Shown piece after piece: positions 1-38,180 of a DNA stretch of 38,180 bases. The translations under genes were made by a program, and so were the position numbers. Below the pieces are notes generated by a model. The model did no database searches and was not told the origin of the DNA. It saw only the letters and a list, made by a program, of their open reading frames with translations. The DNA is from Pseudomonadota bacterium (lineage in GTDB: Bacteria; Pseudomonadota; Gammaproteobacteria; Burkholderiales; Burkholderiaceae_C). The stretch lies in NCBI GenBank assembly GCA_020161215.1, contig JAIUOM010000028.1:1-38180 (forward strand), given 5' to 3'. Within the stretch, counting starts at the first letter, position 1; each line of letters starts with the position of its first letter.

Positions 1-343
1 CGTCACCGCCCGGGCGGGCGTGGGCGAAGTCGGCCATCCAGGCGTCGAACTCGGGCCGCGCGATGTCGCGCCAGGGCCGGCCTTCCCAGGCGCCGAAATG
101 CATTTCGCGCAGGCGCGCATCGGTGCCGCGGGCCAGCTCGGGCCGCAGGGGGTGCAGGGCCTCGGCCAATTGCTGGCAACGCGCCAGCGGCGACACCGCC
201 ACGGTCGTGCCGGCCGGCAGCTCGCGCGCCAGCACCGCGGCGGCGCGGACGGTGGCGTCGGCGTCGGCGGGCCAGTCGGTGCTGCCGTAGCACAGGCCGG
301 GCGGGCACAGCACCTCGGCGTGGCGCGCCAGCCAGAGCGTCAT
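1..343 (-). CDS. cobC: Alpha-ribazole phosphatase, 3' part missing (histidine phosphatase superfamily)
   Basis: This is the N-terminal 114 codons of a histidine phosphatase; the rest lies beyond the left edge. The protein opens MTLWLARHAEVL, where RHA is the catalytic phospho-histidine motif (usually RHG or RHT). A second family motif, REMHFGAWEG at about residues 87-96, carries the general-acid glutamate region and resembles E. coli CobC. In the family the enzyme removes the 5'-phosphate from alpha-ribazole phosphate or adenosylcobalamin phosphate, the last step of nucleotide loop assembly in the cytoplasm. The ATG at 343 overlaps the stop of cobS by 4 bases (ATGA), which fixes the start and suggests coupling. 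It is the last visible gene of the cobalamin operon. A generic phosphoglycerate-mutase-like phosphatase is possible from sequence alone, but the position favours CobC. Confidence 0.88.
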   Translation of the reverse strand, partial: MTLWLARHAEVLCPPGLCYGSTDWPADADATVRAAAVLARELPAGTTVAVSPLARCQQLAEALHPLRPELARGTDARLREMHFGAWEGRPWRDIARPEFDAWMADFAHARPGGD

Positions 344-1143
344 GGCGCGGCCAGCAGCGCCAGGCCCAGGTACAGGCCCAGCTCGCACAGCTGCTGCGTG
401 GCGCCCAGTGTGTCGCCGGTGAACCCCTGCAGGCGCCGGCCGAGCAGGCGCTGCATGTACATCAGGGCCAGCGCCCAGCCCAGGGCGGCGCCAATCAGGC
501 CCATGTCGCCCCACTGGTTCCACAGCAGCCACCAGGCCGGCAGCGTCCAGGCCACGCCGCCCAGCAGGGCGCCGGCCGGGGCGGCGTCGGCGATGGGCTT
601 GGCCTTGGCGTGCGCCGGATCGGCCACGTAGGGCAGCCGGCGCATCACCACCAGCGGCGACAGCCGCGACAGCACATGCCCGGCCAGCAGCGCCACCACC
701 GCGTCGGCGGCCCCGCCCTGCGCCAGCAGCGCCAGCAGCAGCACCTTCAGCAGCAGCGCCAGCACCAGGGCGATGGCGCCGTAGCTGCCGATGCGCGAAT
801 CCTTCATGATCTCCAGCGCGCGCTCGCGCGCCACGGCGCCGCCCAGGCCGTCGGCGGTGTCGGCCAGGCCGTCTTCATGGAAAGCGCCGGTCAGCCACAC
901 GCTGACGGCGGTGGCCAGCCCGGCCGCCAGCAGCGCGCCGAGCGGCCCGGGCGGCAACTGCGCCAGCGCCGCCGCCAGCACCGCCGCCGCCACGCCGCCC
1001 ACCACCCAGCCGACGCCAGGAAAATGCGCCGCGCTGGCGCGCAGCAACTCTGGGCTGTAGCCGATCCAGGCCGCCAGCCGACCGGTGACCGGGATGCGGG
1101 TCAGGAACTGCAGCGCGAGCAGGAAGTGGCGCAGGGCTTGCAC
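340..1143 (-). CDS. cobS: Adenosylcobinamide-GDP ribazoletransferase (cobalamin synthase)
   Basis: This 267-residue integral membrane enzyme joins alpha-ribazole (phosphate) to adenosylcobinamide-GDP to make adenosylcobalamin (phosphate). The N-terminus ALRHFLLALQFLTRIPV is typical of the family. The acidic signature DGLADTADGLGG, at about residues 92-103, is the presumed metal and substrate site. Several hydrophobic Ala/Leu-rich segments indicate about six to seven membrane spans. The start codon is GTG at 1143. Length matches the family norm (about 250-270). It overlaps cobC by 4 bases, and the 82-base gap to cobT holds one of the AT-rich repeats. It works with CobT and CobU, also in this operon. 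Confidence 0.95.
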   Translation of the reverse strand: MQALRHFLLALQFLTRIPVTGRLAAWIGYSPELLRASAAHFPGVGWVVGGVAAAVLAAALAQLPPGPLGALLAAGLATAVSVWLTGAFHEDGLADTADGLGGAVARERALEIMKDSRIGSYGAIALVLALLLKVLLLALLAQGGAADAVVALLAGHVLSRLSPLVVMRRLPYVADPAHAKAKPIADAAPAGALLGGVAWTLPAWWLLWNQWGDMGLIGAALGWALALMYMQRLLGRRLQGFTGDTLGATQQLCELGLYLGLALLAAP

Positions 1144-1167
1144 AATGGCTCCGTTTCAGCGCATCAA

Positions 1168-1231
1168 GACAAAAAACGGCCGAAGGCCGGCGTGGATACA
1201 ACATGAATAGCTATTATTTTCATAGCTATTC
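1168..1231 (+). repeat. AT-rich dispersed repeat, copy R1 (cobT/cobS junction)
   Basis: This is a short element in the cobS-cobT gap. It has GCCGGCG at 1186-1192, then 15 bases, then TAGCTATT at 1208-1215, followed by a second TAGCTATT at 1223-1230. The word AATAGCTATT is its own reverse complement. The TAG stop codon of cobT (1226-1228, minus strand) lies inside the second box, so the repeat now forms the 3' end of that gene. Five other copies in the window share the same box spacing. Confidence 0.8.
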
Positions 1232-2260
1232 CCGGTCCGACACGCCGGCCGACTCAAAGCTGGCCATCTCGTTCAGCACCCGGCAGGCCGACTCCAGCAG
1301 CGGCCAGGCCAGGGCCGCGCCACTGCCCTCGCCGACGCGCAGACCCAGCGACAACAGCGGCTGGGCGCCCAGCAGTTGCAGCAGGCGCACGTGGCCGCGC
1401 TCGTCGGACTGGTGCGCAAACACGCAGCGCTGCAGCACGGCCGGGGCCAGCCGGCTGGCCACCAGCACGGCGGCGGAGGCGATGAAGCCATCGACCACGA
1501 TCACGCGCCGCTCGGCCGCCGCCTGCAGCACGCTGCCGACCAGGGTGGCGATCTCGAAGCCGCCCAAGGCCGCCAGCGCGGCCAGCGGCGCATCAGCGCC
1601 GGCATTGGCGGCCAGCGCCTGGCGCAGCACCGCCGTCTTGCGCGCGATGCCGGCGGCGTCCAGCCCGGTGCCAGCGCCGGTCACCTCGGCCACGTCCAGG
1701 CCGCCCAGGCGCGCCACCAGCAGCGAGGCGGCACTGGTGTTGCCAATACCCATCTCGCCCAGCAGCACGGCGTTGCCGGGCAGTGCCGCCACCAGGGCCT
1801 GGCCGTTGGCCAGCGCCTGGCTGCACTGGGCGGCGGTCATGGCCGGGCCGACGCTGCTGTCGGCGCTGCCGGGCGCGATCTTGCGGATCAGCAGCCCCGG
1901 CACGGGCGAAAAATCATGCCGCACGCCGCAGTCCACCACCGTCTGGGCGATGCCGTGCTGGCGCGCCAGCACGCTCACCGCCGCGCCGCCGGCCAGGAAG
2001 TTGCCGACCATCTGCCAGGTCACATCGCTCGGGTAGACCGACACGCCGCGCGCCGCGATGCCGTGGTCGGCGGCAAACACCAGCAGCTGCGGCGCCTGCA
2101 ATTGCGGCTCGCGCGTGCCCAAAATCATGCCGAGCCGGTGCGCCAGCTCGGCCACGCGGCCCAGTGCGCCGTGCGGCACGGTCTTGCGGTCCAGCGCGTG
2201 CTGCAGTGCGGCGGCCAGGGCCGGGTCGTGCAAATCGGCAATCTCGGGCAGTTCGGTCAT
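1226..2260 (-). CDS. cobT: Nicotinate-nucleotide--dimethylbenzimidazole phosphoribosyltransferase
   Basis: The 344-residue protein matches the CobT family in length. It transfers phosphoribose from nicotinate mononucleotide to 5,6-dimethylbenzimidazole, giving alpha-ribazole phosphate for the lower ligand of B12. Diagnostic segments are FAADHGIAARGVSVYPSDVT near residue 72, GNFLAGGAAVSVLA near 105 and the glycine-rich GEMGIGNTSAASLL near 168, which lines the substrate pocket. The start is ATG at 2260. There is no clear Shine-Dalgarno, and the 96-base gap to cobQ contains repeat R2. The last codons (SDRE, then TAG) run into repeat R1, so the native C-terminus may have been altered by that element. 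Confidence 0.95.
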   Translation of the reverse strand: MTELPEIADLHDPALAAALQHALDRKTVPHGALGRVAELAHRLGMILGTREPQLQAPQLLVFAADHGIAARGVSVYPSDVTWQMVGNFLAGGAAVSVLARQHGIAQTVVDCGVRHDFSPVPGLLIRKIAPGSADSSVGPAMTAAQCSQALANGQALVAALPGNAVLLGEMGIGNTSAASLLVARLGGLDVAEVTGAGTGLDAAGIARKTAVLRQALAANAGADAPLAALAALGGFEIATLVGSVLQAAAERRVIVVDGFIASAAVLVASRLAPAVLQRCVFAHQSDERGHVRLLQLLGAQPLLSLGLRVGEGSGAALAWPLLESACRVLNEMASFESAGVSDRE

Positions 2261-2289
2261 GGTGGTGATGTCAATGCAAGGGTTTGGGG

Positions 2290-2348
2290 TTGAAAACAGG
2301 TTCTGGCCGGCGTGGACAAATCCACGGCAGCTATTGAAAAAATAGCGT
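2290..2348 (+). repeat. AT-rich dispersed repeat, copy R2 (cobQ/cobT junction)
   Basis: GCCGGCG lies at 2306-2312 and CAGCTATT at 2328-2335, again with 15 bases between the boxes. The tail TGAAAAAATAGC repeats the AT-rich end seen in other copies. It fills most of the gap between the 3' end of cobQ and the start of cobT. Confidence 0.78.
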
Positions 2349-2356
2349 CTTGGTGC

Positions 2357-4084
2357 CTACTCCAGCAGCGCTTGCAGCACGCCGGGGGCGAAATGGGCTT
2401 GCACCCCCGCGGCCAGGCCTTCAAACACGTCGTCCAGCGACCGCACCTCGGCGCCCCACAGCGCGCGCAGCACGGCGGCGTCCTCGAACAGGCCGTGCAG
2501 GTACATGCCCAGCACGTTGCCGGCCGGGTTCTGCCAAGCCAGGTTGGGGATGACTTCGCGCGCCACGTCGCCCTTGGCCGCCATGGCCGGGTGCTGGGCG
2601 GTCTGGCCGCTGTGGATCTCGTAACCGCTCACCGCCACGCCCGACAGCGCCGCCCACGGGCCGGTCACGGCCTCAAAGCGGGTGTGGGTGTGGCGCACGG
2701 TTTTGTTGGAATCGAAACTGGTCACCAGCGGCAAGAGCCCCAGCCCCGGCCCATTGGTGTCATGACCACCCCCACGCTCCCCCGCTGCGCGTGGTCCGCT
2801 GCCCCCCGAGGGGGCCGCACCCGGCCTTGGGAGCGGCCCAGCACCCGGGTGGTCGCCCGGACAAACAGGCTCCACCCCATGCACATCGATCAGCGCCTCG
2901 CCCAGCATCTGCAGCCCGCCGCAAATGCCCAGCACGCGGCCCCCGCGCGCGGCGTGTTCGGCGATGGCGGCGTCCAGGCCCTGGGCGCGCAGCCAGGCCA
3001 GGTCGGCCGCCGTGGCCTTGCTGCCGGGCAGCACCACGGTGTCGGCGCCGCCCAGCTCGGCCGGCGTGCGCGCCCAGACCAGGCGCACGCCGGGCAGGTT
3101 CTTGAGCGGCTGAAACTCGTCCAGATTGCTGATGCGCGGGTAGGCGACCACGGCGACGTGGCGCGGCGCGCCCTGCAGCGCACCCTGCGGGGCGGGCGGC
3201 GCGCCGGGCGTGGCGCGGTCGTCGAACACGCCGTCTTCCTCCGGCAGGCCGTGCTGCCAGTGCATGGGAATGGTGGCCACCGTGGGCACGCCGGTCAGCG
3301 CCTGCAGTTGCTCGGGCGCGGGGGCCAGCAGGGTGGCGTCGCCTCGGAACTTGTTCAGCACGAAGCCGTGGATGCGCGCCCGATCGGCCTCGGGCAGCAG
3401 CGCCCAGGTGCCGTACAGGTGGGCGAAGGCACCACCGCGGTCGATGTCGGCCACCAGCAGGCAGCGCGCGTCGGCATGGCGCGCCACGCGCAGGTTGACG
3501 ATGTCGCTGGCCATCAGGTTGATCTCGGCCGGCGAGCCGGCGCCTTCGATCACCACCACGTCGTTTTCCGCACGCAGCGCGTCCAGCGACGCGGCGATCT
3601 CGGGCCACACCCGCTCGCCACGCCCGCGCCAGGGCACATCGGTCAGCTCGCGCTGCACCCGACCCAACAGCACCACCTGGCTGCGCGTGTCGGCCTCGGG
3701 CTTGAGCAGCAGCGGGTTCATGCGCACATCGGGTTCGGCGCGGGCAGCCAGGGCCTGGAAATACTGGGCAGAACCGATCTCGCCCCCACGCTCCACGGCT
3801 TCGCCTGTTGCGCTGCCCCCCGAGGGGGCCTCACCCGGCCTTGGGAGCGGCCCGGCGACCGGGTGGTCGCCCCCACGCTCCACGGCTTCGCCTGTTGCGC
3901 TGCCCCCCGAGGAGGCCGCGCCCGGCCAACCCGCCACCACCCGCGCGTTGTTGCTCATGTTCTGCGCCTTGAACGGCGCCACTTTCAACCCCTGGTTGGC
4001 GTAGTAGCGGCACAGCGCCGTGGTCAGCCAGCTTTTGCCGGCGCCGCTGCTGGTGCCCAGGACCATGATGCAGCGGGCGGTCAT
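2357..4084 (-). CDS. cobQ: Cobyric acid synthase with two in-frame repeat insertions
   Basis: This glutamine-dependent amidase converts adenosylcobyrinate diamide to cobyric acid. At 575 residues it is well above the usual 480-510. The N-terminal ATPase domain shows GTSSGAGKSWL (P-loop, about residues 11-21) and KAQNMSNN (about 39-46). The class I amidotransferase domain has its nucleophile in LGICGGLQMLG (Cys about 388), with GYEIHSG and the GMYLHGLF histidine near the end. The excess length is two low-complexity inserts. One (about residues 51-100) separates QNMSNNARVV from GGEIGSAQ, which adjoin in relatives. The other (about 411-442) interrupts the loop before GPGLGLLPLVT. Both coincide with GC-rich DNA repeats. 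I prefer ATG 4084, which has GAGG eight bases upstream, to the GTG at 4105. Whether the enlarged enzyme is active cannot be told from sequence. Confidence 0.93.
   Translation of the reverse strand: MTARCIMVLGTSSGAGKSWLTTALCRYYANQGLKVAPFKAQNMSNNARVVAGWPGAASSGGSATGEAVERGGDHPVAGPLPRPGEAPSGGSATGEAVERGGEIGSAQYFQALAARAEPDVRMNPLLLKPEADTRSQVVLLGRVQRELTDVPWRGRGERVWPEIAASLDALRAENDVVVIEGAGSPAEINLMASDIVNLRVARHADARCLLVADIDRGGAFAHLYGTWALLPEADRARIHGFVLNKFRGDATLLAPAPEQLQALTGVPTVATIPMHWQHGLPEEDGVFDDRATPGAPPAPQGALQGAPRHVAVVAYPRISNLDEFQPLKNLPGVRLVWARTPAELGGADTVVLPGSKATAADLAWLRAQGLDAAIAEHAARGGRVLGICGGLQMLGEALIDVHGVEPVCPGDHPGAGPLPRPGAAPSGGSGPRAAGERGGGHDTNGPGLGLLPLVTSFDSNKTVRHTHTRFEAVTGPWAALSGVAVSGYEIHSGQTAQHPAMAAKGDVAREVIPNLAWQNPAGNVLGMYLHGLFEDAAVLRALWGAEVRSLDDVFEGLAAGVQAHFAPGVLQALLE
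2765..2861. repeat. GC-rich repeat unit inside cobQ (second insertion)
   Basis: The stretch shares CCCCCACGCTC, GCTGCCCCCCGAGGGGGCC, CGGCCTTGGGAGCGGCCC and CCGGGTGGTCGCC, in this order, with the unit at 3781-3870. It is translated without a stop on the minus strand as a Gly/Pro/Arg-rich segment of CobQ (about residues 411-442). CCCCC..GGGGG inside the unit can form a hairpin. Confidence 0.85.
3781..3932. repeat. Tandem GC-rich repeat inside cobQ (first insertion)
   Basis: A 60-base unit at 3781-3840 recurs almost perfectly at 3868-3927, a period of 87 bases (29 codons). The encoded protein therefore carries SGGSATGEAVERGG twice. The spacer CGGCCTTGGGAGCGGCCC...GGGTGGTCGCC matches the repeat at 2821-2858. 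Because the period is a multiple of three the cobQ frame stays open. Confidence 0.9.
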
Positions 4085-4174
4085 GGGGTGAACCTCGTGC
4101 GGCACTGGGGCAAACCCAGGCCGGTCGAAAAAAATGCGTCAGTTTTCATTGGCAGACTCTTGTCGGACCAGGGT

Positions 4175-5185
4175 TCAGGGACATTCGGCCACGGGGCTGG
4201 TCAGCACCCGCCACACGGCATCCTGGGCCGCTGGCCCCACCACCGCCATGCGCAGCCGCCCCGGCAAGCCGAAGCTGGCGCAGTCGCGCAGTTTGACGCC
4301 CTGGGCACGCCAGGCGCCCAGGTGGCGGCCCAGGTCGGCGCCGATGGCGGGGGGCGGTGTGGCGACAAAGAAGTTGGCCACGCTCGGCGCCACCCGCCAG
4401 CCGGCGGCGTGCAGGCGCTCGATCTGCTGGCTTTTCCACTCGCGCAGGCGCACGCGGCTGGCGGCCACCCAGTCTTCGGCGTCCAGCGTGGCCCAGGTCT
4501 GCAGCAAGGCCTCGCCGTGCGACCCCAGCGGCCAGGACGGCGCCAGCGCCCGCACACGCGCCAGCAATGGCGGATCGATCTCAAGTGGGGCAATGGCGTA
4601 GGCGGCGCGCACGCCGGTCAGGCCCAGCGCCTTGTTGGGGGTGACCAGGCGCCACAGCCGGTCCAGCGCGTCGGGCGTCAGGGCCAGGGCGCCCTGCAAC
4701 CGCAGCGGTTCGTAGGCCTGGTCCAGCACCAGGGTCTGATCCGGGCGCAGTGCGGCCACCCGTTCGACCAGGTCGGCCTGCGGCTGGCCCAGCGGGCTGG
4801 ACGGATCGCAGGCCCACAGCAGCGCGGCCTGTTCGGGCTCAGCCGCACGCGTCAGGCCGACAGCCTGGGCGGCGCGGGCGTAGTCGCCATAGGCCTGCGC
4901 CGGCTGCCACATGGTGCGGCCGCCCTGCAGCGCCACCGCGGCGCTGATGCGTTGGATGAATTCGCTGCCGCTGGCCGCCGGCACGATGCGCGCCGGCGCC
5001 ACGCCGTGCCAGGCCGCCAGCTGCACCCGCAGCGCCGTGCTGGCCGGGTCGGGGTAGTGGCGCGCGTCGGCATCGCGCAACACGCGCACGGCCTCGGGGT
5101 ACGGACCGCAGGCGTTGGCGTTGCTGGACAGATCGTGCGCCGGCACGCCGTCGGCGTCGGGGCCACCGTGGGTCGGCGTCAGCAC
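4175..5185 (-). CDS. cobD: L-threonine-O-3-phosphate decarboxylase (PLP-dependent, aminotransferase fold I)
   Basis: The 336-residue enzyme makes (R)-1-aminopropan-2-yl phosphate, the arm later attached by CbiB. The aspartate that contacts the PLP ring nitrogen is in LVLDQAYEPL (Asp155). The Schiff-base lysine is in TPNKALGLTGVRAAYA (Lys185). The substrate loop SSNANACGPYP near residues 20-30 is typical of the histidinol-phosphate aminotransferase/CobD group. The start is GTG at 5185 with AGGAG eight bases upstream; that ribosome site lies in the tail of repeat R3. It could in principle be a histidinol-phosphate aminotransferase (hisC), but the position beside cbiB and the short length favour CobD. 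It ends 90 bases before cobQ, and I see nothing definite in that gap. Confidence 0.9.
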   Translation of the reverse strand: MLTPTHGGPDADGVPAHDLSSNANACGPYPEAVRVLRDADARHYPDPASTALRVQLAAWHGVAPARIVPAASGSEFIQRISAAVALQGGRTMWQPAQAYGDYARAAQAVGLTRAAEPEQAALLWACDPSSPLGQPQADLVERVAALRPDQTLVLDQAYEPLRLQGALALTPDALDRLWRLVTPNKALGLTGVRAAYAIAPLEIDPPLLARVRALAPSWPLGSHGEALLQTWATLDAEDWVAASRVRLREWKSQQIERLHAAGWRVAPSVANFFVATPPPAIGADLGRHLGAWRAQGVKLRDCASFGLPGRLRMAVVGPAAQDAVWRVLTSPVAECP

Positions 5186-5189
5186 CCGA

Positions 5190-5255
5190 TGACTCCTGAA
5201 ACAATAGCTAAACTGCGTTTGTTCACGCCGACCTTCCGGAAGATTTCCTCAAAAT
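5190..5255 (-). repeat. AT-rich dispersed repeat, copy R3 (cbiB/cobD junction)
   Basis: On the minus strand GTCGGCG (5232-5226) is followed after 15 bases by TAGCTATT (5210-5203). It occupies most of the 85-base gap between cbiB and cobD. The last bases, TTTCAGGAG, provide the Shine-Dalgarno of cobD. Confidence 0.8.
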
Positions 5256-5270
5256 TTGAGCCCTCATCGC

Positions 5271-6269
5271 TCATTCCGACAGCCCCCACAGCAAGGCCGC
5301 GCTGGCCAGCACGGTGGTGGCCAGCACGGTCCGCGAGCCCAGGGCGCAGGCGCGCAAGGTGTCGGCCGGCTGCGGCGCGCGGGCGCTCTCGTTCAGCCCA
5401 TAGACGCCCGGCTTGCGCAGCGCCACACCCAAGGCCAGGGCCATGGCGGCCATCGGCCAGCCGCCATTGGGCGACGGCGTGCGGCGCGCCTGGGCCAACA
5501 GGCGGCCGCCGGCACGCCAAGCCCCACCCAGCAGCAGAATCAACAGGCCGGTCAGGCGCGCCGGCAGCCAGCCCAGCACGTCGTCGGCGCGGGCGGCCCA
5601 TTTGCCGGCCCAGGTCCAGTCGCGCGCCACGCCGCCCAAGGGGCGCACGCCGCGGTAGCCCCACATGGCGTCGGCGGTGTTGGCAAAGCGAAACAGCGCC
5701 GCGCCGGGCAGGCCCAGCAGGGCGAACCAGAACAGCGGCGCGACCAGCGAGTCGTTCAGGTTCTCGGCCAAGGATTCGATGGCGCTTTCGCGCACCTGGG
5801 TGGCGTCCAGCGCCGTCACGTCGCGGCTGACCAGGCGCGCCAGACGCGCGCGGCCGGCGTCCAGCGATTCGCCCAGGGCCTGTTCCACCGCCAGCACCTC
5901 GTCGTGCAGCAGCGCCCAGGCCAGCAGCGGCTTGAGAAACAGCCCCAGCGCCAGCGCGGCCAGCCAGACCGGCTGCGTCAACACCCAGGCCTGAAACCAC
6001 CAGGCCAGCGCGAACACGGCGGCGGCGGCGCCGCACCAGGACAGCGCCGCGCCCCAGAAGATGCCGGCCGGGGTGTGCACCGGTGGCTCGCCGGCCGCCG
6101 GCGCCAAACGCGCCCCGGCCCAGGCCAGCCAGTGCCCCATCCACACCACCGGGTGCCAGCGCGCCGCCGGCTCGCCAAACAGGCGGTCGATGGTCAGCGC
6201 CAGCGCCGGCGCGCAGGCGATCAGGGCCCAGCCGGGTTCGGGCGCGTCGGGCAGCAGCCAGGGGTTCAC
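5271..6269 (-). CDS. cbiB: Adenosylcobinamide-phosphate synthase, membrane protein
   Basis: The 332-residue inner-membrane protein attaches aminopropanol (phosphate) to adenosylcobyric acid. Family segments visible are ALTIDRLFGEP near the N-terminus, WHPVVWMGHWLAW, RESAIESLAENLNDSLVAPLFWF (given here in part: ESLAENLNDS) and the FANTADAMWGYR region. Several long hydrophobic stretches indicate about four to five membrane spans. The GTG at 6269 is chosen because it overlaps the stop of ogt by 4 bases (GTGA), like other junctions in this operon. No good in-frame ATG lies nearby. Length is in the family range. The next gene, cobD, supplies its substrate. Confidence 0.92.
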   Translation of the reverse strand: MNPWLLPDAPEPGWALIACAPALALTIDRLFGEPAARWHPVVWMGHWLAWAGARLAPAAGEPPVHTPAGIFWGAALSWCGAAAAVFALAWWFQAWVLTQPVWLAALALGLFLKPLLAWALLHDEVLAVEQALGESLDAGRARLARLVSRDVTALDATQVRESAIESLAENLNDSLVAPLFWFALLGLPGAALFRFANTADAMWGYRGVRPLGGVARDWTWAGKWAARADDVLGWLPARLTGLLILLLGGAWRAGGRLLAQARRTPSPNGGWPMAAMALALGVALRKPGVYGLNESARAPQPADTLRACALGSRTVLATTVLASAALLWGLSE

Positions 6270-6817
6270 GCGCCGTCCAGCAAGTCGCGCGGCGGCGCAC
6301 CGGCCTGCTCCAGCGCCAGCAGCCAGCGCTTGCGCGGCAGGCCGCCGCCGTAGCCGGTCAGCGTGCCGTTGGCGCCGATGACGCGGTGGCAGGGCACGAC
6401 GATGGCGATCTTGTTCTGCCCGTTGGCCGCCGCCACGGCGCGGGTGGCGGTGGGGCGGCCGATGTGCTGCGCCTCTTGCCCATAGCTCCAGGTCTGGCCG
6501 TAGCCGATCTCCAGCAGCGCACGCCACACCTGCTGCTGAAACGGCGTGCCGACCAGATCCAACGGCAGATCGAAATCACGCAGCCGTCCGTCAAAGTACG
6601 CCACCAACTGCTCGCCCAGCGCCTGGGTGTGCGCATTCTGGCTCGCCTGCGGGGTGGCACGCGTGGCGGCCTCCACCTGCCGCAGTTCGGTGTCCATGCG
6701 CGCCGTGCCGTCGGTGAACTCCAGCAAACACAGCCCGCGCGGAGTGAACAGCCCCAGCATCTCGCCCAGCGGGGTGGCGTAGCGACATGAAACAAGTGGG
6801 GACGCTGTAGTGGTCAT
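6266..6817 (-). CDS. ogt: Methylated-DNA--protein-cysteine methyltransferase
   Basis: This 183-residue suicide repair protein moves methyl groups from O6-methylguanine to its own cysteine. The active-site motif PCHRV is followed by IGANGTLTGYGGGLPRKRWLL, the standard C-terminal helix region. An N-terminal Ogt-type domain precedes it. The ATG at 6817 has GGAGAG about eight bases upstream and is preferred to a TTG at 6832. The gene lies between cobO and cbiB, and its stop overlaps the cbiB start by 4 bases, so it is physically part of the cobalamin operon. I know of no direct role in B12 metabolism. The 136 bases upstream contain a GC-rich repeat, so it could also have its own transcript. Confidence 0.95.
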   Translation of the reverse strand: MTTTASPLVSCRYATPLGEMLGLFTPRGLCLLEFTDGTARMDTELRQVEAATRATPQASQNAHTQALGEQLVAYFDGRLRDFDLPLDLVGTPFQQQVWRALLEIGYGQTWSYGQEAQHIGRPTATRAVAAANGQNKIAIVVPCHRVIGANGTLTGYGGGLPRKRWLLALEQAGAPPRDLLDGA

Positions 6818-6835
6818 CAATCGTCTCTCCAAATG

Positions 6836-6952
6836 GCCGCGGAGCAGGCCAGCCCAGCGAACGCCGTGGAAGGGCTTGGCCCGCCCACTGGCGTTGTCCC
6901 CCCTCGCGCAGCAGAGGGGGGAAGGCGCCGAAGGCGACTCAGGGGGGTGTTC
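6836..6952. repeat. GC-rich hairpin repeat between cobO and ogt
   Basis: The element runs from GGCCGCGGAGCAGGCC at 6836-6851 to CAGGGGGG near 6947. An 8-base perfect stem, CCCCCCTC (6898-6905) with GAGGGGGG (6914-6921), is followed by GGCGCCGAAGGCG. The end words match the repeats at 17181-17456 and 18266-18377. It may attenuate transcription between cobO and ogt. Confidence 0.75.
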
Positions 6953-6953
6953 A

Positions 6954-7535
6954 TTAATCTTCTATGCCGCGCTGGGCAGGAATACCCGATTTGAACGCGT
7001 GCTTGACCAGGCTCATCTCGGTCACCGTGTCCGCCAGCTCGATCAACTCCGGCGGGCAGCGCCGGCCCGTCAGGCACACATGCACGTCCTTCGGGCGCTG
7101 ACGCAAGGTGTCCAGCACGTCCTGCAGCGGCAACCAGCCGTAGATCAGCGGGTAGGTGATTTCGTCCAGCACCACCAGAAAGTGCTCGCCGTCCAGAATG
7201 GCCGCCCTCGCCTTCTGCCAGCCGGTGCGCGCCAGTTCGGCGGAGTGGTCCAGGTCCTTGGATTTCCAGCTGAAGCCGTCGCCCAGGCCCTCGATGGGCA
7301 GACCGATCTGCTCGAACATGCGGTGCTCGCCAAAGCGCGCGCTGGGCACCTTCATGAACTGGAAGATGCGCACCTGCTTGCCGTGCACATGCTGGCGGCC
7401 AAAGGCGCGCAGCGCCAGGCCAAAGGCGGCCGTGCTCTTGCCCTTGCCGTCGCCGGTGTGGACCAGCACGATGCCGCGCCGCTCGCCCTGGGGCTTGGGG
7501 GTCTGGCGTTCGGTGGGGGGCGATTCAATCTGCAT
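6954..7535 (-). CDS. cobO: Cob(I)yrinic acid a,c-diamide adenosyltransferase, CobA/CobO/BtuR type
   Basis: The 193-residue enzyme transfers the adenosyl group of ATP to cobalt(I) in corrinoids, used both in synthesis and in salvage. The ATP-binding P-loop HTGDGKGKSTAAFG lies at about residues 26-39, and RIFQFMKVPS and DVHVCLTGRRCPPELIELAD (catalytic fold of the family) follow. Length equals the E. coli BtuR type (about 196). The first 11 bases overlap the end of the ATPase gene upstream. Its position behind the btuFCD transporter fits adenosylation of newly imported corrinoid. Confidence 0.96.
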   Translation of the reverse strand: MQIESPPTERQTPKPQGERRGIVLVHTGDGKGKSTAAFGLALRAFGRQHVHGKQVRIFQFMKVPSARFGEHRMFEQIGLPIEGLGDGFSWKSKDLDHSAELARTGWQKARAAILDGEHFLVVLDEITYPLIYGWLPLQDVLDTLRQRPKDVHVCLTGRRCPPELIELADTVTEMSLVKHAFKSGIPAQRGIED

Positions 7536-8319
7536 GCGAAGTCTCCGGTTGGGGCACGCGCGGCAACGCCACCCACTGACCGGCCACGGGGTGCACGGTC
7601 ACGCGGTGGTCAAAGGCGGCGCCGAGGGCCTGGTGGGTGATGGGGCTGGCGCAGGGGCCATGGTGGGTGACGTGGCCGGCGCGCACGATGACCAGTTCGT
7701 CGGCCTGCAAGGCCACGCCCAGCTCGTGCAGCACGCTGACCACCAGGCCGCCGGCGGCGGCGTGCGCGCGAGCGATGGCGATCCAGTCGGCCTGGTGCGG
7801 TGGGTCGAGATGCGCCAGGGGTTCGTCCATCAGCAGCACCGGCGCCTGCACGGCCAGGGCGCGTGCCAGCAACACGCGCTGGCGCTCGCCACCCGACAGC
7901 TCGCCCAGGCGGCGCCCGCGCAACTCCCCGGCCTGGGTGGCGTGCAAGGCCTGCTCGACGGCGACGTGGTCGGCCGCACCGGGCGGTGCCAGCCAGGGGC
8001 GGTGCGGCAGGCGGCCGAGCATGGCCACGTCCTCGGTCAGCAAATCGTCGGCCCCGCCTTCGGCCTGGCCCAGCCAGGCCAGTTGCGCGGCGCGCGCACG
8101 CGCCGGCCAGTCGGCCAGCGGGCGGCCTTGCAGCCAGACCTGACCGTCGCCCGGCAGCAGGCCGGCCAGCACGCGCAGCAGGGTCGACTTGCCGGCGCCG
8201 TTGGGGCCGACCACGGCCACCCAGCGGCCCGGCGCCAGGTGCAGCTCGATGGCGTGCAGGATGGGCTGCGCGCCGATGCGTGCGCCCGTCAGGCGGGTGG
8301 CCAGGGCGGCGGTGTTCAT
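7525..8319 (-). CDS. btuD: Corrinoid ABC transporter, ATP-binding protein
   Basis: The 264-residue ATPase has Walker A GPNGAGKST (residues 38-46), signature LSGGERQRV (141-149), Walker B VLLMDEP (161-167) and the switch histidine in SVLHEL. It powers the BtuC permease at the inner membrane. ATG 8319 overlaps the permease stop by 4 bases. FecCD-type ATPases also serve iron-siderophore systems and sequence alone would not separate them; the B12 assignment rests on the riboswitch operon. Confidence 0.9.
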   Translation of the reverse strand: MNTAALATRLTGARIGAQPILHAIELHLAPGRWVAVVGPNGAGKSTLLRVLAGLLPGDGQVWLQGRPLADWPARARAAQLAWLGQAEGGADDLLTEDVAMLGRLPHRPWLAPPGAADHVAVEQALHATQAGELRGRRLGELSGGERQRVLLARALAVQAPVLLMDEPLAHLDPPHQADWIAIARAHAAAGGLVVSVLHELGVALQADELVIVRAGHVTHHGPCASPITHQALGAAFDHRVTVHPVAGQWVALPRVPQPETSHAD

Positions 8320-9398
8320 GCGCGCCGCCCCGCGCGCGTGCGCTGGCGCATCAGCCACAGCAGGTACAAGCCGCCCAGCACCGAGGTCAGCACCCCCACC
8401 GGCAGCTCCTGCGGCGCGATGACCAGGCGCGCGGCGATGTCGGCGGCCATCAGGAGCAGCCCGCCGGTCAGGGTGGACAGCAGCACCAGCGGCCCGTGCG
8501 TGCTGCGCGCCAGCCCGCGTGCCAGATGCGGCGCCACCAGGCCGACGAAGCCGATCAGCCCGGTCTGCGCCACCGCCGTGCCGGTGCCCAGCGCCAGCAC
8601 GGCAATCAGCAGCGCGCGCAGCGGCGCCAGCGGCAGGCCCAGGCTGCGCGCGGTGTCCTCGCCCAGGGTCAGCGCGTCCAGCACGCGCGCCAGCAACCAG
8701 GCGGCCAGCAACAGCGGCAGCAGCACCGCCACCATGACGGCACAGGCGCTCCAGCCGACGAAGCCGGTGATGCCCAGGGTAAAGCCCTGCATGGCCTGCA
8801 GCACGTCGGGCTGGGCCAGTTGCACCAGCTCGCGCACGGCGCCCAGCACGTAGCCGACCACCACGCCGGCCAGCAGCAGGCGCAGGGTCTGCTGCACGCC
8901 CTGGGCCAGCACCAGGGTCAGCAGCACGCCGCCCAGCGCGCCGACAAAGGCCGCGCCGGTCAGCCCCAGGCGCGCCAGCGCGGGCGAGGCGGCTTGCGCC
9001 AGCGCCGCGCCGCTGCTGCCCGACACCATGCCGCTGACGCCCAGCGCGGCAAAGGCCAGCGCCACCGCCAGCGCCGCGCCGGAGGCGCTGCCCAGCAAAA
9101 ACGGATCGGCCAGCGGGTTGCGAAACAGCCCCTGCGCCACCGCGCCGGACAGCCCCAGCAGCGCACCGGCCAGCCAGGCGCCCAGGGTGCGCGGCAGGCG
9201 GATGTCCCACACGATCTGCCAGGCCACCGGGTCGTGGCGGGCGTTCAGCACGCTGTCCAGCCCGGTGGAGCCGACGCTGGCGCCCAGCCCCAGGCCGAGC
9301 ACCGCCAGCGCCAGCAGGGCCAGGCCGAGCGCGGTGGCGCGGCCGGGTCCGACCGGCACCGCGGCCAGGGGTGTGGGGGCCAGACCGGTCGAGTTCAC
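8316..9398 (-). CDS. btuC: Corrinoid ABC transporter, FecCD/BtuC-family permease
   Basis: This polytopic permease (360 residues from GTG 9398) has the FecCD family hallmarks WDIRLPRTLGAWLAGALLGLSG (here only in part: RLPRTLGAWLAGALLG), NPLADPFLLGSASGAAL and, near the end, GLIGFVGLVAPHLAR, with about ten hydrophobic spans. I prefer GTG 9398 because it overlaps the btuF stop as GTGA, as at other junctions. A GTG at 9425 would add nine residues and a 31-base overlap. It forms the transmembrane path of the btuFCD importer. Confidence 0.9.
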   Translation of the reverse strand: MNSTGLAPTPLAAVPVGPGRATALGLALLALAVLGLGLGASVGSTGLDSVLNARHDPVAWQIVWDIRLPRTLGAWLAGALLGLSGAVAQGLFRNPLADPFLLGSASGAALAVALAFAALGVSGMVSGSSGAALAQAASPALARLGLTGAAFVGALGGVLLTLVLAQGVQQTLRLLLAGVVVGYVLGAVRELVQLAQPDVLQAMQGFTLGITGFVGWSACAVMVAVLLPLLLAAWLLARVLDALTLGEDTARSLGLPLAPLRALLIAVLALGTGTAVAQTGLIGFVGLVAPHLARGLARSTHGPLVLLSTLTGGLLLMAADIAARLVIAPQELPVGVLTSVLGGLYLLWLMRQRTRAGRRA

Positions 9399-10258
9399 CG
9401 CTTGTCCAGGTGCTGGCGCACGCACTGCACCATCAGGCGCGCGCCCTCCGCGATGCGCGGGCCGGCGCGCACCAGCACGTCGCGCTGCTCGGCGTCGAAG
9501 CCGCAGGTGCGCTGCTCACGCAGGGCGGCCATGCCGGCCCAGCCGGGCCGGCGCGCCATGTCGATCAGGCTGCGCTGGCTGGCCATGATGAGATCGGGCG
9601 CGGCGCGCACCACGTATTCCGGGTTGATGCGCGGAAACGGCCCCTGCTCGGGCCCGATCACGTTGACCAGGCCCAGCCGGTGCATCAGCTCGCCAATGAA
9701 GCTGCCGCGCCCGGCGGCGTGCGGGGCCGGGCTGACTTCGAAGTACACGCGCAGGCCGCGCGCCGACGCCGGCAGCGCGTTGGCGGCGTCGGCCACATCG
9801 GCGTCGATGCGCTGCAGCAGGGCCTCGGCGCCGGCCACGCCAAGCGCACGGCCCAGCGTGACGACGACGCGGCGCACGTCGGCGCCGGTGCGCGGCTCCA
9901 GCTGCAGCACCTTCAGGCCCAGCGCGCGCAGGCGTACGCCGGCGCGCGAGGAGGTGGCCATCAGCACCAGATCGGGTTTCAGCGCGGCAATCGCCTCCAC
10001 GCTCGGGTCCAGGCCGCCGCCGACCTGGGGCAGGCGGCGCACGGCGGCGGGCCAGTTGGAATAGCGGTCCACCGCCACGAGCCGCTCGCAGGCACCCAGC
10101 GCGCAGACGGTTTCGGTCAGCGAGGGCAGCACGCTGACGATGCGCGCCGGCGGCGTGGCAAAGCGGGTGACGTGGCCGGTGTCGTCGGTGATGTCGTAGG
10201 CCTGGGCTGCACAGGCCCAGGCCCAGAGCAGCAGCAGCGCCAGCAGCCGGCGGGTCAT
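9395..10258 (-). CDS. btuF: Periplasmic corrinoid-binding protein of the ABC importer
   Basis: The 287-residue protein begins with a signal peptide (MTRRLLALLLLWAWACAAQA, probable cleavage after residue 20). It then shows the class III binding-protein fold: RIVSVLPSLTETVCALG near residue 40 and the KPDLVLMATS strand near 95. It captures cobalamin or cobinamide in the periplasm and docks to BtuC. ATG 10258 overlaps the cobU stop by 4 bases. Binding specificity is inferred from the operon. Confidence 0.9.
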   Translation of the reverse strand: MTRRLLALLLLWAWACAAQAYDITDDTGHVTRFATPPARIVSVLPSLTETVCALGACERLVAVDRYSNWPAAVRRLPQVGGGLDPSVEAIAALKPDLVLMATSSRAGVRLRALGLKVLQLEPRTGADVRRVVVTLGRALGVAGAEALLQRIDADVADAANALPASARGLRVYFEVSPAPHAAGRGSFIGELMHRLGLVNVIGPEQGPFPRINPEYVVRAAPDLIMASQRSLIDMARRPGWAGMAALREQRTCGFDAEQRDVLVRAGPRIAEGARLMVQCVRQHLDKR

Positions 10259-10842
10259 GGCGCCACCCCCTTCACGGCCAGCGGCTGGCCGGCCACCATC
10301 AGGGTCACGCGCTGGCAGGCAGCAGCCACGGCCTGGTTCAGCACCCCCAATGCATCGACAAAGGCGCGCACCTCGGCGCCGAGCGGGATCACCCCCAGGC
10401 CGATCTCGTTGCCGACCAGCACGATGGGGCCAGGGCAGTTTCGTACCGCTTCAATAAGCATAGCTACCTCGGATTGTTCGGCGCCGACTGACGGCCGATT
10501 TGATACCGAATCTGGGGCAAAAGGCATGCGCAGCTGGGTCAGCCACAGGGTCAGGCAATCGACCACGCGCAGGGTCTCGGCGCCGCCGCTTTCAACGATC
10601 GCAGTGGCCAGATCGTGCGGCGCCTCTCGCGTCGTCAGGCCGGGCACGCGCTCGGCCCGCTCGCGCTGGTGGCGGGCGATGCGCGCGCGCATCTCGGCGT
10701 CGTGCGCCTGGGCGGTGGCGATCAGCACCGCGCGCTGCGTGGGCGCCTGCGCCAGCCAGGCGGAGGCCAGGCTTTCGGCGCGGCGCGACTTGCCGCTCTT
10801 CTGGCCGCCCAGGATGAATTCGCTGCGTGCCACCGTCAGCAT
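10255..10842 (-). CDS. cobU: Adenosylcobinamide kinase / adenosylcobinamide-phosphate guanylyltransferase
   Basis: This bifunctional 195-residue enzyme phosphorylates adenosylcobinamide and then adds GMP. The P-loop GGQKSGKS is at residues 12-19, VVDCLTLWLTQL near 93-104 and VLVGNEIGLGVIP near 141-153. Length is slightly above the usual 170-190. Residues about 112-134, in a linker that varies in the family, are encoded by DNA that matches repeat R4, including unusual AT-ending codons (CTT ATT). The following AMLIEAVRNCPG still resembles the helix in Salmonella CobU, so function may be kept. ATG 10842 overlaps the stop of the upstream gene by 7 bases. Confidence 0.93.
   Translation of the reverse strand: MLTVARSEFILGGQKSGKSRRAESLASAWLAQAPTQRAVLIATAQAHDAEMRARIARHQRERAERVPGLTTREAPHDLATAIVESGGAETLRVVDCLTLWLTQLRMPFAPDSVSNRPSVGAEQSEVAMLIEAVRNCPGPIVLVGNEIGLGVIPLGAEVRAFVDALGVLNQAVAAACQRVTLMVAGQPLAVKGVAP
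10443..10509 (-). repeat. AT-rich dispersed repeat, copy R4 (inside cobU)
   Basis: On the minus strand GGCCGT, then GTCGGCG (10488-10482), then after 15 bases TAGCTATG (10466-10459). Aligned without gaps to copy R6, about 30 of 50 bases agree by hand count. It lies wholly within the cobU coding sequence and in an open frame. Confidence 0.65.
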
Positions 10843-11735
10843 GCGGGGGCTCCGCCCGGCCGGTTCATCCAGTCCATCATGATGCGGTGCAGTTGCGCCA
10901 CGCCGTCCGTCAGCGCGGCCGGGCCGGGCTGCAGGATGTCGGCGGACTTGATCTCGAACAGCTGGCCATCGCGCACCGCCGGCACGTCCTGCCAGCCGGG
11001 GCGGGCGGCGACTTGCTCGGGGCGGAATTTCTTGCCGCACCAGGAGCCGATGACGATGTCGGGCGCGCGCCGCACCGTCTCCAGCGGGTCGGCGATGATG
11101 CGGTTCTTTCCCAGCGACTGGCACGCCAGCTCGGGGTAGATGTCCTCGCCACCGGCCAGCCCGACCAGCTCGGACACCCACTGGATGCCGCTGATGCCGG
11201 GCTCGTCCCATTCCTCGAAATACACCCGCGGGCGCCGCTGCCCCTGAGCCACACGGGCCTGCACGGCTTGCTGCATCTGCCCAAGGCGCTCCTGGTACTC
11301 AAGCAACAGGCGCTCGCCCGCCTCGGCGGCATCGGCGATGGCGGCGACCTGGCGCAGCATCTCCAGGATTTGCGCCACGCTGCGCTGGTTGAACACCGTC
11401 ACCTGCACGCCGGCACGGATCAACTGGGCGGCGATGTCGGCCTGCAGGTCGGAAAAGCCGAACACGCAGTCGGGCTCGAGCGCCAGGATCTTGTCGATCT
11501 TGGCGCTCAGAAAGGCGCTGACGCGGGGCTTTTCGGCGCGCGCACGGCGCGGGCGCACGGTGTAACCGCTGATGCCGGCAATGCGCTGCTCCTGCCCCAG
11601 CAGGTACAGCCACTCGGTGGTTTCCTCGGTCAGGCAGACGATGCGCTGCGGGCCGTGTGCGATCACTTCGCGGGATCGTCCGGATGCTTCAGTATTCATA
11701 GCGCAACAGGGAATACAGGCGCCGACATATGACAT
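10836..11735 (-). CDS. BtuF-like cobalamin-binding protein without signal peptide
   Basis: The 299-residue protein is related to class III periplasmic binding proteins: PQRIVCLTEETTEWLYLLG near residue 29, EPDCVFGFSDLQADIA near 92 and APDIVIGSWCGKKF near 228. Unlike btuF in this operon it has no N-terminal hydrophobic leader from either start, so it is probably cytoplasmic. Its function is not known to me; a corrinoid-handling role is inferred from its place between cobB and cobU. The first ATG (11735) and an in-frame ATG at 11699 both lie in repeat R5, and neither has a visible Shine-Dalgarno. The native protein probably begins near MNTEASGRSREVIAHG, and residues 1-12 would then be repeat-derived. 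Confidence 0.8.
   Translation of the reverse strand: MSYVGACIPCCAMNTEASGRSREVIAHGPQRIVCLTEETTEWLYLLGQEQRIAGISGYTVRPRRARAEKPRVSAFLSAKIDKILALEPDCVFGFSDLQADIAAQLIRAGVQVTVFNQRSVAQILEMLRQVAAIADAAEAGERLLLEYQERLGQMQQAVQARVAQGQRRPRVYFEEWDEPGISGIQWVSELVGLAGGEDIYPELACQSLGKNRIIADPLETVRRAPDIVIGSWCGKKFRPEQVAARPGWQDVPAVRDGQLFEIKSADILQPGPAALTDGVAQLHRIMMDWMNRPGGAPAC
11690..11735 (-). repeat. AT-rich dispersed repeat, copy R5 (cobB/BtuF-like junction)
   Basis: On the minus strand ATGTCGGCG is followed by the usual 15-base interval and a degenerate second box GCGCTATG (11704-11697), then AATACTGAAGC. It overlaps both candidate start codons of the downstream gene. Confidence 0.6.
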
Positions 11736-11741
11736 GTTTTG

Positions 11742-13136
11742 TCATGATATCGCCGCCGTCGGCAGGAACAGCTGGGCGGTGGCCTCGGGGCTGGAGGCAA
11801 ACCAGGCGTGGAAATAGCTGGCGCGCAGCGTGCCGACCGGCCCGGCGGCGTACACCGCCTCGCCCCTGCGGCCCGCGCTGCCGGCGGCCGGCTCGGTGTG
11901 GGCCGTGGGGGCCAGCGGGGTGTCGGCCACCGAATAGTGAAAGGTGTGGCCGCGCAGCGGCGCCACATCGGCCGCCAGGCGCCACTGCTGCATGCCCAGG
12001 CCCCCCAGGCGCGCCTGCATGCGCACCCGACCCGGCAGCAGGCCCCACAGGGCGTGGCTGGCGCCGTCGGCGTCCACCAGTTCGTCGAACAGCGCCATCA
12101 TGCCGCCGCATTCGGCCCACACCGGGCGCTTGGCCTGCACGTGGGCGTGCAGCTGCTCGCGCAGCCCGGCGTGCGCGGCCAGGGCGGCGGCGTGCAGCTC
12201 GGGGTAGCCACCGGGCAGCCAGAGCGCGTCGCAGTCCGGCAGCGGCTCGCCCGCCAGGGGCGAGAAAAACGCCAGCTGCGCGCCCAGTGCCTGCAGCACC
12301 TGGACGTTGGCGGGGTAGATGAAGGCAAAGGCCGCGTCGCGCGCCACGGCGATGCGGTGGCCGGCCAGCCGCTGGGGCAGCGGCTCGGCCCCAGCAGGCA
12401 GGGCAGTGGGCGCAAAAGCCACCGACCAGCGCGCCCGCCAGTCGGCCAGGCCGAATTGGCCAAGCGGGGTGGCCGCCAGCAGGTCGGCGGCGGCGTCCAG
12501 GCGCGCCAGGGCGTCGGCCGGTGCCAGTTCGTGCGCCGCCGTCAGGCCCAGGTGCCGCTCGGGCAGGTGCAGGGCCGGGCTGCGCGGCAGATGCCCGAGC
12601 CAGTCGGAGGCCGGTCGCACGGCCGATTGCAGCAGCGCGGCGTGCCCGTCGCTGGCCACGCCATTGGCCAGTACCCCGGCCCAGGGCAAGTCTGGCTCAC
12701 CTTCATCCCGATAGTGCTTGAGGCCATGCGCGATGGCGCCCAGGGTCTGGGCCATGGCGCCGGCCTGGACCACGGCCAGCACCGGCAGGCCGAGGCGGCG
12801 CGCCAGGTCGGCGGGGCTGGGCGTGCCGTCGTGCAGGCCCATCACGCCCTCGACCAGCAGCAGGTCGGCGTCCTGGGCAGCGGCGTGCAGGCGCGCGCGC
12901 GCATCGGCTTCGCCGGTCATCCACAGGTCGACGTTGTCCACCGGCGCGCCGCTGGCCAGTTGCAGCCAGAACGGGTCGAGAAAGTCCGGCCCGCACTTGA
13001 ACACCCGCACCCGCCAGCCGCGCCGCACCGCCAGCCGCGCCAGCGCGGCGCAGACGGTGGTCTTGCCCTGCCCCGACGCCGGGGCCGCCACCAGCAGCGC
13101 CGGGCAGAGCACGGGGGTCTGGGCGCTGGCGTTCAC
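11742..13136 (-). CDS. cobB: Cobyrinate a,c-diamide synthase
   Basis: The 464-residue glutamine amidotransferase amidates the a and c side chains of cobyrinate. The N-terminal ATPase P-loop is APASGQGKTT (about residues 18-27), followed by VFKCGPDFLDP. LLVEGVMGLHDG lies in the middle of the synthetase domain. The C-terminal amidotransferase domain has its nucleophile in ECGGMM (Cys about 343) and a late histidine in SYFHAWF (about 443). GTG 13136 is chosen because it overlaps the btuB stop as GTGA. Length fits the family. CobB acts before CobQ; its presence implies that the cell makes or receives cobyrinate. Confidence 0.94.
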   Translation of the reverse strand: MNASAQTPVLCPALLVAAPASGQGKTTVCAALARLAVRRGWRVRVFKCGPDFLDPFWLQLASGAPVDNVDLWMTGEADARARLHAAAQDADLLLVEGVMGLHDGTPSPADLARRLGLPVLAVVQAGAMAQTLGAIAHGLKHYRDEGEPDLPWAGVLANGVASDGHAALLQSAVRPASDWLGHLPRSPALHLPERHLGLTAAHELAPADALARLDAAADLLAATPLGQFGLADWRARWSVAFAPTALPAGAEPLPQRLAGHRIAVARDAAFAFIYPANVQVLQALGAQLAFFSPLAGEPLPDCDALWLPGGYPELHAAALAAHAGLREQLHAHVQAKRPVWAECGGMMALFDELVDADGASHALWGLLPGRVRMQARLGGLGMQQWRLAADVAPLRGHTFHYSVADTPLAPTAHTEPAAGSAGRRGEAVYAAGPVGTLRASYFHAWFASSPEATAQLFLPTAAIS

Positions 13137-14968
13137 CGCTGCGGCGTCCAGCGCAGGCCGAGGTAGAACGTGCGGCCCGGCGTGGCGTAGCTGCGTGCCA
13201 GTTGATAGTCGCGGTCGGCCAGGTTGTCCAGGCGCGCCAGCAGCTGCCATTCGCGCGCGATGGTGGTGCTGGCGTACAGGTTGACCACGCCGTAGCCCGG
13301 CAGTTGCTTGGTATTGGCCGCATCGTCGAAGCGGTGGCTGACGGCCTGCCATTCGGCGCCCAGGGTCCAGCCGGCCACGCGGGTGTCGGCATTGAGCTTC
13401 AGGATGCGCTTGGCTCGCCGGGCCAGTTGCTTGTCGGTGATGTCGTCCTTGGGGTCCTGCAGATCCAGCGAGCCGCCCAGGTTGATGCCGGCCAGCCGGT
13501 GGCCACCGGAAATGGTCACCCCGCGCAGCACGGCGCGGCCGGTGTTCTCGTAGCAGCCAAAGGTCGAATTGCAGAGCCCCGCGGCGCCGAAGGTGATCAG
13601 GTTCTTGACCCGGTTCTGGTAGGCCACGACGGCAAAGTGGCTCGACTTCTCGGCCCAGTGCAGGCCCAGCTCCAGGTTGCGGCTTTTCTCCGCCGTCAGC
13701 TCGGGGTTGCCGTACTGGGAAAAGCGCTGGTAGAGCGTGGGCACGCGAAACGCCGTGCCAACGGCACCGGTGACGCGCCAGCCGGGCGCAAAGCCGTAGC
13801 CGTAGGCCGCGCCACCGGTGGTCTGGCCGCCGAACTCGCTGTCGCGGTCGTGCCGCACATTCAACTGCAGCGTGTGCGCGCCGTGCGTGTAGCCGTAGCC
13901 CAGCGCCAGCGCGTTCTGGTGCCGGCCCTGGTCGATGGGGGCGTTGCGCAGCTTGTCCTCGCGCCGCTCCAGCGCGGCGGTGAGCAGGTGGTCGCCCTGG
14001 CGCCACTCGTTCTGGAACAAATAGTTGCGCAGCGTGGTGCGCGTCATGTACGGCGACGGCGTGGTCTCGTAGCGCTGCTGCGATTCGCTGACCGACAGGC
14101 GGGTGCTGTAGTTGGGCGTCCACTTGGCGTTCCAGGCCGCGCCCAAGGTGTTCAGGCGGCTGTCGGACATGTCGTGCAGATTGGGGGTGAAGCCGTCGTA
14201 GCCGGAGCGAATGCTGGTGTGGGTGCCGCTCAGCTCCAGGCGGTGTTCCTTGTTCAGCTGCCAGCCCAGGCGGCCGCTGGCGGCGGTCTGGCGGTAACCG
14301 TCGCGGTCCGGGTTGCCCACCCCGGGGCGGGTGTTGAAGCCGCGGCTGGTGTCGCGCTCCAGGCCCAGGGCGTAGTCGACGTCGCCTTGCTTGCCGGCAA
14401 AGCCGGCTTCCAGACGACCGCTGTGGTGCGAGCCAACGCCCACACCGACATAGGGGCTGAACGGGCCGTCGCCCTTGCGGGTGAAGATCTGCACCACACC
14501 GGCGATGGCGTCGGAGCCGTAGACGGCGGCGGCGGGGCCACGCACGATCTCGATGCGCTCGACCTGGCCGAGGGCAATGGCCTCCCAGGGCGCGCCGCCG
14601 GTGGACTGGGTGTCGACCCGGATGCCGTCGATGTAGACGGCGGTGAAACGGTTCTCGGCCCCGCGCATGAACAGGCTGGTGGTGGCGCCGGGGCCGCCGT
14701 TGCGCGACAGCTCCAGGCCGGGTTGGCGCTGCAGCAGATCGGCGATGGTGACGGCGCCGCTTTGCTCGATCTGAGTGCGATCGAGCAAGGTGACGTCGGC
14801 CAACACGTCGGTCAGCGGCTGCGCCACGCGGGTGGCTGTGACCACGGTATCGGGTAGGTTGGGGGCACTGAGCTGGGCCACGGTCTGGGCCAAGGCAGGC
14901 GTGGCCAGCAGGCACGACAAAGCACACGGCAGGGCGGCAGGCCGGAACGGAAGGGAAGCAATGGACAT
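13133..14968 (-). CDS. btuB: TonB-dependent outer-membrane cobalamin receptor
   Basis: The 611-residue receptor has a signal peptide ending ATPALAQ (about residue 28), a TonB box DTVVTATR (40-47), a plug domain with the RQPGLELSRNGGPGATTSLF region and VYIDGIRVD, then a long beta-barrel ending in an aromatic-rich strand (TFYLGLRW). It imports corrinoids across the outer membrane using TonB energy and feeds the btuFCD system of the same operon. It is the first gene after the cobalamin riboswitch. ATG 14968 gives a proper signal peptide but has no strong Shine-Dalgarno; a GTG at 14980 is an alternative. Codon and motif content agree with a B12 rather than siderophore receptor. Confidence 0.93.
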   Translation of the reverse strand: MSIASLPFRPAALPCALSCLLATPALAQTVAQLSAPNLPDTVVTATRVAQPLTDVLADVTLLDRTQIEQSGAVTIADLLQRQPGLELSRNGGPGATTSLFMRGAENRFTAVYIDGIRVDTQSTGGAPWEAIALGQVERIEIVRGPAAAVYGSDAIAGVVQIFTRKGDGPFSPYVGVGVGSHHSGRLEAGFAGKQGDVDYALGLERDTSRGFNTRPGVGNPDRDGYRQTAASGRLGWQLNKEHRLELSGTHTSIRSGYDGFTPNLHDMSDSRLNTLGAAWNAKWTPNYSTRLSVSESQQRYETTPSPYMTRTTLRNYLFQNEWRQGDHLLTAALERREDKLRNAPIDQGRHQNALALGYGYTHGAHTLQLNVRHDRDSEFGGQTTGGAAYGYGFAPGWRVTGAVGTAFRVPTLYQRFSQYGNPELTAEKSRNLELGLHWAEKSSHFAVVAYQNRVKNLITFGAAGLCNSTFGCYENTGRAVLRGVTISGGHRLAGINLGGSLDLQDPKDDITDKQLARRAKRILKLNADTRVAGWTLGAEWQAVSHRFDDAANTKQLPGYGVVNLYASTTIAREWQLLARLDNLADRDYQLARSYATPGRTFYLGLRWTPQR

Positions 14969-15084
14969 GGGAGAGCACACACGGATGACACGCCCCGACC
15001 GGCTCCCCGCCAGCGTATGGGGCAACATGACTGCCCAGCTTGCCGCAGCGCGCCTAGGCGCGAGCGGACCGCCGGGCGGTCGCC

Positions 15085-15292
15085 TCGTTGGCCGGTATCC
15101 GGGCTGGCGGAGGTCGCTCCGGGGGCCTCGCCTTCCCGGCGTCGCACAAAGCGCGCGCCAGTGGCGGTGTGAGGCTGGAGCCGGCACCCGAATGACAAGC
15201 ATCCAGGCACCATCCGCTTACCGTTGCGGGGGCAGCGCAGGTTAGGCCGTGGACCGTGGCGGTCCGCAGGCCCCCCTGCTTCCCGTTGAACT
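15085..15292 (-). promoter_or_regulatory. Cobalamin riboswitch
   Basis: The leader of btuB contains, in transcript order, AACGGGAAGCAGGG (15287-15274), CTGCGCTGCCCCCGCAACGG (15240-15221), ACCGCCACTGG (around 15168-15158), a CGGGAAGGCGAGGCC element (15138-15124) and the B12 box CCAGCCCGGATACCGGCC (15107-15090). These are the conserved blocks of the adenosylcobalamin aptamer. An inverted repeat (GGACCGCCGGGCGGTC, around 15066-15081) lies between aptamer and start codon and could be part of the switch. No T-run follows it, which points to control of translation or Rho-dependent ending rather than an intrinsic terminator. High B12 should lower expression of the operon. Confidence 0.96.
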
Positions 15293-15333
15293 GCGGCCGC
15301 GAGAATCGCGGCGCGCGAGCACCAACGCGGTCC

Positions 15334-15375
15334 ATTGTACGGCCCCTGCGGGCGCACCCGGCCTACCCCTACAAT
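15334..15375. promoter_or_regulatory. Probable divergent promoter region (btuB and zapB-like gene)
   Basis: TACAAT occurs on the minus strand at 15339-15334, about 40 bases before the riboswitch, and on the plus strand at 15370-15375, about 29 bases before the zapB-like start. Both are good -10 hexamers at suitable distances. I see no convincing -35 element for either. Confidence 0.45.
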
Positions 15376-15403
15376 CGAGCCGCCCGCCTCCGAAGCCGCC
15401 GCC

Positions 15404-15661
15404 ATGACGAATCCGCCCCTGATCGAACAAATCGCCGAGCGCGTGGAGCGGCTGCTCGTGCGCCACGAGGAACTGCGCCGCACCAACGAATTGCTCTCGC
15501 AGCAGGTGCAGGCGCTCACGCACGAGCGCGACAACCTGAAGTCGCGGCTGATGGCGGCGCGCGCGCGGGTCGACTCGCTGATCGACCGGCTGCCCGGTGT
15601 CGGTGCGCAAGCGCCCACCCCCGAGACCGACACCGACCCGGCCAAGGAGCGCGCCCAGTGA
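15404..15661 (+). CDS. ZapB-like small coiled-coil protein (TIGR02449/DUF904-like)
   Basis: The 85-residue protein is almost wholly charged heptad-type helix from IEQIAERVERLLVRHEELRR through LSQQVQALTHERDNLKSRL, and then a short Pro/Thr tail. Small coiled-coil proteins of this kind lie just upstream of zapA in many proteobacteria and are thought to assist FtsZ-ring organisation, like ZapB; that role is inferred here. ATG 15404 follows shortly after a TACAAT -10 element. An upstream ATG at 15335 would overlap the promoter and is not used. The stop overlaps the GTG of zapA as GTGA. Confidence 0.85.
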   Translation: MTNPPLIEQIAERVERLLVRHEELRRTNELLSQQVQALTHERDNLKSRLMAARARVDSLIDRLPGVGAQAPTPETDTDPAKERAQ

Positions 15662-15981
15662 ACCAGCTTGAAGTGAAGATCATGGGCCAGGGCTACCTGC
15701 TGGGTTGCCCCGAGGGCGGCGAGGAACGCCTGCGCGAGGCGGTGCAAAAGGTGGATGCCGCCATGTGCCGCATTCGCGACGCCGGCCGCATCAAGGCGCG
15801 CGACCGCATCGCCGTGCTGGCGGCGCTGAACCTGGCGTTCGAGCTGGCCGAGCAACCCCCCGCCCCTACCGCGCTCGCGTCGGGCGAGGAGCCGCACCTG
15901 AGCGTGGCCGAGCACGCCACCCTCAGCGCCCTGCTCTCGCGCCTGGACCAGGCCCTGGGCGAGGACGGGCGGCTGCTGTAG
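15658..15981 (+). CDS. zapA: Cell division protein ZapA
   Basis: The 107-residue protein matches the ZapA family: NQLEVKIMGQGYLLGCPEG at the N-terminus, EERLREAVQKVDAAM, then IKARDRIAVLAALNLAFEL before a C-terminal helix. ZapA binds FtsZ and cross-links its protofilaments at the division site. The start is GTG at 15658, overlapping the upstream stop by 4 bases. 6S RNA follows directly, the arrangement known from many proteobacteria. Confidence 0.93.
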   Translation: MNQLEVKIMGQGYLLGCPEGGEERLREAVQKVDAAMCRIRDAGRIKARDRIAVLAALNLAFELAEQPPAPTALASGEEPHLSVAEHATLSALLSRLDQALGEDGRLL

Positions 15982-16054
15982 GCCCGCCGCCCGCCACGGG
16001 CACCGAAGGGCGGCTTCTGGTGGCAGGCAGCCGGCACCTCGGCGCACCAAGAGG

Positions 16055-16060
16055 TAAAAT
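16055..16060 (+). promoter_or_regulatory. -10 element of the 6S RNA promoter
   Basis: TAAAAT lies seven bases before the first paired base of 6S RNA, the right distance for a sigma-70 -10 hexamer. A matching -35 element is not obvious. Confidence 0.55.
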
Positions 16061-16066
16061 CCAGCC

Positions 16067-16243
16067 TGTCTGCGGTGCGCGTCGGGCTTTATATTTCCTT
16101 GAACCAATGCTCATATGAGCCCGGGCTTGGAACATTGTCTGGTCAGCGTGATCATCTCGCGTCAGATGAACCCAAGATCAGTCTGACCTCGCCCACCTGA
16201 ACCCCTGCGTTCAGGATGACGGTCCGGTGGCATTCGCAGACAC
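16067..16243 (+). ncRNA. ssrS: 6S RNA
   Basis: Directly downstream of zapA lies a region of about 177 bases whose ends pair perfectly: TGTCTGCG (16067-16074) with CGCAGACA (16235-16242). The interior is largely self-complementary around an open centre, as in 6S RNA, which mimics an open promoter and binds sigma-70 RNA polymerase. A TTTT run follows the 3' stem, and a second T6 run lies at about 16271-16276. The zapA-ssrS order is conserved in proteobacteria. Exact ends are estimates. Confidence 0.85.
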
Positions 16244-16357
16244 CTTTTGCTTTCGCGGCGGTACAGCGGGTTTTTTGCTATCGTTGCGCGGGCCACCAGC
16301 GCCCTCTTCCACATCCCTCTACCCTGCCCTCGGCGCCTGCGCGCGCGGCCATCACCC

Positions 16358-17176
16358 ATGCCCATAGAACCCCTGCTGATCCTCGAACTGGCCCTGCTCG
16401 GGCTTGCCACCGGCTTTCTGGCTGGCCTGCTGGGTATCGGCGGCGGCATGATCATGGTGCCCTTCATCTCGGCCATGCTGGACGCGCGGGGCGTGGCGCC
16501 CGGGTTGGCGGTGAAGATGGCCATCGCCACCTCCATGGCGACCATCATCTTCACCTCGATCAGCAGCGTGCGCGCCCACCACAAGAAGGGCGCGGTGCGC
16601 TGGGACATCGTCAAGCGCCTGGCGCCCGGCATCGTGCTGGGCGCGATGGTCGCCAGCCTGGGGGTGTTCGCGCTGCTCAAGGGCGCGCTGCTGTACTTCT
16701 GCTTCGCGGCCTTCGTGATGTTCTCGGCCTCGCAGATGTTCCTGGACCGCAAACCGGCGCCCTCGCGCCAGATCCCTGGCACGGCCGGCATGGTCGGCGC
16801 CGGCGGGGTAATCGGCTTTTTGTCTGGGCTGGTCGGCGCGGGCGGCGGCTTCGTCAGCGTGCCGTTCATGACCTGGTGCAACGTGGCCATCCACAACGCC
16901 GTGGCCACCAGCGCGGCGCTGGGCTTTCCGATCGCGGTGGCCAACGTGGCGGGCTACATCGTCGCCGGCCAGAGCCTGACCGGCCTGCCCCCCCAGTCGT
17001 TCGGCTACCTGTGGTTGCCGGCGCTGGTGGTCATCGCCTGCTGCAGCGTGCTGATGGCCCCGCTGGGTGCCAAGGCAGCGCATGCGCTGCCGGTCAAGAA
17101 GCTCAAGCGCGTGTTCGCCTGCGTGCTGATCGTGCTGGCCGTGTACATGGCTTACAAGGGTATCTTGGCGGTATAA
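16358..17176 (+). CDS. TauE/SafE family membrane permease
   Basis: The 272-residue protein has about eight hydrophobic spans in two homologous halves, each with a glycine motif: LLGIGGGMIMVPF near residue 25 and GLVGAGGGFVSVPFM near 158. This is the TauE/SafE (DUF81) family, members of which export sulfite, sulfoacetate or other organic anions; the substrate cannot be told here. ATG 16358 places the first span near the N-terminus; an upstream ATG at 16247 would overlap the 3' side of 6S RNA. No partner gene is next to it. The 115 bases between 6S RNA and this start show no clear promoter. Confidence 0.88.
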   Translation: MPIEPLLILELALLGLATGFLAGLLGIGGGMIMVPFISAMLDARGVAPGLAVKMAIATSMATIIFTSISSVRAHHKKGAVRWDIVKRLAPGIVLGAMVASLGVFALLKGALLYFCFAAFVMFSASQMFLDRKPAPSRQIPGTAGMVGAGGVIGFLSGLVGAGGGFVSVPFMTWCNVAIHNAVATSAALGFPIAVANVAGYIVAGQSLTGLPPQSFGYLWLPALVVIACCSVLMAPLGAKAAHALPVKKLKRVFACVLIVLAVYMAYKGILAV

Positions 17177-17180
17177 GCTC

Positions 17181-17456
17181 CCCCCGAAGCGCCTGACGGC
17201 GCCTCCCCCAGGGGGCGGGCCGGCCGCTTCGGAGCGGCCGTGCGCGGCGGCCCCTGGGCTGGCCTGCTGGGCGAAAATTGACGCCCGCCGAAGCGCCTGC
17301 GGCGCTTCCCCCAGGGGGCGGGCCGGCCGCTTCGGAGCGGCCGTGCGCGGCGGCCCCTGGCGTGGCCTGCTCCGCGGCCTCTTGAAGAGATCGAAGCCTC
17401 CCGAAGCACCTGCAGTGGATCCCCCAGGGAAATGGGCTGCTGCGCGGCCTTGGGTG
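17181..17456. repeat. GC-rich tandem repeat array (two full copies, one degenerate)
   Basis: This fills most of the 368-base gap between the two TauE-like genes. A unit starting CCGAAGCGCCTG at 17184 recurs at 17288 (period 104), and a degenerate copy starts at 17401. The two full copies share CCCCCAGGGGGCGGGCC and the palindrome-like GGCCGCTTCGGAGCGGCC followed by GTGCGCGGCGGCCCCTGG. Strong hairpins are predicted by eye. An inverted relative lies at 18266-18377. Confidence 0.9.
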
Positions 17457-17489
17457 CAACTGGCTGCGAGAACGCCTGTTCAGACGTCT

Positions 17490-17545
17490 TTTAGGCCGTA
17501 TGTCGGCGTGAATTCTTCCTCGATAGCTATTAATTTAATAGCAAT
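17490..17545 (+). repeat. AT-rich dispersed repeat, copy R6
   Basis: GTCGGCG at 17502-17508 and TAGCTATT at 17524-17531 are 15 bases apart, followed by AATTTAATAGCAATCAATGG. It abuts the stop codon of the membrane protein gene at 17545 and is the best-preserved copy in the window. Confidence 0.82.
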
Positions 17546-18231
17546 CAATGGCCGACTGGGACCACGCACCAGGGGGCTTGGTCGTGCACCAGGCCCATGT
17601 ACAGGCCCCAGGCGGAGGTGAGCATCAGCGTCAGCCCGGCCACGCGCATGCCCCAGGCGCCGCGGCCGTTGTGGCCCAGGCGCAGCAGCAGCCACGGGCC
17701 AGCCCAGAGCGAGACGCCGGAGCCCAGGGCGAACAGCGCCATCACCGCGGCACCGCCCTCCACGCTGCCGGCCAGCGCCGCCACCATCAGGGCGGAATAC
17801 AACAGGCCGCACGGCAGCAGCGCCCAGGCCACGCCCAGGCCCAACGGCGCGGCCAGGCCCATCGACTGCGTGGCCGAGCGTACGCGCGCCCAGACGCGGC
17901 GTGCGCCGGTTTCCAGCCACACCGGCTGGCGCGCCTGGATGAGCAGCACCAGGCCCAGCAGCACGGCGGCCACGTGCACCATGGTCCAGGCCGGACGCAG
18001 CGCGGCGCTCTGCACCGTCAGCCAGCCCAGCCCCTGCATGCTGGCCGCGGCCAGCGCGCCCAGCGCCGAATAGCCGGCCACGCGCCCCAGTTGGAACAGC
18101 GAGATCGCCTGCGTGCTGCGCGGCGCCGCCGCCTGGCCGATACCCGCGCAGGCCGCGCCACACATGGCGATGCAATGGGGGCCACCCGCCAGCCCCATGA
18201 CCAGAGCGGTGACCAAGAGAGAACTTTGCAT
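17545..18231 (-). CDS. Sulfite exporter TauE/SafE-like (DsbD_2/UreH-type) membrane protein
   Basis: The 228-residue protein has about six hydrophobic spans. It begins with a short helix holding GLAGGPHCIAMCGAACAG (residues about 14-31, cysteines in a CxxxC spacing) and has a second conserved cysteine in WALLPCGLLYSAL. This pattern belongs to the UreH/DsbD_2-like branch often found near cytochrome cbb3 oxidase and fnr/hemN genes, where roles in metal or thiol handling have been proposed. Its neighbours here, hemN and fnr, fit a microaerobic context. The function is inferred only. ATG 18231 is the only good start. Its 3' end touches repeat R6. Confidence 0.8.
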   Translation of the reverse strand: MQSSLLVTALVMGLAGGPHCIAMCGAACAGIGQAAAPRSTQAISLFQLGRVAGYSALGALAAASMQGLGWLTVQSAALRPAWTMVHVAAVLLGLVLLIQARQPVWLETGARRVWARVRSATQSMGLAAPLGLGVAWALLPCGLLYSALMVAALAGSVEGGAAVMALFALGSGVSLWAGPWLLLRLGHNGRGAWGMRVAGLTLMLTSAWGLYMGLVHDQAPWCVVPVGH

Positions 18232-18265
18232 AACTCAGCAATTATCCCGCGCAGCTCCAGAGACC

Positions 18266-18377
18266 ATACCCCTCGAAAGGCCGCGGAGCAGGCCATACGG
18301 GGAGCCGCTGCGCACGGCCGCCCGAAGCGGCCGGCTCGCCCCCCAGGGGCGGAGGCGCCGAAGGCGCTTCTGGGGGG
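18266..18377. repeat. GC-rich hairpin repeat at the 3' end of hemN
   Basis: The inverted relative of the array at 17181-17456. The 8-base stem CCCCCCAG (18339-18346) with CTGGGGGG (18370-18377), plus an inner GGCGCC stem, ends directly at the hemN stop codon. It may act as a terminator or mRNA end stabiliser for hemN, although no T-run follows. Confidence 0.8.
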
Positions 18378-19760
18378 TTAAATGATCTTCGAGAACCGCG
18401 CCCGCGTCTTGTCGGCCTGCAGGTACTTGTCGAACACCATGGCCACGCCGCGCACGAAGAACCAGCCGGTGGCGGTGACCTGGATGCCGGTGTCGTCCAG
18501 TTGCACCAGCCCCTGCGCCTGCATGGCGCCCAGCAGTTCCAGCTCGGCGGCGAAGTACTCCTTGAAGTCGATCAGGTGCGCCAGTTCGATGGACTGAAAG
18601 ACCACCTCGCCCTGGCACATCAGGGCCATGATGACGGTGCGGCGCAGCAGATCGTCGCGCGACACCGCCAGGCCGCGCACCACCGGCAGGTGGTCGTGAT
18701 CGAGCAGGTTCTGGTACTCCTCCAGGGTCTTGGCGTTCTGGCTGTAAGTGGCGCCGATCTTGCCGATGGCGGACACGCCCAGGCCAATCAGGTCGGCGTC
18801 GGGCTGCGTGCTGTAGCCCTGGAAGTTGCGGTGCAGGCGACCCTGGCGCTTGGCGATGGCCAGCGCGTCGTTGGGCAGGGCGAAATGGTCCATGCCAACG
18901 TAGACATACCCCGCGGCGTCGAAGGCCGCCAGCGAACGTGCCAGCATGGTCACCTTGTTGGAGGCACCCGGCAAATCGATGGCGATGATGCGGCGCTGCG
19001 GCTTGAAGCGCTCCGGCAGGTGCGCGTAGGCGTACAGCGCGATGCGGTCGGGCCGCAACTCGGCCACCTGGGCCAGCGTGCGGTCGAAGGACTCGGGCGT
19101 CTGCTTGGGCAGGCCGTAGATCAGATCGACGTTGATCGACTCGAAGCCGATGCGCCGGGCCGCTTCAACCAGGGCAAACACGTTCTCCACCGGCTGGATG
19201 CGGTGCACGGCTTTCTGCACGGCGGGGTCGAAATCCTGCACGCCGAAGCTCAGGCGGTTGAAACCCAGGGCCGACAGCATGCGCAGGCGGGCTTCGTCCA
19301 CGGTGCGCGGATCGACCTCGATCGAGTATTCGCCGCCGGGCACCAGGGTGAAGTTGCTGCGCAGCATGGCCATCAACTGGCCCAGTTCGGCGTCGCTCAG
19401 AAAGGTGGGCGTGCCACCGCCCAGGTGCAGCTGGCTGACCGATTGACCGGCACCGATGCGCTGCACGTGCAAGGCCACTTCCTTGGCCAGGTAGTTCAGG
19501 TAGGGCGCGCCGCGCTCGTGGTGCTTGGTGATGATCTTGTTGCAGGCGCAGTAGTAGCACAGCGACTCGCAGAACGGCACGTGCACATACAAGGACAAGG
19601 GCAAGGCCAATGGCGCGGGCCCGCCCCGGCGCTGCTCCAACGCCTGGATGTAGTTGGTCTCTCCAAAAGCCTCGACGAAGCGGTCCGCTGTCGGATAGGA
19701 GGTGTAGCGCGGTCCGGGAATATCGAATTTCGTCAACAGTTCGGTGGTTATGGCTTGCAT
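18378..19760 (-). CDS. hemN: Oxygen-independent coproporphyrinogen III oxidase
   Basis: The 460-residue radical SAM enzyme decarboxylates coproporphyrinogen III to protoporphyrinogen IX without oxygen. The cluster motif FCESLCYYCACNK supplies Cys64, Cys68 and Cys71, with a fourth cysteine two residues on as in E. coli HemN. HLGGGTPTFL (about 113-122) is the SAM-binding GGGTP motif, and a C-terminal HemN domain follows. Length matches true HemN (about 455) rather than shorter HemW-like proteins. It is divergent from the fnr-type gene, with a palindromic FNR site between them, so induction at low oxygen is expected. The stop codon abuts a GC-rich hairpin. Confidence 0.96.
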   Translation of the reverse strand: MQAITTELLTKFDIPGPRYTSYPTADRFVEAFGETNYIQALEQRRGGPAPLALPLSLYVHVPFCESLCYYCACNKIITKHHERGAPYLNYLAKEVALHVQRIGAGQSVSQLHLGGGTPTFLSDAELGQLMAMLRSNFTLVPGGEYSIEVDPRTVDEARLRMLSALGFNRLSFGVQDFDPAVQKAVHRIQPVENVFALVEAARRIGFESINVDLIYGLPKQTPESFDRTLAQVAELRPDRIALYAYAHLPERFKPQRRIIAIDLPGASNKVTMLARSLAAFDAAGYVYVGMDHFALPNDALAIAKRQGRLHRNFQGYSTQPDADLIGLGVSAIGKIGATYSQNAKTLEEYQNLLDHDHLPVVRGLAVSRDDLLRRTVIMALMCQGEVVFQSIELAHLIDFKEYFAAELELLGAMQAQGLVQLDDTGIQVTATGWFFVRGVAMVFDKYLQADKTRARFSKII

Positions 19761-19817
19761 CGCGTGCTTTCCCTGATTCGCTGGGGCGTACTGTCGCCCG
19801 ATGGGCTCGGATTTTCC

Positions 19818-19831
19818 TTGACGACGATCAA
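19818..19831. promoter_or_regulatory. FNR-type binding site (anaerobox) between hemN and fnr
   Basis: TTGACGACGATCAA fits the FNR consensus TTGAT-N4-ATCAA with one change. The centre lies 64 bases upstream of the hemN start, a distance compatible with a class II (about -41.5) activating position for hemN. For the fnr-type gene it lies about 123 bases upstream. A TAGAAT -10 hexamer for the fnr-type gene is seen at 19898-19903. Confidence 0.75.
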
Positions 19832-19947
19832 GGTGTCCGAGTTCTTCCGTCGGGATTTACCACAAGGCCGGCACCGGCGTGGATCGTGCCAATCGCCTAG
19901 AATGCGTGCATCGCGGACATGGCGATCCGCATGCTAGGCATTTAGGA

Positions 19948-20667
19948 ATGACCCCTCAAGCCATCAAAGTCGCCTGCTCCAACTGCGGCTTGCGCGAACT
20001 GTGCATGCCCGTCGGGTTGACGGGCAACGACATGGGCCGCTTGGACGATCTGGTGGCCACGCGCCGCAAGATCAAGCGCGGCACCCCCCTGTTCTCCAAC
20101 GGCGAACGCTTCAACGCGCTGTACGCCATCCGCACCGGTTTTTTCAAGACCAGCATCGCCACCGAGGATGGGCGCGATCAGGTGACGGGCTTTCAGATGG
20201 CCGGCGAGATCATCGGACTGGACGGCATCGTCGGCGACCGGCACACCTGCGATGCGATCGCGCTGGAAGACGCGGAAGTCTGCGTCATGCCCTACGACCG
20301 GCTGGAAGAGCTGTCGCGCGAGGTGCCTGCGCTGCAGAACCACGTGCACAAGATCATGAGCCGCGAGATCGTGCGCGAGCACGGCGTGATGCTGCTGCTG
20401 GGCAGCATGCGCGCCGAGGAGCGCCTGGCCGCCTTCCTGCTGAATCTGGTGCAGCGCCTGCACGTGCGCGGCTTCTCGCAGTCCGAACTGGTGCTGCGCA
20501 TGACGCGCGAGGAAATTGGCAGCTATTTGGGCTTGAAGCTCGAGACCGTGAGCCGCACGTTCTCCAAGTTTGCCGACGACGGCATCGTCGAGGTGCGGCA
20601 GCGGCATGTGCGCATTCTGGATACGCAGGCCCTGCGCAACATCGTCAACACGCCGGCTTGTCATTGA
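19948..20667 (+). CDS. fnr: FNR-family oxygen-sensing transcription regulator
   Basis: The 239-residue regulator has the four [4Fe-4S] cysteines expected for FNR: Cys10, Cys13 and Cys19 in CSNCGLRELC and Cys112 in EVCVMPY. A cyclic-nucleotide-type beta-roll (about 38-120), a dimerisation helix and a winged HTH (about 187-208) follow. The recognition helix holds ETVSR (Glu199, Ser202, Arg203), the residues that read TTGAT...ATCAA. ATG 19948 has a TAGGA Shine-Dalgarno, and the shorter N-terminus puts the first cysteine at residue 10. It should activate hemN and other microaerobic genes when oxygen is low. It could carry the local name btr or fnrP. Confidence 0.93.
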   Translation: MTPQAIKVACSNCGLRELCMPVGLTGNDMGRLDDLVATRRKIKRGTPLFSNGERFNALYAIRTGFFKTSIATEDGRDQVTGFQMAGEIIGLDGIVGDRHTCDAIALEDAEVCVMPYDRLEELSREVPALQNHVHKIMSREIVREHGVMLLLGSMRAEERLAAFLLNLVQRLHVRGFSQSELVLRMTREEIGSYLGLKLETVSRTFSKFADDGIVEVRQRHVRILDTQALRNIVNTPACH

Positions 20668-20671
20668 CGGT

Positions 20672-20688
20672 GGCGGGTGCCGCCCGCC
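20672..20688. terminator. GC hairpin between convergent genes
   Basis: GGCGGG (20672-20677) pairs with CCCGCC (20683-20688) over a 5-base loop in the 36-base gap between the convergent fnr-type and DUF1178 genes. No T-run follows on either strand, so it is a weak bidirectional terminator candidate. Confidence 0.4.
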
Positions 20689-20703
20689 GGCCTGCCGCCG
20701 CGA

Positions 20704-21192
20704 TTACTGCAGCGGCCCTTTCAGCCCGGCCGGAATCGGCAGGGGCATGACCGCGATGCCCTCGTCCAGCAATTCCTCGGTCTGCTCACGCGAGGCCTGC
20801 CCGCGAATGCCGCGCTCCTCGGTTTCGCCGTAGTGAATGCGCCGTGCCTCGTCCGCGAAACGCTCGCCGACGTCCTCGGTTTGGGCCATGACCCGGCGCA
20901 CCATGTGCATCCAGGCGGCTTGCAACGCAGCCGGTGGCAGGGAGGCCACGGCGCCCTGGGCGTCGGCCCCCCCGGCCGGCCGGGATGGGTCCACCGCCGG
21001 GCTGGATTCGGCGGCCGCCGAGGCGCCGCTCAGATTCAAGCGCGGCGCGCTGGGCAACTTGGTGATGGCGTGGTCACCGCACAGAGGGCACTCCAGCAGA
21101 TCGCGCGCCAGCTGATCCTGAAAATCGACGTCGGAGGCAAACCAGCCTTCGAACACATGGCCGTGGGCACAGTGAAGATCTAGCACTTTCAT
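20704..21192 (-). CDS. DUF1178 family protein
   Basis: The 162-residue conserved protein of unknown function opens MKVLDLHCAHGHVFEGWFAS and has a CPLCG pair near residue 36, together a probable zinc-binding ribbon (C-H plus CxxC). A Gly/Ala/Ser-rich middle is followed by a charged helical C-terminal half containing ERFADEARRIHYGE. ATG 21192 is chosen since it begins the conserved motif; an upstream in-frame start would add unlike residues. It is 4 bases after the Nudix gene and appears to be the last gene of the nuo transcript. Confidence 0.87.
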   Translation of the reverse strand: MKVLDLHCAHGHVFEGWFASDVDFQDQLARDLLECPLCGDHAITKLPSAPRLNLSGASAAAESSPAVDPSRPAGGADAQGAVASLPPAALQAAWMHMVRRVMAQTEDVGERFADEARRIHYGETEERGIRGQASREQTEELLDEGIAVMPLPIPAGLKGPLQ

Positions 21193-21196
21193 AAGT

Positions 21197-21778
21197 TCAG
21201 GTGGCCGGCCGCCACTCCAGCGGCCAAGCCCCACTCAGGGTATTTTGCAGCCAAAGCGCACCGATCAGGGTTTTGGCATCGGTCACCTGGCCGTCTCGGC
21301 ACCAGCCTTGCAGTTGCTCAACACTGGCGCTGAAGACTTCCAGGAATTCGCCTGCGTCGAGTTGCCGTTCACCCCGCGTCAGGCCTCGTGCAAACCAGAT
21401 TTCAATGAACTCGGTGGAATAGGCCACGACCGGGTGCAGGACGCCGGCGCGCGCCCACTCGCGCGCGGTGTAGCCGGTTTCCTCCCGCAGCTCGCGCTGG
21501 GCGCACTCCAGGGTGCTTTCGCCGGGATCGAGTTTGCCGGCGGGAAATTCGATGAGGGTCTGCTTGACGGGATAGCGGTACTGGCGTTCCAGCACCAAGC
21601 TGGGCGTGCCATCGGCGGCGTCCAGCAGCGGGATGATCATCACCGCGCCGGGGTGCACGAAGTACTCGCGGTAGCTTTGGCTGCCATCGGGCAGGCGCAC
21701 TTCGTCGCGGAAGGCGTGCAGGAAACGGCCTTTCAGCAGTTCCTGGTGGCTCAGCGGGTGTTCGGTGAGGTCGGACAC
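21197..21778 (-). CDS. Nudix hydrolase, ADP-ribose pyrophosphatase type
   Basis: The 193-residue protein carries a full Nudix box, GKLDPGESTLECAQRELREE followed by TGY (about residues 83-105), matching GX5EX7REUXEEXGU. Upstream lies the IPLL...LVLERQYRYPV strand typical of ADP-ribose pyrophosphatases. It probably hydrolyses ADP-ribose or a related nucleotide diphosphate to AMP plus a phosphate product; exact substrate unknown. The start is GTG at 21778, 11 bases after the DUF2818 stop. It lies in the tail of the nuo operon, where ADP-ribose clearance beside NADH oxidation is a reasonable but unproven link. Confidence 0.88.
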   Translation of the reverse strand: MSDLTEHPLSHQELLKGRFLHAFRDEVRLPDGSQSYREYFVHPGAVMIIPLLDAADGTPSLVLERQYRYPVKQTLIEFPAGKLDPGESTLECAQRELREETGYTAREWARAGVLHPVVAYSTEFIEIWFARGLTRGERQLDAGEFLEVFSASVEQLQGWCRDGQVTDAKTLIGALWLQNTLSGAWPLEWRPAT

Positions 21779-21789
21779 AGCCCGGTCCG

Positions 21790-22095
21790 TCAGTTGCCGC
21801 GTCGCAGCAGATAACGGTACACGAAACCGGGAAATGCCAGCGTGAGGAACAGCGCACCGGTGACGGCGTAGAACTCCCAACCCTGGGCCTGAATCTGCCC
21901 GACGCTTTTCTCGAACGCCAGCCCGATGCCGCCCACGATGAAATACCACGCCACCAGCTCCGCCAGCCGCCAGGCCAGCGATTTGGTGGCGCCACGCAGC
22001 GGCAGCACCGTCATGAGGCGGTGATTCACGAATGGCAGGTTGGCCGTCACGCAGGCCAACACGATCAGCGCCCAAATGATGGCGGTCTGTGACAT
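21790..22095 (-). CDS. DUF2818 family small membrane protein
   Basis: The 101-residue protein has three hydrophobic spans: a first near residues 5-20, a second around AELVAWYFIVGGIGLAF and a third around YAVTGALFLTLAFPGFVYRY, with a basic C-terminal LLRRGN. The family is known mainly as the gene after nuoN in betaproteobacteria and has no established function. It starts 27 bases after nuoN. A role in complex I assembly is an inference from position. Confidence 0.88.
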   Translation of the reverse strand: MSQTAIIWALIVLACVTANLPFVNHRLMTVLPLRGATKSLAWRLAELVAWYFIVGGIGLAFEKSVGQIQAQGWEFYAVTGALFLTLAFPGFVYRYLLRRGN

Positions 22096-22122
22096 TCCGG
22101 TTCGATACGCTGGCGGCGCCGC

Positions 22123-23613
22123 TCAGCTGCCCAGCATCTGGACAATGGCACGCGCGCACAATGCCATCAAGGCCCCGGGCATGATGCCCAGAATCAGCAG
22201 CAATGCGCCGTTCAGCGACAACAGGGCGCGCATGTCGATGGGCGCGCGGATGGGCGACACGTCACTGACGGGCTCGTCAAAGTACATGACCTTGACGACG
22301 CGCAGGTAATAGAAGGCGCCAATCAGGGACATCATCACCGCGAACACCGCCAAGCCGATATAGACGCCCTGACCCGCGCTGATCAGGGCCTGCAGCACCG
22401 ACAGCTTGGCCTGGAAACCGACCAGCGGCGGCAGGCCAGCCAGGGAGAACAGGCAGATGGCCATGATACCGGCGTACAACGGGCTGCGTTGGTTCAGGCC
22501 GGCAAAATCGGCGATCTCCTCGCTTTCGTGCCCTTCGCGCGCCAGCAACAGGATGACCCCGAAGCTGGCCAGGGTGGTCAGCACATAGGTCACCACGTAG
22601 AACATGGACGAGCTGTAGGCGTTGGCCGCGGCCAGTGCGTTGCCGTTGACCACGCCGGCCATCAGACCCAGCAGCACGAAACCCATCTGCGCGATGGTGG
22701 AATAGGCCAGCATGCGCTTGAGGTTGGTCTGGGCGATGGCGGCCAGGTTGCCAATCAGCAGCGAAGCCACGGCCAGCAAGCCCAGCATCTGCTGCCAATC
22801 GATGGCCAGGGGCAGCAGGCCTTCCACCAGCAGGCGAATCGCCATGGCGAACGCGGCCAGCTTGGGCGCGCCACCGATCATCAAGGTGACCGCAGTCGGC
22901 GCACCCTGGTAGACGTCGGGAATCCACATGTGGAAGGGCACGGCGCCGAACTTGAAAGCCAGGCCAGCCACCACGAAGACCAGACCGAACACCAACACCT
23001 GGTGCCGGATCTGGCCCGAGGCCACGGCTTTGAACACGCCAGCGATATCGAGGGTGCCCGTGGCCCCGTACAGCATGGACAGACCGTACAGCAGGAAACC
23101 AGAGGCCATGGCGCCCAGCACGAAATACTTCATGGCCGCCTCGACCGAGGCCACGTGGTCGCGGCGCAAGGCCACCAGCGCGTAGCCGGCCAGCGTCAAG
23201 CACTCCAGGCCGAGGTAGATCAGCAGGAAGTTGTTGGCCGAGATCATCACGAAAATGCCCAGCAAGGACAGCAGGCTCAGCACATACCACTCGCCCCCGC
23301 GCAACATGCCGCGATCCATGACGTAGCCACGGCCATAGACGAAAGTGACCAGCACCGACAGGGCCGCGAAGCACTTGAGCCAGTTCGACATCGCGTCACT
23401 GACCACCATGCCACCAAAGCCATAGATCGTCTGCCCGCCCTGGGCATTCAGGCCGGTCAGGATCGCCAGCGTCAGCAACGTCAGCACCGACAAGACATAG
23501 GCCACCATGCGACGTGGGCCCTTGTCGAGCAAGTCCACCAAGGCGATCACGCAGGCCATGACCAGGAGCACGATCTCCGGATAGATGGCCATCCAACTGA
23601 ATCTGTCAATCAT
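22123..23613 (-). CDS. nuoN: NADH-quinone oxidoreductase subunit N
   Basis: This antiporter-like membrane subunit of complex I has 496 residues and about 14 spans. Proton-path residues are visible as the glutamate in [17 protein letters not shown] (about 137) and the lysine in [19 protein letters not shown], with another lysine in [13 protein letters not shown] 23613 is preferred to the GTG at 23619 because GAGG lies nine bases before the ATG but too close to the GTG. It follows nuoM by 10 bases and ends the nuo set proper. Confidence 0.97.
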
Positions 23614-23623
23614 GTCCACACCC

Positions 23624-25099
23624 TCAATTCAGCTTGGAGACCGCGACCTGCTGCAGCAGGTGAATCACTGACGCGTCCATCACGTCGGTGATGGGTTTGG
23701 GATACAGGCCCATCCACAACACGGCGATGGCCAGCAGCGACAGTATGAAAAACTCACGCCCATTGATGTCGTTCAGCTGCCGCACGTCGTCGTTGGCCAC
23801 CGGTCCGAGGTACACCCGCTTGAACATCCACAGCGTGTAGGCCGCGCCAGAGATCAACGCCGTGGCGGCCAGAAGACCCAGCCAGAAATTGGCCTTGACG
23901 GTGCCCAGGATCACCATCCACTCGCCGACAAAGCCCGCGGTACCTGGCATGCCGCAGTTGGCGAACGCAAACAGCAGCGCAAAGGTGGTGAACTTCGGCA
24001 TGGTGTTGATCACCCCGCCGTAGCTGGATATGTCGCGCGAGTGCACGCGGTCGTACAACACGCCGATGCACAGGAACATGGCGCCGGAGACAAAGCCGTG
24101 GGCGATCATCTGCACCAGGGCGCCGGAAACCCCCATGGGGTTGAAGATGAAGAAGCCCAGCGTGACAAAGCCCATGTGCGCCACGGACGAGTACGCCACC
24201 AACTTCTTCATGTCCTGCTGCACCAAGGCGACCAAGCCGACGTAGATGACCGCGATCAGGGACAGGGCGATCATCAACCCGGCCCATTCGCGCGAGGCGT
24301 CGGGCAAGATGGGCAGGGAAAAGCGCAGGAAGCCGTAGGCGCCCAGCTTCAGCATGATGGCCGCCAGCACGGCCGACCCCCCCGTGGGCGCCTCGACGTG
24401 CACGTCCGGTAACCAGGTGTGCACCGGCCACATCGGCACCTTGACGGCAAAGGCGGCAAACATGGCGAAGAACAGCAGCGTCTGCACGTGATCAGCCAAG
24501 GGCAGACGGTGCCAAGTCTGAATGTCGAAGCTGCCGCCGGAGCGCGTGTACAGGTAGATGAACGCCACCAGCATCAGCAACGAGCCCAGCAGCGTGTACA
24601 AAAAGAACTTGAACGCGGCGTAGATCTTGTTTGGGCCACCCCAGATGCCGATGATCAGGTACATCGGGATCAAGGTGGCCTCGAAGAACACGTAGAACAG
24701 CACGCCATCCAACGCGGCGAACACGCCGATCATCAGGCCGGACAGGATCAGGAAGGCCGCCATGTACTGGTTGACCTTGCGCTCGATCACCTCCCAACCG
24801 GCGATCACCACGATCACGGTGATGAACGCGGTCAGCAACACGAACCACAGCGAGATGCCGTCGACGCCCAGGTGGTAGTTGACGTTGAATCGCTCGATCC
24901 AGGGCGCCTTTTCGACGAACTGCATCGCGGCGGTGCCCAGCTTGAAGCCACTGTACAGCGGCAATGTGACCAGAAAACTGAGGATGGAGCCGATGAGCGC
25001 GATCCAGCGCACCAAAGGTGCCTGATCGTCCCGGCCCAGCAACAGCAACGCGGCCCCGATCGTGATCGGGGTCCAGATGGCAAGGCTCAACCAACCCAT
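23624..25099 (-). CDS. nuoM: NADH-quinone oxidoreductase subunit M
   Basis: This 491-residue antiporter-like subunit has the conserved [17 protein letters not shown] glutamate (about residue 144), the lysine in [21 protein letters not shown], and a second lysine in [13 protein letters not shown]. About 14 membrane spans are expected. It lies next to NuoL and NuoN in the distal membrane arm and takes part in proton pumping. It starts 19 bases after nuoL. Confidence 0.97.
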
Positions 25100-25118
25100 G
25101 TTCTTTTCCCGCTCTTGC

Positions 25119-27146
25119 TTACTTGTTGAGCCAGACGAAATACGTCATCAGCACGAAGATGCCCAGAATCATCGCCAGGGCATAGTGGTACAGGTAGCCC
25201 GATTGCAGCCAGCGCACCACGCCGGACACCCACCCGACCAGCTTCCAGGAACCGTTGACCACCGCGCCGTCGATGAGCGCCCGGTCACCACCTTTCCAGA
25301 ATCCGCGCCCCAGCAACACAGCCCCCCGGGCAAAGATGTTCTCGTAGATCCAGTCCATGTAGTACTTGTTCTCAAGCAGCTTGTACAGCGGCTGGGCCAT
25401 GCCCTGGATACGCGCCGGCAAAGCCGGATTGATCAGGTACATGTACCAGGCCACCACCACGCCAGCCAGGGCCAGCCAGAACGGCGCGGCCGTGAAACCG
25501 TGCACGGCCATGCCCACCCAGCCGTGAATGCTTTCGGCCAATTCGGCCATCGCCGGATGGCGTGCGGCATCGACGTGGATGACGCCCTTGAAGAAATCCC
25601 CGAACAACATGGGCATCAGCGTCATGGCACCGATCACCACGGAAGGAATCGCCAGCAGCACCAAGGGCAACCAGACCACCCAGGGGGTCTCGTGCGGCTT
25701 GGCGTCGTGGCCATGCCCGTGGTCGTCGTGGTGATGCTCGTCGTGGTGCGCGTCGGGGTTCTGGTCGTAGCGTTCCGGGCCATGGAAGACCAGGAAATAC
25801 AGCCGGAAGGAATAGAACGCGGTGATGAACACCCCCGCCAGCACCGAGAAGTAGGCAAATCCAGCGGCCGGGAGATGGCTGGCATGTGCGGCCTCAATGA
25901 TCGAGTCCTTGGAATAGAAGCCCGAGAAGAACGGTGTGCCAATCAGCGCCAGCGAACCCACCAGGAAGGTGACCCAGGTGATGGGCATGTACTTGCGCAC
26001 ATTGCCCATCCAGCGGATGTCCTGGTTGTGGTGCATGCCGATGATGACCGAGCCGGCCGCCAGGAACAGCAGTGCCTTGAAGAAGGCATGCGTCATGAGG
26101 TGGAACACTGCGGCGGAGTACGCCGATGCCCCGAGCGCCACCGTCATGTAACCCAGTTGCGACAGCGTCGAATAGGCCACCACCCGCTTGATGTCGTTTT
26201 GGATGATGCCCAGAAAGCCCATGAACAAGGCCGTGATCGCGCCAATCACCAGGATGAAATTAAGCGCCGTATCGGACAACTCGAACAGCGGCGACATGCG
26301 CGTCACCATGAAGATGCCGGCCGTCACCATGGTGGCGGCGTGGATCAGCGCCGAGATGGGGGTCGGGCCTTCCATCGAATCGGGCAGCCACACGTGCAGG
26401 GGGAACTGTGCAGATTTGCCCATGGCACCGATGAACAGACAGATGCAGATGACGCTCATGAGCATCCAGTCGGTACCTGGAAAGTGCAGCGCCGACAACT
26501 CGCCCGACTTGGCAAACACCTCGGCGTAGTTCAGCGAGCCGCTGTACGCGACAATCAAACCGATGCCCAGAATGAAACCAAAGTCGCCGACACGGTTGAC
26601 CAGGAAGGCCTTCATGTTGGCGAAGATGGCGCTGGGCTTCTTGAACCAGAAGCCGATCAGCAGGTACGACACCAGGCCGACCGCCTCCCAGCCGAAGAAC
26701 AGCTGCAGGAAGTTGTTGCTCATCACGAGCATCAACATCGAGAAGGTGAACAGCGAAATGTACGAGAAGAAACGGTCGTAACCATCGTCATCGGCCATGT
26801 AGCCAATGGTGTAGATGTGCACCATCAGTGACACGAAGGTGACCACGCACATCATCATCGCGGTGAGGCTGTCGACCAGGAAGCCGACCTCCATCTTCAG
26901 GCCACCGACCACCATCCACTCGTAGATGGTCTGGTTGAAGCGAGCACCTTCGGTGACCACGCTGTACAGGGTCATGGCCGACAGCACGAAGGCGATGGCC
27001 ACGCCCAGGATGGTGGCGGTGTGCGAAGCGGTACGCCCGATGCGATTGCCGCCGAACGCCGTGCCCAGGATGCCCGCGAAGAGCGAGCCGGCGAGCGGTG
27101 CCAGCGGAATCGCCAACAAGGTGGCGGCGGAAAGGGTCTGACTCAT
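25119..27146 (-). CDS. nuoL: NADH-quinone oxidoreductase subunit L
   Basis: The 675-residue terminal antiporter subunit of the membrane arm shows FFGWEAVGLVSYLLIGFW (catalytic Glu about 152), MGKSAQFPLHVWLPDSMEGP (Lys pair) and ALIHAATMVTAGIFM. About 16 spans plus the long lateral helix fill the C-terminal half. Residues about 462-486 form a histidine/aspartate-rich hydrophilic loop (HHDEHHHDDHGHGHD) between spans. Similar His-rich loops occur in other betaproteobacterial NuoL. It starts six bases after nuoK. Confidence 0.97.
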   Translation of the reverse strand: MSQTLSAATLLAIPLAPLAGSLFAGILGTAFGGNRIGRTASHTATILGVAIAFVLSAMTLYSVVTEGARFNQTIYEWMVVGGLKMEVGFLVDSLTAMMMCVVTFVSLMVHIYTIGYMADDDGYDRFFSYISLFTFSMLMLVMSNNFLQLFFGWEAVGLVSYLLIGFWFKKPSAIFANMKAFLVNRVGDFGFILGIGLIVAYSGSLNYAEVFAKSGELSALHFPGTDWMLMSVICICLFIGAMGKSAQFPLHVWLPDSMEGPTPISALIHAATMVTAGIFMVTRMSPLFELSDTALNFILVIGAITALFMGFLGIIQNDIKRVVAYSTLSQLGYMTVALGASAYSAAVFHLMTHAFFKALLFLAAGSVIIGMHHNQDIRWMGNVRKYMPITWVTFLVGSLALIGTPFFSGFYSKDSIIEAAHASHLPAAGFAYFSVLAGVFITAFYSFRLYFLVFHGPERYDQNPDAHHDEHHHDDHGHGHDAKPHETPWVVWLPLVLLAIPSVVIGAMTLMPMLFGDFFKGVIHVDAARHPAMAELAESIHGWVGMAVHGFTAAPFWLALAGVVVAWYMYLINPALPARIQGMAQPLYKLLENKYYMDWIYENIFARGAVLLGRGFWKGGDRALIDGAVVNGSWKLVGWVSGVVRWLQSGYLYHYALAMILGIFVLMTYFVWLNK

Positions 27147-27152
27147 GCTGGC

Positions 27153-27461
27153 TTACCCTTTCAGCGAATTGAGTTCGTCGACGTTGATGCTCGACTTGGC
27201 TCGGAACAACAGCATCAGGATCGCCAGGCCGATGGCGGACTCCGCCGCGGCCACGGTCAAAATGAAGAACACGAACACCTGGCCGTGCATATCGCCGAGG
27301 AAATGCGAGAAGGCCACGAAATTCAGGTTGACCGCCAGCAGCATCAATTCGATCGCCATCAGCAACACGATCAGGTTCTTGCGATTCAGGAAGATGCCGA
27401 CCATGGCCAGCGCGAAGAGGATCGCGCCGAGGGTCAGGTAGTGGGCCAATGTCAGTGTCAT
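27153..27461 (-). CDS. nuoK: NADH-quinone oxidoreductase subunit K
   Basis: The 102-residue subunit has three spans with the two conserved membrane glutamates in [17 protein letters not shown] and [12 protein letters not shown]. They form part of the proton path between NuoJ/H and NuoN. Length matches the family (about 100). It overlaps nuoJ by 4 bases. Confidence 0.97.
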
Positions 27462-28129
27462 TTCTTGACCTCCTCGGTGGCTGCCGCCGGCGCGGGCTCA
27501 GCCGGTACCGGAGCCTGCGTCGGCGCCAGCTTCACGATCGTCAGGCGATCGCTGGCGCGCGCGCGCACCTGATCGGCCGGATTGATCTTCTTGCTGTCCT
27601 TGCGCTCGCGCAGCGTCAGGGCGATGGCCGTGACCATGGCCACGAGCAGGATCACCGCGGCGATTTCCAGCGGGTACAGGTACTTGGTGTAGAGCAAACT
27701 GCCCAGTGCCTTGGTGTTTGAATACTGGACGACCTGACCCGCCGCGTTCGTCACGGTCTCGGGCACCATCGGCGCTTCGCCGGTGCGAAAGCCCCCAAAC
27801 AGCACCACGGCCATCTCCAGGGAAATCACCGCGCCCACGGCCAGCGCCAGCGGAAAGTGCCGCCAGAAACCCTGTCGCAAGCTGTCGATGTGGATGTCCA
27901 ACATCATCACCACGAACAGGAAGAGCACCATCACCGCGCCCAGGTACACCAGCACCAGGGTGATGGCCAGGAACTCGGCCTTCAGCAGCAGCCAGATTCC
28001 GGCGGCCTGGGAAAAGGCCAACATGAGAAACAGCACCGCGTGCACCGGGTTGCGCGCGGTGATCACCCGAAATGCCGCGAACAGCATGATGAAGGCGAAC
28101 ACGTAGAAAAAGGCGGTCTTGACGTCCAT
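27458..28129 (-). CDS. nuoJ: NADH-quinone oxidoreductase subunit J
   Basis: This 223-residue membrane subunit has five spans, beginning [28 protein letters not shown] and including the [20 protein letters not shown] segment with the pi-bulge region that links quinone reduction to pumping. Unlike short NuoJ proteins it ends in an Ala/Pro/Glu tail of about 40 residues ([19 protein letters not shown]), likely disordered. It overlaps nuoK by 4 bases. Confidence 0.96.
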
Positions 28130-28153
28130 GATCTTGTCGATGCCTCAGCGCCT

Positions 28154-28663
28154 TCAGCGGTATTGAGCGTCGGCGGCCTTGGCCACCGCGATCTCGGATT
28201 CGTACCGGTCGCCCACCGCCAGCAACATGTCCTTGGTGAAATACAGGTCGCCGCGTTTCTCACCGTGGTATTCAAAAATATCGGTTTCGACGATCGAGTC
28301 GACCGGGCAGCTCTCTTCGCAGAAACCGCAGAAGATGCATTTGGTCAGATCAATGTCGTAGCGCGTGGTGCGCCGCGAACCATCGTCGCGCACGCCGGCT
28401 TCAATGGTGATGGCCAAGGCCGGGCACACCGCCTCGCACAGCTTGCAGGCGATGCAACGCTCCTCACCGTTCTCATACCGACGCAGGGCGTGCAGACCGC
28501 GAAACCGCGGCGACAGAGGCGTTTTTTCTTCGGGGAACTGAATGGTGACCTTACGCGCAAAGGCATAACGGCCGGTCAGGGCCATGCCCTTGAACAGCTC
28601 CAGGAGCATGAAGCTCTTGAAGAAATCGCGAATCGAAAAAGGGGAAGCTGCTACGGAAGCCAT
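28154..28663 (-). CDS. nuoI: NADH-quinone oxidoreductase subunit I
   Basis: The 169-residue subunit carries two [4Fe-4S] clusters (N6a and N6b) passing electrons to N2. Cluster motifs are [12 protein letters not shown] (Cys70, 73, 76, 80) and [12 protein letters not shown] (Cys109, 112, 115, 119). The N-terminal amphipathic helix anchors it to the membrane arm. It starts 16 bases after nuoH. Confidence 0.97.
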
Positions 28664-28679
28664 GATTCATCCTCCGTGT

Positions 28680-29762
28680 TCAATGCCAGATGTTCCACGG
28701 ACTGACCATCCAGAAACCCACCACGATCAACCATACCAGGGTGACGGGAATGAAAATTTTCCAACCCAGACGCATGATCTGGTCGTAACGGAAACGAGGA
28801 AAGGTGGCGCGGATCCAGATGAACATGGACACCACGACAAAGGTTTTGGCCGCCAGCCAGATCCAGCCGGGAATCCAGTTGAACACCGCGCTGTCGATGG
28901 GGGGCAACCAGCCGCCCAGGAACATCACCACCGCCAAGATCGACACCAGCCACATGCTGGCGTATTCGGCCAGGAAGAACGTGGCAAAACCCATGCCCGA
29001 GTACTCGACCATGTGACCGGCCACGATCTCGGCCTCGCCCTCGACGACGTCGAAGGGATGGCGGTTGGTTTCGGCCACGCCAGAGATCAGGTAGACCAGG
29101 AAAATCGGCAGCAAGGGCAACCAGTTCCAGGACAGGAAACTCAAGCCCTTGTCGGCCGCCATGCCCCGCCCCTGGCTCAGCACGATGTCGCTCAGATTCA
29201 TGCTGCCGGAGACCATCAGCACCACCAGGAAGCAAAAGCCCATGGCGATCTCATAGCTCACCATCTGCGCCGACGCGCGCAGCGCGCCCAGAAAAGCGTA
29301 CTTGGAGTTGGAGGCCCAGCCGGCGATGATCACCCCATACACCTCGATGGAGGTGATGGCCATCACCAGCAGCAAACCCGCGTTGACATTGGCCAGGGCC
29401 ATGTCCGGGCCGAAGGGAATGGCCACCCAGGCGGCCAGCGCCGGCATGATCGCCATCAACGGCCCCAGGAAGAACAGGGCTTTGTTGGCCGCCGTCGGTC
29501 GAATGATTTCCTTGGTCAACAGCTTGACGGCGTCGGCAATCGGCTGCAACAAGCCGGCGGGACCGGTGCGGTTCGGCCCATGGCGCACTTGCATGAAGCC
29601 CAGCAGCTTGCGCTCCCAGAGCGTCAGGTAGGCCACGGCACCGAGTATGGGCAGCAGCAACAAGACGATTTTGAGCAGGTTCCACACCACCGGCCAGATG
29701 ACGCCAGACCACCAGGTGCCGCTGAAAAGATGCAGGCCGCCGTTGTAAAACAGATCAATCAT
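28680..29762 (-). CDS. nuoH: NADH-quinone oxidoreductase subunit H
   Basis: The 360-residue subunit has about eight spans and forms the quinone chamber and the first proton path. Diagnostic segments are [20 protein letters not shown] near residue 50, the [20 protein letters not shown] loop with its conserved serine/arginine, [19 protein letters not shown] (acidic loop facing the quinone site) and [18 protein letters not shown] near the end. ATG 29762 overlaps nuoG by 4 bases. Confidence 0.97.
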
Positions 29763-31873
29763 GCGGCGGATCCTTCACGCGCATCGGCGGTCAGTTGCAA
29801 GGAAGGGGCGCGGCGCACGATGCCATCCAACTGGTAAATGCCGACCACGGGCAGATCCACGCCCTGCGTCGGAATCTCGATTGGGGCCGACGTGCGGTTA
29901 CTCAGTTGGATTGCGGGGATGACATCCACCCTAGGCCCGCCCAGGGCTTGCGACAGCACCTCCGGGGTGCTGTCGTACGCAGGCTGGGTCACCCCAAGCA
30001 TATCGGCCAATACGCGCAGCACCTTCCAGCCCGGTCGCGCATCGCCTTGCGGCCGCACAACGGCATGGAAGCTCTGCACCCGGCCTTCGGCGTTGACAAA
30101 CGTCCCGGAAGTTTCGGTGAATGGAGCGATGGGCAGCAGCACATCGCTGACGTCCAGATTGGCCTTGAATGGACTGAGCGTGACCACCATCTCGCAACCG
30201 GTCAAGGCACGGCCGGCGGTGTCCGGACCGGGCTCGGAGTGCAGCAACACCGCCCCCTTCAAGCCACCGGCCAGCATCTGTCCGGCATGCAAGCCTTCGG
30301 CGCCGGGCAGCGCGTTCACCACCTGGGCGCCGACCGTGTTCGCGGCCTCGGTGAGGTAGCCGACCGTGGCACCAGTATGTTCGCCAAGCCATTGGCACAA
30401 GGCCAGCAAGGCCGGCGCGGCCGGATGCTGCACCGCGCCGTTGCCGAGCAAAATGGCCTTGCGCTCACCCGACAACAGCGCCCTGGCGACGGACCGGGCC
30501 GCCTCGGTGGCTTCGGCGGAGGTCGGAGCCGGCACGCCTTTTTCGGCCGCCACCGCAGTGGCCACGGCCGCCAGTTGCGCGGCCCAGTCGGCCGGTTCGG
30601 CCACGATGCTGGCGCGCAGCGGCATGGCCCAGGCCTGCCCATTGCTCAACAGACCCCGCGACGTGAGCGCCGTGACGGCACAACCGTGGCGGGCGGCTTG
30701 GCGGATGCGCTGGGCAAACAGCGGATGCTCCTTGCGCAGATTGCTGCCCACCACGAACACGCTCTGCAGCGTGGACAAGGCCGCGATCGGCAGGCCCAGC
30801 CAACGCACGCCCTCCGGTTTGTCGAAGGACTGCGCACGCAGGCGATGGTCGATATTCTGGCTGCCTAGACCGCGCATCAGCGCGCCAGCCAGATACAGCT
30901 CCTCCAGCGTGCTGTGCGGGCTGACCAGGGCACCAATGGCTTGGGCGCCATGTTGCGATTTGATCTGTTGGAACCCATTGGCGACGTACTCCAGCGCCGT
31001 CTGCCAATCCACTTCTTTCCACTCACCGCCCTGCTTGAGCATCGGCTTGGTGAGGCGCTCCTCACCATTCAAGGCTTCGTACGAGAAGCGGTCGCGGTCG
31101 GCGATCCAGCATTCGTTGACGGCTTCGTTCTCCAACGGCACGACCCGCATGACCCGGTTGCTCTTGACTTGAACAATCAGGTTGGCGCCCGTGGAGTCGT
31201 GGGGGCTGACGCTCTTGCGCCGCGACAGCTCCCAAGTGCGTGCGCTGTAGCGAAAGGGCTTGCTGGTCAGCGCGCCGACCGGGCAAATGTCGATCATGTT
31301 GCCGGAGAGCTCGGAATCCACCGTGTCGCCCACGAAGGTCTCGATTTCCGAGTGCTCGCCGCGGTTGGCCATGCCAAACTCCATGGCACCGCCAATTTCC
31401 TGCCCAAAGCGCACGCAGCGGGTGCATTGGATGCAGCGGCTCATCTCTTGCATCGAGATGAGCGGTCCGACGTCCTTGTGGAACACCACGCGCTTTTCCT
31501 CGTGGTAGCGCGAAGCGGAGCCGCCGTAGCCCACGGCCAGATCCTGCAGCTGGCACTCCCCGCCCTGATCGCAAATCGGGCAATCCAGTGGGTGATTGAT
31601 GAGCAGGAACTCCATCACCGACTTCTGCGCCTTCAGCGCCTTGTCGGACTGGGTGCGCACGATCATGCCTTGCGTGACCGGCGTGGCGCAGGCTGGCATG
31701 GCCTTGGGGGCCTTCTCCACATCCACCAGACACATGCGGCAATTGGCCGCGATGGACAGTTTCTTGTGGTAGCAGAAGTGCGGAATGTAGGTGCCCGCCT
31801 TGTCGGCCGCATGCATGACCATGCTGCCTTCGGGCACTTCGACCTTCTTGCCGTCGATTTCAATTTCAACCAT
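29759..31873 (-). CDS. nuoG: NADH-quinone oxidoreductase subunit G
   Basis: The 704-residue iron-sulfur subunit of the peripheral arm has an N-terminal [2Fe-2S] cluster N1b (Cys34, 45, 48, 62), the N5 cluster (His94 with Cys98, 101, 107 in [10 protein letters not shown]), the N4 site (Cys147, 150, 153 in CIQCTRC, with a further cysteine in IDICPVGAL) and a large molybdopterin-oxidoreductase-like C-terminal domain. It forwards electrons from NuoF/E toward NuoI/B. ATG 31873 begins [16 protein letters not shown]; longer in-frame starts lie inside nuoF and are rejected. The gap to nuoF is 25 bases. Confidence 0.97.
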
Positions 31874-31898
31874 GGGCGTTTCGTCCGTTTCCGTTCGC

Positions 31899-33245
31899 TC
31901 AGGCCGCCTGCTTCTGCGCGGCGTCGATCTTGGCCGCGAACTCGTGGCGGAAGTGCTTGAGCATGGCGCGCACCGGCATGGCGGCGGCATCCCCAAGGGC
32001 GCAAATGGTGCGGCCCATGATGTTCTCGGCCACGTTGTCCAACACGTCCAGATCCTCTGGGCGGCCTTGGCCGTGCTCGATGCGCTCGACCATGCGCCAC
32101 AACCAACCCGTGCCTTCACGGCAGGGCGTGCACTGGCCGCAGGACTCATGCATGTAGAAGTAGGACAGACGCAGCAAGGTCTCGACCATGTCGCGGGAAT
32201 CGTCCATGACCATCACCGCGCCCGAGCCGAGCATGGAGCCCGCCTTGGCGATCGAGTCGTAGTCCATCGTGCACTGCATGATGATGTCGGCGGGCAGCAC
32301 CGGCGAGGACGAGCCGCCCGGGATCACCGCCTTGAGCGTCTTTCCGCCACGCACGCCACCGGCCAGCTCCAGCAGCTTGGCGAACGGCGTACCCAGCGGA
32401 ATTTCGTAGTTGCCCGGACGCTCGACGTCGCCTTGGATCGAGAAGATCTTGGTGCCGCCGTTGTTGGGCTTGCCACACTCGAGATAGGCGGGCCCGCCGT
32501 TGCGAATGATCCAGGGCGTGGCGGCGAAGGTCTCGGTGTTGTTGATGGTGGTCGGCTTGCCGTACAGGCCGAAGCTGGCCGGAAAAGGCGGCTTGAAGCG
32601 CGGTTGGCCTTTTTTGCCTTCCAGGGATTCCAGCAGTGCCGTTTCTTCGCCGCAGATGTAGGCACCGAAGCCGTGGTGCGCATGCAGCTGGAAGTTGAAC
32701 GTACTGCCCATTACACCCTGGCCGAGGTAGCCCGCCTCGCGCGCCTGCTCGATCGCGGCCTCGAAACGCTCGTACACCTGGAACACTTCGCCGTGGATGT
32801 AGTTGTAGCCCACGCTGGCGCCCATGGCGTAGGCGGCAATCGCCATGCCCTCAATGACCGCGTGCGGGTTGTACATCAGGATGTCGCGGTCCTTGAAGGT
32901 GCCTGGCTCGCCTTCGTCGGAGTTGCACACCAGGTATTTCTGACCGGGGAATCCGCGCGGCATGAAGCTCCACTTCAAGCCCGTCGGGAAGCCAGCGCCC
33001 CCGCGCCCACGCAGACCGGAGGCCTTGAGCTCGGCGATGACCTCGTCCTGGGTCATGCCGGCGCCGCCGTCCTGACCGACGATCTTGCGCAGCGCCGCGT
33101 AGCCACCGCGCGCCTCATAGTCCTTCAAGCCCCAGTTGCCGCCATTCAGCTCGGCGTAGATCTGTGGGTTGATGTGGCGACCATGAAAGCAGGTTTCCAC
33201 GCCCTTGGCCTGGAACTGCGCGAGGATCTCTTGCACGCGGGCCAT
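31899..33245 (-). CDS. nuoF: NADH-quinone oxidoreductase subunit F
   Basis: This 448-residue subunit oxidises NADH with FMN and holds cluster N3. The NADH/FMN motif is [13 protein letters not shown] (residues 80-92), followed by [14 protein letters not shown]. The N3 ligands are Cys369, 372 and 375 in [12 protein letters not shown] and a fourth cysteine near 415. It starts 3 bases after nuoE, with which it forms the electron input module. Confidence 0.97.
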
Positions 33246-33248
33246 GAC

Positions 33249-33767
33249 TCAGTCCTCCGCCTTGCGCAAGCCGTCGACCAGTTGGTCGAGCTTGTCGTTG
33301 GACATGTAGCTGCACATGTGCCGGTCATTGACCAGCATCACGGGCGAATCACCGCAAGCACCCAGGCATTCACTAGGTTGCACGGTGAACATGCCGTCGG
33401 CGGTGGTGCCGTAGGGCTGCACACCCAGCTTGTCGCACAGGTGCTGCAGGGCCTGCGGGCCGCCAGCGAACATGCACGGCGCATTGGTGCACACGTTCAA
33501 CTTGAAGCGACCCACCGGCTTCTGGTTGTACATGTTGTAGAAGGTCGTCACCTCGTGCACCGCCATCGGGGGCATGCCCAGGTACTCGGCCACGGCCAGT
33601 TCGTTCTCTGGGCTGACCCAGCCTTGCTCTTGCTGGACGATAGACAGACAGGCCATCACCGCCGACTGTTTCTGCTCGGGCGGGTACTTGGCGACCTCGC
33701 GCGCAAAGCGCGCCTGCGTGGCCTCGGACAGAGGCGCCGCGCTGACGGGTTCGACGGCTGCGCTCAT
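33249..33767 (-). CDS. nuoE: NADH-quinone oxidoreductase subunit E
   Basis: The 172-residue thioredoxin-like subunit holds the [2Fe-2S] cluster N1a through Cys93 and Cys98 (CTNAPC) and Cys134 and Cys138 (CLGAC). The N-terminal half is a helical bundle ([20 protein letters not shown]). It partners NuoF. It overlaps nuoD by 4 bases and lies 3 bases before nuoF. Confidence 0.97.
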
Positions 33768-35017
33768 CGATCAATCTCCCCAAACACGATGTCCAAGGTA
33801 CCGATGATGGCGACGGCGTCGGCCAGCATGTGGCCCCTGGCCAGCTCGTCCAGCGTGGACAGGTGCACAAAGCCCGGCGGACGAATTTTCAAACGGTAGG
33901 GCTTGTTGGCCCCATCGCTCACGATGTAGATGCCGAACTCGCCCTTCGGGTGCTCGACGGCGGCGTAGGCCTCGCCCGCGGGCACGTGCATGCCCTCGGT
34001 GAAGAGCTTGAAATGGTGGATCAAATCCTCCATGCCAGTCTTCATGGCCTCGCGCGAGGGCGGCGCGACCTTGTGGTTGTCCACGATCACCGGGCCGGCG
34101 TTGGCGCGCAGCCAAGCTATGCACTGGCGGATGATGTCATTGGACTGCCGCATCTCCTGCACGCGCACCAGGTAGCGGTCGTAGCTGTCCCCGGTCTTGC
34201 CAATCGGGATGTCGAAGTCCAGGCGATCGTAAACGTCGTAGGGCTGCTTCTTGCGCAAGTCCCAGGCGATGCCGGAGCCGCGCAGCATGGCGCCCGTAAG
34301 GCCCAGATTCAACGCCCGCTCGGCCGTCACCACGCCAATGCCCACGGTGCGCTGCTTCCAGATGCGGTTGTCGGTGAGCAAGGTCTCGTACTCATCGACG
34401 CACTTGGGGAAGCGGTTGACGAAATCCTCGATGAAGTCGAGCAAGGAGCCTTGGCGGTTGGCGTTGAGCACCTCCATGGCCTTGGCGTTGCGCAGCTTGC
34501 TGGGCTTGTACTTCGGCATCGTGTCGGGCAGGTCGCGGTACACGCCGCCCGGGCGGAAGTAGGCCGCGTGCATGCGCGCGCCCGACACCGCCTCGTACAT
34601 GTCGAACAAATCCTCGCGCTCACGGAAGGTGTAGATGAGGATCGTGGAGGAGCCGCAGTCGTTGCCGTGCGAGCCCAACCACATCAGGTGGTTGAGCAAG
34701 CGCGTGATCTCGGCGAACATCACGCGGATGTACTGGGCGCGAATCGGCACCTCGATGCCCAGCAGTTTCTCGATGGCCAGGCAATACGCATGCTCGTTCG
34801 ACATCATCGAGCAGTAGTCCAGCCGGTCCATGTAGGGCAACGACTGGATGTAGGTCTTGTGCTCGGCCAGTTTCTCGGTGCCGCGGTGCAGCAGGCCGAT
34901 GTGCGGGTCGGCGCGCTGCACGACCTCGCCGTCCAGCTCCAGCACCAGGCGCAGCACGCCGTGGGCCGCCGGGTGCTGGGGCCCGAAGTTCAGGGTGTAG
35001 TTCTTGATCTCAGCCAT
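33764..35017 (-). CDS. nuoD: NADH-quinone oxidoreductase subunit D
   Basis: The 417-residue 49-kDa-type subunit lines the quinone site with Nuo[21 protein letters not shown] near the N-terminus holds the histidine that contacts quinone, and the hydrogenase-like [10 protein letters not shown] and [18 protein letters not shown] segments follow. It is not fused to NuoC, unlike in E. coli. It starts 33 bases after nuoC and overlaps nuoE by 4. Confidence 0.97.
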
Positions 35018-35050
35018 GGATCGATACCAGACAAGGCCCCAAGGGCCAGG

Positions 35051-35659
35051 TCAGTGCAGCCCCCCGTAGTTGTCCTCGCGGATCACGCGTGGGGTGATTT
35101 CTCGCGGCTCGATGGTGACCGGCTCGTACACGACACGCTGGCGCTCGGCGTCGTAACGCATCTCGACGTAGCCGGAGAGCGGGAAATCCTTGCGGAACGG
35201 ATGGCCAATGAAGCCGTAGTCGGTCAGGATGCGGCGCAGATCGGTGTGACCATCGAACATGATGCCGTAGAGATCGAACGCCTCGCGCTCGAACCAGTTG
35301 GCGGACGCCCAAATGTCCGACACCGTGGGCACCACCGGAAATTCGTCGTCGGCGCAAAACACCCGCACGCGCACGCGCTGGTTGAGGCCGACCGACAGCA
35401 GATGGCTGACCGCCGCGAAACGCGGGCCTTCCCAGCGACCCTCGCCATAGGCGGAATAGTCGACGCCGCACAGATCGAGCAGTTGCTCAAACCGGCAATC
35501 CGGCGCCGTGTGCAGGATCTTCATGGCCGCCTGGTAATGCTCCGGCGACACGGTGACGGTGACCTCACCCAGCGCCACGGCCACGTTGGATGCCTTCTCG
35601 CCAAGGGCGGCGGCGATGACGTTGGCCAGGGCCTGAGGATCAATCGCGATTTCAGCCAT
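35051..35659 (-). CDS. nuoC: NADH-quinone oxidoreductase subunit C
   Basis: The 202-residue 30-kDa-type subunit of the peripheral arm has the family signature [20 protein letters not shown] and [21 protein letters not shown] stand-alone NuoC is usual in betaproteobacteria. ATG 35659 is 2 bases after the nuoB stop; upstream in-frame starts lie inside nuoB and are rejected. Confidence 0.96.
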
Positions 35660-35661
35660 GT

Positions 35662-36141
35662 TCAGACCCGGGCAATCGTATTGGTGCGCCGCACCTTCTG
35701 CTGCAACTGAATGATGCCGTACAGCAGAGCCTCCGCCGTGGGCGGGCAGCCGGGCACGTAGACATCGACCGGCACGATGCGGTCGCAGCCGCGCACCACC
35801 GAGTAGCTGTAGTGGTAGTAACCGCCGCCATTGGCGCACGAGCCCATGGACAGCACCCAGCGCGGCTCGGCCATCTGGTCGTAGACCTTGCGCAGCGCCG
35901 GCGCCATCTTGTTGCACAGCGTACCGGCCACGATCATCAGATCGGACTGGCGCGGGCTGGCGCGGAACACCTCGGCGCCAAAGCGCGCGATGTCGTAGCG
36001 CGCGGCCGCCGCGTGCATCATTTCCACGGCACAACAGGCCAAACCAAAGGTCACCGGCCACAGCGAGCCGGTCTTGGCCCAGTTCACCACCGTGTCGACG
36101 CCGGTAAGCAGAAAGCCTTTTTGCTGAAGCTGATCATTCAT
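35662..36141 (-). CDS. nuoB: NADH-quinone oxidoreductase subunit B
   Basis: The 159-residue subunit carries the terminal cluster N2 with the adjacent Cys36-Cys37 of LACCAVEMM, Cys102 in GSCANGG and Cys132 in [11 protein letters not shown]2 passes electrons to quinone at the NuoB/NuoD interface. The gap to nuoA is 39 bases. Confidence 0.97.
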
Positions 36142-36180
36142 GCGCGTATTTCCAGTCGATGCGTGCCACGCCGCCCAGAC

Positions 36181-36540
36181 TCACTCCCAATCGAGCGCGC
36201 CCTTTTTCCATTCGTACACAAAACCGACCACCAGGATGGTCAGAAAAATGAGCACGGCGACAAACCCAGTCATGCCCACGTCCTTGAGCACCACGGCCCA
36301 GGGAAACAGAAAGGCGATTTCCAGGTCGAACAGGATGAACAGGATGGCCACGAGGTAATAGCGCACATCGAATTTCATGCGCGCGTCCTCGAAAGCCTCG
36401 AAGCCGCACTCGTAGGGGGAGTTCTTTGCCGCGTCGGGTTTGTGCGGCTTTAGGAAATTACCCATGGCCAGGCACAGCGCCCCGACACCCAACCCCACCA
36501 AAATGAAGAGCAAGACAGGAAGGTACTCGGCGAGATTCAT
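36181..36540 (-). CDS. nuoA: NADH-quinone oxidoreductase subunit A
   Basis: The 119-residue subunit has three spans and the conserved cysteine loop [20 protein letters not shown], followed by the acidic span [21 protein letters not shown] 36540 begins [12 protein letters not shown]; the upstream in-frame extension runs toward the tRNA gene and is not used. It is the first gene of nuoA-N, 59 bases after tRNA-Leu. No separate promoter is evident in that gap, so read-through from the tRNA or secG side is possible. Confidence 0.96.
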
Positions 36541-36599
36541 CGGGTGTCTTCTTCTGTAGCAGCCAAGTACCCGCACGCGAGCCCTTGGCAAGATGTATC

Positions 36600-36684
36600 T
36601 GGTGCCGTCGGCGAGACTCGAACTCGCACAGCTTTCGCCACTACCCCCTCAAGATAGCGTGTCTACCAATTTCACCACGACGGC
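36600..36684 (-). tRNA. leuU: tRNA-Leu (anticodon GAG)
   Basis: The 85-base gene includes an encoded CCA. Acceptor strands GCCGTCG and CGACGGC pair fully. The D-arm has GAAATTGGTAGAC, the anticodon loop CTTGAGG gives GAG, a long variable arm typical of class II leucine tRNAs follows, and the T-arm holds GTTCGAGTC. It reads CUC/CUU codons and lies between secG and nuoA. Confidence 0.97.
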
Positions 36685-36758
36685 AGTCATTTTCGGGCCC
36701 GCCCGCAGTGCCATCAGCACCCGATGCGTAGCCCCGAAACAGCTGGCAGTTTACCCTG

Positions 36759-36779
36759 AAAAACCCTCGGTTTCGGGGG
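36759..36779 (-). terminator. Candidate terminator after secG
   Basis: On the minus strand CCCCCGAAACCGAGGG forms a short imperfect stem followed by TTTTT (36763-36759), 36 bases past the secG stop and before the tRNA gene. The stem is weak, so some read-through is likely. Confidence 0.45.
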
Positions 36780-36814
36780 TAAGCCAGCGATTTAGCGCTC
36801 AGCTTGCAGCGCCC

Positions 36815-37240
36815 TTACTTGGTGGGAATCTGCGCCGCGCCCGTGGCCGGCACAGAGGCGGCCGGCGCGGCACTGCCGACAGGCGACGCACCGGACGGAA
36901 TGGCCGCGGCCGCGCCTGCGGCCGATGCGCCGCTGGCCGGCGGCACGACCACGGTGGACTGCTCCAGCACACTGGTGCCCGTGCCAGTCGGGGCCGAGCG
37001 CACGCTGAAACCGAAATACGCCAGGGCCAACGTGCTGGCCAGGAACACGGTGGCCAACACCCCCGTCGCCCGCGACAGGAAGTTGGCGCTGCCGGAAGCT
37101 CCGAACAAGCTGCCCGAAGCCCCGCTGCCAAACGCCGCGCCCATGTCGGCGCCCTTGCCGTGCTGCACCAGGATCAGCCCAACCATGGCCAGCGCCGACA
37201 CCATCTGGAGCACCAGCACCAGGTTCAAGACGACATTCAT
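36815..37240 (-). CDS. secG: Protein translocase subunit SecG
   Basis: The 141-residue protein has the two SecG spans (LNLVLVLQMVSALAMVGLILV and VLATVFLASTLALAYFGF) around the conserved loop QHGKGADMGAAFGSGASGSLFG. It assists SecYE in protein export. After the second span it ends in a low-complexity Ala/Ser/Pro/Gly tail of about 60 residues, common in betaproteobacterial SecG. It lies 39 bases after tpiA. Confidence 0.95.
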   Translation of the reverse strand: MNVVLNLVLVLQMVSALAMVGLILVQHGKGADMGAAFGSGASGSLFGASGSANFLSRATGVLATVFLASTLALAYFGFSVRSAPTGTGTSVLEQSTVVVPPASGASAAGAAAAIPSGASPVGSAAPAASVPATGAAQIPTK

Positions 37241-37279
37241 TCCTCTACTCCAAAATCAATAGCATGCGTGGCTTGTGCA

Positions 37280-38029
37280 TCAAGCCGCGGCGCCCACAAT
37301 CTTCAGAAAATCCGGGGCCTTCAGCGCGGCCCCACCAATCAGCCCGCCGTCGATGTCCGGCTGCGCCAGCAGCTCGGCGGCGTTGGCCGCGTTCATGCTG
37401 CCGCCGTACAGGATGCGCACGCGCTCCGCGTGTTCGGTGGCGGCCTTGAGCTGCGCGCGCAGCACTGCGTGCACCTGCTGGGCCTCGCCCGGCGTGGCGG
37501 TCTTTCCGGTGCCAATGGCCCACACCGGTTCATAGGCCACCACGATCTCGCTGATGCAGTGACCATTGAGATGAATCACCGCCGACAGTTGACGCTTGAC
37601 GATGAACTCCGTCATGCCCTCCTCGCGCTCGCGCAGGGTCTCGCCCACGCACACGATGGGGGTGATGCCAGCGGCCAGCGCGCGCTTGACCTTGATGGCC
37701 ACGTGCACGTCGGTCTCGCCCTGGTGCTGGCGACGCTCGCTGTGGCCGACGATGGCGTAGCGCACGCCGAAATCGCGCAGCATGGTGGCCGACACATCGC
37801 CGGTGAAAGCGCCGTTGTCGTGTTGCGACACGTCCTGCGCACCCAAGGCGATGGCCTCCTGCCCGGCCAGCAGGCCTTGCACCTGCGCCAGATAGGCGGC
37901 GGGAGGGCACACGGCCACGTCGCAGCCGGGTTGACCGATGCCGGCCAGCAGTGCCTCCAGCAGCGCCTGGTTGGCCGCCAGGCCGCCGTTCATCTTCCAG
38001 TTGCCGGCAATCAGTTGCTTGGTGGCCAT
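37280..38029 (-). CDS. tpiA: Triosephosphate isomerase
   Basis: The 249-residue glycolytic enzyme interconverts dihydroxyacetone phosphate and glyceraldehyde 3-phosphate. Catalytic residues are Lys12 (AGNWKMNG), His96 (VGHSERR) and Glu167 ([11 protein letters not shown]); the phosphate loop [13 protein letters not shown] follows. All key residues are intact and the length is normal. It starts 7 bases after the quinone oxidoreductase gene and precedes secG. Confidence 0.98.
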
Positions 38030-38036
38030 GCTTGGA

Positions 38037-38180
38037 TCACTCCCAGGTCAGGACGATCTTGCCGACGTGCTGACCGCTTTGCATCAGCGCGTGCGCGCGC
38101 GCGGCGCCGCTGGGCAGACCATCGACCGCCTGCAGCGCGGGGAACACGCTGTGGATCACCGGACGAATGCGCCCTTGCTA
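38037..38180 (-). CDS. NAD(P)H quinone oxidoreductase, C-terminal fragment cut by the window edge
   Basis: Only the last 47 residues are in the window. [19 protein letters not shown] and [18 protein letters not shown] match the C-terminus of zinc-free MDR-family quinone oxidoreductases (Qor or PIG3 type). The gene runs off the right edge. The outermost three bases, read in this frame, are TAG, which would be a stop just upstream of the conserved part; see the finding on this point. It is 7 bases before tpiA. Confidence 0.7.

Follow-up and report, generated by a model that had tools for sequence, protein, structure and literature searches.

The contig analysed here (the window, a stretch of 38,180 nucleotides) carries a cobyric acid synthase gene, cobQ, whose reading frame contains GC-rich repeats. 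How such DNA came to lie in frame within this enzyme, and whether the gene still serves its function, are the questions that the locus raises.

Repeat copies within the window cobQ

The 582-residue product of the gene (P0001) scores 494.9 bits against NCBIfam PRK00784.1 (cut-off 273) and 383.2 bits against TIGR00313 (cut-off 309.9), qualifying by equivalog profile as a CobQ/CbiP cobyric acid synthase, and its gene is the only full-length cobQ match in the window genome. Its neighbours resemble genes of cobalamin uptake and late assembly, several of them scoring under their models' cut-offs. The window bacterium probably salvages corrinoids, because CobJ/CbiH is found above cut-off in two of 29 genomes of the genus, the window genome not being one of them. 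The features that matter here are:

1226-2260, minus strand: cobT, neighbour of cobQ in the cobalamin gene cluster (TIGR03160, 409.1 bits; cut-off 319.3)
2357-4105, minus strand: cobQ, cobyric acid synthase, 582 residues
2756-2863, minus strand: loop C insert, residues 415-450, between HGVEP and NGPGLGLL, as placed by alignment with relatives
2769-2858, plus strand: hairpin element, third copy, in loop C (nhmmer match 2769-2852, E 1.5e-15)
3161-3226, minus strand: interdomain linker (site B), which holds no element in the window cobQ
3783-3872, plus strand, opposite to cobQ: hairpin element, full copy, in loop A (nhmmer match 3783-3866, E 5.9e-16)
3788-3934, minus strand: loop A insert, residues 58-106, between NARVV and GGEIGSAQ, as placed by alignment with relatives
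3869-3927, plus strand: hairpin element, truncated tandem copy, 87 nt on in loop A (nhmmer match 3869-3922, E 1e-9)
13133-15202: BtuB-like receptor gene adjoining the riboswitch (TIGR01779, E 1.6e-131, under the model cut-off)
15073-15341, minus strand: cobalamin riboswitch (Rfam RF00174, 44.6 bits; gathering score 31.5)

The repeat described in a first-pass annotation of this DNA is real, since positions 3780-3840 and 3867-3927 agree at 58 of 61 bases with a spacing of 87, a multiple of three. The second loop-A unit is truncated to about 58 of about 87 nt. That annotation was right about this tandem pair but overlooked the third copy, which is 89% identical to the full loop-A copy and sits in cobQ at a distance of 1 kb from it; the single insertion site that it envisaged is in fact two, loop A and loop C. 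A profile of the element finds three matches in the whole window, all in cobQ, and no other at E 0.01; these E-values are not independent, as the 28 copies that went into the profile come from the same genome and two of them are these cobQ copies. Another GC-rich repeat family occurs in the window as direct and inverted copies (17197-17273, 17300-17376, 18273-18349 and 6824-6873), and none of these four places is matched by the profile of the cobQ element.

The proposal that about 50 residues had been added between segments that adjoin elsewhere also holds, the two being nearly adjacent in most relatives. The loop-A insert amounts to about 49 residues, and the NARV-to-GEIGSAQ spacing is 3-14 letters, mostly 3, 7 or 8, in 78 of 102 CobQ rows. 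Relatives do not all share an unrelated, non-repeat linker of the same length: beside these 78 short linkers, others carry recognisable repeats. A PDB sequence search with the protein returned nothing at 0.001. By fold, its predicted structure (AF2; mean pLDDT 80, most of the core confident) resembles CTP synthases, amidotransferases of the GatD/HisH type and dethiobiotin synthase, and these matches of the model fit CobQ but do not position loop A relative to the active site; the first-pass annotation suggested that the insert lies close to the nucleotide or substrate side. The segments with pLDDT below 50 are residues 64-104 and 416-447, in the inserts, and 291-301, in the interdomain linker. 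The model puts the loop-A insert at the tip of a β-hairpin (strands 54-58 and 107-111) with very low pLDDT (about 26-45), and both insert peptides are probably disordered.

The cobQ core is under purifying selection, with dN/dS of 0.22-0.31 against ten relatives (Nei-Gojobori count); the comparison with one of them, G016, gives dN 0.128 and dS 0.473. Columns invariant over 41 sequences are retained, including the P-loop and the invariant Cys and His, which we take to be the catalytic residues. The end branch of the window cobQ (0.16) is ordinary (median 0.14). With its frame open as well, the gene looks maintained, as had been claimed, and shows no sign of being a decaying pseudogene. It is also true that the insert has brought neither a stop nor a frameshift, but as a sign of maintenance the absence of a stop is weak evidence. 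A stop in a given frame occurs in 0-17% of 29 element copies, against 14-19% of random sequence of matched composition.

A dispersed hairpin element with a compensated stem

The window genome (4.5 Mb, 250 contigs) probably belongs to Ottowia as GTDB draws that genus, judged from sequence identity, because no difference separates the cobQ of one genome of the genus (G019, locus L116) from the cobQ of Ottowia sp. GY511 (L033). The element is about 80-90 nt long and multi-copy, with 35 matches in the window genome when the window unit is the query and 37 when a typed consensus is used. It is matched in 24 of the 29 genomes of the genus, in numbers from 3 to 68 where present, G015 having 68. The element-free genomes are G005, G012, G021, G026 and G027, and inspection of their loop A by eye revealed no recognisable repeat.

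Copies of the element share CCCCCACGCT at one end and have the CCCCCCGAGGGGG hairpin at their centre. The outer stem of a second hairpin varies by copy and is mostly still paired (ACCCG/CGGGT, CTTCG/CGAAG, CCGCG/CGCGG and others). A perfect 6-bp stem is found in 21 of 28 copies from the window genome, where shuffles expect 4.0, and in 21 of 32 copies from other genomes, where shuffles expect 4.8; the control repeated the search on that stretch after plain shuffling of its bases. These stems comprise 11 and 17 arm sequences respectively, numbers that include register changes, as the best register was taken for each copy. The stem is thus compensated, with pairing kept while the letters change. 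When 19 copies were aligned with MAFFT, RNAalifold detected hardly any covariation (1 of 14 pairs with changes on both sides, covariation term -0.18); we think that MAFFT probably misplaced the variable stem. In the window and eight loci, no Rfam family reached its gathering score on the element.

The unit had been thought intergenic outside cobQ, which did not survive a wider survey: all three window copies lie in cobQ, and ten of 21 clusters in the genome lie in frame inside genes, the rest being at gene ends, between genes or unassigned. The survey took 30 loci from the 35 matches, leaving out five weak ones, and joined them into the 21 clusters. An element was called in-gene where GC3 minus GC2 was at least 0.29 on both flanks, on one strand and without stops. 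Nine clusters have a coding signal on both flanks, eight of them in phase; at the ninth (L006), which is out of phase, the element sits where one frame has ended and the next has yet to begin. Loop A of cobQ and L020 were placed in genes by alignment or profile, and two clusters with weak same-strand codon signals (L013, out of phase, and L023, in phase) were not counted. The element lies in frame in genes for:

CobQ, at two sites (loop A and loop C)
acetoacetate-CoA ligase (L002)
a FemAB-like protein (L008)
a DUF2126 protein (L011)
CysN (L012)
UvrA (L015)
a NuoE/NuoF-like protein (L017)
a MoCF-domain protein (L020)
a molybdopterin-binding dehydrogenase (L030)

At L026 the element forms an in-frame N-terminal extension of the ispH product, the start codon of which is uncertain.

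Relatives with empty sites are at hand for three of these genes. Eleven congener loci were aligned per gene, out of 25 (uvrA), 20 (cysN) and 16 (acetoacetate-CoA ligase) genomes matched. The place of the uvrA insert is empty in ten of the eleven and filled in L146; in L156 two copies lie elsewhere in uvrA, and G002, G015 and G017 have copies in or at uvrA too, as judged by coordinates, outside the alignment. The cysN insert is absent from all eleven loci, one of which (L158) has a different insert of 21 residues there. At the acetoacetate-CoA ligase loop STPEQG^DIWWCN, two of the eleven loci (L171 and L174) carry the element and seven carry nothing, among them L177, which has an element match elsewhere in the gene. 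L170 and L173 have in this loop an internally repeated insert of about 80 residues (PAQAGI...DSRLRGND), a repeat of a known type that may likewise be dispersed.

The element recalls several known systems. Rickettsia palindromic elements (RPE) are palindromic repeats that occur between genes and in frame inside conserved genes (PMC10969869, PMC2229807). The window element is likewise a palindromic repeat dispersed in and between genes, and likewise lies in frame in conserved, still-open genes; it differs in its bacterial hosts, in being shorter (about 80-90 nt against about 150 bp) and in using both orientations, several frames and tandem arrays. The likeness is one of description, and we do not class the element as RPE. 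GTAG- and CGTC-tagged REPs within genes, often of 20-30 aa, include uvrA among their targets in other species, and different REPs occupy about the same recB site in two Xanthomonas species (PMC3733652). The window element is also intragenic and also targets uvrA, but it is longer, lacks the tags and shows no link to a Y1/RAYT transposase. GTAG/CTAC occurs anywhere in 3 of 29 copies against 30% of random window 98-mers, and CGTC/GACG in 11 of 29 against 61%. ERIC, the 107-bp form of Correia/NEMIS and the Yersinia YPAL are described as small non-autonomous repeats fused in frame to genes (PMC2229807). Like such MITEs, the element is small, multi-copy and too short for a transposase; compared with MITEs that have open frames, terminal inverted repeats and target duplication are not clearly evident at junctions read by eye, where the ends are ambiguous by a few bases. 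The portion of PMC2755013 at hand concerns CRISPR repeats only. A search of open-licence papers gave no description of the element or of cobQ as a target. Repeats in frame within genes, and different REPs at one site, are already known (PMC3733652); what looks new is the family of the element, its hosts as a group and the counted convergence on a single loop.

Scattered occupation of CobQ loops among relatives

The element is present in cobQ at 24 of 106 distinct loci, a share that may be high because the profile holds the window copies and the query that ranked the loci held the inserts. Its density is marked, with 34 matches in 161 kb of cobQ against one in 512 kb of flanking DNA. Loop occupancy, counted from profile hits alone, was followed on a quick CobQ tree built from core columns with a single rate matrix. 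This tree comprises 102 of 110 rows, mostly Comamonadaceae, and leaves out L114-L117 (duplicates of L034, L031, L033 and L062) together with L082, L138, L139 and L140; row L131 is the first frame only of a frameshifted gene and its long branch is spurious. Loop A holds the element in 14 of the 102 rows, with 13 changes on the best tree, nine of them forced by starred branches. Linker B holds it in ten rows (nine changes, six forced) and loop C in three. Shuffled labels give 13.4-13.5 changes for loop A and 9.7 for linker B, close to those observed, and element presence is therefore scattered as if at random; such counts do not separate gain from loss. The empty locus L054 and the filled locus L056 are sisters on the tree. 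All 11 element matches in linker B follow the orientation of the gene, against both orientations in loop A, where L113 has four copies and L119 three.

Within the window genus, loop A is filled by some repeat family in nine of 21 readable genomes, and the family is not always that of the window. In G022, G025, G013 and G017 it is a repeat of GEG type, matched 58-97 times in these genomes, and in G016 a third repeat, matched 62 times there; neither has a match in the window genome. The match numbers do not count whole copies, since half units, or one place read on both strands, account for many of them. Loop A of G017 has the GEG type and the window's element together. Since repeats that are locally abundant meet in one loop, the loop itself points to being the common factor. 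Relatives fill these loops of cobQ with the window's repeat or with entirely different ones, and the loops thus appear to serve as landing pads for DNA by which a gene would ordinarily be destroyed. Loop A also grows in other ways, since six of the 102 rows have a linker of 16-25 letters in which no repeat was recognised. The cobQ of Rhodoferax antarcticus (L087) has a 50-residue insert at a further place, after FGALA, with no match to the element profile. In G013, which has CobJ/CbiH above cut-off, cobQ is frameshifted at linker B at a GEG-type repeat (L131, 2367-2435), possibly as a split CobQ, as the cost of a bad landing or as a sequencing error.

Constraint on the inserts themselves was compared in loop C. 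The window insert against that of G016 gives dN 0.47 and dS 0.37 over 32 codons. G016 (L112) and G013 (L131) have a common loop-C insert that is 96% identical, the next-best copies in their genomes reaching 86-87% to the loop-C insert query. Between these two the insert shows no synonymous change in 25.7 sites and five nonsynonymous changes, with dS of 0.28 and 1.04 in the flanks. Plain neutral drift does not predict this conservation; recombination or a constraint on the hairpin could explain the lack of synonymous change in this one pair.

Origin of the inserts and their meaning

We propose, and consider it probable, that the cobQ insert is a non-autonomous hairpin repeat, similar to RPE and intragenic REPs, that persists in places where a flexible loop can take it up in frame. 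A dispersed hairpin repeat of about 80-90 nt would copy itself within genomes and sometimes land in genes, the function that copies such repeats to new places favouring A+T-richer spots. Copies that break the frame or the fold would be removed by selection, whilst in-frame copies in flexible surface loops would survive as a translated, probably disordered spacer peptide. Mobility, the selective filter, the disorder and the neutrality of the peptide are what we infer. Loops A and C of CobQ and its interdomain linker (B) would collect repeats repeatedly, in many cases from whichever family the species in question has in abundance. In the window, one insertion at loop A may have been followed by a single 87-nt step of tandem duplication, with a separate insertion at loop C. 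The sequence of events in the first-pass annotation, in-frame insertion of a hairpin repeat and then tandem duplication, is supported for loop A.

The density of copies in cobQ could also reflect targeting, whereby the element or its mover prefers the sequence of loop A or A+T-richer spots and cobQ is a true mutational hot spot. We regard this as possible, though rather doubtful. In ten coding insertions, A+T makes up 57% of the ten bases to the left of the element, where the null gives 30%, and at widths of 10, 15, 20 and 24 bases 0 of 10,000 draws were as high, the left-flank positions having first been picked after the profile was seen. All nine same-orientation loop-A insertions have AGA or AGG as the Arg codon of NARVV, as do 13 of the 93 remaining rows (Fisher 2e-7); support for the association is modest when independent pairs are compared (roughly 5.5 to 0, with a median p of 0.03). 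This codon is already AGG in two insert-free rows (L054 and L040), and in seven of the nine same-orientation insertions the element begins right after two Val codons (in L062 with changed bases). The codon bias suggests that sequence, and not tolerance alone, may matter. Against targeting, three repeat families share loop A, which tolerance explains more easily, AGA/AGG is found in only two of five opposite-orientation insertions, and no fixed target word was seen at the insertions. Nor was a clear target-site duplication seen at junctions read by eye, where the element ends are ambiguous by a few bases. As to the mover, a Y1/RAYT transposase is not supported by the distribution of Y1_Tnp and copies over the genus genomes. 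G015 (68 copies), G016, G024, G020 and G006 have copies and no Y1_Tnp match, an absence limited in G015, G020 and G006 by their being under 90% complete; G012 and G026 have Y1_Tnp and no copy. The two Y1 loci of the window genome (about 3.3 kb each) contain no element copy.

It is unlikely that the inserts are functional, with the peptide or the mRNA hairpin tuning the folding, regulation or interactions of CobQ. Many lineages carry them and the synonymous conservation of loop C in G016 and G013 is unusual, but the peptides vary in sequence, orientation, frame and copy number, the window loop C differs from that of G016 at nonsynonymous sites as much as given above, the model has low confidence there, and many relatives have no insert at all. 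That cobQ is no longer needed and tolerates junk whilst decaying is still harder to accept: CobQ may serve salvage only, with no CobJ/CbiH above cut-off in the window genome, and the G013 gene is frameshifted at the linker, yet the window gene keeps its 582-residue frame, its invariant columns, its low dN/dS and its ordinary branch, with other cobalamin genes around it. Removal of the insert from RNA or protein, in the manner of an intron or by splicing, would suit a strongly structured sequence common to unrelated genes. Excision would not need the frame, however, which is kept in eight of nine in-gene cases, and with copy number and orientation varying and no Rfam family at gathering scores, we think such removal highly improbable. 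The window genome is in 250 contigs, which might raise the suspicion of an assembly or binning artefact; the same loops are filled in many independent assemblies, including named isolates and the single-contig G010, and we give that explanation almost no credence.

The capture of a hairpin repeat by flexible loops can be extended to a wider proposal, which we put forward tentatively but which could well be correct. Loops of housekeeping enzymes, such as loop A and the linker of CobQ, the STPEQG^DIWWCN loop of acetoacetate-CoA ligase and loops of UvrA, would be standing landing pads on which unrelated mobile hairpins come together and are replaced at about the rate at which species split, their entry helped by a local sequence preference (an A+T-rich left flank, and the AGA/AGG codon at loop A of CobQ). 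CobQ provides a counted case, outside Rickettsia and across several genera, of hairpin repeats recurrently captured in the loops of one enzyme. The system makes it possible to test whether the inserts are neutral and whether hot spots arise from targeting or from tolerance. It is also a warning that mobile DNA may make up the variable 'linkers' of such proteins. If the landing-pad proposal is true, the length of protein loops in such bacteria would evolve largely by the capture of selfish hairpins.
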